64,000 nucleotides of DNA, taken from Chloroflexota bacterium. Lineage in GTDB: Bacteria > Chloroflexota > Dehalococcoidia > Lucifugimonadales > UBA3495. The stretch covers positions 1-64,000 of the forward strand of contig VXOG01000037.1 of assembly GCA_009840165.1 (NCBI GenBank). Direction: 5' to 3'. Below are positions 1 to 64,000 of this stretch, in pieces. Below the pieces are notes generated by a model. The model ran no database searches. It had not been told where the DNA came from and saw only the letters and a list, made by a program, of their open reading frames with translations. How positions within the stretch are numbered: the first letter of the stretch is position 1; every line of letters begins with the position of its first letter. Both the position numbers and the translations under genes were made by a program.

Positions 1-783
1 TTCTCCAAATACGTGGCAAGTTTTTTCAGCGTCTTTCTCTGCACCGGTTAACGCTTTCAGGTAATGCCTTTTGTCTTTACGCTCCAGGTAATTGAAATCA
101 AGCAGTAGGTGTGCCAAGCCGTTAAACAGAGTGAAAATCTGCCGTTCTTTTGTTTCACCATGGTTCACGTAGATGACCGGATACGCATCGTCGCCCAGGC
201 AAAAGCCGGCCAGGTCTTTCTGGCGGAATGACCGCTTGAATACCCAGACTCCGGCATCCTCAACCAGGCTGCGAAAATCCTCAAAAGGATGGGATAGGTT
301 GGATATTCCTTCCGGGTCTTCGGGGTCAATGCCAAGGTATTCCCGAACCGCCATCGCTAGTTGGCCCGGATTGCCGGCGTCTGCATATCCGCGCAAATCA
401 CGCAGGATAAACCGTTCCCCAGTCCCGTCCGCCCCGAGTAGTTCTGTCAGATCATCCTGCCGGTAGCGAGCCTGTCGCACGGCGTACAACGTATCGGGGT
501 GAAGGTCCTCCAGCATTTCTGCCGGCAAACGGTGGAAGCGCTCGGTAACGGTTTTCTCCTCCGGCGGGTCTTTGAAGAAGAAAAACACCGTGCCCCGGTG
601 ATAGTCTTGGTGAGATAGCTGCTCGAACTGTCTCCAGGTTGGGAAGGACTTGCCGGACTCCCATTCTCGTACCCGTTCCGGCGACACACGGCGGCGGCGG
701 GCAATGTCCTCTACCGAATAGCCCGCCCGCTCCCGTGCCCAGCGCAACAGTTCCGGGTTGATCGCCGTCGCACGGATAACCAT
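1..783 (-). CDS. XRE-type HTH protein with degenerate ImmA/IrrE domain (C-terminus beyond window)
   Basis: The reading frame is open from an ATG at 783 down to base 1, so 261 residues are visible and the C-terminus lies outside the window. Residues about 8-60 (LLRWARERAGYSVEDIARR, then VSPERVREWESGKSFPTW) read as a Cro/C1-type helix-turn-helix of the kind fused to ImmA/IrrE (COG2856) peptidases. Residues about 180-235 match the peptidase core, but the zinc motif HExxH is replaced by NGLAH at 221-225, so the first His and the catalytic Glu are missing. In this family the HTH binds DNA and the peptidase cleaves a repressor or acts as an antitoxin. Here I infer a non-catalytic regulator or antitoxin. 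A partner gene, if present, would lie left of the window. Confidence 0.7.
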   Translation of the reverse strand, partial: MVIRATAINPELLRWARERAGYSVEDIARRRRVSPERVREWESGKSFPTWRQFEQLSHQDYHRGTVFFFFKDPPEEKTVTERFHRLPAEMLEDLHPDTLYAVRQARYRQDDLTELLGADGTGERFILRDLRGYADAGNPGQLAMAVREYLGIDPEDPEGISNLSHPFEDFRSLVEDAGVWVFKRSFRQKDLAGFCLGDDAYPVIYVNHGETKERQIFTLFNGLAHLLLDFNYLERKDKRHYLKALTGAEKDAEKTCHVFGE

Positions 784-869
784 AGCCGTCCTCCAATCTG
801 AACCGTCCGGGAAAGACTGATCGGGCGTCTCCCGGGCGGTTTCAGTGTAGCAGACGTATGAAACGCGTC

Positions 870-1805
870 CTATCCGCCCTGCTCCTCCAGCGCGCGTTGC
901 AGATCAGCGGGGTCAACGTGCACGTCGATGCCGGCGCGTTCCGACTGGAGGAGCATGGCGACCCGGGAGTCTCGACCGGCCCAGCCGCGGTTGAGGGCCT
1001 CGGTCATTTCGGCCAGGGTGGTGTTGGCGAGTTTCATGGGCACGTCGAACTCGCGTCCCACGGCGACGGCGAGGTCAACGTCCTTGCGGGCCAGGCGCAG
1101 GGCGAAGTCCGGCGGGTCGTAGGTGTCGATCAGGAAGTGCTGGGCCAGACCTTCGAACATGCCCCGGCGTCCGCCGGCGCCCTTGCGCACGGCCAGCCAC
1201 AGCGCCAAAGGATCAACGCCAGCCTTGATGCCCATGGTGAACACCTCGGCCAATGCGGTCTGCACGATGTAGCCGGCGCAGTTGTGCACCAGCTTGGCTA
1301 CCGAGCCGCTGCCAATCGGCCCCACGTAGTAGGCTGCGTCGCCGATGGAGTCCAGCACCGCCTTGTGCTGGTCGAACACGGCCTGGTCGCCGCCGACCCA
1401 GATCGCCAGTCGGCCGCTGGCGGCGCCGGCGGGGCCACCGCTCACGGGAGCGTCCAGCACGTTAATGCCCTGGGGCGCGACCCGGTCGTGGATCTGCCGG
1501 ATCAGCGTCGGCGAGCTGGTGCTGAGGTCGAAATAGGTCTTGCCGGCGGCCATGCCGGACATGATGCCGTCCTCGCCCAGCGAGACGGCTTCAACTTCGA
1601 CCGGCCCGGGCAGCGAGGTGAACACCACGTCGGTGGACTCGGCGACCTCGCGGGGAGTGTCGGCCCACGTTGCGCCGGCCTCCAGGTGCTGGGTGGCGGC
1701 CTCGCGGCGGATGTCGTGGACCACCATGTCGTTGCCGCCGCTGAGGCAGTTGTACGCCATGCTGGCGCCCATGGTGCCCAGGCCGATAAATCCTACTTTT
1801 GCCAT
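870..1805 (-). CDS. NAD(P)-dependent beta-hydroxyacid dehydrogenase (3-hydroxyisobutyrate dehydrogenase family)
   Basis: This 311-residue cytosolic oxidoreductase has the family layout: an N-terminal Rossmann domain starting AKVGFIGLGTMGASMAYN, the substrate-binding motif DAPVSGGPAGAASGRL, and the helix with the catalytic Lys in GSVAKLVHN. The family oxidises 3-hydroxyisobutyrate, tartronate semialdehyde or similar beta-hydroxyacids with NAD(P); the substrate cannot be read from sequence. The ATG at 1805 is chosen because AGGAG lies about nine bases upstream and the Rossmann fold starts directly after it; an upstream extension to 1868 adds only unrelated residues. Length is usual for the family. 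It stands alone between the HTH protein and a hypothetical gene. Confidence 0.88.
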   Translation of the reverse strand: MAKVGFIGLGTMGASMAYNCLSGGNDMVVHDIRREAATQHLEAGATWADTPREVAESTDVVFTSLPGPVEVEAVSLGEDGIMSGMAAGKTYFDLSTSSPTLIRQIHDRVAPQGINVLDAPVSGGPAGAASGRLAIWVGGDQAVFDQHKAVLDSIGDAAYYVGPIGSGSVAKLVHNCAGYIVQTALAEVFTMGIKAGVDPLALWLAVRKGAGGRRGMFEGLAQHFLIDTYDPPDFALRLARKDVDLAVAVGREFDVPMKLANTTLAEMTEALNRGWAGRDSRVAMLLQSERAGIDVHVDPADLQRALEEQGG

Positions 1806-1902
1806 AGCTGATTGTCTCCTGTAACAGTCCTGGTATGCCGGGGACGAGCACGGTCCGGCCGGCGTCATTCTACCAGAGCGGGAGACAATCCTATGGTTGG
1901 GA

Positions 1903-2652
1903 TCAGTTCTGCGAGTCGTTGTCCGAAGTGTTCTTCCGGGAGGGAGCGTTTTCGCCCAGGACGATGCTGCGTCCGGTGTCCGTCACGCGGTAGTGGCCGG
2001 ACTTGCCTGGAATGCGCTCCAGCCAGCGGAACTTGGTGCGGGCGGCGTTGCGCAGAGTCTGAACGAAACTGTGGGGGATGGGCCAGCCGGCCAGAGTGAA
2101 GAGGCGTTCCAACTCGTCGGGATCGACACTCTGCACGTTGAGGTGGCGGTCGGCGGCTTCGGCGGCAACCACCACGCGACGCATATCACCCAGCGGGCTG
2201 ACACGCTGGCAGAAGGCGATGAACTCGTGCTCGTCCGGAGTTGACGGTCTGTAATCCGGCGCCGGGACAACCGTCGCCGGGGCAACTGCCGCGGTCGCAA
2301 CCGGAGCCGGTTCGGCCGGGAGGGGAGGGCGTTCGACTACCGAGGCTACGGTCGCGGTGGGGGCAGGCCCGTGGTTGCCGTTGCTGGCTACGTTAGACGC
2401 TGCGCGCGTTAGGTCCGCGCCGTTTGCCACCGGCGCCATCTGCGGCGGCGCGGAACCGTGTCCGTTGGTTGGCGTCCCGTTGTGATGAGCGGCAGCATCG
2501 GGGGACCTGCCGTTCACCTCTTCAATTGGTTGCTCTGCAACCCCGTTCAGGTGGGGCATCGTTGAGTAGAGCACCTCGCGCACCAAGTCCTTGTCGTCGG
2601 CTTCAATGGACACCTGTGCGCCCGACGGCAATGTGATATTGAGCTTGATCAT
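1903..2652 (-). CDS. Hypothetical protein with proline/alanine-rich linker and C-terminal winged-helix-like domain
   Basis: I do not recognise a named family for this 249-residue protein. The start at 2652 is preferred because MIKLNITLPSGAQVSIEA forms a clean beta-rich N-terminal domain; the longer frame to 2739 adds low-complexity residues. Residues about 1-40 look like a small beta/alpha domain, about 45-140 are a Pro/Ala/Asn-rich linker, and about 145-235 form a compact helical region (DEHEFIAFCQRVSPLGDMRR to FRWLERIPGKSGHYRVTDTG) whose end resembles the wing of a winged helix. A DNA- or protein-binding adaptor is a guess. No neighbour suggests a pathway. Confidence 0.55.
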   Translation of the reverse strand: MIKLNITLPSGAQVSIEADDKDLVREVLYSTMPHLNGVAEQPIEEVNGRSPDAAAHHNGTPTNGHGSAPPQMAPVANGADLTRAASNVASNGNHGPAPTATVASVVERPPLPAEPAPVATAAVAPATVVPAPDYRPSTPDEHEFIAFCQRVSPLGDMRRVVVAAEAADRHLNVQSVDPDELERLFTLAGWPIPHSFVQTLRNAARTKFRWLERIPGKSGHYRVTDTGRSIVLGENAPSRKNTSDNDSQN

Positions 2653-2791
2653 TCCCTGCCACCCAGTCACAATTGGGGAAGCCGCGACCCGCGCTCTGAC
2701 CTGTCGGGATCGCGACGGAACCCCGCGATGATGGCCCAATGTTAATGTACCGTCGGGGTTCGTGGCAAGGCGAACGGATGGCGGGTTTGGG

Positions 2792-3229
2792 TCAATGTAG
2801 CGGGTCGTCAGCCGGGCTATCGTAGTGAATTACTTCCAGCCCTGGGAGATTGCCAAAATCACGGTCATGGGAGAGGAGCGGGCAATTCAACAGAACGGCG
2901 GTGGCTGCAATCCAGGCATCGGCAGTGCTTAATTCCCGGCCGATTCGGCGGCTCTGAGCGCGCAGACGAGCGCAGGTTTCCGCCAGGTTCAAGTCGTACC
3001 CAGCTACCGTGTATTCAGCGTTAACGTACCGAAACAGCTCATTTATACGTCGCTGTCCGCAATTTCTATTCAGTACGCCAAACAAAAGCTCTTCGTAAGT
3101 TTGAAACGATATGACGGGACTGTGGCCAGCGATACTTTGCAAATAGGGCTGCGCGACGGGCTCGGCACCGTAGATATACGATACTACGCTGGTATCTACT
3201 ACTATGTGAGGTAGACCTTGGGTAGTCAT
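2792..3229 (-). CDS. PIN-domain ribonuclease, VapC-like toxin
   Basis: A 145-residue single-domain protein. The acidic residues expected for a PIN active site are visible: D12 in IVVDTSVVSYIYG, E46/E47 in TYEELLFG, D104 in STADAWIAAT and D122/D124 in SHDRDFGNL. PIN toxins are Mg-dependent RNases that cut tRNA or rRNA when freed from an antitoxin. The gene overlaps the stop of the upstream small gene by four bases (ATGA), so the two are translationally coupled in antitoxin-first order. Nothing suggests inactivation, unlike the second PIN module near 46.9 kb. Confidence 0.85.
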   Translation of the reverse strand: MTTQGLPHIVVDTSVVSYIYGAEPVAQPYLQSIAGHSPVISFQTYEELLFGVLNRNCGQRRINELFRYVNAEYTVAGYDLNLAETCARLRAQSRRIGRELSTADAWIAATAVLLNCPLLSHDRDFGNLPGLEVIHYDSPADDPLH

Positions 3230-3597
3230 CTGTCGCGGGCCTCATATATGACCTTGATGAACTCTTCGATGTCAACAGGGTCATCATCGTCGTGCTGATA
3301 GTAGCTGGTCGCTCTATCAGGGTCAAAGATTTTCGGCTCCACCGCTTTAAATTCGTCGATGCTTGGCCACGCAACACTGATCTCGCGTACCTTCATTGGC
3401 CCGAATCGATTGCCTGGACGGGCCTGCTCGATGCCAATAACCTTCACGAAACAGGTTGCCAAGCGCTGCATGGTTTCGCTGAGGTTCTCCTCAAATTGCA
3501 GTTCGATGAGCGTATCACCGAAATTGTTCAGTTCAGCAGTACGCTTTTCGCGGTTGACCTTCGTCAGGCGGCCGCGCATCGAGATTTCCCTTTCCAT
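3226..3597 (-). CDS. Small beta-rich partner of PIN toxin, putative antitoxin
   Basis: 123 residues from the ATG at 3597, preceded by a GGGGG-type ribosome site; the longer frame to 3675 is unlikely. The protein has no AbrB, CopG or Phd signature. Its core (MRGRLTKVNREKRTAELN, then CFVKVIGIEQA and FGPMKVREISVAW) looks like a small beta-barrel. It ends with an acidic, helical tail (DDDDPVDIEEFIKVIYEARD) that could block a basic RNase site. The gene upstream of the second PIN module at 46604-46939 shares the (M)RGxL start, a V-x-GI-x(n)-G core and a REI(ES)FSVAW-like end, plus the same ATGA overlap. I infer an antitoxin family tied to PIN genes. Confidence 0.6.
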   Translation of the reverse strand: MEREISMRGRLTKVNREKRTAELNNFGDTLIELQFEENLSETMQRLATCFVKVIGIEQARPGNRFGPMKVREISVAWPSIDEFKAVEPKIFDPDRATSYYQHDDDDPVDIEEFIKVIYEARDR

Positions 3598-3662
3598 ATT
3601 CGCACCCCCGGTCTTGCTTGGTGTGCCATGTTCAGAATGTATCACACTCGCCGCCCGCCACG

Positions 3663-5015
3663 TCAGCCCAGCCACGTTACAAAGAACGCGCCGGCGGCCA
3701 GGAAAATCAGGAATCCCAGCACGTCGGTGAACGTGGTCACGAAGACTGCCGACGATACCGCCGGGTCGATGCCCAAGCGCCGCAGCAGCAGCGGGACTCC
3801 TGCGCCGGTGAGGGCGGCCACCAGCAGGTTTCCTACCATGGCGATTGCCAGTGCGATGCCCAGGCCCAGGCTGCCCTTCCAGAGCCAGCCGAGTGCGCCG
3901 GCCAGCGCAGCCAGGGCCATGCCGTGCAGCAGGCCCAACAGCAACTCTCGCCCTAACAGGCGCAGTCCCGCCGGCGGCGGCACCTCGCCGACGGCCATGC
4001 CGCGCACCACCAGCGTCACCGTCTGCGTTCCAGCGATGCCGCCCTGACCGGCCACCACCGGCAGGAACACCGCCAGCATGGCGATGGCCGCGATGGTGGA
4101 CTCGAAGAGGTTGACCACGGCGGCGGCAACTAGCACCGTCCCCAGGTTCAACACCAGCCAGGGCAGGCGGTGGCGGACCGACAGGTGCAGGGGGCCGAAA
4201 ACCCGCTCGCCGGGGGCGGAAGCGATGCGCAGCATATCTTCGGTCGCTTCTTCCTGGGCTACGAGCATGGCATCCTCGGCGCGGATGACGCCGAGAAGAA
4301 CGCTCTGGTCATTCACCACCGGAACTATGCTGAGCCAGTAGCGGGACATGATCCGGTGGACTTCTTCCTGGTCGGTTTCGGGCGCAACGGTCACCAGCGC
4401 CCGGTCGTATCGGTCCAGAATTTCGCCCACCGACCGGGCCGGGGTTGCCAGCGCCAGCTCGACGATCCCCACGGAACCGGCGAACCGGTTTTCGTCATCC
4501 ACCACGCATACCCAGCCGAAACCCTCGGCGTCCTCCCCAAAAAGCCGCAGCCGGTCCAGCGCGTTGCCGGCCGTGACTCCGCGCCGGACTTGGGGATAGT
4601 CCAGGGTCATCATTCCGCCGGCGGTGTCCGGCGGGTATTGGAGTAGGGGAGTGACCTCCTCGGGCTTTTCCAATTCCGCCAGGATCGCGGCGGCGTGTTC
4701 ATCGGGGAGTTCCTGCAGGATGTCGGCGACGGTGTAGGTATCTACCTCGTCCAGCAGGTCTGCGGCCTGCTCAGGGACCAGTTCACGGGTGACGGCCGCC
4801 GCGGCCAGGGTCGGGGCATCGTCCAGGATGTCGGCGAGTTCGTCCGGCGTCAGCAGGGCGATCAGGACACGCCGCTCAGCCCTGGAAGCGCGTCGCAGCA
4901 GGATGCCCTGGTCGGCGGGGTACATTCGCCGGAGCAGGCCAGCGGCGGCGCCAACCTGATCGCGGCCCAGAGCGTCCAGAGTCTGCTCGCCGAGGGATTC
5001 CGGGCTGGCGGACAT
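3663..5015 (-). CDS. mgtE: MgtE-type magnesium transporter
   Basis: A 450-residue inner-membrane channel/transporter. The N-terminal MgtE superhelical domain covers about residues 20-125 (LLTPDELADILDDAP, LQELPDEHAAAILAEL). A CBS pair follows at about 130-255, where Mg binding gates the pore. Five membrane helices fill the C-terminal third and carry the family signatures VVAGQGGIAGTQTVTLVVRG and LGIDPAVSSAVFVTTFTDVLG, with the Asp that lines the Mg path. The ATG at 5015 is chosen; a GTG at 5024 is an alternative. The gene starts about 15 bases after uvrC and is probably co-transcribed with it. Confidence 0.93.
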   Translation of the reverse strand: MSASPESLGEQTLDALGRDQVGAAAGLLRRMYPADQGILLRRASRAERRVLIALLTPDELADILDDAPTLAAAAVTRELVPEQAADLLDEVDTYTVADILQELPDEHAAAILAELEKPEEVTPLLQYPPDTAGGMMTLDYPQVRRGVTAGNALDRLRLFGEDAEGFGWVCVVDDENRFAGSVGIVELALATPARSVGEILDRYDRALVTVAPETDQEEVHRIMSRYWLSIVPVVNDQSVLLGVIRAEDAMLVAQEEATEDMLRIASAPGERVFGPLHLSVRHRLPWLVLNLGTVLVAAAVVNLFESTIAAIAMLAVFLPVVAGQGGIAGTQTVTLVVRGMAVGEVPPPAGLRLLGRELLLGLLHGMALAALAGALGWLWKGSLGLGIALAIAMVGNLLVAALTGAGVPLLLRRLGIDPAVSSAVFVTTFTDVLGFLIFLAAGAFFVTWLG

Positions 5016-5029
5016 GGGCGGCACGCGGC

Positions 5030-6901
5030 CTATATGGTCTGTTTGAGTCTTACGGCCAGGGAACGGGTCAGGCCCGGGACGGCGGCGATGTCCTCAACCG
5101 TCGCTTCCTTGATGCCTTGCAGGGAACCGAAGCGTCGCAGCAGCATCCGTTTGCGTTTCGGTCCGATGCCGGTGACCATGTCGATGGGCGATTTCAGGTT
5201 GCTCTTGGAACGCAGGTTCCTGTGGAACGTGATGGCGAAGCGGTGCGCCTCGTCCCGGATGCGCTGCATCAGGTAGAGGGCCTGCGAGTCCCGGGGCAGG
5301 ACGATAGGCTCCGGCGTGTGGGGCACGAAGATTTCCTCGTTTTCCTTGGCCAGCGAGCACAGGGGAATCTGCTCCAAGCCCAGGTGCAGCATCACCTCAC
5401 GCGCTGCTGAAAGGTGGCCCTTGCCGCCGTCGATGATTACCAACTCGGGCATTACGCCCCAGGTGTCAACCTTGCCGTCAGGGTCGGGGTTGTCGATGGC
5501 CTGGCTGAGCCGCTTGAAACGCCGGGTCAACATTTCTTTCATGCTGGCGTAGTCGTCAACGCCGTCCACCGCCTTGATCTTGAAGCGCCGGTAGTCGCGG
5601 GTGCGCGGCTTGCCGTCGTCGAAAACTACCATGCTGCCCACCAGGTTGCTGCCCTGGATGTGGGAGATGTCATAACATTCCATGCGCACGGGAGCGGCCG
5701 GCAGGCTCAGTTCCTCTTCCAGCTCCTTGAGCGCGCCCTGGATCGCATCGGTGCGATGGAGCCACTTGGCACGATGCTGGGCGAGGCCCTCGGCCGCGTT
5801 GTCGGCTACCGCCTGCACCAGCTTGCGGTTTTCGCCGCGCTGGGGGCGGTAGAGGCGAACCGCGCCGCCGCGCCGGTTGCGCAGGAAATCCTGCAACAGT
5901 TGCGCGTCATCCGCCGGCGGGTCGTGCTGGATCAGGATCGTAGGCGGAATCTCCAGCGCGTTGGCGTAGAACTGCTGGACGAACTGGGCGATGATGGAGC
6001 CGGGTTCGTCATCCTCCGGCCCTTCCATGAAGAAATGGTCGCGCCCGATGAGCTTGCCCCGGCGGATAAAGAACGCCTCGACCCACGCCTCCCGTATGCG
6101 CGAGTCAGGGTCGGCGACGGCCACGGCGATGGCGTCCAGGTCCATGTCTCTACGCGAGTCCACCTTGACGGTGCGTTCTTCCTCGAATTTCTGGATGGCT
6201 GCCATCTGGTCCCGGAGCACGGCGGCGCGCTCGAACTCCAGCGACTCGGCGGCCTGTTCCATCTTGTCCCGGAGCTGGCTTGTTACGGTTTCGGTGTTGC
6301 CCTCCAGGAACAGGATGACCTGCTTGATTACTTCGTCGTACTCTTCGCGGGTGGCGAGTCCGGCGCACGGGCCGACGCAGCGGTGGATGTAGTATTCCAG
6401 GCAGGGACGCGGGTCGGTTCCGGTAATTCGTTTGGTGCAAGAGCGGTACGGAAACAGCTTCTTGACCAGATCCATGGACTGGCGGACGCTGCCGGCGCTG
6501 GCGAAGGGGCCGAAGTAGCGTGCTCCGTCGGTGTGGGCGCCCCGGGTGATGTACACCCGCGGAAATTCCTCGGCCCAGTCAACCTTCAGGAACGGGTAGG
6601 TCTTGTCGTCCTTGAGGCGGACGTTGAAGTAGGGGCGGTGCCGCTTGATCAGCGTGTTTTCGAGAATCAGGGCCTCGGCCTCGGTGTCGGTGACGATGTA
6701 CTCGAAGTCGGCCAGCTCGCTGACCATGCGGCGGGTCTTGCGATCGAGGCCGGCCGGCGAACCGAAGTAAGAACGCAGGCGGTTGCGTAGCACGGCGGCC
6801 TTGCCGACGTAGATGACCGCGCCCCTGGCGTTTTTCATCAGATAAACGCCGGGACGCTCGGGCGTCACCAGGAGGCGATGGTCAAATTCCTGCCGTAGCA
6901 T
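5030..6901 (-). CDS. uvrC: Excinuclease ABC subunit C
   Basis: A full-length 623-residue UvrC, the endonuclease that makes both incisions in nucleotide excision repair with UvrA and UvrB. Domains in order: GIY-YIG nuclease for the 3' cut at about 12-95 (RPGVYLMKNARGAVIYVGKA), a Cys-rich segment (PCLEYYIHRCVGPCAG), the UVR motif that binds UvrB (about 200-235, LEFERAAVLRDQM), the RNase H-like endonuclease for the 5' cut (MECYDISHIQG, VIIDGGKGHL) and a terminal helix-hairpin-helix (TGIGPKRKRMLLRRFG). The start at 6901 gives the usual N-terminus. A palindromic repeat lies immediately upstream. Confidence 0.96.
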   Translation of the reverse strand: MLRQEFDHRLLVTPERPGVYLMKNARGAVIYVGKAAVLRNRLRSYFGSPAGLDRKTRRMVSELADFEYIVTDTEAEALILENTLIKRHRPYFNVRLKDDKTYPFLKVDWAEEFPRVYITRGAHTDGARYFGPFASAGSVRQSMDLVKKLFPYRSCTKRITGTDPRPCLEYYIHRCVGPCAGLATREEYDEVIKQVILFLEGNTETVTSQLRDKMEQAAESLEFERAAVLRDQMAAIQKFEEERTVKVDSRRDMDLDAIAVAVADPDSRIREAWVEAFFIRRGKLIGRDHFFMEGPEDDEPGSIIAQFVQQFYANALEIPPTILIQHDPPADDAQLLQDFLRNRRGGAVRLYRPQRGENRKLVQAVADNAAEGLAQHRAKWLHRTDAIQGALKELEEELSLPAAPVRMECYDISHIQGSNLVGSMVVFDDGKPRTRDYRRFKIKAVDGVDDYASMKEMLTRRFKRLSQAIDNPDPDGKVDTWGVMPELVIIDGGKGHLSAAREVMLHLGLEQIPLCSLAKENEEIFVPHTPEPIVLPRDSQALYLMQRIRDEAHRFAITFHRNLRSKSNLKSPIDMVTGIGPKRKRMLLRRFGSLQGIKEATVEDIAAVPGLTRSLAVRLKQTI

Positions 6902-6904
6902 TGG

Positions 6905-6946
6905 TACCCCTCACCCCGACCCTCTCTCCTTGCGGGAGAGGGAGTT
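6905..6946. repeat. REP-like palindromic repeat (CTCACCCC...CCTCTC-GAGAGG type)
   Basis: The segment contains CCCTCACCCCGACCCTCTC followed by TTGC and GGGAGAGGG. The same consensus recurs at about 19653, 54495 and 63914. It is a dispersed intergenic palindrome, widespread in bacteria; here it separates uvrC from the next gene. Confidence 0.8.
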
Positions 6947-6948
6947 GC

Positions 6949-7296
6949 TTATAGCACGAAGGACACGGCGACCAGCACCACGACCAGCACTCCTGAGAAG
7001 ATGCCGATGCGCGTCAACTCCGAGCGCACATGGTTGTATGCTGCGGGCCGGTCGAAGCGGCGGCCCCGGGGCTGCGTATCGGAACGGCCGATGGGTCGGC
7101 TCGTCCCTGCGGGAACGGCGGATGGCGCTGGGCTCGCTGCGGGCGAATCCTGGACCGGAGCCTGGGACGGAACGGTGTCCGGCTCCGCTACGGCGGTTGC
7201 TCTTGCGCCGGCGGGCGGATTGCTGCGATTGGTGGTGTTGCGGCGGCGGCGCAGGTTGTTCTGCCGCGCTGCTACTCGTTTGCCCCTGCTTGGCAT
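6949..7296 (-). CDS. Small basic protein with C-terminal membrane anchor
   Basis: A 115-residue protein of unknown function. Residues 1-24 are strongly basic (MPSRGKRVAARQNNLRRRRN). Residues about 25-85 are Ala/Pro/Ser-rich and disordered. Residues about 97-115 (IGIFSGVLVVVLVAVSFVL) form one hydrophobic helix ending at the C-terminus, so it looks like a tail-anchored protein with a nucleic-acid-binding or positively charged cytoplasmic part. From memory, short proteins starting MPSxGKRVAxRQ occur in Dehalococcoidia, which would support the placement. It lies upstream of uvrC on the same strand. Confidence 0.6.
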   Translation of the reverse strand: MPSRGKRVAARQNNLRRRRNTTNRSNPPAGARATAVAEPDTVPSQAPVQDSPAASPAPSAVPAGTSRPIGRSDTQPRGRRFDRPAAYNHVRSELTRIGIFSGVLVVVLVAVSFVL

Positions 7297-7467
7297 TGCT
7301 AACCTCCGAGCGCGGCGACGCCGGAGGGCGTTCGTCAGCGCAACTTGCAGTCAGTATGTGGATGGAAACGGCGGTTGGGTGGAATGGCCGTTGGCATAGA
7401 TCAATGATACCAGCAAACGGTGCGGAATGTGCGTTGGCGCGATTGCGGGCTTATGTAAATATAAGCA

Positions 7468-7490
7468 GGGGCGGGTTTCAAACCCGCCCC
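7468..7490. terminator. GC-rich perfect hairpin after the CoxL-like gene
   Basis: The arms GGGGCGGGTTT and AAACCCGCCCC are 11 bases each with a one-base loop. It sits just beyond the stop of the minus-strand gene ending at 7519. Related hairpins occur at 16317 and 18581, so it belongs to a repeat family that may serve as terminators. Confidence 0.55.
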
Positions 7491-7518
7491 TACGGTTTGT
7501 GTCATGTACGCCTGGTGG

Positions 7519-9810
7519 CTACGATCCGTTGGCCCCCTGTATTGCTTCCAGGACGCTGGTGGGGGACAGCGGGAGCTTGTTCACGCGGACGCCCGTGGCA
7601 TGGTACACCGCGTTGTGCAGCGCGGCCAGCGGCGGGATGATGGGGGCCTCACCGACGCCACGCAATCCGTAGGGATGGCGCGGATTGGGGACTTCGATGA
7701 CCACCGTGTCGATCATGGGCATATCGAGGGCGGTGGGCATGCGGTAGTCCAGGAAGGTTGAGTTGAGCATCCGACCGTCGTCAGCATAGGTGTAGTCCTC
7801 GGACAGCGCCCAACCGATGCCCTGCATCGTCCCTCCCTGCATCTGGCCTTCGACGTAGCTGGGATGCACCGAGGTGCCCGAGTCGATGAAGGCGGTGCAG
7901 CGGAGGACGTCCACCTTGCCGGTTTCGGGGTCAACCTCAACGTCGATGATGTTGCCGGCGAAGATGGGCCCCACGCCGGTGGAAGTGGCAGAGGCCGACG
8001 CCGTAAGGGGGCCGCCGGTGCGCATCATGCGGCTGGCGGCGTCGGCGATGGTCATGCGCTCCTCATTGGCGGTGCAGGTGAAGACGCCATCGGCGAACTC
8101 GACCAGGTCGGGTTCAACCTCCCAGACCAGGGCGCAGCGTTGGGCCATCTGGTCGCGCAGGTCCTCGGCGGCGGCGATGGCGGCGAGGCCGGTGTCGAAG
8201 GCAATGCGGCTGCCACCGGTGGAGGCAGTCCAGCCCACGGTGTCCGTATCCACCACGGTGGGGGCGATCTGGTCAACGTCGATGCCTAGGGTTTCGGCAA
8301 CCTGCATGGCGACGGCGGTTCGGGTACCGCCGATATCAACGGAGCCGGTGATGAGGTTGAGGGTGCCGTTGGAGTTGACGTTGATGGTGGCCGATGACGC
8401 CTGGCCGGCCTGCCAGCGGAATCCGACGGCGATGCCGCGCCCGCGGTTGGGGCCTTCCAGTGGCGTCCGGTTGTGGTCGCTGTTGATCATGGCCTCTTCC
8501 AATTCGCGACAACCGAAGACCCGGTGAGGTACGCCGTTGGGCATCCGGTCGCCCTCCTGGACGGCGTTCTGCATACGCAGTTCCATGGGGTCCCTGCCCA
8601 GGATCTCGGCGAGTTCGTCAACCACGGCTTCCACGGCGAAAGCGACCTGCGGTTGGCCGGGAGCGCGGTACGCCTGCACCTTCTGCTTGTTGCAGACCAC
8701 GTCGTACCCGTCCACCAGCATGTGATCCATCTTGTAGGGGCCGAAGCCGGTGAGGGCGCCGCCGCCCACCGGAGAGCCGGGGTACGCGCCGGCTTCATAG
8801 ACCATGTAGAGTTGTCCGGCAACCATGGTGCCGTCGTTCTTGACGCCCATCTTGCAGCGCATGAAGGTGGCGGAAGCAGGGCCACTGCCGATGAAGACGT
8901 CGGTGCGATCCATGGCGACCTTGACCGGCTTGCCTGTCTTCTTGGACAGCACCGCGGCCACCGGGTCGGTGTAGGTGATGCCCTTGGCGCCGAACCCGCC
9001 GCCGATTTCCATGGGCACAATCTTAACCTGACCCTCAGGCACGCCTATGATGGCGGCGGTCTGGGCGCGAACATTGAAGATGCCCTGGGTGCTGGTCCAG
9101 ACGGTTACGCGACCGTCGGCGGACCACATGGCGGTGGAGACGTGGGGTTCGATGTAACCCTGGTGGACGGTCTGAGTCTCAAACTCGCGCTCGATGACAA
9201 TATCAGCCTGAGCGAAACCCTCTTCGACGTCGCCGACCTTGTGCTGGATGTGTCCGGCGACGTTGCTCTTCACGCCGGTATCGTCGCCGCGGGCGAAGCG
9301 TTCCACTTTGAAGTACGTGGTCATGTCGTCGTGGAGCAACGTGGCGTCATCGGCCATGGCCTCGCGCCAGGTGAGCACGGTGGGCAGGACCTCGTAGTCC
9401 ACCTCCACCAGTTCCATAGCCTCCATGGCGATGTGGGGGCTGGTGGCGCAGATGGCGGCCACGGCATGGCCGACGTACAGTACCTTGTCCTTGGCCAACA
9501 GGTTCTCGGCGATCATGCGAGCGTTGCCTTGCACCTCGGCGAAGTCGATCATGCGGTTTTCGATGATCGGGAAATCGGCCGCGGTGGCAACGGCGACGAC
9601 GCCGGGCACGGCCTCGGCCTTGCTGGTGTCGATGCTGCGGATGCGCGCGTGGCTGTGGGGGCTGCGCAGGATGCGGGCGTGGAGCATACCCGGCAGGTTG
9701 ATGTCGGCGCCATAGCGGGCGGCGCCGGTCACCTTGTCCACGCCGTCGTGTCGGACGGGGCGGGTGCCGATGACGCGGTATTGCTGTTCGGGTTGTGCGG
9801 TGGTGGTCAT
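7519..9810 (-). CDS. Xanthine dehydrogenase/CoxL-family molybdopterin-binding oxidoreductase
   Basis: 763 residues, the usual length of the large subunit of molybdenum hydroxylases. The aldehyde oxidase/xanthine dehydrogenase a/b-hammerhead domain covers about 20-130 (HDGVDKVTGAARYGADINLP). The molybdopterin-binding domain follows (EIGGGFGAKG, then VQAYRAPGQPQ) and ends with the catalytic Glu at 721 in RGVGEAPIIPPL. The loop AYRAPGQPQ is not the AYRCSFR loop of form I CO dehydrogenase, so the enzyme should hydroxylate an aldehyde or heterocycle, not CO. No FAD (CoxM) or 2Fe-2S (CoxS) subunit gene is adjacent, although such enzymes need both. A paralogue sits at 37511-39787. Confidence 0.9.
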   Translation of the reverse strand: MTTTAQPEQQYRVIGTRPVRHDGVDKVTGAARYGADINLPGMLHARILRSPHSHARIRSIDTSKAEAVPGVVAVATAADFPIIENRMIDFAEVQGNARMIAENLLAKDKVLYVGHAVAAICATSPHIAMEAMELVEVDYEVLPTVLTWREAMADDATLLHDDMTTYFKVERFARGDDTGVKSNVAGHIQHKVGDVEEGFAQADIVIEREFETQTVHQGYIEPHVSTAMWSADGRVTVWTSTQGIFNVRAQTAAIIGVPEGQVKIVPMEIGGGFGAKGITYTDPVAAVLSKKTGKPVKVAMDRTDVFIGSGPASATFMRCKMGVKNDGTMVAGQLYMVYEAGAYPGSPVGGGALTGFGPYKMDHMLVDGYDVVCNKQKVQAYRAPGQPQVAFAVEAVVDELAEILGRDPMELRMQNAVQEGDRMPNGVPHRVFGCRELEEAMINSDHNRTPLEGPNRGRGIAVGFRWQAGQASSATINVNSNGTLNLITGSVDIGGTRTAVAMQVAETLGIDVDQIAPTVVDTDTVGWTASTGGSRIAFDTGLAAIAAAEDLRDQMAQRCALVWEVEPDLVEFADGVFTCTANEERMTIADAASRMMRTGGPLTASASATSTGVGPIFAGNIIDVEVDPETGKVDVLRCTAFIDSGTSVHPSYVEGQMQGGTMQGIGWALSEDYTYADDGRMLNSTFLDYRMPTALDMPMIDTVVIEVPNPRHPYGLRGVGEAPIIPPLAALHNAVYHATGVRVNKLPLSPTSVLEAIQGANGS

Positions 9811-9858
9811 GGGGTTCCTCCTGAGGCGGGCCGGGTTTTACATTAATTGGGGGATGTA

Positions 9859-12800
9859 TCAGGTTCCGTCCGATGTCGCGGAGACAGATTCCGAGCAGCC
9901 TCCGCTGTTGCAGGCTGCTACCCAATAGTAGTTCGTGTCTTCATCCGGGTCGGTGTGCAGGTAGCTCGTTCCAGTGACGCTTGAAACCAGCACATCAGCG
10001 AAGAAGAAGCTGCTGAAGAAGTCTTCGTAGTAGATCCGGTAGTAGTCAGCGCCAGACACAGCATTCCAACTGACCCGGATGCTCGAACCATCGCGAACGT
10101 ACCGCACGTTGGTCGGGGCCGCCGGCCTGGTATCGATGAAGACCGCGGTGGTTACTTCCGAACAGCCACCGCGATTGCAGGCTGCCACCCAGTAATAGTT
10201 GCGGTCCTCGTCCGGGCTGGTGTGGGTGTAAGTCGTCCCGGAGACGTTATCTACCAGCAGTTCGGCGAACGAGAAACTAGAATGGAAATCTTCGTAATAG
10301 ACCTGGTAATAGTCCGCTCCCTCAACCGCATCCCAGCTGACTCGCATAGTCGAACCATCGCGAACGTATTGGACATTGGTGGGTTTGTCTGGCACGGGTT
10401 CTACAGGAGTCGCCCCAACGGGATCCGAGCAGCCGCCGCTGTTGCAGGCCGAGACCCAGTACCAGTTCTCATCGTCAATCTCGGTATGCAGATAGGTAGT
10501 CGCCGTGACATTTGTCGCCAGCAGGTCGGCAAAAAACAATGAACCGCGGAAATCGTCGTAGTACACCTCGTAGTAATCGGCGCCGGAAACCGCATCCCAA
10601 CTGATCCGAATATTCTGACCGACAAATTCGCCTACGACGTTGGTGGGAGGCGACGGCCTGGTGTCAACGAAAGTCGCGGCCACGATATTCGAGCACCCTT
10701 CGCTATTGCAGGCCGCTATCCAATAATGGTTGCGGTCCTCGTCCGGGTTGGTGTGAGTGTAGGTCGTGCCGGAAACATTGCCTGCCAGCAGTTCGCAGAA
10801 GCTGACACTTCCATCGCTTCTTACCCGGCAGGTGGAGGAGAAGTCGTTGTGATAAACCTTGTAATATTCCGCTCCCGGCACCGCGTCCCAGCTGACTTCC
10901 ACCTGATCGTTATTCCAGATGAACTGAACGTTCTGCGGAGATTGCAGGTCGGATGAGGAGCTTTGCTGCGTTCCCGTCGCCGCGGTTACACTGACGGTAA
11001 AGCTCTTGGTGGCCGTGGCCTGGCCGTCAGACACGATTACCGTGATGGTCGTAGTGCCTGCCGCCACCGGCGTTACCGTTACCACGTTGCCGCTTACTGA
11101 GACCGTAGCCACGGCGGTATTGCTGGATGCGGCGCGGTAAGTCAGCGTGTCGCCAGCGTCAGCGTCAGTGGCGGAAACTGTTACCGTGAGGTTCGTGCCT
11201 ACAGTGGCATTTTGGGCGGTAATGGTCTGGACAACAGGCGGGTTGTTAGTGGAGCCGGAGGGCTGCGCAGTTCCTGTTGCGCCTGCCGGGGCTACGGATT
11301 TGAGCTTGGGATAGTCATTTGACGTGCCAAAGTCCCACGGGTCGTCAGCGGATCCATCCTCATTCAAGTCCACATTCCACCCGGTGTAAATGCCGGTGTA
11401 GTCGGTGGGACTCTGGAGCTCCTGAGTAGTTTTGCCGACGCCGCCATCGCTGTCCGTATGACCAGAGGTTTGGGTGTCCCAGTAACTGTTGGTGACGACT
11501 CCGTCGTCGCTGTTGAAATCGAGCAGACCGCTTCCGTCAGAGCCGCTATTTCCAGACACTCTGCCGGTGGCATAGCTAGCGGTGATGGAACCGGAGTTCC
11601 TACCCACCAAACCGCCGAAAAAGTCGCCTCTACCGGATACTGTACCGGAAGCATAGGTAGCAATGATATTACCCGTAAGATCATTCCCTCCAACCAGTCC
11701 ACCTACGCGAGAGAAGCCATTTCCAGACACGGTGCCGGCGGCATAACTGGCAGCTACGGTTCCTGCGTTCCTTCCTATGAGCCCGCCGAAAAGATCGCCG
11801 TTGCCGGATACGCTGCCGGTGGCATGGCTACCGGTGATTCTACCGGCCCTATTGTCTCCAACTAGCCCACCGACATCAGCGTATCCATTGCCGGATACAT
11901 TGCCGGTGGCATAGCTGCCGTCGATGACGCCATCCCGATTGGAGCCGACCAGTCCGCCGAAGTTGTCATTGAATCCGGAAACCTCGCTGGTGGAGTGGCT
12001 GTCGGTTATGGAGCCGATGTTTTGGCCGACGAATCCACCGCCGTCGGTATAGCAGGTGCGGCCGGAAGCGCCGAAAATATGGATTCCGATTAAGTCCTGG
12101 AAACCTTCTAGGAGTCCTCCACCGCCGGTTTTGCGGGCGCTGCGCACTTCGCCGACGGAACGGCTGCCGGCTATGCTGCCGTTGTTGGCGCCGACTAAAC
12201 CGCCAATGTTGTCAACGCAGCCGGCCACCAAACCGTTGGAATAACTATTCTTGATGGCCCCGTTGTTGATGCCGGCCAATGCGCCGGCGCTACCGTATCC
12301 CGAGGTTGCCACGTTCGTGGAGACTAATCCAGTTCGAGTGATAAGACTCCCGGAATGAATAGCCCCGAACAGGCCGATTTCGGGCGCTCTCCGTATGTAA
12401 AGATTGGAAATAGTATGCCCAGCGCCGTCGAATGTAGCCTTGAATGGACCGTTGCCGGTTCCAATGGGCTCCCAGCCGGCGCCGTTATTCCAGTACGCAT
12501 CGCCAGCGTCGACTACGCCGTTGCCATTGGTGTCAAAGTCCAAGTCGGTGGTCAATTCGTAGCCGGCGCAGCCGGAAGCCGGGCACCCATGACCGGAAGC
12601 CGCATTGGGAAAGGCCGCAGCATACTCGGCATTGTCGGAGACTCCATCGCCGTCTAAATCCCAACGAATAGCGTTGAGCTGGGCCAGGCTGCTTACAGGG
12701 ATTAGACCGCCGGCGCCACCACCACTCCCGGGCGATGGAGTAGTAGTCGTGCCGGTTGTCGCAGACTGCGCCATACTCGGCGTAGCCGATACCCACTGCG

Positions 12801-13218
12801 ACCAGCCGCCCCAAATCTCGTCATACGGGTTAAAGTTCAGACGCATCCCTCTGGCTATGAAGTCATAAGACGTCCCGCCTTCCAGCCCGCTGATGACTCC
12901 TTCTGATCCATTGAAGGGAACCATCCGCACGTCGGTGTAGTTGCCTGCCGAATAGTCCTCCGACTTGAGATAGACAATAAAGTGGACTAGCGCGTTTTCG
13001 GCTGCGGTCCAGGTGAGCCGAACCGCGCCGGCATCCTGGCCCTGTGCGCTGGCGACCAGGTTGGTGACCGGCCCTACGAAGGTCGGTTCCTCCGTAGGCG
13101 TCGGCAGGGGGGACTGCGCAGATCCGCCGAAACCGACCAACGCGACGGCTAGGACGCAGAGTAGTACAAACAGGCCGGCGAGCCGGAGGCGATAATGATG
13201 GTTCCGAGTTGGCATCAT
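9859..13218 (-). CDS. Secreted multidomain protein: Fn3, GLUG repeats, Ig-like domain and four Fn3-like repeats
   Basis: A 1119-residue exported protein. Residues 1-34 are a signal peptide (LAGLFVLLCVLAVALVGFG, then GSAQS). An Fn3-like domain lies at about 47-146 and a Ca-binding-like DLDGDGVSDNAEY segment at 187-199. GLUG-type repeats fill about 310-565 (for example FGGLVGRNSGSITASYATG), forming a beta-helix. An Ig/cadherin-like domain spans 655-745. Four tandem Fn3-like repeats of about 90 residues follow at 758-852, 855-940, 944-1030 and 1033-1117, each with a close Cys pair (CNxxGC). Such proteins are adhesins or surface-layer scaffolds. No sortase motif or membrane anchor is seen, so it is either released or bound non-covalently. 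Confidence 0.85.
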   Translation of the reverse strand: MMPTRNHHYRLRLAGLFVLLCVLAVALVGFGGSAQSPLPTPTEEPTFVGPVTNLVASAQGQDAGAVRLTWTAAENALVHFIVYLKSEDYSAGNYTDVRMVPFNGSEGVISGLEGGTSYDFIARGMRLNFNPYDEIWGGWSQWVSATPSMAQSATTGTTTTPSPGSGGGAGGLIPVSSLAQLNAIRWDLDGDGVSDNAEYAAAFPNAASGHGCPASGCAGYELTTDLDFDTNGNGVVDAGDAYWNNGAGWEPIGTGNGPFKATFDGAGHTISNLYIRRAPEIGLFGAIHSGSLITRTGLVSTNVATSGYGSAGALAGINNGAIKNSYSNGLVAGCVDNIGGLVGANNGSIAGSRSVGEVRSARKTGGGGLLEGFQDLIGIHIFGASGRTCYTDGGGFVGQNIGSITDSHSTSEVSGFNDNFGGLVGSNRDGVIDGSYATGNVSGNGYADVGGLVGDNRAGRITGSHATGSVSGNGDLFGGLIGRNAGTVAASYAAGTVSGNGFSRVGGLVGGNDLTGNIIATYASGTVSGRGDFFGGLVGRNSGSITASYATGRVSGNSGSDGSGLLDFNSDDGVVTNSYWDTQTSGHTDSDGGVGKTTQELQSPTDYTGIYTGWNVDLNEDGSADDPWDFGTSNDYPKLKSVAPAGATGTAQPSGSTNNPPVVQTITAQNATVGTNLTVTVSATDADAGDTLTYRAASSNTAVATVSVSGNVVTVTPVAAGTTTITVIVSDGQATATKSFTVSVTAATGTQQSSSSDLQSPQNVQFIWNNDQVEVSWDAVPGAEYYKVYHNDFSSTCRVRSDGSVSFCELLAGNVSGTTYTHTNPDEDRNHYWIAACNSEGCSNIVAATFVDTRPSPPTNVVGEFVGQNIRISWDAVSGADYYEVYYDDFRGSLFFADLLATNVTATTYLHTEIDDENWYWVSACNSGGCSDPVGATPVEPVPDKPTNVQYVRDGSTMRVSWDAVEGADYYQVYYEDFHSSFSFAELLVDNVSGTTYTHTSPDEDRNYYWVAACNRGGCSEVTTAVFIDTRPAAPTNVRYVRDGSSIRVSWNAVSGADYYRIYYEDFFSSFFFADVLVSSVTGTSYLHTDPDEDTNYYWVAACNSGGCSESVSATSDGT

Positions 13219-13228
13219 AGACTACTAT

Positions 13229-13993
13229 TTACTTAACGAAGTTGGGCAGGAAGTACTCCCGGGTTGGGTCGGGCGGCATCCCCGGCATGTCGGCGGAGAC
13301 TACGCCGTCGCTTTCAATGGCGGAGCGGACGATGCCCTTGTTGAATGGGCTGATGTCGTCGTTGGACATGAAGTCCCGGACGGGCATCCAGAGACATTCC
13401 TCGATTTCCTGCTCACTCATCTTGATCTCGTGGGTGAGGGCGCGGAGGCGGCAGACGAAGTAGATGTCGGACTTGCCGTAGCGGTAGCCGTGCCAGTGGC
13501 GGAAGCAGGCCAGTGCTTCAAACTCTGCCTGCACTCCGGTTTCTTCAAGCACCTCTCTAACAATCGAGTCAACGATGTGCTCGCCCGGTTCCAGCGCGCC
13601 GCCGGGGAGCTTGTAGAAGGGCGGGCGGTTGTCGATGCGATAGCGTTCACAGACGACCAGCAGCTCTTCCTTGTCGTTGAGCACCACGCCGCCGGCTCCG
13701 ACGTAGTGGGTGGCGTAGGGCGGGATGAAGGAATCGGGGATCAGCATCAGCGTGGCAGTGACGCCGTGGTCGTCGGCGTGGTGGTAGGTGAAACCGCGCT
13801 GGGTGGCGATGGGAACGTGGGTCGCCAGTTCGATGGGTATGTCCACCCAGGCAACCTCGTAGCCGGCCTGTCGCCATTCTGCGATAGATGCGTCCAGAGA
13901 TGCGGCGAAATCGTCGGGATCGGGAGGCAGGTGGTCGGAATTGACAACGACGCCACGGAAGGGATTGGGCGTCGCAGCAAGGGGAGAAACCAT
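13229..13993 (-). CDS. Nudix hydrolase of the NUDT6/NUDX type
   Basis: 254 residues from the ATG at 13993. A complete Nudix box is present (GALEPGEHIVDSIVREVLEE then TGV), matching GX5EX7REUXEEXGU, so the metal site is intact. The N-terminal ~110 residues (SIAEWRQAGYEVAWVDIPIE, GFTYHHADDHG, LIPDSFIPPYATHYVGAGG) match the pre-Nudix domain of animal NUDT6 and plant NUDX proteins, where the WR-x-G, GF-x-HHA and YATH-x-VG positions are conserved. Expected substrates are nucleoside diphosphates linked to another moiety, such as ADP-ribose or NADH. The longer frame to 14170 lacks family similarity. The gene ends 11 bases from the stop-proximal side of the secreted-protein start, so the two may be co-transcribed. 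Confidence 0.86.
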   Translation of the reverse strand: MVSPLAATPNPFRGVVVNSDHLPPDPDDFAASLDASIAEWRQAGYEVAWVDIPIELATHVPIATQRGFTYHHADDHGVTATLMLIPDSFIPPYATHYVGAGGVVLNDKEELLVVCERYRIDNRPPFYKLPGGALEPGEHIVDSIVREVLEETGVQAEFEALACFRHWHGYRYGKSDIYFVCRLRALTHEIKMSEQEIEECLWMPVRDFMSNDDISPFNKGIVRSAIESDGVVSADMPGMPPDPTREYFLPNFVK

Positions 13994-14355
13994 GAGGCGG
14001 CTCCGTGTCGGTTCAGTTGATTTGGGAGTCGGCGGCAGTATAGCACAAGGCCATCGAATGAACGGGGCCGGGGTTGAATCAGTCGCGGTTAGCGAGAGCG
14101 GCGAGCGTCTTCGGCAGTGTTGATATTGATTATTGACAGCAACGATTGAAGGCCATAAAATCGGCGTCAATATCCGAAACGAATAGCAACTATTATTACC
14201 GTTTTTTAGCCTATAAACATCAAAAATAAAGTTTTTATCATATAAAACCGTAATATTATCCTGAAAATATGCACGTAATTGTCAATGGATATTGCTGGAA
14301 GAAGAAGGAGGCGACGCTGCCGAAACGTTTCAGACGCAGATTAGGAGGAGCGACC
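13994..14355. promoter_or_regulatory. AT-rich divergent intergenic region before the ABC transporter genes
   Basis: About 360 bases without a supported gene between the divergent Nudix and substrate-binding protein genes. The part at about 14120-14270 is markedly AT-rich compared with its surroundings, with several TATAAA/TAATAT-like stretches, as expected for a strong promoter region in a high-GC genome. No specific -35/-10 pair can be assigned with confidence. An AGGAGGAG ribosome site at 14343-14350 ends the region. Confidence 0.5.
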
Positions 14356-16287
14356 ATGCCAATCCGACGATTTTCGTACCCGGCCGTACTGATATTCGCC
14401 CTATTGTCCCTGCTGCTTGTGGTGGCGGTGGCCTGCGCCGGGGCCGAAGTAACCCAGGATACCGAGTCAACAGGCGCAACCACAGGAGACACGACCGCAG
14501 CCAGTCAGACGCAACCCCAAACCCAACCACAGCAGCCGGCACAGCCGCAATCTCAACCTCAGAGCCAAACCCAGGCACAACCACAGACCCAGCCAACCGC
14601 TGAGGCGCAAGCCCAGACCGCGTCCCAGCCGGCGGCGACGGAAGCGCCTCAACCGGCGCAGCCGGTGCCCTTCGCGACCAGGGTTCCTGCGGCCCTGCCC
14701 TCCAAAGTGGTGGACGACCCCATCACCAAGGACGTGTATCCCGACGCCGAGTACGGAGGCATTCTGCGGCGCGGCGGCTACTACGACCCGGCGCATTACG
14801 ACCTGCTCCAGGTGTCCAGCGTGACCAACTCGTTCAAGCAGATGATGCTGTACAACAACATCCTGCGGTACAACCCCTTGGACGCCGGCAAGACCATCAT
14901 CCCCGACCTGGCGACCAGCTGGGAAGTTTCGGAAGACGGGCACACCTGGACGTTCCCGCTGCGGGATGGGGTTACGTTCCATGACGGGACCATCCTGGTA
15001 GCCGATGACGTAGCGGCGTCATGGTCGCGGGTGATCGACCCACCGGCAGGGGTGGTGAGCGCGCGGCAGGGGTTGTACACGCCCTTTGGCCCGTCGATTG
15101 AAGTGATTGACCCGTTGACGGTGCAGTTCGCCTTTGAGAAAGCTCCGCCGCTGAACTACGGCCTGAACGCCTTCGCGCTGGAGTGGCATGGCGTCTTCCA
15201 GAAGTCGTTCCTGGAAGAGCACGGCTACGACCTGAAGCAGTCCGGCCAATTCGCGCCCAGCACCGGGGCGTTCAAGTACCTGGAGCACCAGGAAGGCGAG
15301 GTGTGGAAGAACGAGCGGTACGAGAACTACTGGAACGAAGGGCTGCCCTACCTGGATGAAGTTTGGACTTATCCGCTGGAAAACAGCACCAACCGCTCGG
15401 CGGCGCTGCTGGCTGGTAATGTTGATTTCGCGCAGACCATTGACCCCGAGGCGTTCAACCGGATGCTGGACGACGACCGCTTTGTGGCCGAGCCGTTCTC
15501 TTCGTATTCCTACGGCGGCATCTGGTTCAACATGGACAAGGAGCCGTGGAGCGATCCCAAGGTTCGCAAGGCGATGTGGCTGGCCTTTGACCGTCTGGCC
15601 GCGCATGAGATCGTGAGCGAGTGGTTGTTTGGCTATCCGGGCGGTGGAGGCTGGACGCTGCCTGACCAGGCGTATCAGCTGCCCCAGGCCGAAATCGACA
15701 CGAGGCTGGTTTTCGACCGGCCGGCGGCGGAAGCTGAAGCCCAACGTTTGATGGCGGAGGCGGGCTACGCCGACGGCATCAAGAACGTTGACCTGATGCA
15801 GCGGCAGCCCAACAGCCCGTGGTACTCGGCGATGGCGCAAATGGCGGAGCTGGAGTTTCAGCGCATCCTGGGCATCGAATCCACGATACGCGCCGTGCCG
15901 TCGGCCGTGTGGTTCGAGGAGCTGGCCAACCGCAACTTCGACATCACGGTGGGAGCCATCGCCTCGCCGTTCATCGACCCGTCCGCGTACATGAACAGTT
16001 TCTATCGCTGTGGCGGAGGCGAGAACCACTCTAACTACTGCAACGAGGAGTTCGACGCGGTGATGTCCATGGTGGACACAGAGCCGGATTTCGATAAACG
16101 GTACGAACTGGTGCAGAAGGCGGCAGCCATTCTGGACGAGGATCCTCCCGTAGTTACGTGGTGGTACAACCGCACGCTGGCTGCCTGGCGTTCCTGCGTT
16201 CACGGGCTTGAGGGGAAGCATGGGGCCCTGGTGCATAACCTGGACCGCATGGACACAGTGTGGATGGACTCGGAATGCCAGCAGTGA
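14356..16287 (+). CDS. ABC transporter substrate-binding lipoprotein, peptide/nickel family 5 (copy 1)
   Basis: 643 residues from the ATG at 14356, five bases after AGGAGGAG. The signal peptide ends in VVAVACAG, a lipobox with Cys for membrane anchoring. A low-complexity Gln/Pro linker spans about 55-105 (repeats of QPQTQP). The SBP_bac_5 fold follows (TSWEVSEDGHTWTFPLRDGV, ADDVAASWSRVIDPPAG). This family captures oligopeptides, nickel chelates, glutathione or other organics for a DppBC-type permease. A second, closely similar binding protein follows, then two permease genes in the same direction. A GC-rich hairpin lies directly after the stop. Confidence 0.9.
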   Translation: MPIRRFSYPAVLIFALLSLLLVVAVACAGAEVTQDTESTGATTGDTTAASQTQPQTQPQQPAQPQSQPQSQTQAQPQTQPTAEAQAQTASQPAATEAPQPAQPVPFATRVPAALPSKVVDDPITKDVYPDAEYGGILRRGGYYDPAHYDLLQVSSVTNSFKQMMLYNNILRYNPLDAGKTIIPDLATSWEVSEDGHTWTFPLRDGVTFHDGTILVADDVAASWSRVIDPPAGVVSARQGLYTPFGPSIEVIDPLTVQFAFEKAPPLNYGLNAFALEWHGVFQKSFLEEHGYDLKQSGQFAPSTGAFKYLEHQEGEVWKNERYENYWNEGLPYLDEVWTYPLENSTNRSAALLAGNVDFAQTIDPEAFNRMLDDDRFVAEPFSSYSYGGIWFNMDKEPWSDPKVRKAMWLAFDRLAAHEIVSEWLFGYPGGGGWTLPDQAYQLPQAEIDTRLVFDRPAAEAEAQRLMAEAGYADGIKNVDLMQRQPNSPWYSAMAQMAELEFQRILGIESTIRAVPSAVWFEELANRNFDITVGAIASPFIDPSAYMNSFYRCGGGENHSNYCNEEFDAVMSMVDTEPDFDKRYELVQKAAAILDEDPPVVTWWYNRTLAAWRSCVHGLEGKHGALVHNLDRMDTVWMDSECQQ

Positions 16288-16316
16288 GCGGGGCGGACGG
16301 TGGATAGTGGAAGGAG

Positions 16317-16344
16317 CAGGGGCGGGCTCACCAGCCCGCCCCTG
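16317..16344. terminator. GC-rich hairpin between the two binding-protein genes
   Basis: Twelve-base arms CAGGGGCGGGCT and AGCCCGCCCCTG with a four-base loop. It lacks a T-run but may attenuate transcription between the two binding-protein genes. It is related to the hairpins at 7468 and 18581. Confidence 0.5.
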
Positions 16345-16659
16345 CCTCAACCTGTGTACATGTTGTTTGTCGCAAGGGAGCGGCCGCAGGGAGAGCTCGG
16401 GCCGCTCCCCGCCAAATGGAAATATCAGATATTGACAAGACCGATGGTACTCCATAAAATCCCGGCAGTCGTCGAAAACCGAATTCGCTGCGTATAACGC
16501 ATAACAAGGCTTATTATCAACGCATATATTGTAAGCGAAAATATATTCGCTACAAATGGAACAGATGCGGCGGATTACGTATTTCGATGACCCGAGTTGA
16601 GGATAATCACAGCGGCTGAGCTTGGAACTCACAGGCTACCAGCCAATGGGGAGGTACCA
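16345..16659. promoter_or_regulatory. AT-rich leader region of binding-protein copy 2
   Basis: About 315 bases without a supported gene. The second half (about 16430-16570) is AT-rich (GCATATATTGTAAGC, AAAATATATTCGC) and resembles the region before copy 1, so copy 2 probably has its own promoter. GGGGAGG at 16648-16654 is the ribosome site. I see no riboswitch-like conserved structure. Confidence 0.4.
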
Positions 16660-18573
16660 TTGAGATTGCAACGCTTCCTTAAGACACCTGTTGCGGCGCT
16701 TAGCATCGCACTTGCGATAACCTTCCTTGCGGCGGTGGCCTGCGGCGGCACTGCGCCGGCTCCCGCCGAGCAGGCTGCGCCCAGTGATTCCGGCAGCGGA
16801 GGCTCCGGCACAGCTGCCACCACGGGTTCGACCGGCGGCGGTTCCGGAACGACGAGCGCGGGTTCCGGCTCTGGATCCGGCAGCGGTGGCGCGGCGGCGC
16901 AGCCTCAAGCCACCCGCGTGCCACCGACGCCCCGTCCCACCGTCGCGCCCGATGCGACACCAACTCCGCTCCCGGCGGCGCTGCCGACCGAGGTGCTGGC
17001 GAACCCGGTAACCAAGGATGCCTATCCCGACGCTCAGTGGGGCGGGATCCTGCGGCGCGGAGGGTACTTTGACCCGGCGCACTACGACCTGATGCAGGTG
17101 TCCAGCGTGTCGAACTCGTTCAAGCAGATGATGGTGCTGAACAACCTCCTGCGATACAACCCCCTGGACGGGGGCAAGACCATCATCCCGGACATCGCAA
17201 CCAACTGGGAGGTTTCCGAGGACGGCAAGGTTTGGACCTTCCCACTGCGGGAAAACGTGATGTTCCACACTGGAGGAACCATGGACTCCGACGACGTGGC
17301 GGCGTCGTGGTCGCGGGTGATTGATCCGCCGGCCGGTGTGGTCAGCGCGCGCAAGGGGTTGTACACACCGTTCGGCCCGTCCATCCAAGTGATAGACCCG
17401 CTGACGGTACAGTTTACCTTTGAAAAGGCTCCGCCGCTCAACTACGGCTTGAACCTGTTCGCCCTGGAATGGCACGGAGTTTTCAAAAAGGATTTCCTGG
17501 AAGAGAACAACTACGACCTGAAGCTCAAGGGCGCCGATGCGCCCAGTACCGGCGCGTTCCGGTTCCTGGAGCATCAGGAGGGTGAGGTCTGGAAGAACGA
17601 GCGGTTCCCGGACTACTGGAACGAGGGCCTTCCCTATCTGGACGAAGTATGGACCTACCCGTTGGGCAACAGCACAACGCGGTCGGCGGCATTGCTGGCC
17701 GGCAACGTTGAGTACTCCCAGACGATTGACCCGGCGGCGTTCGAAATCCTGTCGAACGACGACCGCTACGAAGCGCAACCGTTCTCGTCGTACTCGTACC
17801 TGGCGGTGTGGATCAACACCGACCGGGAACCTTGGAACGACCCGCGCGTCCGCAAAGCTTTGTGGCTGGCGCTGGACCGGGACGCCATCCACGAGGTGGT
17901 GAGCGAATGGTTGTACGGCTACAAGGGCGGCACGGGCTGGACCTTCCAGGACCAGGCGTTCCAACTGCCGCAGGCGGAGATCGACACGCGGATGGTGTTT
18001 GATCGGCCGGCAGCCGAAGCCGAGGCCAAGCGGCTGATGGCGGAAGCGGGCTACGCCGACGGCATCAAGAACGTTGACCTGATGCAGCGCGACCCCAACA
18101 GCGCGCACTGGACGGCGGCAGCCCAGGTGGCCCAGCTCGAGTTCCAGCGCATCCTCGGCATTGAATCCACGATACGGCCGGTGGCTTCTGCGGTGTGGTT
18201 TGAAGAATTGGCAAACCGAAACTTCGACCTGACTGTCGGTGGCATCGCTTCGCCGTTCATCGACCCCTCGGCGTACATGAACAGCTTCTATCGCTGCGGC
18301 GGCGGTGAGAACCACTCGAATTACTGCAACCCGGAGTTCGACGCCATCATGGAAAAGGTGGACACTGAACCTGACTTCGACAAGCGCTACGCGCTGGTGC
18401 AGGAAGCGGCAGATATCCTGGACGCAGACCCGCCCACGGTGGAGTATTGGTACAACCGGACGCTGGGTGCGTGGCGCACGTGCGTGCATGGCATAGAAGG
18501 CAAGCACGGAGCGCTGGTCCACAACCTTGACCGGATGGACACGGTGTGGATGTCCGACGAGTGCCGACAATAG
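16660..18573 (+). CDS. ABC transporter substrate-binding lipoprotein, peptide/nickel family 5 (copy 2)
   Basis: 637 residues from a TTG at 16660, placed five bases after GGGGAGG and directly before a signal peptide (LRLQRFLKTPVAALSIALA) with lipobox AAVACGG; the frame extends to 16597 but that part is not signal-like. The binding domain is almost the same as copy 1 (shared RRGGYxDPAHYDLxQVSSV, SRVIDPPAGVVSAR, FASPFIDPSAYMNSFYR-like blocks). The linker is different: Gly/Ser/Thr-rich here and Gln/Pro-rich in copy 1. A tandem duplication with linker divergence is inferred. The two copies may differ in ligand or expression. Confidence 0.88.
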   Translation: MRLQRFLKTPVAALSIALAITFLAAVACGGTAPAPAEQAAPSDSGSGGSGTAATTGSTGGGSGTTSAGSGSGSGSGGAAAQPQATRVPPTPRPTVAPDATPTPLPAALPTEVLANPVTKDAYPDAQWGGILRRGGYFDPAHYDLMQVSSVSNSFKQMMVLNNLLRYNPLDGGKTIIPDIATNWEVSEDGKVWTFPLRENVMFHTGGTMDSDDVAASWSRVIDPPAGVVSARKGLYTPFGPSIQVIDPLTVQFTFEKAPPLNYGLNLFALEWHGVFKKDFLEENNYDLKLKGADAPSTGAFRFLEHQEGEVWKNERFPDYWNEGLPYLDEVWTYPLGNSTTRSAALLAGNVEYSQTIDPAAFEILSNDDRYEAQPFSSYSYLAVWINTDREPWNDPRVRKALWLALDRDAIHEVVSEWLYGYKGGTGWTFQDQAFQLPQAEIDTRMVFDRPAAEAEAKRLMAEAGYADGIKNVDLMQRDPNSAHWTAAAQVAQLEFQRILGIESTIRPVASAVWFEELANRNFDLTVGGIASPFIDPSAYMNSFYRCGGGENHSNYCNPEFDAIMEKVDTEPDFDKRYALVQEAADILDADPPTVEYWYNRTLGAWRTCVHGIEGKHGALVHNLDRMDTVWMSDECRQ

Positions 18574-18580
18574 CGCAACT

Positions 18581-18608
18581 GCGGGGCGGGCCCGAGAACC
18601 CGCCCCGC
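18581..18608. terminator. GC-rich hairpin between binding protein copy 2 and permease genes
   Basis: Ten-base arms GCGGGGCGGG and CCCGCCCCGC separated by eight bases. It sits eight bases after the stop of copy 2. No T-run follows, so a role in partial termination or 3' mRNA stability, giving more binding protein than permease, is an inference. Confidence 0.5.
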
Positions 18609-18678
18609 ACCTTGAGTCTCGGCCAGGGACGGCTTATCTGACAGCGGACAGGGGGCAATCAACCCGGGGAGGGGCGTG

Positions 18679-19635
18679 ATGCAAAAATATATTCTGCGCC
18701 GCGTGCTGCTGGCGATTCCCGCACTGATCGGGTTGACCATCATCATATTCCTGGTGATGCGGATATTGCCCGGCGACGTGCTCACCGTCATGTTCGGCGA
18801 GGAGGGAACCCTGCAACTGAGCGAAGAGGACCGGCAACGTATCATTGCCAGCCTGGGGTTGGACAAGCCCATCTACCTGCAATACGTTGACTGGCTGAAG
18901 GACATTGTTACCCTGAAGCTGGGCCAGTCGTTCTGGCGCTCCCACACGGTGATGGACCTGATCCTCAATCGCGGCCCCATCACGCTGGAAATCGCCATTC
19001 TGTCGGTGATCCTGTCGTGGGTGATCGGGCTGCCGGTGGGGATACTGGCGGCCATGAAACGCAACAGCGTGATGGACTACGCGGGGAGGTTCTTCTCCAT
19101 CCTGTTCCTGGCGATACCGAACTTCTGGTTAGGCACCGTCATCGTGTTGACGCTGGTGCTGACGCTGGAATGGAAAGCGCCGCTGGGGGTCATCAACATC
19201 TGGGAAGACCCCTGGCAGAACCTGCAAATTGTATGGGGGCCGGCGCTGGTGCTTGGGTTAGGGCAGGCGGCATACGTATGCCGGATGTCCCGCTCGGCCC
19301 TGCTGGAGACTATCCATGAGGACTACATTCGGACGGCGCGGGCCAAGGGTTTGGCGGAGCGGCTGGTTATCATGCGCCATGCGCTGCGCAACGCCATCAT
19401 GCCGGTGATCACCCTGTCCGGCGTGCTGCTGGGGTTCCTGATTGGCGGCTCGGTAGCAGTGGAGCAGGCATTTGGAGTTCCCGGCCTGGGGCGCACGCTG
19501 GTGGCGGCGTTCTTTGAACGGGACTACGTGGTAATCCAGAACCTGGTGTTGCTGTACGGCATCGTCTTCGTGATGACCAACCTGCTGGTGGACATATCCT
19601 ACGCCTGGATTGACCCACGGATTCGGTATAGCTGA
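18679..19635 (+). CDS. ABC transporter permease, DppB/OppB type
   Basis: 318 residues. The N-terminus (YILRRVLLAIPALIGLTIII) and the ILPGDV motif are typical of DppB/OppB/GsiC permeases. About six membrane helices can be traced. The cytoplasmic EAA loop that contacts the ATPase is visible around 215-235 (YIRTARAKGLAERLVIMRHA). ATG at 18679 is chosen; a GTG at 18676 is equally served by the GGGGAGGGG ribosome site. It forms the transmembrane channel with the product of the next gene. No ATP-binding subunit gene is present in the window. Confidence 0.93.
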   Translation: MQKYILRRVLLAIPALIGLTIIIFLVMRILPGDVLTVMFGEEGTLQLSEEDRQRIIASLGLDKPIYLQYVDWLKDIVTLKLGQSFWRSHTVMDLILNRGPITLEIAILSVILSWVIGLPVGILAAMKRNSVMDYAGRFFSILFLAIPNFWLGTVIVLTLVLTLEWKAPLGVINIWEDPWQNLQIVWGPALVLGLGQAAYVCRMSRSALLETIHEDYIRTARAKGLAERLVIMRHALRNAIMPVITLSGVLLGFLIGGSVAVEQAFGVPGLGRTLVAAFFERDYVVIQNLVLLYGIVFVMTNLLVDISYAWIDPRIRYS

Positions 19636-19652
19636 TGAGCGCAGAGATTTTC

Positions 19653-19693
19653 ACCCTCACCCCAGCCCGCTCCCGTCAAGGGAGAGGGGGCAG
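19653..19693. repeat. REP-like palindromic repeat between the permease genes
   Basis: Contains ACCCTCACCCCAGCCCGCTC and GGGAGAGGGGGCAG, the same consensus as the repeats at 6905, 54495 and 63914. It fills most of the gap between dppB- and dppC-type genes. Confidence 0.75.
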
Positions 19694-19713
19694 ACGTTAA
19701 TGGGAGCGGTATC

Positions 19714-20640
19714 GTGGCACAGGTAAATCCGGCGACAACCACCGAAGCCGAGGGCGAAGTCCTGGTTCAAGGGGAGAGGCGTCCCGAGCAGGCTTGGTGG
19801 TGGGTCATCATCCATTTTTGCCAGCGCAACCCCATGGGAGCGGTGAGCGGGTTTATGATCATTGTGATCGTAGCCATCGCCGTCTTTGCTCCCTGGGTAG
19901 CGACGCACCATCCCACCCAGGATGCTGACTTCAAGGCGCTTCGGGAAGCTCCCAGCAGCGCGCACTGGATGGGCACAGATGACATCGGCCGGGACCTGTA
20001 CAGCAGGGTGATCCACGGCGCAAGAATATCGTTGTTCGTCGCCCTGGTTGCGGTCATTGTGGGTGACTTCCTGGGCGCTGCCTGGGGCGTGGCTGCCGGC
20101 TACATCGGCGGTCGATTCGACATCTATAGCCAGCGATTCCTGGAACTGATGATGTCTTTCCCCACGTTGATATTGGCGATGATCCTGGTGCTGGCCATGG
20201 GCGCCGGCGTCTGGACGGTGATCGTCGCCATCGGCATCACGCGCATACCGATAGCGGTACGGGTGGTTCGGTCGGTGACGCTGAGCGTGAAGGAATACGC
20301 CTACGTGGACGCGGCCCAGGCCATCGGCGCAAGCAGCAGCCGGGTGATGATCCGTCACATTGCGCCGCAGTGTGTCGCGCCCTGGCTGGTGCTGGCGACG
20401 GCGCACCTGGGCTCAGTTATAATCCTTGAGGCATCCCTCGGGTTCCTGGGAGTGGGCGTGCCGCTGCCGACGGCGACGTGGGGCAACATGCTGGGCGGGC
20501 CGGTTGCGGCCGGGCTGATTCCGCGCTGGTGGATGGTGATATTCCCCGGGTTGGCCATCACCATAACGGTGCTGGCGTTCAACCTGTTCGGCGACTCCAT
20601 CCGGGACGCGCTGGACCCCAAGCTGCGCGGGCGGACCTAG
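19714..20640 (+). CDS. ABC transporter permease, DppC/OppC type
   Basis: 308 residues from a GTG at 19714 with GGGAG eight bases upstream. An OppC N-terminal segment precedes the first helix (NPMGAVSGFMIIVIVAIAVF). The motif HWMGTDDIGRDLYSRVIHGA is diagnostic of DppC. The EAA loop is YVDAAQAIGASSSRVMIRHI. The C-terminus (NLFGDSIRDALDPKLRGRT) is the usual one. It pairs with the DppB-type permease upstream. Substrate would be set by the two lipoproteins. Confidence 0.93.
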   Translation: MAQVNPATTTEAEGEVLVQGERRPEQAWWWVIIHFCQRNPMGAVSGFMIIVIVAIAVFAPWVATHHPTQDADFKALREAPSSAHWMGTDDIGRDLYSRVIHGARISLFVALVAVIVGDFLGAAWGVAAGYIGGRFDIYSQRFLELMMSFPTLILAMILVLAMGAGVWTVIVAIGITRIPIAVRVVRSVTLSVKEYAYVDAAQAIGASSSRVMIRHIAPQCVAPWLVLATAHLGSVIILEASLGFLGVGVPLPTATWGNMLGGPVAAGLIPRWWMVIFPGLAITITVLAFNLFGDSIRDALDPKLRGRT

Positions 20641-20688
20641 CAGGCGCAAGCCAACGCGCCCGCCAATCCACGCCGGTCCATAACAACG

Positions 20689-22002
20689 TTGCGACGCACA
20701 ACGCCTGCCGTCCGAGCCATCGGCGTCAATCGTCGGTGGCTCCGCAATATCCGCCTGTGGCTGGTGGTCGGCGCAGTTATCGTTGGTCTGGTGGCTTTCT
20801 GGGCTTTTCGGGCCTTTCAGGCCGGGCCGCTGTTGTTCCCGCCAGCGGATGCGACGACCAGCCAGAGAATGGCGGCGTCTGAGACCGACTGGCCTTCGAT
20901 CCGGCGCAACATTGGCGGCACGGGCTGGGCGCCGGACGCGCGAATCTCCGCGCCGTTTTCCGTCCGCTGGGAGCGTGATACTCCCGGCGTGATGCTGGCG
21001 CCGCCGGCGGTGGTCGGCGACCGACTTTACATCACCACGGAGGACGGAATCGTGGCGGCGTTGGACGCCGGCACCGGGGAAACGGTCTGGAGCTACGAGA
21101 TCGGTTCTCCTTCGGACAGCGCGCCGGCGGTGTCCGAAAGCGCCATCTACGTGGGAGCCAGGAATCACCGGTTGCTGGCGGTGGACCGGGAGAGCGGACA
21201 ACTCCGGTGGGAGCGCAACCTGGGCAACATTGTGCTGGGTTCAGCTATCGTAGTGGACGGTACGGTGTACATTGGGTCCACCAACAGCCGGCTGGAGGCG
21301 CTGGACGCGGCCACGGGCGAGCCACGATGGTCGGCGCGGATCAAGGGCTGGGTGGTTGGCCACCCGGCATCGGATGGTTCAGTGGTGGCGGCGGCATCGC
21401 TGGGCGAGCGCTTCATCACCGTTGACCCTGACACCGGCCGGCGGCGGCTGGTGTTCTATTCAGGTACGCCCGTGGTGGGCGGGCCGATCATCGCAGACGG
21501 CAGGGCGTACTTCGTTACCAACCGGGGCGGCGTTTGGGCGGTGGACCCGTCGGCGGTGAGCCGTCCGTTCAGCCGCTTCGCCTACGTCGCCAAGTTTAAC
21601 TTTTTCTACTGGAGGTTGCTCAAGGATCCACCGCAGCAGACCGGAACGCTGTGGGTTGGATCGGCGCGCGGCCGGGTGAAATATAGCCCGGTTTATGCCG
21701 ACGGGAAACTGCTTCTGGTGAACGAGAACGGGCTGGCGCGCGCGCTGGACGGCGAGACCGGAGCGGAGTTGTGGGAGCGAGATCTGGGGGCAGAGGTGTC
21801 CGCGGAGCCGGTGGTGGCGGGGGACGTGTTGCTGATAGCGACGGCCACGCGCCGGCTGGTGGCTTTGGATGTCGCATCGGGCGAGTTGGCGTGGGAGTAT
21901 GGGCTGGACGGCGGCGGATTGTCGGCGGCGCCGGTGGTGTCCGGAGCGACGATGTATCTGCCGATGGCGGACGGGCGGCTGGTGGCGTTGGGCGGTGAGT
22001 AG
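20689..22002 (+). CDS. Membrane-anchored PQQ-like beta-propeller protein (copy 1)
   Basis: 437 residues from a TTG at 20689; no clear ribosome site, so the start is uncertain. A single membrane helix spans about 25-45 (LWLVVGAVIVGLVAFWAF), placing the rest outside. It then has at least seven propeller blades with the BamB/PQQ-type pattern (IVAALDAGTGETVWSYEIGS, LLAVDRESGQLRWERNLGN, LVALDVASGELAWEYGLDGG). Cofactor residues of PQQ dehydrogenases are not evident, so an assembly or scaffolding role like BamB is more likely than catalysis. It follows the permease by 48 bases. A paralogue with an added zinc ribbon is at 54470-56002. Confidence 0.8.
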   Translation: MRRTTPAVRAIGVNRRWLRNIRLWLVVGAVIVGLVAFWAFRAFQAGPLLFPPADATTSQRMAASETDWPSIRRNIGGTGWAPDARISAPFSVRWERDTPGVMLAPPAVVGDRLYITTEDGIVAALDAGTGETVWSYEIGSPSDSAPAVSESAIYVGARNHRLLAVDRESGQLRWERNLGNIVLGSAIVVDGTVYIGSTNSRLEALDAATGEPRWSARIKGWVVGHPASDGSVVAAASLGERFITVDPDTGRRRLVFYSGTPVVGGPIIADGRAYFVTNRGGVWAVDPSAVSRPFSRFAYVAKFNFFYWRLLKDPPQQTGTLWVGSARGRVKYSPVYADGKLLLVNENGLARALDGETGAELWERDLGAEVSAEPVVAGDVLLIATATRRLVALDVASGELAWEYGLDGGGLSAAPVVSGATMYLPMADGRLVALGGE

Positions 22003-22072
22003 CGCTGACGGCTTTGGGAAAGCAGGTCGGGTATAATCGAGGCTGCATGAATCGAACTGGAGAGGGCGGGAC

Positions 22073-22447
22073 ATGAGCGTACTAGAAACCGAAATGCACC
22101 CTCTGCAAGCTCTGGAAGCGGCGGAGAAGGAATACTGCGGTGGAAATTACCGCAAAGGTTGCCGTTTCCTGTGGCGAGCCACCGAAGTTACCTTCAAAAT
22201 GCTGGCAGAAGCCCACGGTTTGGACTCAACCGACCTTTATGCCGTAGCCGAGGATCTTGATGCAAAGCTGATCTTGTCCAACCGAAAGCATCACTATCTC
22301 GGTGGCTTGATTTCCGGAAAATTGGCCAAAGACCATTACGAAATGGACGTGCTGGAAATCTACGACGTTGAAGGATTGCACCGAACGATACCCCGTTTCG
22401 TCCGTGAATACCTCAGCGAGTTGGATGGTAATGACGCAAGCCAATAG
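22073..22447 (+). CDS. Small HEPN/PaREP1-like helical protein (first of a pair)
   Basis: 124 residues, mostly helical. The segment EAAEKEYCGGNYRKGCRFLW then RATEVTFKMLAEAHG follows the pattern E-x(n)-GxY-x(2)-A/G-x(3)-LW-A(A)E-x(3)-K-x-LAE that I also see in the pair at 62191-62945. This resembles PaREP1/HEPN-fold proteins, which often act in toxin-antitoxin or nucleotide-based stress systems. No classical Rx4-6H RNase motif is obvious. The next gene overlaps it by about 20 bases, so the two are coupled. Function unknown. Confidence 0.6.
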   Translation: MSVLETEMHPLQALEAAEKEYCGGNYRKGCRFLWRATEVTFKMLAEAHGLDSTDLYAVAEDLDAKLILSNRKHHYLGGLISGKLAKDHYEMDVLEIYDVEGLHRTIPRFVREYLSELDGNDASQ

Positions 22448-22829
22448 CCGAAGTCGGCGAAGGGCGGAGCGTCACTATACTAGAGCAGTCAGTTACCGGG
22501 ACGACGCTAACCTGCTTCTGATTCAGTACCATAAGTCCGACTCGGCCGGTGCCTTGATGTATGAAGCGGCCAAGCAGTGCATCAACGCCGTCGCTAACTT
22601 GAACGGCCTGAACCCCGGTTCCACTGGAGCTAAAAGGCGATATCTTGAGTCCGTTGCGGCGAGACCATCCAATAGTCTGCTCAACTTGGAAAAAGGGTGG
22701 CAGGCAGTGTCGTTGCTGCACATCCACGCTGACCGAGGCCATCTGAACTCGAGCGAATTTCGGGCTGCGTGGCTGCTGGCTCAAGACTTCGTTGACGATA
22801 TGCTGGTAATCTACGCCGGCGGCGGGTGA
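22425..22829 (+). CDS. Small helical HEPN-like protein (second of a pair)
   Basis: 134 residues from the ATG at 22425; an in-frame ATG at 22431 is an alternative. It overlaps the preceding gene. The basic N-terminus (NSRSRRRAERHYTRAVSY) is followed by helices with the pattern SAGALMYEAAKQCINAVANL NG, like the other small helical proteins in this window. The conserved C-terminal part (LNSSEFRAAWLLAQDFVDDM) is helical too. I infer that both members act together; a nucleic-acid-related stress module is possible but not shown. Confidence 0.55.
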   Translation: MVMTQANSRSRRRAERHYTRAVSYRDDANLLLIQYHKSDSAGALMYEAAKQCINAVANLNGLNPGSTGAKRRYLESVAARPSNSLLNLEKGWQAVSLLHIHADRGHLNSSEFRAAWLLAQDFVDDMLVIYAGGG

Positions 22830-22920
22830 ATGCGGCGCAGTTGACGCTCGTTTTTGGGGACGCCTATACTCGGTTGTGTTGCGACTGAGCAACGAAATTG
22901 CCGAGCGCAGAGGCTTTTGA

Positions 22921-23757
22921 ATGACGCAAGCGACGCCACACCAACGGGACATCGCGGGAGAATCGTGGAATCCGGGGCAATACTTGAAGTTCGCGGATCA
23001 CCGACTCCGGCCGGCGCTGGATCTCATGGGTCGGATACCGCTGGAGAATCCGCAGGTGATCTACGACCTGGGGTGCGGCAGCGGCAACGTGACGCGGCTG
23101 TTGGCCGACCGCTGGCCCGACGCCGACGTGGTGGGGATGGACAACTCTCCGGAGATGCTGGAACGCGCGGCGGCTGATTCGGATGGGTCAGCTGGGCGGG
23201 TACGCTGGCAGTCAGGAGATCTTGCGGACTGGCGCCCGGACGCCACGCCGTCGGTCTTTTACTCTAATGCCGTGTTGCAGTGGGTGCCTGACCACTTTGA
23301 GTTGGTTCCCCGACTGTGGGGGATGTTGCCTACCGGTGCTTGCCTTGCGGTGCAGGTTCCGTTGAGTTGGGACATGCGATCGCACTACCTGATGCGTGAA
23401 GCATTGGCGGACGGCGGGCCGGATGGCCGCGCTCTCGGCTCCCGGGAACTGCGGACGGCGGTGGGCAATCGTTGGGTGCAGGACCCCGACTTCTACTACG
23501 ATCTGCTGGCTCCGGAGGCGGCCCACCTGGACGTTTGGACGACGGAGTACCAGCATGTGCTGACCGGAGACGACGCGGTGCTGGAGTGGGTGACGGGCAC
23601 GGGCCTGCGTCCGATCCTGAATGGACTGGACGATACCGAGCGAGAGATTTATCTGGAAGAGTACCGGCGCCGACTCAACTTGGAGTATCCCAAACGAGCA
23701 GACGGCGTTACGCTATATCCGTTCCGGCGGCTCTTTTTCGTAGCCGTCCGCAAATGA
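22921..23757 (+). CDS. tam: Class I SAM methyltransferase, trans-aconitate 2-methyltransferase-like
   Basis: 278 residues, the usual length for Tam. The N-terminal signature WNPGQYLKFADHRLRPALDL is characteristic of trans-aconitate methyltransferases. SAM-binding motif I is VIYDLGCGSGNVTRLLADRW, motif II ends VVGMDNSPEML, and the acidic GDLADWRPD and SNAVLQWVPDH motifs follow. The enzyme methylates trans-aconitate, a spontaneous inhibitor of aconitase, in the cytosol. It is monocistronic or paired with the epimerase 22 bases downstream. Confidence 0.82.
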   Translation: MTQATPHQRDIAGESWNPGQYLKFADHRLRPALDLMGRIPLENPQVIYDLGCGSGNVTRLLADRWPDADVVGMDNSPEMLERAAADSDGSAGRVRWQSGDLADWRPDATPSVFYSNAVLQWVPDHFELVPRLWGMLPTGACLAVQVPLSWDMRSHYLMREALADGGPDGRALGSRELRTAVGNRWVQDPDFYYDLLAPEAAHLDVWTTEYQHVLTGDDAVLEWVTGTGLRPILNGLDDTEREIYLEEYRRRLNLEYPKRADGVTLYPFRRLFFVAVRK

Positions 23758-23779
23758 CGCAAAAAGCAGAGGTGTAATT

Positions 23780-24718
23780 ATGACGGTTCTGGTACTGGGC
23801 GGCGCGGGTTTCATCGGGCCACGGGTGATTCGCAAGCTGGTTGAACGCGGCGAGGACGTTTACGCGACGGACATCAATCCGCTGCCGGACATTCCCGGCG
23901 TCGAGCCGGACAACATCCGCAGCGCACGGGTGGACATAACCGATTTTGAACAAGTGACGCGGGCAATCGTGGACTCGCAGCCCGACCGCATCATCAACCT
24001 GGCCTACCTGCTGGGTGGCGGTGAGGGCAACCCGCACCACCAGATGCGGCTGAACATCCTGGGCATGGACAACTGCTTCGAGGCGGGGCGGCTGTTGGGC
24101 GTCAATCGCATCGTGTACGCCAGCTCGGTGGCGGTGAGCGGGCAGCAGTCTAACTTCGGCGACCGTGAGATCAACGAGGATGAGGCGACCTACGGCGACA
24201 GCCAGTACGCCACCCACAAAATCTTCAACGAGTTCCAGGCCAAGATGTTCAACGAGAACTACGACATGAGGATCACGGGCATCCGGCCGGCCAACGTTAC
24301 CGGCCCGGACAAGGTGCGCGGCTCGACCGACCACGTGCGCTGCGTCACGCTGCCTTCGCGGGGCGAGCCGGTGAGTTTCCCTTACCAGGACATGATGCGT
24401 CTGCCCATCCACGTTGAGGACATCGCCGAGGCGTTCGTGCGGGTGTCGCTGGTGGATTCCAGCGAGTACCCGGTGTACAACTCCGGCGGCACCCCCATCA
24501 GCCTGGGCGACCTGGCGGAGATGGTGAGGGGCTACCTGCCCGACGCGCAGATCAACTTCGACAATCCCGGTGGACGCGAGCACTCCGGCAACTACCTGGT
24601 GGACAATAGTCGGCTGCTGTCCGAGTTTGAACTGGCCTACGCGCCGCTGTCGCAGCGGGTGCTGGAGATCATCAACGAGGTGCGCGCCGACGAGGGGTTG
24701 CCGCTGGTAGGGAGTTGA
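23780..24718 (+). CDS. NAD-dependent epimerase/dehydratase (extended SDR)
   Basis: 312 residues. The dinucleotide motif GGAGFIGPRV is at about 7-16. The active-site Ser is in VYASSVAVSG and the Tyr-Lys pair in DSQYATHKIFNEF, in the YxxxK spacing. These are features of extended SDRs such as UDP-glucose 4-epimerase. The substrate loop (RGSTDHVRC) is not that of a known sugar epimerase, so the substrate is open. It may share a transcript with the methyltransferase upstream. Confidence 0.85.
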   Translation: MTVLVLGGAGFIGPRVIRKLVERGEDVYATDINPLPDIPGVEPDNIRSARVDITDFEQVTRAIVDSQPDRIINLAYLLGGGEGNPHHQMRLNILGMDNCFEAGRLLGVNRIVYASSVAVSGQQSNFGDREINEDEATYGDSQYATHKIFNEFQAKMFNENYDMRITGIRPANVTGPDKVRGSTDHVRCVTLPSRGEPVSFPYQDMMRLPIHVEDIAEAFVRVSLVDSSEYPVYNSGGTPISLGDLAEMVRGYLPDAQINFDNPGGREHSGNYLVDNSRLLSEFELAYAPLSQRVLEIINEVRADEGLPLVGS

Positions 24719-24732
24719 TGCGATGACAATCG

Positions 24733-26301
24733 TCAGGAGCGAGCAGTTGCGTAGGGCAGGTGCTCGCCGATGTAGCCGATGATGAATGAGTCGGTAACGT
24801 CGTCTCGGTCAAAGTAGATTTGCAGTCCGCCGCTGGAGCCCTGGTAGGTGAGGTGGCGGGTGATTTCTACCAGGCGCCCTTTTTCCTGATCGCTGAACGA
24901 GCGTTTCTCGCCGAAACGGGCCATGGTTGTGCCGGACTCGTCGTCGGCATACTTCCACCCGGGCAGGTTGATAAAGTAGTTGCTCCATGAGCCTATGGCG
25001 CCGTTGGGCGTGTTGTACCAAGCTTGGGCGAGCGTGTTGATGGAGTCCAGCGCGGCCACGATGTCCACACCGTTGGGCCGAGGTTTCCCGTAGTCGGCCA
25101 GGTCTTTCTCGCAGTTGGTCAGGAATCGCAAGCGGGGGAATCGCTCCGGGTCCGTGATGGCATCCAACACGGTGGCGTGACGGTTGGCGTCGAGGGGGCT
25201 ATCTGGACGTGGTTCGTCGTCGGGCTCTTCGGCTGCCGGCGCCTCGGCGTCGAATGTTTCGTACTGGGCCAGACGTTCCTCAAGCTCTGCGATTTTGTTT
25301 TCCGCTACGCTGAGTTGGTCTTCCAGGGTGTAGATGCGCTGCTGAGCTGCTACCGGTTCTATCGCGCTAGGCTCCGCCGGTTTGGTTGACTGTTCCGCCG
25401 CTGACTCACCGAGCGATTCAACGCTGTCTTTCGCATCGATCGCAAGAGAGATCGACATCTGTAGAGAGACGGACTCCAGGACCTTCAGCAACGCGATGGC
25501 GTTGCGGCCGGCGACCCCGTTCACTATGCGGTCCCGTTCCTGATCCACCAGGGACATGGCGCGTTCCAAGTCGGTTTCGGCCATGCGCAAGCGCCTGCCG
25601 TCAGAATCCGCATAGCGGGAAAACAGCGCGATCTTGGCTCGCACCCACTCGGGCAACTGGTCATCGGGCAACGCGCGGCTCAGGGCCAGTTGCTCCGACG
25701 CGCTGATGGTGACCACCCCCGCCCAATCGCTGTGCAGGCCGGCCAGCTCTCCAAATTCCCCATCGGCCTGGCCCTCCTCCGTCAGCACCACCGTTGTATC
25801 GTGGATGGTGAACAGGTCGTCAATGGACGCTATCGAATTGGTGCCGCGCTCCGGATTTGCGGGCCGGGAGCGGTCGGCTTTGATGGTTTCGGTCAGTTTT
25901 TCCAAGCCGCCCGGGCCAGCCGCGTTTCCCCAGGGCAGGTCTGCGGCGGCGAGCGCATCAGGAACGGAAGCGACAGCGATGAAATATCCCCCAACCTCCT
26001 CGGTGTCGGTCGATGTGTAGGTCATGACATAGGCAGTGTAAGGCTCGGAATCGTCGGAAAGTCCATAATTCACGCCGTACAGTTGTACTTGCTTGAACGC
26101 GCCGGTGGTCAGTTTGGCAATACGGATGGTCAGGTTGTCGTTGCTCCATTCCCGGAAAGGGTCCGATCCGCGCAACTGATTGCGGGCCTGTCCTTGGCGC
26201 GTTCCCGCATGGGCAATCGCCCACTCGCGGGCGAGACTGTCCGCTGATCGCAACCGACTCTGGCTGCTCAATACGACAGCGTCCTGAATGATATTGGTCA
26301 T
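24733..26301 (-). CDS. Hypothetical protein with central coiled coil
   Basis: 522 residues from the ATG at 26301; no family recognised. Residues 1-290 form a mixed alpha/beta region (EWSNDNLTIRIAKLTTGAFK, YTAYVMTYTSTDTEEVGGYF) that ends in a helical segment. A coiled coil is visible at about 320-350 (RIYTLEDQLSVAENKIAELE), bordered by Pro/Glu-rich linkers. Residues about 375-522 form a second alpha/beta domain (FPRLRFLTNCEKDLADYG, GWKYADDESGTTMARFG, IYFDRDDVTDSFIIGYIGEH). There is no signal peptide. This two-domain layout joined by a coiled coil resembles proteins of conflict systems, but no catalytic motif is evident. Confidence 0.6.
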   Translation of the reverse strand: MTNIIQDAVVLSSQSRLRSADSLAREWAIAHAGTRQGQARNQLRGSDPFREWSNDNLTIRIAKLTTGAFKQVQLYGVNYGLSDDSEPYTAYVMTYTSTDTEEVGGYFIAVASVPDALAAADLPWGNAAGPGGLEKLTETIKADRSRPANPERGTNSIASIDDLFTIHDTTVVLTEEGQADGEFGELAGLHSDWAGVVTISASEQLALSRALPDDQLPEWVRAKIALFSRYADSDGRRLRMAETDLERAMSLVDQERDRIVNGVAGRNAIALLKVLESVSLQMSISLAIDAKDSVESLGESAAEQSTKPAEPSAIEPVAAQQRIYTLEDQLSVAENKIAELEERLAQYETFDAEAPAAEEPDDEPRPDSPLDANRHATVLDAITDPERFPRLRFLTNCEKDLADYGKPRPNGVDIVAALDSINTLAQAWYNTPNGAIGSWSNYFINLPGWKYADDESGTTMARFGEKRSFSDQEKGRLVEITRHLTYQGSSGGLQIYFDRDDVTDSFIIGYIGEHLPYATARS

Positions 26302-26495
26302 TGTCCTGCCTCTACGCAATGAGATTGCACGGAACCTCAATTATAGCCGTTATAGTTTAAAAAATGGTTCGCTTGCCGCTGTTCGGTATCGCCCATATAA
26401 TGCGGCTAATATCGCTCACTCATACTCGCACGGTGGCTCGCGTCCACCTGCCACTGCTCATCCGCATTCAGGCGGATCTGGAGGAGGATTTCCCG
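26302..26495. promoter_or_regulatory. Divergent promoter region
   Basis: This 194-base gap lies between divergent genes and is AT-rich around 26340-26365 (TTATAGCCGTTATAGTTTAA), the only such patch nearby. It probably holds promoters for both directions. GGAGGAGG at 26481-26488 is the ribosome site of the plus-strand gene. Confidence 0.4.
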
Positions 26496-27668
26496 ATGGC
26501 ATTACCCGACCGTATGAAGTTTGGCATCTTTATGGGGCCGTTCCACCGCGCCGGCGAGAACCCCACGCTGGCCCTGGAGCGCGACCTGGAGTTGGTGCAG
26601 TGGCTGGACTACCTGGGCTTTGACGAAGCCTGGATCGGCGAACACCACAGCGCGGGCTGGGAAATCATCTCCTCGCCGGAGATTTTCATCGGCGTGGCCG
26701 CCGACCGCACCAAGCACATCAAGCTGGGCACCGGCGTGGTTAGCCTGCCGTACCACCATCCCTTCATGGTCGCCAACTGGATGACCCAGCTGGACCACAT
26801 GACCCGCGGGCGGGTTATGCTGGGTGTCGGGCCGGGCGCGCTGCCGGGCGACGCCTACATGATGGGCATAGACCCCACCAAGCAGCGCCTGCGCATGGAC
26901 GAGTCCCTGGGCGTCATCATGCGCCTGTTCAAGGAGAAGGAACCCATCACCCACCAGAGCGACTGGTTCGAGCTCAACGAGGCCATGCTGCAACTGCGTC
27001 CCTACCAGAGTCCGCACATGCCCATATCGGTGGCGTCGGTGCAGACCCCGTCGGGCGTCGCGCTGGCTGGCAAGCACGGGGCGTCGGTGCTGACTATCAC
27101 CACGCCGCGCGACCCGAAGGTTCCACAGGGCGCAGCCCTGCACGAGTTGTGGGACATCTGCGAGGAATCGGCGGCGGAGCACAACCAGACGGTTGACCGT
27201 TTCGAGTGGCGACTGGTGTTGCCGGTCCACCTGGCCGACACGCGCAAGGAAGCCTTCGAGCAGGCCCGCATCGGCGCGGGACGCTATCAGCGCGAGTACT
27301 TTGAGCACACCATGGGCCGGCCCCAGGTGGTGGACGGGCCGCCGGACAAGATCATCGACGTGATGGCCGAGCGCGGCGCGTGGATCATCGGCACACCCGA
27401 CGACTGCATTGAGGGCATCAAGCGGCTGGAGGAAATGAGCGGCGGATTCGGCGCGTTCATGGTTCAGACGGTGGACTGGGCGGCCAGGGAGCACATGCTG
27501 CACAGCTACGAACTGATGGCCCGCCACGTGATGCCCCACTTCCAGGGCTCGGCGGACGCGATGATCGCCTCCAACCAGTGGGCCTACGAGCGCCACGAAA
27601 CGCTGCAAGCTGGCCGCACGCGCGCGCTGGACCGGGCGCGGGAGGACTACGTCGGCCGGAACGCCTGA
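26496..27668 (+). CDS. LLM-class flavin-dependent monooxygenase (bacterial luciferase family)
   Basis: 390 residues from the ATG at 26496, seven bases after GGAGGAGG. The family features are the N-terminal MKFGIFMGPFHRAGENP, the EHHSAGWEIISSPEIFIGVA segment and GTGVVSLPYHHPFMVANWM, followed by RGRVMLGVGPGALPGDAYMM, which together form the flavin-binding TIM barrel. Such enzymes oxidise substrates with reduced FMN and O2 (alkanals, sulfonates, ring ketones). They are abundant in SAR202-type Chloroflexota, where breakdown of recalcitrant organics has been proposed. The exact substrate cannot be told. Confidence 0.9.
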   Translation: MALPDRMKFGIFMGPFHRAGENPTLALERDLELVQWLDYLGFDEAWIGEHHSAGWEIISSPEIFIGVAADRTKHIKLGTGVVSLPYHHPFMVANWMTQLDHMTRGRVMLGVGPGALPGDAYMMGIDPTKQRLRMDESLGVIMRLFKEKEPITHQSDWFELNEAMLQLRPYQSPHMPISVASVQTPSGVALAGKHGASVLTITTPRDPKVPQGAALHELWDICEESAAEHNQTVDRFEWRLVLPVHLADTRKEAFEQARIGAGRYQREYFEHTMGRPQVVDGPPDKIIDVMAERGAWIIGTPDDCIEGIKRLEEMSGGFGAFMVQTVDWAAREHMLHSYELMARHVMPHFQGSADAMIASNQWAYERHETLQAGRTRALDRAREDYVGRNA

Positions 27669-27690
27669 CCGGGACGCGACTGGCGAATGA

Positions 27691-27717
27691 GACCGCCGGA
27701 GCCTTTTTTCGGCGGTC
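27691..27717. terminator. Hairpin after the flavin monooxygenase gene
   Basis: Arms GACCGCCG and CGGCGGTC enclose an 11-base loop containing TTTTTT. It lies 22 bases after the stop at 27668. The T-run is in the loop, so it is not a canonical intrinsic terminator. Confidence 0.45.
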
Positions 27718-27733
27718 CCGTCATAACAACAGC

Positions 27734-28195
27734 ATGGGGTACGCGACTATGCGACTGCGTGAAACGACGGCAGCGTACCGTACAGACCGTGATGCTGAGC
27801 ATACGGACCAGCCTATCGCTGCGGGTGCGAGCGCGGCGGCGCAAATCAGGATGCTGAAAAATATCCCTGCCGACTGGCATCACGATGAATCCAGCAACGC
27901 GCCGGATCCCGACGGGTTGGAATGGCTGGCTGGCCGGTTTGAGCAGGATTACCCGGCTAACGCGCCACCGGCCTACATATTCCCCAACCCGGAGGGAACC
28001 GTTACCGCCTTGTGGAAAATCGACGCTGAGATTCAGGTAGAGGTCGAGTTCAATTTAGACACACGAACCGCAGAACGCTGGATACATAGCGTCTCCAATC
28101 TGACTGCGCAGTATGATGTTGTTGACTTGAACACCGCAAACTCACTCAAGAACATTGGAGCGAGGAACGTCGAATTAGCCGCCGCGAGTTGCTGA
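27734..28195 (+). CDS. Hypothetical protein, first of a coupled pair
   Basis: 153 residues from the ATG at 27734; the frame continues upstream to 27578 inside the previous gene, which is unlikely to be used. The sequence has a disordered N-terminus and a compact alpha/beta part (DWHHDESSNAPDPDGLEWLA, ALWKIDAEIQVEVEFNLDTR, AERWIHSVSNLTAQYDVVDL). The stop TGA overlaps the ATG of the next gene by one base (TGATG), a sign of translational coupling. I do not recognise the family. The size and coupling resemble a two-gene stress or toxin-antitoxin unit. Confidence 0.55.
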   Translation: MGYATMRLRETTAAYRTDRDAEHTDQPIAAGASAAAQIRMLKNIPADWHHDESSNAPDPDGLEWLAGRFEQDYPANAPPAYIFPNPEGTVTALWKIDAEIQVEVEFNLDTRTAERWIHSVSNLTAQYDVVDLNTANSLKNIGARNVELAAASC

Positions 28196-28599
28196 TGGAT
28201 GACAGTACCCTGCTCTTGCGGTCGGTCAACGAACTGCTCGTTGCCGGCGATGGTGGCATAGCGCCACGAGAGTTTCGTCCCCATCCCGAGCGTGACAACG
28301 GCAAACTTTCTACACAAAACGGCGACGATATGGAACCACAGGCCGTGTGGCAAATCCGCAACGCTGCCAGCAGAGCGAGAAACCCGCGCAGCGTCAGACC
28401 CCTGGGCATCGCGGCAGTATCGGTTGGTGAATGTCGCCAGCTCGGCTTGACGGTCATTGAAGACGGAACATCGGATGACCCGCATCACGTTTCGGTTGAT
28501 TTCGCGCCGATTCCGGCGGATCGATGGCGGACGGTGGCGGTCGTTCTGGCGCAAATGGCCACTGAGAGAGGACTGCTTTATCGCTCAGATGAGCAGTAA
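28195..28599 (+). CDS. Hypothetical protein, second of a coupled pair
   Basis: 134 residues from the ATG at 28195, overlapping the previous stop by one base; a TTG at 28189 is an alternative. The N-terminal half contains APREFRPHPERDNGK, and the second half (GIAAVSVGECRQLGLTVIED, DPHHVSVDFAPIPADRWRTV) looks like a small alpha/beta domain. There is no signal peptide, membrane helix or recognised motif. Its meaning must come from its partner; together they form a compact unit of about 870 bases between a monooxygenase and an esterase gene. Confidence 0.5.
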   Translation: MDDSTLLLRSVNELLVAGDGGIAPREFRPHPERDNGKLSTQNGDDMEPQAVWQIRNAASRARNPRSVRPLGIAAVSVGECRQLGLTVIEDGTSDDPHHVSVDFAPIPADRWRTVAVVLAQMATERGLLYRSDEQ

Positions 28600-28660
28600 C
28601 GAATGTCAATATCCCTAGCGAATCTCCCAACGGTACTGCATCACAAACGGAGGCCCCGAA

Positions 28661-30625
28661 ATGCCACTGCACCCGCAAGCGCAAGAAGTTATCGACGCCA
28701 CCCGCGCCCTGGGCTTGCCGCCCAACCATACGGTTTCGCCGGCCGAGGCGCGGGCCAACGCGGCCCAGCGTCCGCGGGGACCTGGCCCGGAAGTAGGCAA
28801 GGTTGAGGATCGCGCGATTCCTGGGCCGGCCGGAGACGTGCCGGTGCGTATCTACACGCCGGAGGGTGATGGGCCGTTCCCCATACTGGTGTGGTATCAC
28901 GGCGGCGGCTGGGTTGTGGGCGACCTGGAATCGGCGGACGGCACGGCGCGCCACCTGTGCGTCGGGTCGCGGAACATCGTGGTGTCGGTGGACTACCGGC
29001 TGTCGCCGGAGGCCAAGTACCCTGAACCGCTGGACGACTGCTATGCGGTTACCCTGTGGGCCAGCGAACACGCCGAAGGATTGGGCGGCGTCAGTGGCGT
29101 GGTGTCCGTCGGCGGTGACAGCGCCGGCGGCAACCTGGCCGCCGCCGTGAGCATACGGGCGGCCGAAACGAGCGACGTGAGGGTTAGCCATCAACTGCTG
29201 GTATATCCCGTGACCGACGCCAAGTTTGACACCGGCTCCTACGTGGACAACGGAACCGGCTACAACCTGGAGCGGGACGGTATGATCTGGTACTGGGATC
29301 ATTTCCTGGCGGACCCATCCCAAGTGAATGATCCGCAGTGCGCGCCGATGCGGTTGGCGGCCGATTTTGAGGGTATGGACAGCCTGGCCCAGGCCCTGGT
29401 GATCACGGCGGAATACGACCCTCTGCGGGATGAGGGTGAAGCCTACGGGCGACTGCTGACCGAGTACGGCGTGCCAGCGACCACCAATCGCTACGACGGC
29501 ATGATCCACGGCTTCTTCAGCATGGCCGGCGTCATGGATACGGCGCGGAACGCCATGGACGACGCCTGCGAGTTCCTCCACGGCGCTGTTGACGACATGA
29601 TGGAGGAGTATTTCAATCAGCACGAGGGCGACCCGGCGGCGATGCGTAAGATGCTGGACCCGCAGGCCGCGTACGTGCTGGAGGTGTTCGAGGAACTGGG
29701 CATCAAGGCGTTTCAGGACATGGACGTGGACGAGTGCCGCGAGATCATGAACAACCGGCCGCGCCCGGATGGTCCGGCGGTGGGCAACGTCGAAGACCGC
29801 ATCCTGCAAAACGTCCACGGCAAGGAGCCGGGCGAGGTGCCGATACGAATCTACACGCCGGCCACGCCCAGCCCGTGGGGCATCCTGGTGTGGTATCACG
29901 GCGGCGGCTGGGTAATCGGCAACGTGGAGACCGCCGACGCCACGGCCCGGGAGCTTTGCGTGGGCGGCAACTGCGTGGTGGTGTCCGTCGATTACCGCCT
30001 GGCGCCGGAGTTCAAGTTCCCCACGCCCTTTGAGGATTGCCTGACCGCGACGCTGTGGGCCATGGCCAACGCGGAATCGCTGGGCAGCCGGCCCGACGCC
30101 ATCGCGGTGGGAGGCGACAGCGCCGGCGGGAACCTGGCCGCCGCCGTATCGCTGGCCCAGGATGATTTCCCCAACCCGCTGGCGTTCCAGCTGCTGGTGT
30201 ATCCGGCTACCGATGCCGAGTATGACACTCGCTCGTATCAGGTCAACGGGCAGGGGATGTTCCTGGAAACGGCCAGTATGCGCTGGTTCTGGGATCATTA
30301 CCTGCAGGCCGGCGACCTGTCGGGCTACAACATCTTCGTATCGCCGCTGCGCGCGCGGTTGTCCAGCGACCTACCGCCGGCCCTGGTGATCACCGCCGAG
30401 TTCGACCCGTTGCGCGACGAAGGCGAGGCCTACCACGCGGCGCTGGAAGAGGCCGGCGTGTCCACCGGCCTGATCCGCTACGACGGCGTGATCCACGGGT
30501 TCTTCGGCTTGCCCCACGTCATAGACAAGGGACGGCAGGCTATCGACGCCGCCTGCGCCAGCCTGCGGGAAGCGTTCGGCGCGGTGATGGAGCAGCCGGA
30601 GGCAGTCGAGGCGGCTGACAACTGA
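28661..30625 (+). CDS. Two-domain alpha/beta hydrolase (tandem hormone-sensitive-lipase-family esterases)
   Basis: 654 residues containing two complete HSL (alpha/beta hydrolase fold-3) domains in one chain. Domain 1 has the oxyanion motif HGGGW at H80, nucleophile S154 in GGDSAGGN, D253 in AEYDPLRDEGEAY and H283 in MIHGFF. Domain 2 has HGGGW at H413, S487, D582 and H612 in the same motifs. Both triads are intact, so both halves should be active esterases. HSL enzymes hydrolyse short acyl esters. Single-domain proteins of about 310 residues are the rule; a head-to-tail fusion is unusual. The start at 28661 follows GGAGG about nine bases upstream. No signal peptide, so it is cytosolic. Confidence 0.92.
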   Translation: MPLHPQAQEVIDATRALGLPPNHTVSPAEARANAAQRPRGPGPEVGKVEDRAIPGPAGDVPVRIYTPEGDGPFPILVWYHGGGWVVGDLESADGTARHLCVGSRNIVVSVDYRLSPEAKYPEPLDDCYAVTLWASEHAEGLGGVSGVVSVGGDSAGGNLAAAVSIRAAETSDVRVSHQLLVYPVTDAKFDTGSYVDNGTGYNLERDGMIWYWDHFLADPSQVNDPQCAPMRLAADFEGMDSLAQALVITAEYDPLRDEGEAYGRLLTEYGVPATTNRYDGMIHGFFSMAGVMDTARNAMDDACEFLHGAVDDMMEEYFNQHEGDPAAMRKMLDPQAAYVLEVFEELGIKAFQDMDVDECREIMNNRPRPDGPAVGNVEDRILQNVHGKEPGEVPIRIYTPATPSPWGILVWYHGGGWVIGNVETADATARELCVGGNCVVVSVDYRLAPEFKFPTPFEDCLTATLWAMANAESLGSRPDAIAVGGDSAGGNLAAAVSLAQDDFPNPLAFQLLVYPATDAEYDTRSYQVNGQGMFLETASMRWFWDHYLQAGDLSGYNIFVSPLRARLSSDLPPALVITAEFDPLRDEGEAYHAALEEAGVSTGLIRYDGVIHGFFGLPHVIDKGRQAIDAACASLREAFGAVMEQPEAVEAADN

Positions 30626-30636
30626 ACGGCGACGGA

Positions 30637-30666
30637 GGCAGGGGCTGTTGACGCACGGCCCCTGCC
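30637..30666. terminator. Hairpin after the double esterase gene
   Basis: Nine-base arms GGCAGGGGC and GCCCCTGCC with a 12-base loop, 12 bases after the stop at 30625. No clear T-run follows. Confidence 0.5.
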
Positions 30667-30783
30667 CTGTCTGTGTCAATCAGAGACCATTGGTGACGAT
30701 GACGTTGGCCTCCCCCAAGAGTACACTGCAATGCTGGCGCGGAATAGCAATCGCAAACCTTACGTACCGCGCATAATACAAAT

Positions 30784-31380
30784 ATGTATCCCTCCGAAGA
30801 TGTGAGAAATGCTATGTCCACCGACTTTAACGTAGAAAGGAACACGTTTGACCTAGATACATTCCAGCAAATCCTCGAAGCGATGGACGGCTATCATGTC
30901 TTGCCATGGCTCAAAAAATCCGGCAGCGATGTCGGCGAATCGACCGATGTAGAACCTTGGGAGTTGCCGGATATGCCGCAAGTAAGCGTTGACAATTGGC
31001 GCTACCATGTGGGTTTTGCAATTGACCGTGGATTTGTGGAGTGCTGGACTCCCGACATGAAAGACTATCCGACAGTCCGCCCTATGAAAGATGTCTTCTT
31101 TGAGCAGATGGCCATGGCGGCGAACAGGAAAATAAAACCGACAGCACACGGACAGGATCCGAATGTTTCATCTCAACTGCGGCCCGCGAGATTAACCTAT
31201 GCGGGGAAGGAGTTCATAGATTCTCTGAAGAATCCCTCCGTCAAGGAGGAAGCAGTGGAAGCATTAAAGAAATATGGAGTACCGACGATGATGCAGGTCG
31301 CAGTAGAAGCTGCCAAACATTTCATACCGACAGAAGCGACTGTTGTAGCGCCTGGTACGGTGTCCTGCGTAGCTGAATAG
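30784..31380 (+). CDS. Hypothetical protein, weakly DUF2513-like
   Basis: 198 residues; starts at 30784 or at the in-frame ATG at 30814, neither with a strong ribosome site. The middle (QVSVDNWRYHVGFAIDRGFV) followed by LTYAGKEFIDSLKNPSVKEE resembles DUF2513, in which a winged-helix-like domain ends in LTWxGxEFLD. DUF2513 proteins are often in accessory regions near conflict genes, but their function is not known. The neighbour 67 bases downstream is the membrane GIY-YIG protein, so the two may form one unit. The AT content here is higher than in flanking genes, a possible sign of transfer. Confidence 0.5.
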   Translation: MYPSEDVRNAMSTDFNVERNTFDLDTFQQILEAMDGYHVLPWLKKSGSDVGESTDVEPWELPDMPQVSVDNWRYHVGFAIDRGFVECWTPDMKDYPTVRPMKDVFFEQMAMAANRKIKPTAHGQDPNVSSQLRPARLTYAGKEFIDSLKNPSVKEEAVEALKKYGVPTMMQVAVEAAKHFIPTEATVVAPGTVSCVAE

Positions 31381-31447
31381 TTCAGGTGATGCCAATTACG
31401 TCATTAGGATTTGGGTTCTTCAAGATAGTATTTCTGAGGTGACCTAA

Positions 31448-32563
31448 ATGAATATTGTAGGCCGATTCCTAGCCAATAAAGCGATGAACGCCGCTTGGCG
31501 TTCTGCTACACGGAGTGGGGTGAACTCCGACCGACCCGCTGACGACGCGGAGTCTGCTAAAACGTTCTTGGCGATCATGACAGTGGTGGCCTTACCTATA
31601 TTGGGGATGGCCTCCTGCATGACAGGGAACGTCGGCATGTTTTGGTTGGGCCTATTCCTATTCTGGGTGGCTCCGACCGCTGTTTTTGTCGCAATATTTT
31701 TTCTGCCGGACCGTTGGTTCATATCTCGACAGCGAGGTTCTCATCTGAAGGAGCGGGCCGGTCGCCGTACAATGCGGGTTGAGCGCCCAGATCAATGCCC
31801 TGCGTCTGGTGAGAAATGTGACGGCACAACGTGTCGCATTATCGAGGGTTCAATCAAGTGCTACAGAGAATGGCTTGAAAGGGATAGTTCCAGTGAGCAT
31901 ACCAGCATAGCTGGTGTCGTCGAAGAGATACGCAGACATACAGATTATTCGGAAATCAACAGTCAATCCACTTGTCCAGTTACCGGCGATAAGTGCAAAT
32001 GGGAGAATGCGCCGTGCTCTGAACCAGATGGCATATCCTCGTGTATTGAGCGGAGGTTCAATAGGAGATTGCCTGAAGTACATTGCCCGGCGTCTGGCTA
32101 CAAATGTATTTATGGGCTGTTCATGTGTCGTGATAGCGATGGGTCTATCTCTTGCTTGCGAGAATCTCGTGAACGGAATAGTTCCCGTGAGCAGCCGACC
32201 GCTATCGAGGCCGATCTTGATGCGCCTCCGGCTACGGACGTAACACCAGCGATCGAGCGTCCTTACACCGTGTATTTCATACAAGAGAAAGAAGACGATG
32301 GGAAGTGCAAAGTAGGCATAACCTATTCGTTGGCAAGTAGGCTGCGCAGTCTCCAAACGGGCAATCCGAATGATCTTGAAGTGGCTCATACAATCCACGT
32401 TTCCAGCAAAGTGGTGGCTGAGCAGATTGAAGAAGCGGTACTCAATGCCGTCAGGAACGCGGGAGCGGAGATGAAAGGTGAGTGGTTCCAAAGCGCAATT
32501 CTGCCGTGGGCCAAACAAGTTGCTGAGAAAGAGCGGCAGCGGATTGATAGCAACGTCTGCTGA
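31448..32563 (+). CDS. Membrane protein with three Cys-rich repeats and a GIY-YIG (T5orf172-like) domain
   Basis: 371 residues, start supported by GAGGTGA upstream. Two membrane helices lie at about 39-58 and 64-86. Three Cys4 repeats follow: C117/C124/C129/C138, C176/C183/C190/C199 and C213/C220/C227/C236, each starting CPxxGxKC and ending DGxxSC-like, which should bind zinc or form disulfides. The C-terminus (273-355) matches the GIY-YIG/T5orf172 fold: YTVYFIQ, CKVGITYSLASRLRSLQTGN, and E328 in AEQIEEAVLNAV. GIY-YIG enzymes cut DNA. A membrane-tethered, Cys-repeat version is not one I know. Base composition is more AT-rich than the surroundings. Confidence 0.7.
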   Translation: MNIVGRFLANKAMNAAWRSATRSGVNSDRPADDAESAKTFLAIMTVVALPILGMASCMTGNVGMFWLGLFLFWVAPTAVFVAIFFLPDRWFISRQRGSHLKERAGRRTMRVERPDQCPASGEKCDGTTCRIIEGSIKCYREWLERDSSSEHTSIAGVVEEIRRHTDYSEINSQSTCPVTGDKCKWENAPCSEPDGISSCIERRFNRRLPEVHCPASGYKCIYGLFMCRDSDGSISCLRESRERNSSREQPTAIEADLDAPPATDVTPAIERPYTVYFIQEKEDDGKCKVGITYSLASRLRSLQTGNPNDLEVAHTIHVSSKVVAEQIEEAVLNAVRNAGAEMKGEWFQSAILPWAKQVAEKERQRIDSNVC

Positions 32564-32593
32564 CCGCCGCGTAAAGGCCGTAAGTGGTATCAT

Positions 32594-32622
32594 GGCGGCG
32601 AAGTGGAGATCTCTTCGCCGCC
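32594..32622. terminator. Hairpin between the GIY-YIG gene and the aminotransferase gene
   Basis: Ten-base arms GGCGGCGAAG and CTTCGCCGCC with a nine-base loop, about 30 bases after the stop at 32563 and just before the ribosome site of the next gene. It may end the upstream transcript or regulate the next one. Confidence 0.45.
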
Positions 32623-32649
32623 TACGCTTTGTACAAAGGAGCGACCAGC

Positions 32650-33990
32650 ATGGCCGAAACTATCCAGGAACAATACATTCGCATGAATCCCCGCTCGCGG
32701 GAGCTGCAACCCAACTACCAGGCCCGGTTTCCGTCGGGCAGCCCCGGCCACGACGGCTATACCTCGGACCCGTTTCCGGTGGTGATCGCCCGGGGCAGCG
32801 GACCGCGCAAGTGGGACGTCGATGGCAACGAATACGTGGACTACGGCATGGGGTCGGCGTCCCTGCTACTGGGGCACGCGCACCCTGAGGTGGTTGCTGC
32901 GTTGTCGGGAGTGTTGGAAGCCGGGTCGCACTTCGGCGCGCCCACCGAGTCGATGCTGGAATGGGGCGAACGGGTCTGCACGCTGATGCCCTGCGTGGAC
33001 AAGGTGCGTTTCGTCGGCTCCGGCGCAGAGGCCACCATGCTGGCGATGCGCGTGGCGCGGGCCTACACCGGCAAGGAGAAGATCATCCGGTGGGAGTCGC
33101 ACTACCACGGCTGGCACGACTACGTAATGCCCGGCAACCTGCCGCCCTTTGACGTGCCGGCGTCCATCGGCATACCCCAGGGAACCATTGACTCCATCAT
33201 CGTGCTGCCGACTGACCTGACGGCGCTGGAGAACGCGCTGAACAGCGACGACAACATCGCCGGCGTCATCACCGAGGCATCGGGCGCGTCCTACGGCACG
33301 GTGCCACTGCCCGACGGGTTCCTGGACGGCGTGCGTAGGCTGACCCGCGAGCACGGCGCGGTGATGATCCTGGACGAAGTGATCACCGGGTTCCGCTGGG
33401 CGCCGGGCGGCGCGCAGGAACGGCTGGGCGTTGACCCAGACATCTGCACCATGGCCAAAATCATCACCGGCGGGCTGCCGGGCGGAGCCGTGGGCGGACG
33501 GGACGAGTTCATGGCGGTGATGCACCAGACCGGCGACAGCCACCACGACCGCTACGAGCGGGTACTGCACGGCGGGACGTTCAACGCCAACCCGTATGCC
33601 GCCGCGTCGGGCAACGCCGCGCTGCGCCTGGTCGCGACCGGCGAGTACAACGCCCAAGCCGACCTGATGGCCCAGCGGCTGCGCGTGGGCCTGCGCGAGG
33701 TGGTGGAACGCCGCGAGGTCAACGCCACCGTGTACGGCGAGGCCTCAACCTTCCACCTCTTCTTCGGCGAGCGCAGCATTGACGGCTTGGACGCATCCCG
33801 GTTGAAGGACCAGCCGGCGGACATCCAGCGAACCCTGCGGCAGGCCTTGCAGGTGCGCGGGGTGGACCTGATGTCCCGCACCAGCGGTGTCCTCTCCGGC
33901 ACGCACACGGAGGCGGACATCGACTTCACCATCGAAGCCTTCGACGGCGCTATCGCCGCGATGATGGACGAGGGGTTGGTGCAGCACTAA
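32650..33990 (+). CDS. Class III PLP-dependent aminotransferase, glutamate-1-semialdehyde aminomutase-like
   Basis: 446 residues from the ATG at 32650, preceded by AAAGGAG. The PLP fold is clear: VRFVGSGAEATMLAMRVAR, the pyridine-contacting Asp in GAVMILDEVITGFR, and the Schiff-base Lys at 270 in MAKIITGGLPGGAVGGR. These are shared with HemL-like glutamate-1-semialdehyde aminomutases. No heme-pathway gene is next to it and the length is a little above HemL, so it may act on another amino acid or amine. Many Chloroflexota carry several such paralogues. Confidence 0.88.
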   Translation: MAETIQEQYIRMNPRSRELQPNYQARFPSGSPGHDGYTSDPFPVVIARGSGPRKWDVDGNEYVDYGMGSASLLLGHAHPEVVAALSGVLEAGSHFGAPTESMLEWGERVCTLMPCVDKVRFVGSGAEATMLAMRVARAYTGKEKIIRWESHYHGWHDYVMPGNLPPFDVPASIGIPQGTIDSIIVLPTDLTALENALNSDDNIAGVITEASGASYGTVPLPDGFLDGVRRLTREHGAVMILDEVITGFRWAPGGAQERLGVDPDICTMAKIITGGLPGGAVGGRDEFMAVMHQTGDSHHDRYERVLHGGTFNANPYAAASGNAALRLVATGEYNAQADLMAQRLRVGLREVVERREVNATVYGEASTFHLFFGERSIDGLDASRLKDQPADIQRTLRQALQVRGVDLMSRTSGVLSGTHTEADIDFTIEAFDGAIAAMMDEGLVQH

Positions 33991-34016
33991 TTTCCGACTC
34001 GTCCAGGCGGACGCAA

Positions 34017-34052
34017 AACCAGCCCCCCGCCGGATCCGGCGGGGGGCTGGTT
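34017..34052. terminator. Perfect 36-base palindrome between convergent genes
   Basis: The arms AACCAGCCCCCCGCCGGA and its exact complement meet without a loop. AAAA precedes it and TTGAT follows. It separates the convergent aminotransferase and gamma-glutamyltransferase genes and is best read as a bidirectional terminator. Confidence 0.8.
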
Positions 34053-34067
34053 GATACTGAGATGTGA

Positions 34068-35801
34068 TCAGTAGCCGATGGCGTAGCCATCGTAGCGGGG
34101 ATCGGCGGCGCCGTGGAGCGCTCCGGTATCGGGGTCGATGTACAGGGCCATTTCGCGGCCGGTTACGCCGTCCCAGGCGTCCAGCTCATGCACCGGATGG
34201 CCCATGGCGCGGAGTTGGCGCATGGCGGCGGCATCGAAGCGGCTTTCCATGAGCAGGCGGTCTTCGGCGGTGTGGGGGATGGTTGACTCAGTGCCGTCGC
34301 CCACATGCTTCCAGCGGGGCGCCTCGACGGCTTCCTGCACGGTCATACCGTAGTCGATCAGATCGGTGATGATCTGCATGTTGCTCTGCACCTGGCAGTC
34401 CGCACCCGGAGTTCCCAGTACATAAGTGAGACGTCGCGCACTGCTCCCGTTGCTGGCGGAATCGCCACGCCGGAAAACCATCACAGGGTTCATGGTGTGG
34501 CGAACGCGCTTGCCGGGTTGCAGACAATCGACGTGGTTGGGATCAAGATGCCAGTAGGTCATGCGGTTGTTGAGCAGGATGCCGGTGTTGCCGGCGACCA
34601 GGGACGAGCCCCAACCGCTCTGGATGCTTTGCAACTGGCACACGGCGTTGCCGTTCCGGTCCGCAACTACGAAGCAGGTGGTGTCCTCCTCTTCGCTGTG
34701 GGGGCCCCGGCGGCCGGCTCCGGCTGGAGCGGCCATGCGACGCTCGGGCTGGAAGCGCCAGGGGTCGCCGGCCTCCATGCGAGCCGACGCCTGGCCGCGA
34801 TTGATGAGACGGGCCCTTTCCCGACCGTACTCTTCTGACAGCATACCGGCCAGAGGAACGTCGATGTAGTCGGGGTCGGCGACGTATGCTTCGCGGTCGG
34901 CGAAGGCCATTTTCTTGGCTTCCACCATCAGGTGTATCGACTCGGGCGAGCCGAACCCCAGGGCGGCTATATTGTACTGTCGGATGACGTTCAGTTCCTG
35001 CAACAGGATGTGTCCGCTGGAGTTGGGCGGGGCCTCGTACACCGTGTAGTCGCCGTAATCCGTCGAGATGGGTTCCTGCCAGCGGGCGGAGCAGTCGTTG
35101 AGGTCGGCCATGGTCAGCAGGCCGCCCTGCTCCTCGCTGAAACGCACGATGGCCTCGCCGACGCTGCCCCGGTAGAAGGCGTCGCGGCCCTCCTGGGCGA
35201 TGGTGGACAGAGTGCTGGCAAGGTCCGACTGGCGGATGATGTCGCCGGGCCTGAGTGGTTCGCCGGTATCGCTGCGGGTGAATATGGCCCGGCTGGTGGG
35301 GAACTCGCAGAGCAGGGAATCGCCGGCGATGGCGCCGGACAGATAGTGAGTTACCGGGAACCCGTCATCGGCCAGAGCGATGGCCGGAGCAAGCAAGTCG
35401 CTAAGGGGGAGGCTTCCGTATGCCTCGTAGGCGTCGAGCCAGGCATTGAGGATGCCGGGCACCGAAACGCTGAGGATGCCCTTCATAGGAATGCCCTGCC
35501 GGTAACGCTCCAGAGTGGCGGCATAGGGCGCGGCGCCGGTGCCGTTGCATACTCGGAGGCTGTCATCCTCAGAGCGGTAGGCCATGATGAAACCGTCGCC
35601 ACCGATGCCGGACATCAGCGGCTCGACGACGCCCAGGGCGGCAGCGGTGGCAATGGCGGCGTCAAAGGCGTTGCCGCCCCTTTGCAGGACGCTCACTCCG
35701 GCTTGCGCGGCCAGGGGATGGCCGGCGCAAACCATGCCGTTGCGTCCCATGACGACCGGACGGTGCGCGGTGAAACCAATGCCGTGAGGTGTGTTGGACA
35801 T
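34068..35801 (-). CDS. ggt: Gamma-glutamyltransferase family protein
   Basis: 577 residues from the ATG at 35801, which follows GAGGAG; the frame extends to 35843. The N-terminus (MVCAGHPLAAQAGVSVLQRG, GNAFDAAIATAAALGVVEP, GIGGDGFIMAY) is that of GGT-type Ntn-hydrolases. The autoprocessing/catalytic Thr lies in EEDTTCFVVADRNGNAVCQL, where the usual TTH is TTC. The small-subunit GSMxxGA-type motif is not obvious. There is no signal peptide, so it would be cytosolic, unlike periplasmic E. coli Ggt. It splits gamma-glutamyl compounds or acylates such as cephalosporin-like amides. Confidence 0.85.
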   Translation of the reverse strand: MSNTPHGIGFTAHRPVVMGRNGMVCAGHPLAAQAGVSVLQRGGNAFDAAIATAAALGVVEPLMSGIGGDGFIMAYRSEDDSLRVCNGTGAAPYAATLERYRQGIPMKGILSVSVPGILNAWLDAYEAYGSLPLSDLLAPAIALADDGFPVTHYLSGAIAGDSLLCEFPTSRAIFTRSDTGEPLRPGDIIRQSDLASTLSTIAQEGRDAFYRGSVGEAIVRFSEEQGGLLTMADLNDCSARWQEPISTDYGDYTVYEAPPNSSGHILLQELNVIRQYNIAALGFGSPESIHLMVEAKKMAFADREAYVADPDYIDVPLAGMLSEEYGRERARLINRGQASARMEAGDPWRFQPERRMAAPAGAGRRGPHSEEEDTTCFVVADRNGNAVCQLQSIQSGWGSSLVAGNTGILLNNRMTYWHLDPNHVDCLQPGKRVRHTMNPVMVFRRGDSASNGSSARRLTYVLGTPGADCQVQSNMQIITDLIDYGMTVQEAVEAPRWKHVGDGTESTIPHTAEDRLLMESRFDAAAMRQLRAMGHPVHELDAWDGVTGREMALYIDPDTGALHGAADPRYDGYAIGY

Positions 35802-35854
35802 AACGGACTCCTCGGTATTGTACCGCCGGATCAGGCAGCGCAACCTTCTGTTCG

Positions 35855-36676
35855 CTACAGCGCAGGACTTGAACTGGTCACAGGGCGCGTGGAGGCAAGA
35901 ATTTCGGAGGCCACGCCGCTGTTCGTGAAAAACGCAACCTGTTCCTCAGTGAACTGGCCGCCGGCGCTTTGCCGGGTAGTGTGCAGGGTGTCGGTACCGA
36001 TGCTTAACTGGGAGGGCGGATCATGCACAACCGATTCCAGGTTGAGCGCGCCGCAAAGGTCAATGGCGGCGAGGATGGTGTCATACATCACAGCCTGATC
36101 GAAGTTGGTGCTGTCCAGTGTGGCCAGATTGAAGTTGGTGTGGGACAGGCTCGCCTGGGCGAAGTTGGCTTCGGAGAGCAGGGTTCGGTAAAAGGTAGCG
36201 TTGGACAGGTTGGCGGACTTGAGGTCGGCCCAGCTCAGCGTAGCCTCGGAGAAGTCGGTGTAGTAGCAGTAGGTTTCCCTGAGAATAGCCCAGCTCAAGT
36301 TGGCGTTGCGCAGATTGACCTGGTTCAAGTCGGCGCGTTGCAGGTTGGTTCCCTGAAGATTTGCCCGCGTGAGGTTGCTCTCACCCAGTTGGGCCCCCTG
36401 GAGGATGGCCCCGCGCAGGTCGGCGTCCTGAAAGTTGCTCCCGACCAGGTTGCAGAAATGGAGGTCCGCGCCGCGCAGGTCGGCCCCGCTGAAGTCGGAT
36501 CCGGAGAAATCCAGTTCTCCCAAGTTGGCCCAGGATAACTTGGCCTGCTGCAACTGGGAGTTTTGGAAGGCCAGCCCCGTGGCGTCCTTAGTAGCCCGCA
36601 GTTCGTTCCAAGCCACCACGTCGGCGCGCAGCAAATCCAAACGTGGTCGCTTCGTTAGCTTACGCCAAAAGTCCAT
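35855..36676 (-). CDS. Pentapeptide-repeat protein
   Basis: 273 residues from the ATG at 36676, supported by GGAG seven bases upstream (the longer frame starts at a TTG). About 30 consecutive A(D/N)LxX units run from about residue 40 to 205 (for example FSGADLRGADLHFCNLVGSN, ANLQGTNLQRADLNQVNLRN), which form a right-handed quadrilateral beta-helix. Such proteins mimic DNA (Qnr) or act as scaffolds; the sequence does not tell which. The C-terminal 60 residues are not repetitive. It may follow the HesB-like gene on one transcript. Confidence 0.85.
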   Translation of the reverse strand: MDFWRKLTKRPRLDLLRADVVAWNELRATKDATGLAFQNSQLQQAKLSWANLGELDFSGSDFSGADLRGADLHFCNLVGSNFQDADLRGAILQGAQLGESNLTRANLQGTNLQRADLNQVNLRNANLSWAILRETYCYYTDFSEATLSWADLKSANLSNATFYRTLLSEANFAQASLSHTNFNLATLDSTNFDQAVMYDTILAAIDLCGALNLESVVHDPPSQLSIGTDTLHTTRQSAGGQFTEEQVAFFTNSGVASEILASTRPVTSSSPAL

Positions 36677-36802
36677 GACCGCACTCCAGAAACGAGATTC
36701 GTACAACCATGGTTATTCTACACTGGTTCATTGCAAGCGAGGCGTGAACCAGCGGAAGCGGGTTAGCGCGAAATTACGCTTGGCCGGCGCCGCAAAACGA
36801 AA

Positions 36803-36828
36803 CGGGGGCGAAAGTGCTTCCGCCCCCG
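36803..36828 (-). terminator. Intrinsic terminator after the HesB-like gene
   Basis: On the minus strand an eight-base GC stem (CGGGGGCG / CGCCCCCG) is followed by TTTCGTTTT. It begins about 20 bases after the stop of the HesB-like gene, so that gene is probably monocistronic. Confidence 0.75.
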
Positions 36829-36848
36829 ACAAACCGTGTTACAGTCTC

Positions 36849-37220
36849 CTAGTGGCCGCCGCAGCCACAGCCACCGCCACCACAGCCGCAACCGCCCCCG
36901 CCGCAACCACATCCCCCGCTGCCGCAGCCGCCCCCGGCGTACATCGGGTTGTTGATTACGAAGCCGACGCGACCGCCGAACTCTTCAACGTAGTCGATGG
37001 TGGCCTCTTCCAGGAATGGAGCGCTGTCGGAGTCCATCAGGAACTCCACGCCGTCCATCCTGAGCACGGTGTCATCCGGCTGGTGTTCCTTTTCCATGGT
37101 CAGCATGTACTGCAATCCGTGTCCGGCGGGCATTGCCACTACGCGGAGGGCAGAATCGGTTTCGTTCTCGCCCTCCATAACTTCCTTAAGTTTCTCGATG
37201 GCCAGAGAGGTGACGTTCAT
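36849..37220 (-). CDS. HesB/IscA-like protein with Cys/Gly-rich C-terminal tail
   Basis: 123 residues. The A-type carrier fold is recognisable (SLAIEKLKEVM, LRVVAMPAGHGLQYMLTM, VEFLMDSDSAPFLEEATIDY, GFVINNP). In IscA/ErpA the first ligand Cys sits where this protein has H34, and the C-terminal CGC motif is expanded here into seven Cys (99, 104, 106, 111, 113, 118, 120) spaced by Gly. IscA proteins deliver Fe-S clusters or iron. The altered first ligand and the expanded tail suggest a metal store or different cluster chemistry. AGGAG precedes the start. A terminator follows. Confidence 0.82.
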   Translation of the reverse strand: MNVTSLAIEKLKEVMEGENETDSALRVVAMPAGHGLQYMLTMEKEHQPDDTVLRMDGVEFLMDSDSAPFLEEATIDYVEEFGGRVGFVINNPMYAGGGCGSGGCGCGGGGCGCGGGGCGCGGH

Positions 37221-37510
37221 CGTAGTCGCTCCTGATACTGTTGCACACCGGAACTAAACTGCCCCGGCTGGTTGGACCCTAGTAGGCAAAGCCTACCATG
37301 AGGCGGTGAAACCGTCAAACAAAAAGCGGAGCCGGCTCTGCTGAACTGAAGCCAAGGTGAAATCTACATTCGCAGAGCGGAGGGGGTGGACTTTATGCTA
37401 CACACCGCTTTGCGGAGGTGCATAGGCCAATGCTAGCCAACGCCATCAGCCCTGTCAAAGTACGCTATAATTCCGCCACGAAAACGAAAATCCCTATGAG
37501 GTGAGACAAA
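37221..37510. promoter_or_regulatory. Divergent promoter region before the second CoxL-like gene
   Basis: 290 bases between divergent genes; no supported gene. It contains TACGCTATAATTCCG about 50 bases before the GTG start, with a TATAAT match that could be a -10 box for the plus-strand gene. A GAGGTGAG ribosome site follows. Confidence 0.4.
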
Positions 37511-39787
37511 GTGACGACGGCTAATCAAGTGCTTTCGGAAGTTGAGTATGACGTAGTTGGCAAGCGGCCGGTGCGTCCCGACGGCGTGGACAAGGTTACG
37601 GGTCGGGCGCAGTACGGCGCCGACCTGAACCTGAACGGCCTGCTGCACGGCCGAGTGCTGCGCAGCCCTCACGCTCATGCTCGCATCCGGTCGGTGGACA
37701 CCAGCAAGGCGGAGGCGCTGGCTGGCGTGCGCGCCGTGGTAACCGCTGCCGACCTGCCCTTTGCATCCCTGGGCAAGGACGAGTTGGGCAACGACTACAA
37801 CCGCTTCAAGTTCCTGAGCGACAACTTCCTGGCCAGCGACAAGGCCCTGTACCGTGGGCATGCCATCGCCGCCGTGGCCGCCGACAACGCCCACGTCGCC
37901 GAGGCCGCGCTGGCGTTGATCGACGTTGACTACGAGGTATTGGAACCCGTCATCGACGTGCGCGCGGCCATGCAGGACGGCGCGCCGCTGCTGCACGACG
38001 ACCTGGTACACACGTCGGCCATGGGCGAGATGTCCGAAAAGCCCAGCAATGCGGCGTCCTACATGAAGTTCGAGAAGGGCGACACCGCCGGTGGGTTCGC
38101 GCAGGCCGACGTCATCGTCGAGCGCGAGTTCACCACGGCGTCCGTCCACCAGGGCTACATCGAGCCGCATAACGCCACCGCGCACTGGCGGGCGGATGGG
38201 CAAATCAACCTGTGGACCAGCACACAAGGGGCCTTCGTGGTCCGAGCAAACACCGCCGACGTGCTGCGGGTTGACGTATCCGACGTGCGGGTAACGCCCA
38301 TGGAGATCGGCGGCGGGTTCGGCGGCAAGGTGTCGTTCTACCTGGAGCCGGTGGCGGCGCTGCTTTCGCGCAAGTCCGGCGCGCCGGTCAAGGTGCTGAT
38401 GAGCCGCACCGAGGTCTTTGAGGGCAGCGGGCCGGCGCCGGGCAGCTGGATGCGCGTCAAGATGGGCGCCAACCGCGCCGGCAAGATCACCGCTGCCGAG
38501 ATCGAGCTGGCTTTTGAGGCCGGCGCGTATCCCGGCTCGCCCGTGATGCAGGGCGCGACGTGCGCGTTTGCCTGCTACGACCTGGACAATGCCACGGTAT
38601 CGGGCTACGACGTAATGGTGAACAAGCCCAAGACCGCCGCCTACCGCGCTCCCGGCTCGCCGCAGGCCGCCTTCGGCGTGGAGCAGGTGGTGGACGAGGT
38701 TGCCCAAAAGCTGGGCGTGGACCCGGTGGAGTTCCGCCTCAACAACGCATCGAAGGAAGGCGTGCGCAAGGTGGAGGGGCCGGTATTCCAGAAAGTTGGG
38801 CTGGTGGAGTGCCTCGAAGCCGCCCGCAACCACGACCACTACCGGACGCCGCTGGATGGCCCGAATCGCGGACGGGGCATCGCCGCCGGCTACTGGATGA
38901 ACCGAGGGTTCCACTCCAGCGTCAACATGACGGTGAACCCGGACGGCACGGTGAACCTCATCGAAGGCTCCGTTGACATCGGTGGGTCGCGCGCATCCAT
39001 CGCGCAGCAGGCCGCCGAGACGCTGGGCATCGGCTACGATGAGATCAAGCCGCAGGTGGTGGACACCGACTCCATCGGCTTCACCATGGTGACGGGCGGC
39101 AGTCGCACCACGTTTGCCACGGGCTGGGCCGCCATCCTGGCCGCCGAGGACGTGAAGACGCAGATGGTGGAGCGGGCCGCGTCCATCTGGGACGTGCCGG
39201 CCGAAGAGGTCGAGTACGACTCGGGCGTGATCCGCCACAAGTCGGAGGAACTGAGTTTCACGTTCCAGGAACTGGCGCGTCAGCTCTACACCACCGGCGG
39301 CGGCATCACCGGCACGGCCAGCCTGGATCCGACGGGCGAGGGCAACTCATTCGGCGTACACGTGGTGGACGTGGAGGTTGACCCCGACACGGGCAAGACC
39401 GAGATTCTGCGCTACACGGCCATCCAGGACGCCGGCAAGGCGGTGCATCCCAGCTACGTGGAGGGGCAGATCCAGGGCGGCGCGGTGCAGGGCATCGGCT
39501 GGGCGCTGAACGAGGAATACTACTTCGGCGACAGCGGACAGATGATGAACTCCAGCTTCCTGGACTACCGGATGCCCACGTCGCTGGACCTGCCGATGAT
39601 CGACACGGTGATCGTGGAAGTCGCCAACCCCGGGCATCCCTACGGCGTGCGTGGCGTGGGCGAGGTCCCCATCGTGCCCCCGCTGGCCGCCATCGCCAAC
39701 GCGGTAGAGCAGGCCACGGGCAAGCGCATGACGGCACTGCCGATCACGCCGGGCAGCGTGCTGGAAGCGGAGTGGAACGGCGGGTAG
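37511..39787 (+). CDS. Xanthine dehydrogenase/CoxL-family molybdopterin-binding oxidoreductase (second copy)
   Basis: 758 residues from a GTG at 37511, eight bases after GAGGTGAG. It is a paralogue of the gene at 7519-9810, sharing the hammerhead domain (RPDGVDKVTGRAQYGADLNL), the MPT motif EIGGGFGGKVSFYLEP, the loop TAAYRAPGSPQAAFG and the catalytic Glu at 718 in RGVGEVPIVPPL. Again the loop is not that of form I CO dehydrogenase, and no CoxM or CoxS gene flanks it. It should oxidise aldehydes or N-heterocycles after recruiting its redox subunits from elsewhere. Confidence 0.9.
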   Translation: MTTANQVLSEVEYDVVGKRPVRPDGVDKVTGRAQYGADLNLNGLLHGRVLRSPHAHARIRSVDTSKAEALAGVRAVVTAADLPFASLGKDELGNDYNRFKFLSDNFLASDKALYRGHAIAAVAADNAHVAEAALALIDVDYEVLEPVIDVRAAMQDGAPLLHDDLVHTSAMGEMSEKPSNAASYMKFEKGDTAGGFAQADVIVEREFTTASVHQGYIEPHNATAHWRADGQINLWTSTQGAFVVRANTADVLRVDVSDVRVTPMEIGGGFGGKVSFYLEPVAALLSRKSGAPVKVLMSRTEVFEGSGPAPGSWMRVKMGANRAGKITAAEIELAFEAGAYPGSPVMQGATCAFACYDLDNATVSGYDVMVNKPKTAAYRAPGSPQAAFGVEQVVDEVAQKLGVDPVEFRLNNASKEGVRKVEGPVFQKVGLVECLEAARNHDHYRTPLDGPNRGRGIAAGYWMNRGFHSSVNMTVNPDGTVNLIEGSVDIGGSRASIAQQAAETLGIGYDEIKPQVVDTDSIGFTMVTGGSRTTFATGWAAILAAEDVKTQMVERAASIWDVPAEEVEYDSGVIRHKSEELSFTFQELARQLYTTGGGITGTASLDPTGEGNSFGVHVVDVEVDPDTGKTEILRYTAIQDAGKAVHPSYVEGQIQGGAVQGIGWALNEEYYFGDSGQMMNSSFLDYRMPTSLDLPMIDTVIVEVANPGHPYGVRGVGEVPIVPPLAAIANAVEQATGKRMTALPITPGSVLEAEWNGG

Positions 39788-39821
39788 AGTTCCCTTTACT
39801 CCGGACCGATACGGTACCAAA

Positions 39822-39844
39822 GGGGGCGATGGCGCATCGCCCCC
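39822..39844 (+). terminator. Hairpin after the second CoxL-like gene
   Basis: Nine-base arms GGGGGCGAT and ATCGCCCCC with a five-base loop, then GACTTCTTT. It lies between the stop at 39787 and the start of the GNAT gene at 39866. Confidence 0.65.
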
Positions 39845-39865
39845 GACTTCTTTGAGGATTGACGC

Positions 39866-40381
39866 ATGCGGATAGAATTCGGCGAGTGGCAGATACGGAG
39901 CTTCCGACCTGACGATGCGCCGGCGTTGGCGAAGTATGGCAATAACCGGGCAATCTGGCGCAACCTGTGGGATCGTCACCCCTATCCCTACGGTATTGAG
40001 GACGCAGAAGAGTGGATACAGTTTGCCATCGGGCAGGAACCGGAGACGATATTCGCCATTGCATCCAGAGATGAAGCCATCGGGTGCATTGGGATGTTGC
40101 CGCAGGACGACGTGGCTCGTATTTCCGCCGAAGTCGGCTACTGGTTGGGCGAACCCTTCTGGAATCGGGGCGTCGCCACCGACGCCTTGAGAGCGCTGAC
40201 CGAGTATGCCTTCGGCGAGCTTGAACTGATCCGGCTGTTCGCAACCGTGATGGAATGGAATCCGGCATCGGCGCGGGTCCTCGAAAAAGCGGGCTATCAA
40301 TACGAGGGACTGCTGCGGAAAAGCGTCATTAAAGATGGGAAAATCCTGGATCAGTGGATGTACGCCATAGTGCGCGATTAG
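39866..40381 (+). CDS. GNAT N-acetyltransferase, RimJ/RimL type (copy 1)
   Basis: 171 residues with the single GNAT domain of the RimJ/RimL group. The acetyl-CoA-binding motif is VGYWLGEPFWNRGVATDALR and the following helix and C-terminal NPASARVLEKAGYQYEGLLR is the RimL-type signature. Its N-terminus (MRIEFGEWQIRSFRPDDAPA) is almost the same as copy 2 at 41247, with which it shares about half of its residues by eye. Substrate could be a ribosomal protein or a small amine. A small gene and a broken HEPN gene separate the copies. Confidence 0.88.
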   Translation: MRIEFGEWQIRSFRPDDAPALAKYGNNRAIWRNLWDRHPYPYGIEDAEEWIQFAIGQEPETIFAIASRDEAIGCIGMLPQDDVARISAEVGYWLGEPFWNRGVATDALRALTEYAFGELELIRLFATVMEWNPASARVLEKAGYQYEGLLRKSVIKDGKILDQWMYAIVRD

Positions 40382-40437
40382 CGTCCCCCTTTTGCGCTAT
40401 GATATATGCAGACAATTCCGGCGCGGGAGCCGTTCCA

Positions 40438-40767
40438 ATGGCATACGGCGTTATCGACAAAACCCTTGAGCAGCAAATCGTCAACATCGTTCAGCGCACA
40501 CTGGACGACCACTACCAGGGCGCGTTGACCTTCGGCCCCATTCGCGTCGAAGAAACAGACGACATGGTGACCGGCGAGTGGTATCTGCACATCTACATCG
40601 TGGTCGATGGAGATTACGAGTTGCTGCACGACCATTGGAGCGGGCTGTTTTCATGGCACATCGAGTCGGACCTCAAAGCCATTGGGGTCACCCAGTTCGT
40701 CCTCCACTCTTTCATTTCTAAAGACGACTGGACATGGTTTCATAAGGCGCAGCGTCTTGATTTCTGA
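40438..40767 (+). CDS. Small protein partner of a HEPN-like gene
   Basis: 109 residues from the ATG at 40438, with GGGAG eight bases upstream; the frame is open from 40354. The sequence (GVIDKTLEQQIVNIVQRTLD, YLHIYIVVDGDYELLHDHWS) looks like a small alpha/beta domain. The next frame, a HEPN-like gene, begins at a TTG overlapping its last 11 bases. HEPN toxins usually pair with MNT or another small antitoxin; this protein is not a recognisable nucleotidyltransferase. I infer a partner role from context only. Confidence 0.5.
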   Translation: MAYGVIDKTLEQQIVNIVQRTLDDHYQGALTFGPIRVEETDDMVTGEWYLHIYIVVDGDYELLHDHWSGLFSWHIESDLKAIGVTQFVLHSFISKDDWTWFHKAQRLDF

Positions 40768-41221
40768 CGACCTGCTGGACGTTGCCCGGCGTCTTGCCGA
40801 AGGCAACCCCTCTCAAACCGATCTCCGCCGCGCCATTAGTAGCGTCTATTATGCTCTATTCCACGCCATCGCCCAGAGCAACGCCGATACGTTGGTCGGG
40901 GACGCCCCCCTAGTTCGCGATCCAGATGCCTGGCGTCAAGCCTATCGCGCCCTGGACCATGGCTAGGCCAGACGGCGCTGCGAACAAGCACGCAGCGATG
41001 CCCGCTTTTCTTCGCCTATCCAATGTCTGGCCGGGCATTTTGTCCTCCTCCAAACTCGCCGCCACCGAGCAGACTACGACCCGGACGCCACTTTCTCCCA
41101 ACCGGATGTCTTGGACACTATTACCCAAATCGACGAAACAATCGTCGCTTTCCGCAACGCCCCGGCCCGGGAGCGCCGCGCCTTCGCCGTGTTCGTTCTG
41201 ATGCGGGAACGCCAGGAGTGA
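40757..41221 (+). pseudogene. HEPN-like gene interrupted by an in-frame amber codon
   Basis: Starting at a TTG at 40757, the frame encodes SDDLLDVARRLAEGNPSQTD, RRAISSVYYALFHAIA and AYRALDHG, then TAG at 40964-40966. The same frame continues without a shift through ARRRCEQARSDARF, RRHRADYDPDATFSQPDVLD and RRAFAVFVLMRERQE to TGA at 41219. Both halves read as one HEPN-fold protein (R/K-x-AISxxYYALFHA, then RHRADYDPxATF). A single Gln-to-stop change would explain it. TAG terminates other genes in this window, so I call it a pseudogene; readthrough is the alternative. Confidence 0.65.
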
Positions 41222-41246
41222 ACGGCAGGTTGGTCGGAGGCATCCA

Positions 41247-41762
41247 ATGCGCATTGACATCGGCGAGTGGCAGGTTCGCAGCTTCTACACCGAGGATGCG
41301 GAGGCGCTGGCGAAGTATGCCAACAACCGCAACATCTGGCGCAACATCCGCGACGCCTTTCCTCATCCCTACCGGCTGGAGGATGCGGATGCCTGGATAC
41401 GGATGGCGGGCCGGCAGTTTCCCGAAGTCAGCTTCGCCATCGCCGACGCCAACGAGGTCATCGGCACCATCGGCCTGGGGCTGCAAACCGACGTGAACTA
41501 TCGCTCCGCCGAAATCGGCTACTGGCTGGGCGAGCCTTTCTGGGGACAGGGCATTGCCACCGCCGCCTTGCAGGCCCTCACCGAATACGCTTTCGTCAAC
41601 TACAACCTGATCCGGCTGTTCGCCTACGTGTACGACTGGAACCCGGCCTCGGTGCGGGTTCTGGAAAAGGCGGGCTACGCTTTCGAGGGCCGTCTGCGTA
41701 AGAGCGCCACCAAAGACGGCCAGACTGTTGACCAGTTGCTGTACGCAATGGTGCGGGAGTAA
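41247..41762 (+). CDS. GNAT N-acetyltransferase, RimJ/RimL type (copy 2)
   Basis: 171 residues, the same length as copy 1. Acetyl-CoA motif IGYWLGEPFWGQGIATAALQ; C-terminal NPASVRVLEKAGYAFEGRLR. It is clearly a paralogue of the gene at 39866, so a tandem duplication is interrupted by the HEPN module. The stop TAA overlaps the ribosome site of the cytochrome gene, so these two may be co-transcribed. Substrate unknown. Confidence 0.87.
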   Translation: MRIDIGEWQVRSFYTEDAEALAKYANNRNIWRNIRDAFPHPYRLEDADAWIRMAGRQFPEVSFAIADANEVIGTIGLGLQTDVNYRSAEIGYWLGEPFWGQGIATAALQALTEYAFVNYNLIRLFAYVYDWNPASVRVLEKAGYAFEGRLRKSATKDGQTVDQLLYAMVRE

Positions 41763-41766
41763 AGAG

Positions 41767-42228
41767 ATGTCGATCCCATTTCGAACCCGGTCGGCGCTGG
41801 TGGTCATTGCCATACTGGGCGCGCTGGCATTTGCCGGCTGTTCCGGCGACGCTATGCCGCAATACGCTGCCACCGCCAGCGATGACGCGGCCCCGCTTGT
41901 CGTGACCGTACCCGCGCTGTCTGAAAAAGCGCAGGCCGGAGAAATCGCGTTCAACGCCAACTGCGCACTGTGCCACGGGGCCAATGCGTCCGGCACGGGC
42001 CTGGGGCCGCCGCTGGTGCACAAGATCTACGAGCCAAACCATCACCAGGACTTTTCATTCCGCAACGCGGTGCAGAATGGCGTGCCGGCCCACCACTGGC
42101 AGTTCGGCAATATGCCACCGGCGCCACAGGTAGCAGACGATGACATTGAGCGGATAATCTGCTACGTCCGCGAGTTGCAGCGGGCCAACGGGATTTTCGA
42201 CGACGAGCGGGCACTGGCGGCCTGCTGA
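41767..42228 (+). CDS. Cytochrome c-type lipoprotein, class I-like
   Basis: 153 residues from the ATG at 41767. The signal sequence ends in ALAFAGCSGD, a lipobox, so the protein is membrane-anchored and outside. One heme site CALCHG is present, with candidate axial Met in FGNMPPAPQ, and the fold is that of a small cytochrome c (GEIAFNANCALCHGANASGT; IERIICYVRELQ). It would transfer electrons in a respiratory chain. It is the only cytochrome gene here and might serve the nearby oxidoreductases. Confidence 0.88.
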   Translation: MSIPFRTRSALVVIAILGALAFAGCSGDAMPQYAATASDDAAPLVVTVPALSEKAQAGEIAFNANCALCHGANASGTGLGPPLVHKIYEPNHHQDFSFRNAVQNGVPAHHWQFGNMPPAPQVADDDIERIICYVRELQRANGIFDDERALAAC

Positions 42229-42500
42229 TCATGGCCTTTCCAAAGTTAATCCGTCAATCCCGCCCACCACCGTCATTTCCGCCTACTACCGTCATTCCCG
42301 CGAAAGCGGGAATCCGGGCGTTTTCATTGCTAAAACGTCCTGCAATAGCGAGCGATTTAACTATGGGTCGCAGTGTCCTTCACACTCGTTGATAAAGCCA
42401 TTGACATCACGCTCGTAGCTATCAAACTTGTGCCATACCCTCCTGCCTCCACGACATTCATGCGGATCATGGCACGTTAGCACATCTCCGAAAATAACAT

Positions 42501-42518
42501 TAAGACGCGATTGCCCTG
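42501..42518. repeat. Solo ISAs1-type terminal inverted repeat
   Basis: TAAGACGCGATTGCCCTG here is the exact reverse complement of the end of the transposase fragment at 63494-63511 (18 of 18 bases). It marks an IS end without a transposase next to it. Confidence 0.7.
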
Positions 42519-42700
42519 GGGAATCGCATTTCGATTGTTGGTCCCTGGACATGGCTCTGTTGGCTGCCGTCATACCGGCGAGAGCCGGGATCCAGGGCCT
42601 GAAATCGGCAATTTCGCGGTCGTTGTCTTCATTCGGTGGCCTCTGGACTCCGGCGAAAGCCGGAGTGACGGGCGTGTAAATTCTAAATGCGATTGCCCTG
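42516..42700. mobile_element. Miniature element with ISAs1-like terminal inverted repeats
   Basis: About 185 bases bordered by GGGGAATCGCATTT at 42518-42531 and the complement of GGGCAATCGCATTT at 42685-42698 (13 of 14 matching). No transposase is encoded; the inside holds two copies of a GGC-GAGA-GCC type palindrome. It looks like a non-autonomous MITE mobilised by an ISAs1-type enzyme. Exact ends and target duplications are uncertain. Confidence 0.5.
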
Positions 42701-42820
42701 GGGATTGTCAGAACTGTGATTCGTCTGATGATTGGATTGGCATGGGTGGGGGCCTTCGTTGACAACCTCTGCCGGCCTGCCTACTATCGGCCTTACGCAC
42801 CCAACGCGGCAGGTCTGTCC

Positions 42821-43921
42821 ATGAAGGCATCCTATTTCGGCTGCATGAGCTACTCGGATCGGGACAAGTTCCCCGCCGGCTGGCCGGTGCCGCCGGCGTT
42901 TCACGATCCGGAGGTCTCCCAACGTTCCTACCGGGAAGGTATGGCCGAATGTGAACTGGCCGAGTCCCTGGGTTTCGACTGGATCAGCCTCTCCGAGCAC
43001 CATTACTCGGGCAACCGGACCACGCCCAACCCGGCGGTGATGGCCGCCGCCGTCGCCGAACGCTGCAAAAAGGCCCGCATCGCCCTGTTGGGCCAGCTGC
43101 TGCCGCTGAACAATCCCGTCCGCGCCGCCGAGGAAATCGGGATGCTGGACAACCTGACCGGCGGTCGGCTCGTTGCGGCTTTCATGCGCGGCACCCCCGG
43201 CGAGGACCAGGTGTACGACCTCAACCCGTCCGAGGGACGCGAACGGCTCATCGAGGCCATGGACCTGGTGCTCAAGGCGCTCACCGAGCCGCAGCCCTTC
43301 TCGTGGGAAGGCCGGCACTACCAGTACCGGACCGTGTGCGTGTGGCCCCAGCCGGTGCAGCGTCCTTTGCCGCCGCTCATCGTGGCGACCCGCAGCGGCG
43401 ACACCGTAAAATACGCGGCTGCCAACCGTCTGGGCCTGGGCATTTCCTATGACCATCCCGACGACATGGCCGTAACGGTGGGACAGTATCGGGACTGGTG
43501 CGACGAGGCCGGCTGGCAGCCCGCGCCGGATGACATTGTGTATCGCGGCGGCATCTGCCTGGGCGAGACGGACGCGGATGCGGAGAGGCTCAAGGATCGC
43601 GTGGAAGCCGTCGGCGGAGGCAGCGGCACGTTCATCGGGCGCTCGCTGTCCCAGGCGGTGCAGGCGGCCCGGGCGTCCGGCCAGCCTGGCAATCAGCCGC
43701 CGGCGTCGCCGCCACGCGCCCGCACCGGCGGAACCATCCGTATGCTGAACTTCGTCGGCAGCCCCGACACCGTTGCCCAGCAACTCCGTGAGTACCACGA
43801 CAAATGCGGCGTTGGCGTGGTCGATCTCGCCTTCCAGCAGCCCGGCCTGAACCACAGGGACATCGTGGCCGAAATCGAACTCTTCGGCAAGGAAGTCCTC
43901 CCCCAAATCCGCGAGTTTTAG
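42821..43921 (+). CDS. LLM-class flavin-dependent oxidoreductase (second, long-chain-type)
   Basis: 366 residues from the ATG at 42821; the frame is open to 42716 but that part includes the MITE junction. Luciferase-fold blocks are DWISLSEHHYSGNRTTPNP, ARIALLGQLLPLNNPVRAAE, and GGRLVAAFMRGTPGEDQVYD, with IVATRSGDTVKYAA later. It is distant from the paralogue at 26496. A Pro/Ala-rich insert occurs at about 285-305 (GQPGNQPPASPPRARTGGT). The enzyme uses FMNH2 or F420 to oxidise an unknown organic substrate. Confidence 0.88.
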   Translation: MKASYFGCMSYSDRDKFPAGWPVPPAFHDPEVSQRSYREGMAECELAESLGFDWISLSEHHYSGNRTTPNPAVMAAAVAERCKKARIALLGQLLPLNNPVRAAEEIGMLDNLTGGRLVAAFMRGTPGEDQVYDLNPSEGRERLIEAMDLVLKALTEPQPFSWEGRHYQYRTVCVWPQPVQRPLPPLIVATRSGDTVKYAAANRLGLGISYDHPDDMAVTVGQYRDWCDEAGWQPAPDDIVYRGGICLGETDADAERLKDRVEAVGGGSGTFIGRSLSQAVQAARASGQPGNQPPASPPRARTGGTIRMLNFVGSPDTVAQQLREYHDKCGVGVVDLAFQQPGLNHRDIVAEIELFGKEVLPQIREF

Positions 43922-43960
43922 AGAAGTCTGCCCAATCGCTTCGGCATAGGAGAATGAAAT

Positions 43961-44878
43961 ATGTATGGTTTGTCAGGTCCTTTGAGGCTGATGGCGCTCT
44001 TTGCGCTTGTTGTGGCCGCAGTGTCGGTCGCTTGCAGCCACGAGGCCGGGACGCCGGCGCTAACAGCTGCGGTACCTCAGTCGGCCAGCATGGATACGGC
44101 GACGGGAGGGCTACCTCCCACAGATGAGTCGGCTCCCGCAACGTCGTCCTCAGATTCAAGAAACTTTGGCGGTTTCAACCTGTCTCCCATTGCCCAAATG
44201 GAGACCACCGAAAACGAGGGAGAAAACAAAGCGGCCGAGGGCAAGCTCACGGTTTCGGCCACTGGCTCGGAGACGCTGGTGGCGGATGTGGCCTACGTGG
44301 TCATAGTCCCGGAACGCAACTATGGCCTTTCCGGCCCGGAGCAGTTGTCTGCCGACGACCGCAGCGATATTCTGGAAAAACTGGCGGAAATAGGCATTGC
44401 GGAGGAAGACGTTGAGTTCGACTATCAGGGCAGATACGGTGAGACCAGCGTTTCCGTGAAACTGGAGCCGAGTGAAATTGCAGAGCTGAGCGAGGCGATT
44501 CTGGATGCGGTGGAAGAAGTGGTCCGCCGGTCCGAATACTACGGGCTGCGCTTTGTTTTATCCGCGGAGAACTGCGACCGCGCAATGTCTCTGGCCCGGC
44601 GGGATGCTGTGTCCAGCGCCGCAAAGTTCGCTGACGACTTGGCACAGGCCCTGGGGATGGAACAGGGCGCGGTTATCGCCGCGCAGGAGAATCCGGCGCC
44701 AAACCGGGCGTACCTGCTGGTCGGCGCTGATGACGTCAGCGCCTGCAACAGTCAGGCTAACGACCCCTACCGCAACCTGTTCCCCTTCGATGCCGACGCC
44801 GAAGTTGAGGTATCCGTTAACTTGGAAGTTACCTACCTGATGCAACCGGCGGATGTGGAAGTGTCGGATGCGCAGTAA
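43961..44878 (+). CDS. SIMPL (DUF541)-like lipoprotein
   Basis: 305 residues. The signal peptide ends in AAVSVACSHEAG, giving a lipobox Cys at about 26. A Ser/Thr-rich disordered linker to about 95 precedes a domain with the DUF541/SIMPL pattern: LTVSATGSETLVADVAYVVI, then SVSVKLEPSEIAELSEAILD, then a helix with CDRAMSLARRDAVSSAAKFA and the end NPYRNLF-VSVNLEVTYLM. SIMPL proteins are exported and form oligomeric rings of unknown role, linked with oxidative stress. It stands alone. Confidence 0.75.
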   Translation: MYGLSGPLRLMALFALVVAAVSVACSHEAGTPALTAAVPQSASMDTATGGLPPTDESAPATSSSDSRNFGGFNLSPIAQMETTENEGENKAAEGKLTVSATGSETLVADVAYVVIVPERNYGLSGPEQLSADDRSDILEKLAEIGIAEEDVEFDYQGRYGETSVSVKLEPSEIAELSEAILDAVEEVVRRSEYYGLRFVLSAENCDRAMSLARRDAVSSAAKFADDLAQALGMEQGAVIAAQENPAPNRAYLLVGADDVSACNSQANDPYRNLFPFDADAEVEVSVNLEVTYLMQPADVEVSDAQ

Positions 44879-44901
44879 ATCCAAACGACGCGGGAGGCCC
44901 C

Positions 44902-45777
44902 ATGACTGATTTCAAAACCGGCTCCGTGCATGCCAACGGCATCGATTTTCACTACCTGGAAATGGGTGACGGCCCGCTGGCCATCTGCCTGCACGGGTTC
45001 CCAGACCACGCCTATTCCTTCCGCCACCTGCTGCCTGACCTGGCCGCTGCCGGATTCCGCGCCGTCGCGCCGTTCATGCGCGGCTACGCTCCCACCTCCG
45101 CGCCGGCCGACGGGCGCTACCACTCCGCGCTGATGGCCCGCGACGCCGTGGAACTGATCGGCGCGCTGGGCGCGGAGCGGGCATATCTGATCGGCAACGA
45201 CTGGGGCGCCGGCGCCGTCGTCGGGGCCACCGCCCTCGCGCCGGAAAAGGTCATCAAGCTGGTTACCATCGCCTCCGGGCGCGTGAGCCGCGAGCTGAGC
45301 ATGGAGTTCGAGTACCTTCGGGGCACCTGGCACGGGTTTTTCTTCCAGCGGCCTGACGCCGAGGAGGCGGTCGCCCACAATGACTACGCCTTCGTGGAAG
45401 GATGGTGGCGCTGGGCCTCGCCAGAGTGGGACATCCCCGCCGAGGCACTGGAGAGCATCCGCTCCACCTTCCGCAAGCCGGGCGTGGTGGAGGCCGCCCT
45501 CGGATACTACCGCGCCCGCTACGACGCCTCCCAGGTCGATGAGCAGGTGCGGGCCGACCAGGCCGTGATCAGCGCCGGCCCCGTCACCGTGCCGACTCTC
45601 GCGCTGCACGGCACCCGGGACCGCCCCCGGCGGCTGGAGTCGTTCCTTAGTTCGGGCATGTACGAATACTTCAAGGGCGGGCTGGAAAAGGTTATCATCC
45701 CCGGCACCGGACACTTCATGCACCAGGAGCGCCCAGAGGAAGTGAACCCGAAGATCCTGAAGTTCCTGCAACGCTAA
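44902..45777 (+). CDS. Alpha/beta hydrolase, epoxide hydrolase-like
   Basis: 291 residues, ATG at 44902 with GGGAGG upstream. The HGFP oxyanion motif starts at H31 (CLHGFPDHAYSFRHLLPDL). The nucleophile is D100 in LIGNDWGAGAV, the GxDWG elbow of epoxide hydrolases and haloalkane dehalogenases. The C-terminal His is in GTGHFMHQERPEEV. The HGxP motif favours an epoxide hydrolase; a dehalogenase would show different halide-binding Trp/Asn residues. It fits a role in degrading oxidised organics. Confidence 0.87.
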   Translation: MTDFKTGSVHANGIDFHYLEMGDGPLAICLHGFPDHAYSFRHLLPDLAAAGFRAVAPFMRGYAPTSAPADGRYHSALMARDAVELIGALGAERAYLIGNDWGAGAVVGATALAPEKVIKLVTIASGRVSRELSMEFEYLRGTWHGFFFQRPDAEEAVAHNDYAFVEGWWRWASPEWDIPAEALESIRSTFRKPGVVEAALGYYRARYDASQVDEQVRADQAVISAGPVTVPTLALHGTRDRPRRLESFLSSGMYEYFKGGLEKVIIPGTGHFMHQERPEEVNPKILKFLQR

Positions 45778-45791
45778 GCATCGCCGAGGTG

Positions 45792-45814
45792 AGGGCGAAT
45801 GATTATTCGCCCCT
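45792..45814. repeat. Palindromic repeat (AGGGCGAAT-GATT-ATTCGCCCCT type)
   Basis: The central AGGGCGAATGATTATTCGCC palindrome is shared with the copy at 50009-50040. Here it overlaps an upstream extension of the glycosylase reading frame, which would encode repeat-derived residues. Confidence 0.75.
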
Positions 45815-45846
45815 ACGTTTTCCGATCAACATCCCGTCCATTCTGT

Positions 45847-46554
45847 ATGTCATCGCGAACCGAAATATGGGACACCATCGCTGAAGTGCAACAGCGGGTC
45901 CTCATCTGCCACAAATGTCCCCGCCTGGTCGAGTGGCGCGAGGAGACCGCCCGCGTCAAGCGCCGGATGTACCGGGAAGAGGATTACTGGGGTCGTCCTC
46001 TGCCCGCGTTCGGAGACCACAACGCGCGCCTGCTGGTGGTGGGTCTGGCCCCCGCCGCGCACGGAGGCAATCGCACCGGCCGCATGTTCACCGGCGACCG
46101 CAGCGGCGACTGGCTATTCGGAGCATTGCACCGCGCCGGCTTCGCCAACCAGCCGGAGTCCGTCCGGGTCGGCGACGGCCTGGAACTCACCGGCGCGTTG
46201 ATCACCGCGGCCGCACGGTGCGCGCCGCCGCAGAACAAGCTCCGACCCAAGGAATTAACCACCTGCCGCCCATACATCACCCGCGAGATTCAACTGCTGA
46301 CGGATCTCCGCGCCGTGGTGGCCCTGGGCCGTATCGCCTTCGACGCCTTCCTGAGAGCCTACGCCGCCGCCGGGCGAACCCCACCAGATCGCAAGCCGCC
46401 ATTCGGCCACAACGTCGCCACCGAACTGCCCGACGGCGGCCCCCTGCTGATAGCGTCCTACCATCCCAGCCAGCAGAACACGCAGACGGGCAGGCTGACT
46501 GTGGAGATGCTGGATGCGGTGTTCGCAAGAGCGCGGGCGGCGTGTGAAGGGTGA
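45847..46554 (+). CDS. Uracil-DNA glycosylase family 5 (UDGb)
   Basis: 235 residues from the ATG at 45847; the frame extends to 45799 over a palindromic repeat, so this later start is preferred. Motif 1 is GLAPAAHGGNRTGRMFTGDR, the hallmark of family 5, which uses no Asp/Asn activated water of the family 1 kind. Cys residues near the N-terminus (CHKCPRLVEWR) and further in (CAPPQNKLRPKELTTC) are the four Fe-S ligands. Motif 3 is YHPSQQNTQTGRLT. The enzyme removes uracil and other deaminated bases from DNA. Confidence 0.92.
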   Translation: MSSRTEIWDTIAEVQQRVLICHKCPRLVEWREETARVKRRMYREEDYWGRPLPAFGDHNARLLVVGLAPAAHGGNRTGRMFTGDRSGDWLFGALHRAGFANQPESVRVGDGLELTGALITAAARCAPPQNKLRPKELTTCRPYITREIQLLTDLRAVVALGRIAFDAFLRAYAAAGRTPPDRKPPFGHNVATELPDGGPLLIASYHPSQQNTQTGRLTVEMLDAVFARARAACEG

Positions 46555-46603
46555 TGCTACAATTGCACTGTCGTCCCACATAGCCACCGTTCGGGAGATT
46601 ATC

Positions 46604-46939
46604 ATGGCCTATCCTGAAAATTGCCGACCGGTTGAAATCACTGGCCAAGTCCGAGGGGTCCAGATGAATCCACCTGGGGAAGGTGGTGGCGGAGTTTTCC
46701 AACTTCTTTTGGAAAACGGCGACACCATCACCAGCCCGTACCCGGCAGAATGGCACGTTGACGTTGGCGCTGCCTTTCAGGCCAATGACCTCCGTTATGC
46801 CATTGTTTCTGGAATCGGCGAATTCTCGCACGACGGCAACCTCAAGGGCATCCGGGAAATCGAATCGTTCAGCGTTGCTTGGGTTGACGATTGGGAATCC
46901 GCTTTCCGTCGGCACGTTAAACTCCGAGACCAAGCATGA
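46604..46939 (+). CDS. Small beta-rich partner of a PIN gene, putative antitoxin (second copy)
   Basis: 111 residues from the ATG at 46604 with GGGAG seven bases upstream. The sequence (EITGQVRGVQMNPP, GVFQLLLENGDTITSPYP, LRYAIVSGIGEFSHDGNLKG, IREIESFSVAW) matches the pattern of the PIN partner at 3226-3597: a GxV/L start, a central V-x-GI segment and the REI...SVAW end. It overlaps the PIN frame by four bases (ATGA), exactly as the first module does. I infer an antitoxin or stabiliser specific to this PIN group. Confidence 0.55.
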   Translation: MAYPENCRPVEITGQVRGVQMNPPGEGGGGVFQLLLENGDTITSPYPAEWHVDVGAAFQANDLRYAIVSGIGEFSHDGNLKGIREIESFSVAWVDDWESAFRRHVKLRDQA

Positions 46940-47253
46940 GCCCATACTTTGGTGATGCCAGTTATTGGATCGCCCTATCTGATACGGACGACGAATATCA
47001 CCAGCGAGCGGCTGAATTCTCCACCTTATTGGAACTGGAACATGCCTCAATAGTAACCACCCAACTGGTGCTGAACGAAGTTCTCAACCCACGGAGTGGA
47101 ACAACCGAAACCCAGCGCCTCACCGTAGTCCGCCTCGTAGATCGGATCCAGCGGAGTCCCAGGATTTCGATCGAGCCTCAGACCTCAGATCAGTTTGACG
47201 AGGCACATGCTAAAATCCCCGCCGTACCTACTCCCACAGGAGCGTCCCCCGTT
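46936..47253 (+). pseudogene. Truncated PIN-domain gene fused in frame to GMC oxidoreductase gene
   Basis: The frame from 46936 encodes a PIN N-terminus: D7 in YFGDASYWIALSD and E48 in TTQLVLNEVLNPRSG, plus the following helix (LTVVRLVDRIQ). It stops resembling a PIN domain at about residue 93, before the third and fourth acidic residues, and continues in frame through AVPTPTGASP into the GMC protein. The active site is therefore incomplete. The ATGA overlap with its upstream partner is intact, so a once complete toxin module was probably truncated. Confidence 0.65.
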
Positions 47254-48807
47254 ATGAAGTACGACTATATTGTGGTTGGCGGCGGTTCGGCCGGTTGTGT
47301 TATGGCTACGCGGCTTTCCGAGCAGACTGACAAGTCGGTGATACTGCTGGAGGCAGGGCCGGACTATCCTGACTTTGAGCATCTGCCCGAGGACCTGAAG
47401 CAGGGCAACAACACCTGGCTCTCTGCTTACGGCCCCCACAGTTGGGATTTGCGGGGACGCGCCAACTCCTCGCAGAGCGAGCCGATGGTCATCCCACGGG
47501 GCTGGGCCATGGGCGGCTCGTCGTCCATCAACGGCCAGGTGGTCTTTCGCGGCATCCCCGAGGACTACGACCGGTGGGCCGAGTGGGGCAACGACGAGTG
47601 GAAGTTCACCGACTGCCTGCCCTTCTTCCGCAAGCTGGAGAACGACTGGGATTTCGGCGGCGACGACTTCCACGGCTCCGAGGGGCCGCTGCCGGTGCGC
47701 CGTCCCAAGCGCGAGGACTGGCTGCCTTTCAACGCCGCCTTCTACGATGCCTGCGTGGCCCTGGGGATCCCGGAGCACGCCGACCAGAACGCGCCCGACT
47801 GCTACACGGCCATCTCGCCGCGTCCGATGAACAACATAGACGGCGTGCGGATGAGCACGTCGCTGACTTTCCTCAACACCGCGCGCCATCGCCTGAACCT
47901 GACGGTGCGGGGCAACATCCACGCCCACCGGGTCATCCTGGACGGCAACCGGGCCGTGGGAGTCGAGGTGCAGAGCGGTGGCGAGGTTTTCACTGTTGAG
48001 GGCAACGAGATCATTTTGTGCAGCGGCACCATCGGGTCGGCGCAGATCCTGCTACTGTCGGGCATCGGCCCCGCCGACCACCTGCGGGAGGTGGGCATTC
48101 CGGTGAACCACGAGCTGCCCGGCGTGGGCAGGAACTTCCGCGACCATCCCGCCGCGTACATCCTGTTCCGGGGCGAGGGCGAGGAGCCGGACACCTTCGC
48201 GCCCAACATCCAGGTGGGGCTGCGCTGGAGCGCCGACGACTCGCCTACCAAATCCGACTTCCAGATCACGCCGACGCTGATGACCAGCGAGCACCGGCCG
48301 GCCAGCGTGTCCTACGACGGCTCCGGTTTCCACTTCGGGTTGAGCGTGGGCTTGCAGAATGCCGTGGGCTTCGGCCGCCTGTCGCTGCAATCCACCGATC
48401 CGACCGTGCAGCCCGACCTGGACTACCAGCTTTTCAGCGACCCCTACGACCGTCAGCGGATGCGCCAGGCCATCCGCAAGGCGCTGGAAATCGCCGAAAG
48501 CTCGCCATTCAAGGACTTCATCGTCGAGCGGCTGAATCCCACCGACGCCGACCTGGTCAGCGACGACGCGCTGGACGCCTGGATTCTGCGCAACGCCTAC
48601 ACGCAGCACCACATCGCCGGCACCTGCAAGATGGGGCCGGACAGTGACCCCATGGCCGTGGTGAACCAGCACGGCCAGGTTCACGGCGTGCAGGGGTTGC
48701 GGGTCGCTGACGCTTCGGTGATGCCCGACGTGATCCGCGCCAACACCAACGCGACGACGATAATGATCGGCGAGCGGGTGGCCGAGTTCATCAAGGCGGG
48801 GGTCTGA
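47254..48807 (+). CDS. GMC-family FAD-dependent oxidoreductase (choline dehydrogenase-like)
   Basis: 517 residues from the ATG at 47254, with AGGAG 11 bases upstream. The FAD Rossmann motif is YDYIVVGGGSAGCVMATRLS. GMC signatures are MGGSSSINGQVVFRG, and GTIGSAQILLLSGIGPADHL. The catalytic His lies in QHHIAGTCKMG and the second active-site residue in RANTNATTIMIGERVA. GMC enzymes oxidise alcohols such as choline, glucose or polyethylene glycol. The frame upstream continues into PIN sequence; that fusion is probably not the translated start. Confidence 0.93.
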   Translation: MKYDYIVVGGGSAGCVMATRLSEQTDKSVILLEAGPDYPDFEHLPEDLKQGNNTWLSAYGPHSWDLRGRANSSQSEPMVIPRGWAMGGSSSINGQVVFRGIPEDYDRWAEWGNDEWKFTDCLPFFRKLENDWDFGGDDFHGSEGPLPVRRPKREDWLPFNAAFYDACVALGIPEHADQNAPDCYTAISPRPMNNIDGVRMSTSLTFLNTARHRLNLTVRGNIHAHRVILDGNRAVGVEVQSGGEVFTVEGNEIILCSGTIGSAQILLLSGIGPADHLREVGIPVNHELPGVGRNFRDHPAAYILFRGEGEEPDTFAPNIQVGLRWSADDSPTKSDFQITPTLMTSEHRPASVSYDGSGFHFGLSVGLQNAVGFGRLSLQSTDPTVQPDLDYQLFSDPYDRQRMRQAIRKALEIAESSPFKDFIVERLNPTDADLVSDDALDAWILRNAYTQHHIAGTCKMGPDSDPMAVVNQHGQVHGVQGLRVADASVMPDVIRANTNATTIMIGERVAEFIKAGV

Positions 48808-48848
48808 CTCTCACTGACACCATGCCAAACGGAACCGTTTGGAAATAG

Positions 48849-49907
48849 ATGATGACCTCCTCGACTACCCTACTAATCCCATATGGCTTGGACGCCACAG
48901 GCAGGCTGGTCCATGTTGACGGTGTACCCAATGGGAAGGACTGCGGGGCGCGTTGCCCGAGCTGCCATGCTCCGCTCATTGCGAAGAACAATGGCAGTGA
49001 AAAAGTTCATCATTTCGCGCACGAGGGGTGGAACCCCGAATGCGAAGGCTTGTTGCACAAGACGGCTAAACTACTTCTGTATCAGCGAATCGCCGACGCG
49101 ATGGCTGGCGGTCATCGGTTGATGATTCAGTGGCGCTGCACCAGTCCTGATTGCGGACTGCACACCCAAAACCTGCTGGGTGGTGGCGTATTGAGCCACG
49201 TTCTAGTTGAACACCGCCTACGCGACTGGAACATCCAACCTGATATTGTCTGCATGGCCGGCGAGACCCCGAGAGTATTGATTGAGGTTGTGGATACCCA
49301 TGCTCCCGAACTGCCGGTCATTGCTGCCGGTCTGCCGACGTTGGAATTTCACTTCTCCGACACAACGGACTTGGCAACGCTATCCAGCGAGACACTCTCT
49401 TGTACGATAATTCACAACAAAGATTGCCCTGACCCTAAATGTGACATATGCCGCAAGCCTGCAAGTGTAGGGTGTTGGCACTGCGACAAGTGCGGAGAGC
49501 ATACCGATCCCAGGGCACACGGCCCTTACTATTGTCAGCAGTGTCAAACCTGCAACGACGATGCTCATGTTCATTGCCCGGATTGCGGTCAACAGTTTTA
49601 CGGCCCCTATTCGCGTTGCTACTGCTGCAACCTGGCCCGGCGGCTAGGCCGTGTGCCTTGCTACCGCAGAGGGTTGACCATCTACAACCACCGGCATTGC
49701 AGGCAGTGCCACGCAGAAATGGACAGTGATAAACAGCAACTGTACGAAAATTGTTACCGCTGCAATCGGGCGATTGCGATGGCGGATATGGAAGAGGTAA
49801 AGAAGGTAAAGAAGGAAGAGGAGGATCGAAAGGAACGTTGGCGCCTCGCCAGCCGGGAAGAGCGCGAGGCGATGTTGGCGGAATGGCGCTCAATGAGACG
49901 CGGGTGA
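48849..49907 (+). CDS. CoiA-like nuclease protein with multiple zinc-binding CxxC motifs
   Basis: 352 residues. The N-terminal part resembles CoiA: a CPSC pair (ARCPSCHAPLIAKNNG), KVHHFAHEG, then a helix with LLHKTAKLLLYQRIAD, and the PD-(D/E)xK-like core IQPDIVCM and RVLIEVVDTHA. CoiA acts in DNA processing during competence in Firmicutes. The C-terminal half has over a dozen Cys in CxxC pairs (CPDPKCDICRKP, CWHCDKCGE, CQQCQTC, CPDCGQQ, CYCC, CRQC, CYRC), suggesting four or more zinc ribbons, which CoiA lacks. A charged coiled tail closes it. A nuclease in defence or DNA uptake is likely. Confidence 0.65.
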   Translation: MMTSSTTLLIPYGLDATGRLVHVDGVPNGKDCGARCPSCHAPLIAKNNGSEKVHHFAHEGWNPECEGLLHKTAKLLLYQRIADAMAGGHRLMIQWRCTSPDCGLHTQNLLGGGVLSHVLVEHRLRDWNIQPDIVCMAGETPRVLIEVVDTHAPELPVIAAGLPTLEFHFSDTTDLATLSSETLSCTIIHNKDCPDPKCDICRKPASVGCWHCDKCGEHTDPRAHGPYYCQQCQTCNDDAHVHCPDCGQQFYGPYSRCYCCNLARRLGRVPCYRRGLTIYNHRHCRQCHAEMDSDKQQLYENCYRCNRAIAMADMEEVKKVKKEEEDRKERWRLASREEREAMLAEWRSMRRG

Positions 49908-50008
49908 TTTAGCCGCATCATGGCACGGACATAACACCGGAAAGATGGTAGAAAGATACCAAGCGAGTACCATAGGCCATCATCTATTTTCAAACGGCCC
50001 ACGCCAAA

Positions 50009-50040
50009 CGGTAGGGGCGAATGATTATTCGCCCCTACCG
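50009..50040. terminator. Perfect palindrome with GATT loop after the retropepsin gene
   Basis: Fourteen-base arms CGGTAGGGGCGAAT and ATTCGCCCCTACCG, directly after the stop at 50041 on the minus strand. It shares its core with the repeat at 45792, and may also act as terminator for the two minus-strand genes. Confidence 0.65.
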
Positions 50041-50457
50041 CTATACGCTCACTGCGAACTCCAGCCTGCCTGCTGGAAAGTCGTAGTCCATTCGCACCGT
50101 GTTCAGTATGTCGCGACCCAACAGAGAGGGCAAAGCGCCGGATCCAGCCTGCGGTGGCGAAATGTAGAGTTCAATATCGAACCTGCGCCACGAATCATCG
50201 TCGAGGAGCAAGATAACCGCTGACTCTCCGTAGTAGGTGCGTGTTCCGCCAATGCCGCGACGCTCAACCGGGTTGCTCAGCTCAGCTGATGGGATGCCCA
50301 AGTTGGACCCTTCCCGCGGGTGAAGGAGAGTATCGGTGGCACCCGTATCGACCAAAAAATGCACCCGCCCTACTATGTCCAAGCGGGGGAGATATAGGCG
50401 GGCCCGCACGTAGGGAATTCCCCCTCTGCTGAAGTATCCTGCAATCATAGAATCCAA
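50041..50457 (-). CDS. Retropepsin-like aspartic protease
   Basis: 138 residues. The active-site motif is HFLVDTGATDTLLHP with D37-T38-G39-A40, and the second conserved loop is SLLGRDILNTVRMDYD, typical of single-domain retroviral-type aspartyl proteases that dimerise. Strands fill the rest. In bacteria such proteases may clip partner proteins; the partner here is the gene upstream, overlapping by 13 bases. The start at 50457 is one of two close Met codons (50457, 50448). Confidence 0.85.
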   Translation of the reverse strand: MDSMIAGYFSRGGIPYVRARLYLPRLDIVGRVHFLVDTGATDTLLHPREGSNLGIPSAELSNPVERRGIGGTRTYYGESAVILLLDDDSWRRFDIELYISPPQAGSGALPSLLGRDILNTVRMDYDFPAGRLEFAVSV

Positions 50458-50765
50458 GGCGTTGGGTCTGTGTCAAGAAACTCGATGACGTTGCTGCCCG
50501 GGGGCGTGTCCAATGCGCGGAATTTTTCTGCCAACGCTTCAAGAGATGGAGCGATCAACAACTCACCGTTTTCTGTCAATGCCGCCCATTGGTCGGGATA
50601 CCGCTTGGTGAGTTCTGGCAGCATATCGTCCAACTGTCGCTGGCGTTCCGCCTGCTCGGCCATTTCCTCACGGACCAGCTGAGGGTCTCCCATCCATTCT
50701 TCCCAGTCGGAATCCGCCATGCGAATGGGCTTGTTAGAGGTGGTTACCGCATTTCGTATAGCCAT
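50445..50765 (-). CDS. DUF5678-like small protein paired with the protease
   Basis: 106 residues from the ATG at 50765, with AGGAG and GGGGAAG upstream. The N-terminal part is acidic and helical (DSDWEEWMGDPQLVREEMAE). The C-terminal part (RYPDQWAALTENGELLIAPS, EALAEKFRALD) resembles DUF5678, which carries a YxGxWVA-like strand. It overlaps the protease gene by 13 bases, so the two are coupled. DUF5678/retropepsin pairs are common in Chloroflexota and cyanobacteria; the small protein is probably the substrate or chaperone of the protease. Confidence 0.65.
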   Translation of the reverse strand: MAIRNAVTTSNKPIRMADSDWEEWMGDPQLVREEMAEQAERQRQLDDMLPELTKRYPDQWAALTENGELLIAPSLEALAEKFRALDTPPGSNVIEFLDTDPTPWIL

Positions 50766-50876
50766 CGTAGTTCTTCCCCGCTCCTGCCATAGTACAATCG
50801 TCTGGCGCACCCCATTCTAACACCGCTGACCCCACGCAGCCTTCCCGCCGCCACAATATGACACGACATTTCTGCC

Positions 50877-52013
50877 ATGAACATGAACCCAGAAACCATC
50901 GCCGCACAGGCGGCCCATCAACCCGACCTCGCCACCGGGGCCGTTGCTCCGCCCATCTATTTGTCCACTACCTTTGAGCGGGACCCGGACGGCGAATACT
51001 CGCGCGGGTTCGTGTATTCCCGTAGCGACAACCCCAACCGCCATTCGTTGGAGCATCTGCTGGCTCTGCTGGAGGGGGGCGATTCCGGCGAGGCGGTGGC
51101 TGCTGCCTTTGCGTCCGGTTCCGCTGCTACCGCTACGGTTTTCCAGGCTTTGGCTCCCGGCGACCACGTGATCGCGCCGGATGACTGTTACCACGGGACG
51201 GCGCGACTGCTGCGCGAGGTGTTCGCGCCGTGGGGTTTGCAAACCACCTTTGTTGACATGACCGGCCCCGAAAACGTGCGCGATGCCGTGCAGCCCAACA
51301 CTCGGATGATCTGGGTGGAAACGCCGTCCAATCCACTGCTCAAGATCACCGACATCGCGGAGATGGCATCCATCGCGCAAGCCGCCGGCGCGCTGTGTGC
51401 CTGCGACAATACCTGGGCCAGCCCCATGCTCCAGCGCCCCTTGTCTCTCGGCGCAGACCTGGTTGTCCACTCCACCACCAAGTACTTGGGCGGACACGAG
51501 GACGTCACGGGCGGCGCGGTGGTGAGCGCGTCCGACAGCGAGTTTTTCCGGCGCATCCGCCTGATTCAGAACATTTATGGCGCGGTGCCGTCGCCCTTTG
51601 ACTGCTGGCTGACGCTGCGGGGCATCCGCACCCTGCACGTGCGTATGCTGGCCCACTGCGCCAACGCCGGCAAGGTCGCCCGCTTTCTGCACGACCATCC
51701 CTATGTTGCCCCCGTACACTACCCCGGCCTGCCCGACCATCCGGGCCATGCCGTCGCCGCCGGCCAGATGGCGGACTTCGGCGGGATGCTGTCGTTCCAG
51801 GTCGCCGGGGGGCGGGACGCTGCTATGGATGTGGCCGGCAAAGTCCGCCTGTTCGTGCGGGCCACCAGCCTGGGCGGAACCCAGAGCCTCATCGAGCATC
51901 GGGCTTCCATCGAGGGGCCGGATTCGACGACGCCCGACGACCTGCTGCGCGTCTCCGTGGGGCTGGAAAACGCTGACGATCTGATCGCCGATTTGGCCCA
52001 GGCGCTGGGCTGA
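50877..52013 (+). CDS. Cystathionine gamma-synthase/lyase-family PLP enzyme
   Basis: 378 residues, usual for this trans-sulfuration family. PLP features: the substrate-binding YSRSDNPNRHSLEHLLALLE, the SGSAATATVFQAL pocket, CDNTWASPMLQRPLSLGADL, and Schiff-base Lys at 202 in HSTTKYLGGHEDV. The enzyme makes or splits cystathionine, or acts on O-acetylhomoserine; which cannot be told from sequence. It is the first gene of a plus-strand run ending at the propeller gene, with short gaps. Confidence 0.92.
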   Translation: MNMNPETIAAQAAHQPDLATGAVAPPIYLSTTFERDPDGEYSRGFVYSRSDNPNRHSLEHLLALLEGGDSGEAVAAAFASGSAATATVFQALAPGDHVIAPDDCYHGTARLLREVFAPWGLQTTFVDMTGPENVRDAVQPNTRMIWVETPSNPLLKITDIAEMASIAQAAGALCACDNTWASPMLQRPLSLGADLVVHSTTKYLGGHEDVTGGAVVSASDSEFFRRIRLIQNIYGAVPSPFDCWLTLRGIRTLHVRMLAHCANAGKVARFLHDHPYVAPVHYPGLPDHPGHAVAAGQMADFGGMLSFQVAGGRDAAMDVAGKVRLFVRATSLGGTQSLIEHRASIEGPDSTTPDDLLRVSVGLENADDLIADLAQALG

Positions 52014-52085
52014 CGCGACGGCCCCGTGCGGCAGGCGTATGTGTTACCATCGTTAGGACTGGCAGGTTGGCATTTGAGGCACACT

Positions 52086-52994
52086 ATGACTACCGAGACG
52101 ATCAAACTACAAGAGTTGCACCTGCCTCGTGGCGGTCGTATCCCCGATTGGGCCGACCCGGATACGTTCATCTCCCCCGACACGCCGCCGTTCCCCGACG
52201 CCATGCACCAGGAACCCAGCATCTCCGACACCATGACCACCCTGCGCCGCCACCTGCGCGGCCGGCCGGATTGGGAAACCACCCTGATTTCCGGCAACAG
52301 TTTCCTCTACTACGACCGCGATAACCTCAACAACCGCTACTCGCCGGACTGTTACGTCGCCTTCAACGTGGACATAGATACCATCTGGCCGCGCAATGGC
52401 TACATGGTCTGGTCGGCCGGCAAGCCGCCCGACTTCGCCCTGGAGATCGCCTCCAAGTCCACCGGGCACCGCGATACGGTGCTCAAACGGCGTGACTACG
52501 CCCGCATCGGCATCCGGGAATACTGGCGGTTCGATGCTACCGGGGGCGATTACCACGACGCGCCCCTGGGCGGCGACCAGCTGGTGAACGGGGAGTACCA
52601 ACCCCTGCCGACGCAAACCGAACCCGACGGCTCCATCTGGGGTTACAGTGAGGTCATGGACCTGTGGCTGGTCTGGGACAGCGGCTACCTGCTGTTCTGG
52701 GATCCCAGCGCCCGCGAATTCCTGCGCAACATCGACGCGGCGGATGACGACCGCCAGGCCGCCGAGGATGCCTTAACGGGAACACAGGAGGAGTTGGCGG
52801 GGACGCAGGAGGTGCTGGCGGGGACGCAGGAGGCGCTGGCGGGAACGCAGGAGGCGCTGGCGGGAACGCAGCAGAGACTTGAAGCATCCCGTTCCGCCAA
52901 AGAGAGGGCTCTTGCGGAACTCGAAGCCGCTCAGGAAACCGTCCGCCGGCTGCGGGAGCAATTGGACGAAAGCGGACCGGACTCAGGAGGCTAA
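52086..52994 (+). CDS. Uma2-family putative restriction endonuclease with heptad-like LAGTQEx repeats
   Basis: 302 residues from the ATG at 52086. The Uma2 nuclease core shows YSPDCYVAFNVD and PDFALEIASKSTGHRDTVLK, the PD-(D/E)xK residues, then YARIGIREYWRFD. Uma2 proteins are restriction-like nucleases with many paralogues in cyanobacteria and Chloroflexota; function in vivo is unknown. The C-terminus carries five tandem units of the seven-residue type LAGTQEA at about 230-264 and then a helical tail (AKERALAELEAAQETVRRLR), suggesting a coiled stalk. The repeat matches a 21-base tandem DNA repeat. Confidence 0.85.
   Translation: MTTETIKLQELHLPRGGRIPDWADPDTFISPDTPPFPDAMHQEPSISDTMTTLRRHLRGRPDWETTLISGNSFLYYDRDNLNNRYSPDCYVAFNVDIDTIWPRNGYMVWSAGKPPDFALEIASKSTGHRDTVLKRRDYARIGIREYWRFDATGGDYHDAPLGGDQLVNGEYQPLPTQTEPDGSIWGYSEVMDLWLVWDSGYLLFWDPSAREFLRNIDAADDDRQAAEDALTGTQEELAGTQEVLAGTQEALAGTQEALAGTQQRLEASRSAKERALAELEAAQETVRRLREQLDESGPDSGG
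52770..52875. repeat. Five tandem 21-base units inside the Uma2-like gene
   Basis: Each unit reads GGRACGCAGGAGGNGYTGGC (first 20 bases of 21), the codons for GTQExLA. Units 2-4 are almost identical, so slippage could change the copy number. The 21-base length keeps the frame. Confidence 0.8.
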
Positions 52995-52996
52995 CC

Positions 52997-54448
52997 ATGT
53001 TTGACCTGCTCATCACCGGCGGAACCGTCGTCATGCCCACCGAGGCCGCCGCCGTGGACATCGGCGTGCAGGATGGCCGCATCGTCGCCATCGGCGCGCC
53101 CGGAACTCTCATTGACGAGGCGGTGCAGACCATCGATGCCACCGGACGGATTGTGACTCCCGGAGGCATCGAGCCGCATATCCACGCTGCCGCCAACGTC
53201 CAGTCCGGCGTACACCAGCAGGTCGCCGGCGTGCCCAATGCCGGCCCGCTGGAACACTCCCTGGGCGCCATCTGGGGCGGAACCACCACCGTCGTTGACT
53301 TTGCCCCCGCACCCAACGAGGGCGAGCTGGTGGGCGGCGTCCTGGACTTTATGAAGGTGTGGGAGGGCAACACCTACGCCGACTATTCCGCCCACGTCAT
53401 CTACCGCAGCAGCAACACCGCCGACAGCATCGCCCGCGTCGGCGAGCTGATCAACAACGACTTTCCCAGCGTCAAGATTTTCACCACCAACATTCGCCCG
53501 CCCGCGGATCCTCCGTTGTCGCTGACCCCCGTTGGGCGGATTGACAACGGACGCCTCGCCGACCTCACCGCCCAGCTGTCCCGCCACGACGGCGTCCTGG
53601 CCGTTCACGCTGAGGACGACGAGATTGTGATGTACAACTACCTGCTGGCCCACCAGCGGGGCATGTGGGACTGGTGGAACGCTCACCTGATCCACTCCAA
53701 AGAGGTGGAGGACGTGGCCTTCCGCGACGTGATACGCATCGCGGAGCAGAACGACGCGGGAATGTACTTTGTTCACGTCACCGGCAGTGACGGCGTCAAC
53801 GCCGTGGCCGCGGCGCGCAGCCGGGGGCAGGCCGTGTACGGCGAGGTGCTGACGCTGGCCCTGTCGTTCAACGCCTGGCAGTACCGCGAACCCGACGGCA
53901 TGAAGTACCACACCTATCCGTCCCTCAAATACCCTGAGGACGGCAGCGACCTGTGGAGCGGCCTGCTGGGCAACAACCTGACCTTCACCGCCACCGACAG
54001 CAGTTTCACCACCTACATCGACAAGACGGCCGGCCTCAACGTGCAGGATATGCGCGGCGGCAACATCGGCATCGAGATCCGCATGGGCGTCAACTACACC
54101 GAGGCGGTGGTACGACGCGGGATGTCGCTGACGCAATTCGCCAACATCACGGCGACCAACGCCGCGCGCTTGCTGGGAATGTATCCGCAGAAAGGGGTCA
54201 TTGCGCCGGGCAGCGACGCCGACTTCGCGATCATCGACCCCACCATCCACAAGCGGCTGACCATGGACGACCTGCACCTGCGAGACTACAGCCCGTGGGA
54301 GGGCTGGGAGATTTTCGGCTGGCCCACTACGGTCATACTGCGCGGCAAAGTCATGGTGGATAACGGCCAACTGCTGGGCGAGCCCACGGACGGCCAACTC
54401 ATCCGCCGCCGCATCGATCCCGCAGTGCTGCAACGCCCGGCGTTCTAG
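52997..54448 (+). CDS. Dihydropyrimidinase/hydantoinase-like cyclic amidohydrolase
   Basis: 483 residues; the start at 52997 follows GGAGG two bases after the previous stop. Metal ligands are visible: H61 and H63 in GIEPHIHAAANV, K160 in SVKIFTTNI (carbamylated Lys), H204 in VLAVHAEDDE and H260 in YFVHVTGSDG, with Asp in TATDSSFTTYID. The usual product GTDHCPF motif is altered to TDSSF. Hydantoinases open cyclic diamides such as dihydrouracil or hydantoins, in the cytosol. The altered motif and the long run GTTTVVDFAPAPNEGELVGG leave the substrate open. Confidence 0.86.
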   Translation: MFDLLITGGTVVMPTEAAAVDIGVQDGRIVAIGAPGTLIDEAVQTIDATGRIVTPGGIEPHIHAAANVQSGVHQQVAGVPNAGPLEHSLGAIWGGTTTVVDFAPAPNEGELVGGVLDFMKVWEGNTYADYSAHVIYRSSNTADSIARVGELINNDFPSVKIFTTNIRPPADPPLSLTPVGRIDNGRLADLTAQLSRHDGVLAVHAEDDEIVMYNYLLAHQRGMWDWWNAHLIHSKEVEDVAFRDVIRIAEQNDAGMYFVHVTGSDGVNAVAAARSRGQAVYGEVLTLALSFNAWQYREPDGMKYHTYPSLKYPEDGSDLWSGLLGNNLTFTATDSSFTTYIDKTAGLNVQDMRGGNIGIEIRMGVNYTEAVVRRGMSLTQFANITATNAARLLGMYPQKGVIAPGSDADFAIIDPTIHKRLTMDDLHLRDYSPWEGWEIFGWPTTVILRGKVMVDNGQLLGEPTDGQLIRRRIDPAVLQRPAF

Positions 54449-54469
54449 CTCTTTGGCAGGCATCAAAAT

Positions 54470-56002
54470 ATGAGCGAGGAAGTGGTGGCAACAACCCCCT
54501 CACCCCAACCCTCTCCCTCCAGGGGAGAGGGTGTTTCTGACACGGTTCTCCTCTGCCGTTTCTGCGGCTACGTCAACGATTCGTCGGAACCGGGCGTCCG
54601 GTGCGCCCAGTGCGGCGCGTTCTCCGGCCTGGAAACGCTTGACGCTGACGCGGCGCAACAGCGTTCCCGTCGGGTTCGCCTCGATTTTTTGCGCAACCGC
54701 CTGGTGCGCGTCGCCATCATCGTTCTGCCGCTGCTCGGCGTGTTGATGTATGTCCTGTGGGCCTACACGGGCCTGCCGCCCGACCCGCCGCAGCCGACCA
54801 CCGCCATCGGCGACACTTCCGTTGCGCCGGTTCCCGGCGAGTGGCCCCAGGCCGGCGGCGGCGCGGCTAACGCATCCTCCGCTATTGGGTCGTTCGGGTC
54901 TATTGGCGACTCGCCTTCCGCCTCCGGCGGATGGGAGTACGCCGGCGGCGCGCCCATAGTTGCTCCGCCGGCCGTGGCTGACGATCGCGTATTCGTTACG
55001 GCGGAGGATGGCAGCGTCGTCGCCCTGGATCGCCAGACCGGCGTCGTAATCTGGCGCTACGACTCCAGATTGACCGCCGCTATCACTCCCGCCGTTTCAG
55101 ACGGGATGGTGTTCGTGGTATTCAAGCCCGGCGTGATAGCGGCCCTGGACGAGAACTCCGGCGAAGTGGTTTGGTCAAAGCGGCTGCCGGTGGCCTCCCT
55201 GCCATCGCCGACCGTGGCTGATGGCCGCCTCTTTGTGGCCGAAACCGACCGCAACCGCCTGCTGGCCCTGGACGCCGCCACCGGTGAAACCCTGTGGGAT
55301 TATCGTCTGGACGACTGGGTAATTGCGCCGCCGGCTGTCAACGACGGCCTGCTCATCGCCACCTCCAACGCGGCCAGGATTCATGTCCTCAACGTCAACA
55401 CCGGCAAGCTGCGCATGATTTACAACGCCGGCGAGGGTCGCTGGACGCGCGGCGCCCCGGTGGTGACGGACGACCTGCTCCACGTCAGCAGCAACGGCGT
55501 CCGGCGGGATGGTAACCGGGCGCGGGTGTGGGGCATCGACTATCGCGGGCATCGCTACCCGCTGGAACGGCCCATCTATTACGTGCGCACGCAGTTGGCC
55601 GTTTGGGGATTCGCCAAGCAGCCGCCGGTGCAGCAGGGCACCGTCTGGTCCACCAGGACGTCCGGCAAGCAGCCCTACCAGCCTGCCGTGTACGGTCAAA
55701 CCGCCGTTGTTACCGATGTTAGCGGACTGGTGACCGGCCTGGACGTTTCTGACGGGGCAATCCTGTGGGAAACCGACCTCGCAGTTGACATCACCACCGC
55801 CGCCACCATCGCCGGCCCGGTCGCTTTAATCGGCGACGAGCACGGACGCATCACCGCATTGTCAGTCGCGGACGGCTCGCAACAGTGGGTTGCTACGCTG
55901 GACGGCGCGGTGACTGCCCTGCCTGTGGTTGCAGGCGATCTGTTGCTGGTGCCCACCGCCGGCGGAATGTTGACTGCCTTGCGCGTTAGCGGCAACCGAT
56001 AG
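54470..56002 (+). CDS. Zinc-ribbon and membrane-anchored PQQ-like beta-propeller protein (copy 2)
   Basis: 510 residues. Residues 8-22 are encoded by a REP-like repeat (TTPSPQPSPSRGEG), then a zinc ribbon with C29/C32 and C44/C47 (CRFCGYVND, CAQCGAF). One membrane helix covers about 84-104 (VAIIVLPLLGVLMYVLWAY). A BamB-like propeller fills 160-510 (VVALDRQTGVVIWRYDS, LLALDAATGETLWDYRLDD, ITALSVADGSQQWVATLDG). It is homologous to the gene at 20689, including a shared PIYYV/RPFSR-type insert. A scaffold role is likely; cofactor residues are not seen. Confidence 0.82.
   Translation: MSEEVVATTPSPQPSPSRGEGVSDTVLLCRFCGYVNDSSEPGVRCAQCGAFSGLETLDADAAQQRSRRVRLDFLRNRLVRVAIIVLPLLGVLMYVLWAYTGLPPDPPQPTTAIGDTSVAPVPGEWPQAGGGAANASSAIGSFGSIGDSPSASGGWEYAGGAPIVAPPAVADDRVFVTAEDGSVVALDRQTGVVIWRYDSRLTAAITPAVSDGMVFVVFKPGVIAALDENSGEVVWSKRLPVASLPSPTVADGRLFVAETDRNRLLALDAATGETLWDYRLDDWVIAPPAVNDGLLIATSNAARIHVLNVNTGKLRMIYNAGEGRWTRGAPVVTDDLLHVSSNGVRRDGNRARVWGIDYRGHRYPLERPIYYVRTQLAVWGFAKQPPVQQGTVWSTRTSGKQPYQPAVYGQTAVVTDVSGLVTGLDVSDGAILWETDLAVDITTAATIAGPVALIGDEHGRITALSVADGSQQWVATLDGAVTALPVVAGDLLLVPTAGGMLTALRVSGNR
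54495..54534. repeat. REP-like palindromic repeat inside a coding region
   Basis: CCCCTCACCCCAACCCTCTC, CTCC, AGGGGAGAGGGTG: the same consensus as the repeats at 6905 and 19653. Here it lies within the 5' part of the propeller gene and is translated as TPSPQPSPSRGEG. Confidence 0.85.
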
Positions 56003-56008
56003 ACGCGG

Positions 56009-56212
56009 TTAATCAGCGGCGGCGCTGTCCTTGGCCTCGGGCGTCTCGGCGGCCCGCGCCAGTTCCTCCGGCGTGGACAGTTTCAGGTTGGGGAATTGGA
56101 CGCGCCTGGCCTTGCTCCAGTCCACGTAGTCCATGGAGTCGTGGGATTCCCAGAAAGCGCGTTCCTCGGCCTCGGTTTCGAAATATGGGACCGGCTTAAG
56201 TTTCTTCTCCAT
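56009..56212 (-). CDS. brnA: CopG-type antitoxin (BrnA-like)
   Basis: 67 residues. The sequence FETEAEERAFWESHDSMDYVDW matches the CopG_antitoxin (BrnA) family, where F-x-W-E-x-H-D-S-x-D-Y-x-D-W is conserved, followed by VQFPNLKLSTPEELA. It overlaps the toxin gene upstream by 17 bases, with toxin first as is usual for BrnTA. It should form a complex with the toxin and repress the operon. Confidence 0.88.
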   Translation of the reverse strand: MEKKLKPVPYFETEAEERAFWESHDSMDYVDWSKARRVQFPNLKLSTPEELARAAETPEAKDSAAAD

Positions 56213-56498
56213 AGCGTTCTCTTTCCCGGCGACTCATATCGCGAGCGGATATGATGCGAATAAGGGTCCCCTCGTTGCGCATCGTGAAAGTGACGTGTAG
56301 CCGACGACCGGCCGTAGTGATTCCGAAAGCGTTCTGCCTACGTTCCTGTTGACTATGGGCGGTATCATCCACAATCAGAAGGGGCCGATTGAAGAAAACC
56401 TGCTCTGCCTCGGATTGACTGACGTCATGCAAGTCAGAATTCTTTCGAGCGTTTCCGTCGTCCCACTGAAAGTCGGCAACTCGGCTGAAATCAATCAT
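56196..56498 (-). CDS. brnT: BrnT-family toxin
   Basis: 100 residues. The start FQWDDGNARKNSDLHDVSQSE fits BrnT (FxWDxxKxxxNxxKHGVxFxEA) and the C-terminal part contains RLHVTFTMRNEGTLIRIISA and RDMSRRERERYGEE, the RIISARxAxxRERxxYE motif. BrnT is a ribonuclease-like toxin of the RelE fold. A candidate operator GTACC-GTA-GGTAC lies at 56517-56529, about 20 bases upstream. The module sits between a propeller gene and an amidohydrolase gene. Confidence 0.9.
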   Translation of the reverse strand: MIDFSRVADFQWDDGNARKNSDLHDVSQSEAEQVFFNRPLLIVDDTAHSQQERRQNAFGITTAGRRLHVTFTMRNEGTLIRIISARDMSRRERERYGEET

Positions 56499-56516
56499 AG
56501 TCGATCATTTGTGACT

Positions 56517-56529
56517 GTACCGTAGGTAC
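56517..56529. promoter_or_regulatory. Candidate BrnA operator
   Basis: GTACCGTAGGTAC is a 5-3-5 palindrome between the toxin start and the amidohydrolase gene. BrnA autorepresses its own promoter in known systems, so this is a plausible but unproven site. Confidence 0.35.
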
Positions 56530-56570
56530 GAGTGAGTTGCAAGACTGACGATTCCCTTGGGTAGTGGAGA

Positions 56571-57416
56571 TTATGCCGCTATGTTCAGCGCCCGCCGCGC
56601 GTTTTCCAGCAGCACCTTTGGGATGACGTGGTCGCGCATTTGCAGGTTCTGGAAATCGGCGAGCCAGTTGTCGGGTTGGATGAACGGGTAGTCGGAGCCG
56701 AACATTACCTTGTCCTGCAGGCGCGTGTTGGTCTCGCGGATCAGCGTCTCGGGGATGAACCGGGGCATCCAGCCCGAGAGGTCCAGGAACACGTTGGACT
56801 TGTGCAGTGCCACGGCAATCTGCTCGTCGATCCAGGGCCACGCGGGATGGGCCATGATGATGGTCATGTTGGGAAAATCGGCGGCCACGTCATCGAAGCA
56901 GGGCACCGGCTTGCTGTACTTGAGCTTCAGGCCGCTGCCGCCCGGCGTGCCGGAGCCGGCGCCGGCAAAACCCGAGTGGAACAGCACCGGTATGCCCAGC
57001 CCGTCGGCAACCTCGTACAGCGGATAGAACTTGGGGTCGTTGGGGAAGAAGGCCTGGTGAATGGGGTGCAATTTCAGGCCCCCGAGGCCCAGCTCTTTGA
57101 CCGAGCGTTCCAGCTCGTAGCAGGCCGCTTTGCCCATCCACGGGTCCACGGACGCGAAACCCATGAACTGCTCCGGGTGGTCGTTGACGATGCTGGCCAC
57201 CCAGTCGTTGCTGTCGGGCTTCTCGCCGGTGTTGGTGGTGGTATCCACCGAAAAGATCACGCCGAACAGGTCGAGCTCGCGGAACTTGTCGGCCATCTCC
57301 GCAGGATCAGAGGGCGGCGGCGGCGCGCGGAAGTAGCGCAGCAACTCGGCCTCAATCTCGATTTCAGGCAGCCCCGGTTCGCGGGGTACGTGGATGTGCA
57401 TGTCGATGGCTTGCAT
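56571..57416 (-). CDS. Amidohydrolase family 2 (ACMSD-like TIM-barrel) hydrolase
   Basis: 281 residues, start supported by AGGAG seven bases upstream. Amidohydro_2 features: MHIHVPREPGLPE at the start with the HxH pair, GGLKLHPIHQAFFPND, VLFHSGFAGAG, IIMAHPAWPWID and FGSDYPFIQP with the metal Asp. The family includes 2-amino-3-carboxymuconate semialdehyde decarboxylase and related hydrolases or decarboxylases. The first 11 codons resemble those in front of the ankyrin lipoprotein at 58834. It fits aromatic or ring degradation. Confidence 0.88.
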   Translation of the reverse strand: MQAIDMHIHVPREPGLPEIEIEAELLRYFRAPPPPSDPAEMADKFRELDLFGVIFSVDTTTNTGEKPDSNDWVASIVNDHPEQFMGFASVDPWMGKAACYELERSVKELGLGGLKLHPIHQAFFPNDPKFYPLYEVADGLGIPVLFHSGFAGAGSGTPGGSGLKLKYSKPVPCFDDVAADFPNMTIIMAHPAWPWIDEQIAVALHKSNVFLDLSGWMPRFIPETLIRETNTRLQDKVMFGSDYPFIQPDNWLADFQNLQMRDHVIPKVLLENARRALNIAA

Positions 57417-57493
57417 GGCGGTACTCCTGTTTCCAGACTTCGATGACAGAACGTCAGAGTGCGCATGTTGTCGATTCGAAAATATAGAAGCAT

Positions 57494-58762
57494 CTATCGC
57501 GCGGCTTCGCTTAGAATTTTCTCTATTTCCTCGTTTCCGCCCGCGGAGAGAGGTCTTCCGAATCTATCTACTACGTCCAAGTTTGCTCCCACCTCTATCA
57601 GCAGCGTTACGACTACGGTATTGTCACTCTCCACGGCCAGGATGAGGGGTGTCTCGCCGAATCTGTCGAGCGCTTCGGTATTGGCGCCGGCCTGTAGAAG
57701 AGCCTCCACAATTTTAATGTTCTCATCACTGGTGACAACCTTGGCGGTAGCCTTGTTCACGGCCAGAATGAGAGCTGTCTCGTCGCGTTGGGTGAGCGCC
57801 TCAGTATTGGCGCCGGCCTGTAGAAGAGCCTCCACAATTGCAACATTCTCGTTTTCGATAGCCCGATGCAGTGAAGTGTTTCCGTAGGGGCCGCTCTCGA
57901 TGTCCGGGTTTTCCGGCACTCCCAGGGCGGCGGCGATGCTGTCCTGCCGATTTCCGTCGTCGCCTTCAAGGAGATAGATGAATCCCCTGGCGTCAGGATC
58001 AGCTCCGGCCTCCAGCAGAACCCGGACCGTGTCTGGTTGATCTCTTGAGACGGCTATGTACAAAATAGGAGCCATCCAGAGATCTCTAACCCCGTCCGCA
58101 TTGGTGTCAATGTAGAATCCTGATGTCGCCGGAACCAGAGTATTTGGATCAGCGCCGGATTCGAGCACGACCTTGAGCAGGTCTGCATTCTGTCGATCTA
58201 CAGCGTCTAGCAGATCCTGAACTTCATTGCCGGGGGCAATGGCAGCGCTGCCTCCGGCCCCCGAAATGGCCGCCAGTATCTCCTGGTTATCGAGCTTTAA
58301 GGCCAGGGCGGCGGATGAACTTCCGTCCGGACCGGGCTGATCCGGGTCCGCGCCGGCGTCCAGGAGGATCTGTACTACCTCAAGATTTTCAGATTCTACG
58401 GCTAACCATAACAGCGGCGGGACGTCGGAAGCGTGAGTTTCGTTGGGATCTGCGCCTTCCCGAAGGAGACGGCGCAAGGTTTCGGTGTCGCCTTCCAGCG
58501 CTGCCTCAAAGAGTCTGAGCTGTAGGTCGGCGCGACTGCCTACCCGGATCACTTCTACATTCTCCCCATCCGCGGAGTTGGATACCTGCGGGGTCTGCTG
58601 TATGGAGCTCGTTCTCTCCTGCGTGCTGGCGGGCGCCGGGCCGGATGCGCCGCATCCTGTCGCTAAGGACAGCAAGATAATACTGCCCGCAACTATGCCC
58701 GCCGGAGCGAGCACGGTTCTTCTCCTCAGGATGTTGCGGATGCCGCTGACGTGATTCTTCAT
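57494..58762 (-). CDS. Ankyrin-repeat lipoprotein
   Basis: 422 residues from the ATG at 58762. The N-terminus (LRRRTVLAPAGIVAGSIILL) is a lipoprotein signal with LATGCG lipobox. Ankyrin units are FEAALEGDTETLRRLLREGA, LWLAVESENLEVVQILLDAG, ILYIAVSRDQPDTVRVLLEA, SLHRAIENENVAIVEALLQA and further copies, at least six. They bind proteins at the outside of the membrane. A longer frame starts at 58834 (MQAIDTNAHVP), which resembles the start of the amidohydrolase gene. Function unknown; in pathogens similar proteins contact hosts. Confidence 0.8.
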   Translation of the reverse strand: MKNHVSGIRNILRRRTVLAPAGIVAGSIILLSLATGCGASGPAPASTQERTSSIQQTPQVSNSADGENVEVIRVGSRADLQLRLFEAALEGDTETLRRLLREGADPNETHASDVPPLLWLAVESENLEVVQILLDAGADPDQPGPDGSSSAALALKLDNQEILAAISGAGGSAAIAPGNEVQDLLDAVDRQNADLLKVVLESGADPNTLVPATSGFYIDTNADGVRDLWMAPILYIAVSRDQPDTVRVLLEAGADPDARGFIYLLEGDDGNRQDSIAAALGVPENPDIESGPYGNTSLHRAIENENVAIVEALLQAGANTEALTQRDETALILAVNKATAKVVTSDENIKIVEALLQAGANTEALDRFGETPLILAVESDNTVVVTLLIEVGANLDVVDRFGRPLSAGGNEEIEKILSEAAR

Positions 58763-58834
58763 TCCCTTAGCGCCTCCGAGGAGTGTGCGATACTGCTCGG
58801 TGGGGACATGAGCGTTCGTATCAATGGCTTGCAT
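58763..58834 (-). pseudogene. Relic of an amidohydrolase gene start upstream of the ankyrin gene
   Basis: The frame from 58834 encodes MQAIDTNAHVPTEQYRTLLG in front of the ankyrin lipoprotein signal. MQAIDxxxHVPxE matches the start of the amidohydrolase at 57416 (MQAIDMHIHVPREP), and a GGAG ribosome site precedes both. I read it as a leftover 5' end, not a functional extension. Confidence 0.45.
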
Positions 58835-58916
58835 GGGGCGTTCTCCGTAGAGTATGTGATTGTCAGGTTGCTTGATCTGTGATTCTATATGCGGAAAACG
58901 GGGAGGTTGTAAAGCG

Positions 58917-59213
58917 TTGGATTCGGAAAGCGAACGAAGGCACCTGGAAATAGTAAAGGCAATCAACCTGATACACCGGCACGTCCATGCAGATGGCAGC
59001 CCGGCAGTCGTATCATTGTCAGACGAGCGTCGTCCCGTTGTGTCTGAGACCAGCGCTGACCGTCGGTTTAGAGAGATGGAAGAAGCCAACGAGCGTCGCC
59101 ACCAAGAACTGATGAAAGCTATCAGTCTGCTTTACCATCACGTCCACGACGATGATGGCAAGGCTATAATTCCCTTGCCTGACGCTGCCCCAATTCCCGT
59201 TCCCGCTGACTAG
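58917..59213 (+). CDS. Small protein with an internal HHVH-type duplication
   Basis: 98 residues from a TTG at 58917, ten bases after GGGAGG; the frame is open from 58860. It contains two copies of one motif: SERRHLEIVKAINLIHRHVH and NERRHQELMKAISLLYHHVH, each followed by D-x(2)-G and a strand with IPL/VSL. The duplication argues that this plus-strand frame is a real gene, though it is divergent to the ankyrin gene and overlaps its extended frame. His pairs may bind metal. Function unknown. Confidence 0.6.
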   Translation: MDSESERRHLEIVKAINLIHRHVHADGSPAVVSLSDERRPVVSETSADRRFREMEEANERRHQELMKAISLLYHHVHDDDGKAIIPLPDAAPIPVPAD

Positions 59214-59222
59214 AAGCGCCGC

Positions 59223-59552
59223 CTACTTCGGCGGCAATGTGGCGGCGAACTCAGCGCCCCGCTGCACCCACTGGGACAAGGCGGCGTCGGACGCCAAACC
59301 TTCGAGTTGTACCAGCACCCAGCCCTTCATGGGCCGGCCCGTAAGGTCCATCAAGCCGGCGTGAGGCTGGGATAAAGCATCCTCGTAGGCGTCGGGGCCT
59401 ACGCGCACCATCAGGCCGTGCTCGGTAACGCAGCAGCACATGTTGCCGCTCAGCATGAAGGCCAGTCCGCCGAACATTTTGCGCTCGGATAGCCCGGAGT
59501 GATGGGCGAGACTGGCGCGGATGCGAGCAGCCAGCGTTTCGTCGTAGGCCAT
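59223..59552 (-). CDS. TfoX N-terminal domain protein
   Basis: 109 residues with the TfoX_N pattern: SGLSERKMFGGLAFMLSGNM, CCCVTEHGLMVRVGPDAYED, GRPMKGWVLV. Full TfoX/Sxy is a competence regulator with a second C-terminal domain; only the N-terminal part is present here, as in many short paralogues of uncertain role. It follows the MDMPI-like gene with a 12-base gap and may be co-transcribed. Confidence 0.85.
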   Translation of the reverse strand: MAYDETLAARIRASLAHHSGLSERKMFGGLAFMLSGNMCCCVTEHGLMVRVGPDAYEDALSQPHAGLMDLTGRPMKGWVLVQLEGLASDAALSQWVQRGAEFAATLPPK

Positions 59553-59563
59553 CGCGCAATTCT

Positions 59564-60166
59564 CTACGGCTGGCGGCCCATGTAGGCAATCAGCTTGTCC
59601 TGGGGGCTGGCGTCCTCGGGTACGGCAATCTCCGGGCCGATGAAACCAGCCTGCCGGCCCATCTCGGCAAAGCCGGAGGTCAGCATCCCGTGGGCAAATT
59701 CCACCAGTTCGGCATCCAGGGTTGTGTCCTGGCCCGTCGCTTTCGCCAGGTCCCAGCCGTGGATGAACTGGTCCATGGTTGTGCCAATGAAGATTTGGCT
59801 AACGGGCATCTCGCCGAAGTAGGGAGTGCTGACGATTCCGTCCAGAGCGCCCGGTTCGCTGCCGGACTGCAATACTCCGTCAAGCAGAGTGTGGTACGCC
59901 TCAATCAGCACGGCGACGTCCGGCTCGTCGATGTAGCTGCTGTGGGCCTCGGCAACCCGAATGTTGGGTGGATCGCCGGCAATGCAGCCGGCGGTAAATT
60001 CAAGGCCGCCAATCAGGTGGTTCAGTATGCCGCGCACGTCCCACTCGGAGCAGGGAGTAGGATACTGGGCCTGGGATTGCTCCACACTGGCTACTACTTC
60101 TTTCACTCGTAGCGTAGTTTTGCGCAGCATCTCCACCGGATTGGGCATCGTCACTTCGTCGCTCAT
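59564..60166 (-). CDS. Mycothiol-dependent maleylpyruvate isomerase-like / TIGR03086-type protein
   Basis: 200 residues from the ATG at 60166, with GGAGG seven bases upstream; the frame extends to 60460 without a family match. The four-helix fold is shown by TPCSEWDVRGILNHLIGGLE with a metal-site His, then TTMDQFIHGWDLAKATGQDT with the second and third His positions. These are found in the DinB-like MDMPI family. Substrate unknown; many paralogues exist in Actinobacteria and Chloroflexota. Confidence 0.82.
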   Translation of the reverse strand: MSDEVTMPNPVEMLRKTTLRVKEVVASVEQSQAQYPTPCSEWDVRGILNHLIGGLEFTAGCIAGDPPNIRVAEAHSSYIDEPDVAVLIEAYHTLLDGVLQSGSEPGALDGIVSTPYFGEMPVSQIFIGTTMDQFIHGWDLAKATGQDTTLDAELVEFAHGMLTSGFAEMGRQAGFIGPEIAVPEDASPQDKLIAYMGRQP

Positions 60167-60249
60167 CTTTGGGCCTCCATGAGTACAGGGATGGCCCATA
60201 TTGTAGCGACCGCAAGGGACAGCTCGTAACGGGCAAGTGTCACCAATCG

Positions 60250-62109
60250 TTAAAACACCCTCGGACAGTCGCGGGTGAAGACGCTCCACTCGCCCTTCTC
60301 CGCGTCGTAGCGGGAGTTGACGAAGACGCGCCAGTTGGGTTCGTCCATTTCGGGGTAGTCGCTGCGGTAGTAGAAGCCGGGCCAGCGGGTTTCCTTGCGG
60401 TGCAGCATGTGGCGCAGGTGCGCCTCGGCAACCCAGGCGCGATGAATCAGCTCGTGGCACCGGAGCAACTCGTGGCGGTTGCGGGCGGCCAGTTTTTCCA
60501 GGTCCTCGCGCAACATCCCCATCAGCTCAAGGCCCCGCAGCATGGTGGATTCGTTGGTGGTGAAGCCGGCCGACACGCCGGCGACGTACTCGTCCATCAG
60601 CTTTTGCAGGCGGAACAGGCCCTGGCGCGGCAACAGGTAGTTGGGGTTGACCTCGGGGTTGGTTGAGGCGTACTGGTTTTCCTCGAAGGTGACCATGGGC
60701 GCCCACGCCTGCCGCTTCAGTTCTTCAATCTTGCGATCATCCACCTTGGGCGGCGTGGTGTTGTCCAGGGCGTAGGCCACGGCGGATTTGCCGGCCAGAC
60801 GGCCCTCGGTGAAGGAACCGGAAGAGAACTTGTGCGGACACGCGCCGACGCCGTCGCCGGCGGCGAACAGGCCGCTCACCGTCGTCATTTTGCTGTAACC
60901 CCAGTGGTAGCCGTCGGGAGCTACGTCCGCGGGGCCGCTGACCCACGCCCCGGCTTCTCCGCTGTGGCTGCCCATGATGTAGGGTTCGGCCAGCACCACC
61001 TCAGAAGGACGCTCCTCGGGAGCGATATTATGGGCCGCCCAGAGGATGGCCTGGGAGATGGTCATGTCCAGGAAGTCTTCCCACGCCTCGGCGATGATGT
61101 CGCGCTTGCGGTCCTCGTCGCCGGCGGCCAGCGCATCGATGGCCTCGGGCGTCTTCAGCATGATGGGGCCATTGCCGGCCTGGATTTCGGTCCAGAGCAG
61201 ATGGTTGCGCAGGGGTGTCGGCGTCGGGAAGGCGGAACCGTAAGGGTCGTACTTCTTGAGTTCGGGCAGGCGGTTGATGAAGTAGTTTTCGCCGGCCGCG
61301 TTGGTGAGGTCGGCGCGGAACAGTTGCGACCACGCCCCCACCGGGCCGTAGGAGTCCTTGAACCGGCTGGGCACGAAGCGGTGCTCCATCTGGGTCATCT
61401 CCCCGCCGACCGGGATGATGAGGCCATAGACAGAGCCGGTATCGAAGATGGAGTACCAGGTGCGGCCCATGCCCTCGCCCACGCTGCGGGGTCGGAAGAT
61501 TGCGGTGGCGCCGCCGGCCGCGCTGATGACAGAGCGGGCCTTGAAGACGTAGATAACATCCTCGCGCACGCCGAATCCGACGGCGCCGGCGATGCGGTTA
61601 GGGTCGTCGGCGTCGGTGAACAGGTGGGAGATGAACACGCGCTCGAAGTGATCCTCGGGTGGCAGGACCTTCTTTGTGGCCTCGGACACGATAGGCTTGT
61701 AGGCTTCGCCGTGGATCATTACCTGCCAACGGCCTTCCCGCACGTAAAGTCCCTCGTCGTCGTACCAGAAGGGGAGGCCCCACTCCTCAAACATGTGGAC
61801 GCTGCTATCCACGTGGCGGGCCACGTCATAGACCAGGTCCTCGCGGGACACGCCCATCATGTCGTTGCGGACGTACTCAACATAGTCCTCGGGCTGGTTC
61901 CAGCCGTGGCGCATCCCCATGTACATGTTGATGGCGGACAGTCCTTCGCCGACGGCGCCGCTGCGGTCGGTGGCGGCTTTGTCCACCATGACGATGCGCA
62001 GATCGTCGCCGCCCCAGTAACGGGCTTCAATGGCCGCGCCGCAAGCGGACATGCCGCCGCCGATGATCAGGACGTCGGATTCAACGATACGAGTGGTGGG
62101 TTCAGGCAT
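60250..62109 (-). CDS. aprA: Adenylylsulfate reductase subunit alpha
   Basis: 619 residues, ATG at 62109 with GAGGAG upstream. The FAD motif is SDVLIIGGGMSACGAA. It matches AprA along its length, for example DRSGAVGEGLSAINMY, EDLVYDVARHVDSSVHMFEE and MEHRFVPSRFKDSYGPVGAW. Residues known to bind APS in Archaeoglobus AprA have counterparts: N61, E109, W218, R244, R301 and H382 (GSHSGEAGAW). The enzyme interconverts APS and sulfite, in reduction or in sulfite oxidation. Its partner aprB lies upstream but is separated by two small HEPN-like genes. No sat, qmo or aprM gene is visible. Confidence 0.93.
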   Translation of the reverse strand: MPEPTTRIVESDVLIIGGGMSACGAAIEARYWGGDDLRIVMVDKAATDRSGAVGEGLSAINMYMGMRHGWNQPEDYVEYVRNDMMGVSREDLVYDVARHVDSSVHMFEEWGLPFWYDDEGLYVREGRWQVMIHGEAYKPIVSEATKKVLPPEDHFERVFISHLFTDADDPNRIAGAVGFGVREDVIYVFKARSVISAAGGATAIFRPRSVGEGMGRTWYSIFDTGSVYGLIIPVGGEMTQMEHRFVPSRFKDSYGPVGAWSQLFRADLTNAAGENYFINRLPELKKYDPYGSAFPTPTPLRNHLLWTEIQAGNGPIMLKTPEAIDALAAGDEDRKRDIIAEAWEDFLDMTISQAILWAAHNIAPEERPSEVVLAEPYIMGSHSGEAGAWVSGPADVAPDGYHWGYSKMTTVSGLFAAGDGVGACPHKFSSGSFTEGRLAGKSAVAYALDNTTPPKVDDRKIEELKRQAWAPMVTFEENQYASTNPEVNPNYLLPRQGLFRLQKLMDEYVAGVSAGFTTNESTMLRGLELMGMLREDLEKLAARNRHELLRCHELIHRAWVAEAHLRHMLHRKETRWPGFYYRSDYPEMDEPNWRVFVNSRYDAEKGEWSVFTRDCPRVF

Positions 62110-62190
62110 TTTGGGGATACTCCTCAGGGTTTGGCCGGCTACAGGTGAAGGCGGCGCGCGGCAGTATAGCAGATTGGTTCGGGACGGCAG

Positions 62191-62574
62191 TCAGGAGGTG
62201 GGTTGGTCCGGCGGCAGGGATTCCAGGGTTTGGGCGAATCCGCTCACCAAAGCTTTTGCCAATCGCATGTGCTCGATTCTGAATTGGCGGTCGCCGTAAA
62301 AACCGACATGAAAGGCAGACATCATATTGTACTGGCCAAGTAAGTGAGGCATCGCGTTTTCGTCAGCTAGGCGGTTGATCGTGGTACGCAGCAAGTCGTG
62401 TGATCCGTGTTCCCAGCCACGCTTCTGCGCTGCCGACTTTATGGCGTGGGCTGCGGCGCCCCAGAGTAGTTCGCAAGCTAGTTCATACTCGCTTTGTTCC
62501 AACTCGCCATCAAATCGTTCCAGAAAATGCTCGCTACGTTCCCGGTAATAGTCATAGTGACGCGGTCCAATCAT
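62191..62574 (-). CDS. HEPN/PaREP1-like protein within the apr cluster (second)
   Basis: 127 residues from the ATG at 62574, which overlaps the stop of the upstream gene by one base (TGATG). The helical pattern YYRERSEHFLERFDGELEQS, then ELACELLWGAAAHAIKSAAQ and KRGW, is shared with the gene upstream and with the pair at 22073. Function unknown. Position between aprB and aprA suggests insertion into, or recruitment to, the sulfur cluster. Confidence 0.65.
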   Translation of the reverse strand: MIGPRHYDYYRERSEHFLERFDGELEQSEYELACELLWGAAAHAIKSAAQKRGWEHGSHDLLRTTINRLADENAMPHLLGQYNMMSAFHVGFYGDRQFRIEHMRLAKALVSGFAQTLESLPPDQPTS

Positions 62575-62945
62575 CAGTCCATGCTTTCCAGGATGTGGAT
62601 GAGATTTTTGATAGGGCCTTTGCTACAGTACCGGATACCGGCTTCGTGCAGAGGTATCTGTTGGGAAACCACCCGATCGAAGGCGGACGCCATGATGAAG
62701 TTGGTGTTCAGGTCAATGGAGCCGCCTTCTTCATCAATGAGACGTATGATTACATCGCCCAGGGCGACAAAGGAATCGTGCGCCCAACCCCGGCGTTCGG
62801 CCGCGGCTTTGATGGCGCACTCCGCGGCGTCCCATAGGGCTTGGGATGCGGCGGCGATTTCGCCGCGTTCGAGCTCTACGTCCACCTGGGAGAGGAGGCG
62901 CCAGCTTTCCTTGCGGTAGTGGGCTACGGCGTCGGTAGTGGTCAT
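62574..62945 (-). CDS. HEPN/PaREP1-like protein within the apr cluster (first)
   Basis: 123 residues from the ATG at 62945, eight bases after aprB; a longer upstream frame is antisense noise over aprB. The pattern YRKESWRLLSQVDVELERGE, ASQALWDAAECAIKAAAERR and GW matches the next gene. Such helical proteins with AAE-x(3)-K-x-AAE...GW belong to the HEPN-like group around PaREP1. The two genes are coupled by a TGATG overlap and look like a self-contained pair placed in an operon. Confidence 0.65.
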   Translation of the reverse strand: MTTTDAVAHYRKESWRLLSQVDVELERGEIAAASQALWDAAECAIKAAAERRGWAHDSFVALGDVIIRLIDEEGGSIDLNTNFIMASAFDRVVSQQIPLHEAGIRYCSKGPIKNLIHILESMD

Positions 62946-62953
62946 CTGCCTGC

Positions 62954-63391
62954 CTAAGCGGAATCGGGCAGCATGAGGTATTCGGGTTCGCCGAACAGTG
63001 CGGTAGTGCGCAGGGCGTCGCGGTCGGCCGGATTGATGCCGGCGTAAGGATCGATGCTGCCCCAGGGTGTCGAGCGGGACGCGAAGCGGAAGTGCTCGGT
63101 GCGCCCGTCGCGGAAGGTAACGTTCCAGACGATGTCCTGTCCCTCGTAATGAGGCTGCACCTCGGCCCCTAAGGGAACAAAGTCCGCATAGCCGCGGACG
63201 TGAATGGCGTTTTCGGGGCAGAGCTTGACACAGGCGTAACACTCGGAACACATATCGGGTTCCTGGTTGCTGCCCTTGCTGACGACATCGTCCAGGACCA
63301 TGAGGTCGTTGGGACAGATATAGACGCACTGGGGGCCGCCGTGGACGCCGGCGCAGGCGTTGCAGGCGGAAGGATCGACGTAGGTAGGCAC
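62954..63391 (-). CDS. aprB: Adenylylsulfate reductase subunit beta
   Basis: 145 residues from a GTG at 63391, with GAGGAG six bases upstream; the start VPTYVDPSACNACAG fits AprB, and an extension to 63487 does not. Two 4Fe-4S sites: C10/C13/C22/C26 (CNACAGVHGGPQCVYICPND) and C48/C51/C54/C58 (CSECYACVKLCPENAI). The C-terminal part (RFASRSTPWGSIDPYAG) wraps AprA. The cluster pair passes electrons between AprA and a membrane donor or acceptor. Confidence 0.93.
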   Translation of the reverse strand: MPTYVDPSACNACAGVHGGPQCVYICPNDLMVLDDVVSKGSNQEPDMCSECYACVKLCPENAIHVRGYADFVPLGAEVQPHYEGQDIVWNVTFRDGRTEHFRFASRSTPWGSIDPYAGINPADRDALRTTALFGEPEYLMLPDSA

Positions 63392-63493
63392 GAATAGCTC
63401 CTCTTGTTGGAAGGCGAAAATGGGTAGCGGTAAAAAGTCTGCGGGGAATTGTAACACCAAACGCCAAGCAGCGGATTTAGGCGCCACTAAACG

Positions 63494-63800
63494 CAGGGCA
63501 ATCGCGTCTTATCCGAGGAGGACTTTGAGCAGGTAGTCCTCATCCCAACCGGCGTTGAGTCCCTTGCCTTGGATACCTGCTTTCAGCGTTCGCTCGTTTT
63601 TCAACCGGTTGTGTCCGATCTGACGCAGGGTGTTGATGTTCTGTGGCCCGTGGTCCTTGCGCACTCGGCGCTGGTCTTCCTGGAAGGTCGCGTCCAAGGG
63701 TCCAGCGCAACGAGTTTTCGATGCTCCAGTGGCTTCTGATGGTGGCCAGGAGTTGTTCCGCTGATCCGGCCAGGCTACTGATGTAGTAGCATGGCAATGG
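63494..63800 (-). mobile_element. ISAs1-family transposase fragment, frameshifted, with right terminal repeat
   Basis: The end CAGGGCAATCGCGTCTTA at 63494-63511 is the terminal repeat. The coding part, on the minus strand, ends TAA inside the repeat. Two frames encode one protein: [20 protein letters not shown] then [11 protein letters not shown], and [48 protein letters not shown] one-base insertion at about 63697 separates them. The N-terminal part of the transposase is absent at the left side of this fragment, so it is a dead remnant of the C-terminus. Confidence 0.75.
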
Positions 63801-63913
63801 CCAGAATGTCCAACAGTTTGTGATGTCGGGTGCGTGCTGCTCGGGGATCGTCCAACTCAGCGAAATGTCATCAGGGTAGCGTTGCAATGCAGGTGGTTTG
63901 CGGAGGAACGCCG

Positions 63914-63976
63914 ACTCACCCCCGCATCAAGTGCGGGGCAGGCTCTAGTCCTCTCCCATCAGGGGAGATGGAGTTT
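63914..63976. repeat. REP-like palindromic repeat at the window end
   Basis: CCCCGCATCAAGTGCGGGG hairpin followed by TCCTCTCCCATCAGGGGAGA, related to the repeats at 6905, 19653 and 54495. No gene is seen from about 63801 to the end of the window. Confidence 0.65.
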
Positions 63977-64000
63977 TTAGACGCTCTCTGATGATACAAT

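Follow-up and report, generated by a model that had tools for sequence, protein, structure and literature searches.

Slx1 is a GIY-YIG nuclease with a C-terminal RING-type zinc domain, and it is one of several described systems that share parts with the protein considered here. The closest in plan is SNIPE (PD-lambda-1), a membrane-bound DUF4041/GIY-YIG nuclease in which a TM anchor, a DUF4041 middle domain, and a GIY-YIG domain follow one another (Nature 2026, PMC13190303). SNIPE cleaves phage DNA during injection, its anchor stops self-cleavage, and its defence depends on the catalytic Glu and is lost without it (PMC13190303). The N-terminal regions of SNIPE homologues are highly variable, and two TM helices occur in 7% of them (PMC13190303). 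Repeated Zn fingers are usual in another group, the T5orf172 homing endonucleases, where they are present in 200 of 229 proteins (PMC10448857). Finally, ICP1 Gp88/Odn is a chimeric T5orf172 nuclease used in genome conflict (PMC8263062).

Here, we describe a 371-aa protein that combines a membrane part, Cys4 repeats, and a T5orf172 domain. Its gene lies at 31448..32563 on the forward strand of the window, that is, the whole 64,000-nt stretch of DNA analysed, and was delimited by ORF listing, Pfam, and a structure model; the source genome and SAR202 cluster bacterium bin87 are members of one genus. Two transmembrane helices are predicted in residues 36-88 (31553..31711, forward strand): by hydropathy the hydrophobic helices occupy about residues 36-60 and 62-88, and in the predicted structure they run from 31-57 and 62-85. 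The residues after helix 2 comprise 9 K/R versus 4 D/E, an excess that fits a cytoplasmic C-terminus, where the Cys4 sites would hold zinc.

Behind the putative hairpin, motif scan and unit comparison find exactly three units of the form C-x6-C-x4-6-C-x8-C, with 12 Cys, starting at residues 117, 176, and 213. All lie on the forward strand, repeat 1 at residues 117-138 (31796..31861), repeat 2 at 176-199 (31973..32044), and repeat 3 at 213-236 (32084..32155). When the protein was shuffled 100,000 times, three units never appeared, and at least one appeared in 174 of the shuffles. Unit 1 shares 56% identity with unit 3, the tail beyond the last Cys included; the units therefore look like duplications. 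As the Cys region is modelled with low confidence (pLDDT mostly 30-57), the binding of zinc by the repeats, which is probable, is read from the Cys pattern. A sequence search with this region matched no solved structure at a meaningful E-value. With 18 K/R and 21 D/E the region is slightly acidic, a composition that does not favour non-specific DNA binding.

The C-terminal part, residues 273-370 (32264..32557, forward strand), is a T5orf172/MUG113 GIY-YIG domain according to Pfam, alignment, the structure model, and structure matches. Both Pfam matches pass their curated cut-offs: T5orf172 (PF10544) with E 2.1e-8 and 35 bits against a cut-off of 20, and MUG113 (PF13455) with E 9.8e-6 and 26.5 bits against 22.3. 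Hydropathy, the shuffles, and Pfam thus agree with the preliminary description, which had placed two membrane helices, three Cys repeats with 12 Cys, and a GIY-YIG/T5orf172 domain in one chain. In the structure model, for which 21 viral T5orf172 relatives served as alignment input, residues about 270-370 are predicted at pLDDT about 90-98. Among the solved structures that best match residues 266-370 are Slx1 (Z 7.8), which is the closest fold, At-HIGLE (7.6), I-TevI (5.3), and UvrC (4.1), all of them GIY-YIG nucleases. Taken alone, Z values below 8 are weak by the tool's own note, but the top eight rows all come from one superfamily, in line with the Pfam result. Models of viral T5orf172 proteins also match the domain, with E about 1e-6 to 1e-7. 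A sequence search with the domain found no solved structure at a meaningful E-value. A GIY-YIG fold is predicted with high confidence for the C-terminal domain; a different fold of this region, which would have refuted the preliminary description, is thus not what the prediction shows.

The Tyr, K-I/V-G, Arg, Glu, and GEWF positions of the GIY-YIG family are all kept, as Y276, K288-V-G290, R298, E328, and G344-F347. Across an alignment of 22 sequences K288, G290, R298, E328, E345, and W346 do not vary, and Y276 is almost constant. In the 371-aa protein Leu332 takes the place of a His that is nearly invariant in the family, and nuclease activity is for this reason not assured. The replacement would suit a domain that has become a non-cutting DNA-binding or sensory module, in which case the protein would be a membrane-tethered DNA binder or a zinc/redox sensor. 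Many T5orf172 proteins are labelled as DNA-binding-domain proteins in UniProt, and 12 Cys in three units could answer to the metal or redox state. However, the GIY-YIG site still has its Tyr, Arg, and Glu, and the His at the position of Leu332 is not known to be among the classical GIY-YIG catalytic residues. The retained Glu is the residue whose loss abolishes SNIPE defence (PMC13190303). We consider a non-cutting module rather unlikely.

Within the collections searched the 371-aa protein is an orphan. A pattern-based scan of the species-genome collection found no other instance of the full architecture, and no full-length relative was found in 99 relatives, in plasmids, or in viral contigs; with a single query, all these scans reach close relatives only. 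In phages, whose genes are the closest sequence relatives of the T5orf172 domain, the match covers the T5orf172 part only and no full-length relative was found. A Cys4 profile run on 400 genomes of the phylum gave, outside the window, just weak matches (no per-genome E better than 2.5e-4). Of the two strongest, one is an upstream stretch of a urease-like ORF and the other is an Arg-rich ORF, and both were rejected as relatives. Neither this profile nor a fixed-spacing DNA pattern found a relative in viral contigs. The two-helix membrane part and the Cys repeats are also absent from 25 viral T5orf172 loci and from the order- and phylum-level T5orf172 proteins examined.

A second T5orf172 gene is present in the same genome (L002:1321-2056). 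It encodes 181 aa with no membrane helix, and 16 bp after it lies an ORF for a putative two-helix membrane protein of 57 aa. The two could possibly represent a split version of the anchor-plus-nuclease plan; there is no detectable sequence similarity between the 57-aa ORF and the membrane part of the 371-aa protein.

The gene lies in a segment of about 1.95 kb (30626..32581) that alignment to the empty sites of two congeners (G007 and G009) identifies as a foreign insertion. By this alignment the left junction falls directly after the stop codon of a hydrolase gene and the right junction at 32580-32582. A GC-rich hairpin with no strong T run (30634..30671, forward strand) marks the left edge. 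The fold of 30626-30680 has -34.5 kcal/mol (z -4.7); a terminator scan made no call at the hairpin, which is perhaps the transcription end for the upstream gene. The hydrolase gene and a class-III aminotransferase gene stand side by side in 13 of 13 congeners. The gap between them is 32-108 bp in nine, holds a Uma2-type ORF in three (G002 by Pfam, E 2.5e-13; G006 and G008 by similar sequence), and contains an apparent Uma2 remnant in one (G005). It resembles a small cargo hotspot, which is empty, filled by Uma2, left with a Uma2 remnant, or occupied by the present insert depending on the genome.

The insert contains two genes, the one for the 371-aa protein and, upstream of it, one for a 188-aa protein. 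Their GC is 0.50-0.52 versus 0.66-0.67 in the neighbours, and their GC3 is 0.53-0.54 versus 0.84-0.89. Since GC3 is low and the site is empty or Uma2-filled in congeners, both genes are, on composition and site, of foreign origin. The preliminary description, which had noted their AT-richness and suspected transfer, holds on both points, with the site empty in 9 of the 13 congeners and bearing a Uma2-type gene or remnant in 4. No integrase is present in the insert, no direct repeats flank it, and no tRNA was found in the window; next to the 371-aa gene there is no recognised defence gene and no integrase. Two other low-GC stretches occur in the window. The one at 48849-49907 (GC 0.54) holds an ORF of 352 aa that is rich in Cys, matches the CoiA N-terminal model weakly (E 3e-5, under the cut-off), and has no PADLOC match, and the one at 22073-22829 (GC 0.545) holds two overlapping small ORFs with no family match above cut-off.

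A rival reading takes the protein for a former phage homing endonuclease, in which T5orf172 and Zn-finger repeats gained or were fused to a membrane segment and which is now selfish or neutral cargo with no defence role. Such repeats are the rule in T5orf172 homing endonucleases (200/229; PMC10448857), the domain is closest to phage genes, and the gene stands alone between metabolic genes. Yet the insertion is exactly between genes, at a spot reused by Uma2-type genes, and not within a target gene. The repeat spacing is also unlike CapR, Pfam gives no match of the protein to DUF723 or DUF4397 at E up to 10, and a membrane anchor is of no obvious use in homing. An origin of this kind is judged unlikely.

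The upstream gene is listed as an ORF from 30784. Its relative, 65% identical, starts at the position of the ATG at 30814, and for this reason 30814 is preferred as the probable true start over 30784, giving a 188-aa product (30814..31380, forward strand). Pfam reports DUF2513 at E 2.9e-5 and 24.8 bits, under the cut-off of 29.6 and in the C-terminal part only. Comparison by hhalign with other DUF2513 proteins gives probability 95.8 and E 7e-9 over 117 aligned columns (residues 19-183). The weak DUF2513 pattern that had been proposed for this gene is thus borne out by a sub-cut-off Pfam match and a near whole-chain hhalign match, and by profile comparison the product is a divergent DUF2513 protein. 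As the Pfam score is below the curated cut-off, it is named DUF2513-like and not a curated member. Its structure model reaches pLDDT 33, a sequence search of solved structures gave no meaningful E-value, and DUF2513 is not mentioned in the literature searched.

The two genes had also been viewed as one linked system. They are on the same strand, 67 bp apart, at the same site, and alike in GC3 (0.54 and 0.53). In such a two-gene system the DUF2513-like protein would regulate or target the membrane nuclease. However, the DUF2513-like gene has a single close relative, in SAR202 bin87 (64-67% identical). This relative follows an unrelated gene of 1186 aa at a distance of 18 bp, and at the threshold applied no T5orf172 protein is encoded in the bin87 genome. 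DNA similarity between the insert and bin87 ends at the boundaries of the DUF2513-like gene. Within the order, DUF2513 occurs in 12 and T5orf172 in 28 of 250 genomes, never on one contig. Because the bin87 relative has no T5orf172 partner and the families share no contig in the order, it is likelier that the two genes travel together as cargo than that they form a fixed pair. The preliminary description had named homologues that are rarely neighbours as a refuting outcome, and by this measure the idea of one linked system is not upheld. A functional pairing is possible given the common site and the 67 bp spacing, but a two-gene system of the kind just outlined is improbable, and the gene for the DUF2513-like protein probably came as a separate or optional piece of cargo, not as an obligate partner.

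In bin87 itself, the 1186-aa ORF directly before the DUF2513-like gene (MPNC01000022.1, locus L116:4431-8576) is weakly Dsr1-like by PADLOC (E 5.6e-5) and shows below-cut-off similarity in Pfam to the pPIWI-associated nuclease (pP_pnuc_1). It lies near BrnT/BrnA and a phage-type integrase, and was found in bin87 only among 60 genomes searched. The region is a candidate defence locus.

The best reading of the 371-aa protein is a SNIPE-like membrane nuclease variant, with a function that we infer. It would be a GIY-YIG nuclease anchored in the inner membrane and carried as mobile cargo, cutting membrane-near DNA, most plausibly injected phage DNA; this is put forward tentatively, with slightly more doubt than belief. 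The two-helix hairpin would anchor the protein with both ends in the cytoplasm, and the three Cys4 modules, probably with zinc bound, would form a flexible spacer that contacts DNA or a partner protein, standing in for DUF4041. The T5orf172 nuclease, if active, would cut DNA passing near the membrane, the target most plausibly being phage DNA during injection, as for SNIPE, and anchoring would keep the nuclease away from the chromosome. The anchored nuclease is supported by the pLDDT, structure matches, kept residues, charge, accessory distribution, low GC3, the site shared with Uma2, and the SNIPE precedent. Against it stand the lack of DUF4041 and of a PADLOC match, the change of His to Leu332, the slight acidity of the Cys region, the lack of a homologue, and the absence of a defence neighbourhood.

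A wider proposal, which we regard as doubtful, is that the protein belongs to a new class of antiphage nucleases that are tethered to the membrane. Cys4 zinc modules would replace DUF4041, a hairpin and Zn repeats would have been joined to a phage-type T5orf172 domain independently of SNIPE, and DNA cutting at the entry point would be a recurrent strategy. For SAR202-type marine bacteria the 371-aa protein is a candidate for a role in defence. If the anchored-nuclease reading is true, it would be a second anchor-plus-GIY-YIG architecture with another middle module, evidence of a modular plan that has been used more than once, and it would suggest a search for anchored T5orf172 proteins lacking DUF4041, which present defence models would miss.

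Of the known systems, Slx1 resembles the protein in pairing GIY-YIG with a zinc domain, but it is a eukaryotic structure-specific nuclease that has a partner, no membrane anchor, and an unrelated zinc domain. ICP1 Gp88/Odn likewise joins T5orf172 to an unrelated targeting region; that region is RepA_N-like and origin-directed, and ICP1 Gp88/Odn is not reported to have a membrane anchor (PMC8263062). The phage T5orf172 homing endonucleases (CapR/DUF723/DUF4397) share with it T5orf172 and several Cys-based repeats in one chain (PMC10448857). The repeats of the 371-aa protein, however, fit no model tested and have another spacing, unlike CxxC...CxC, and the protein carries a membrane hairpin and is encoded on a bacterial chromosome between host genes. 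With SNIPE it shares a putative N-terminal membrane anchor, contained in the first 90 residues and followed by an intervening region, a C-terminal GIY-YIG domain that keeps the catalytic-type Glu, and the status of an accessory gene, and by analogy it may work like SNIPE. It differs in having three Cys4 repeats instead of DUF4041 (no Pfam match to PF13250 at E up to 10) and two helices instead of the usual one. DUF4041 was not found in 247 genomes of the order, in a search without a positive control, and PADLOC gave no match to the protein at E up to 1. Since DUF4041 is absent, we do not class the protein as SNIPE. The preliminary description knew of no described system with this layout, which holds for the full chain but overlooked SNIPE (PMC13190303) and the T5orf172 homing endonucleases with repeated Zn fingers (PMC10448857). 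Known parts are combined here in a new way, and the resulting layout follows a plan close to that of SNIPE.
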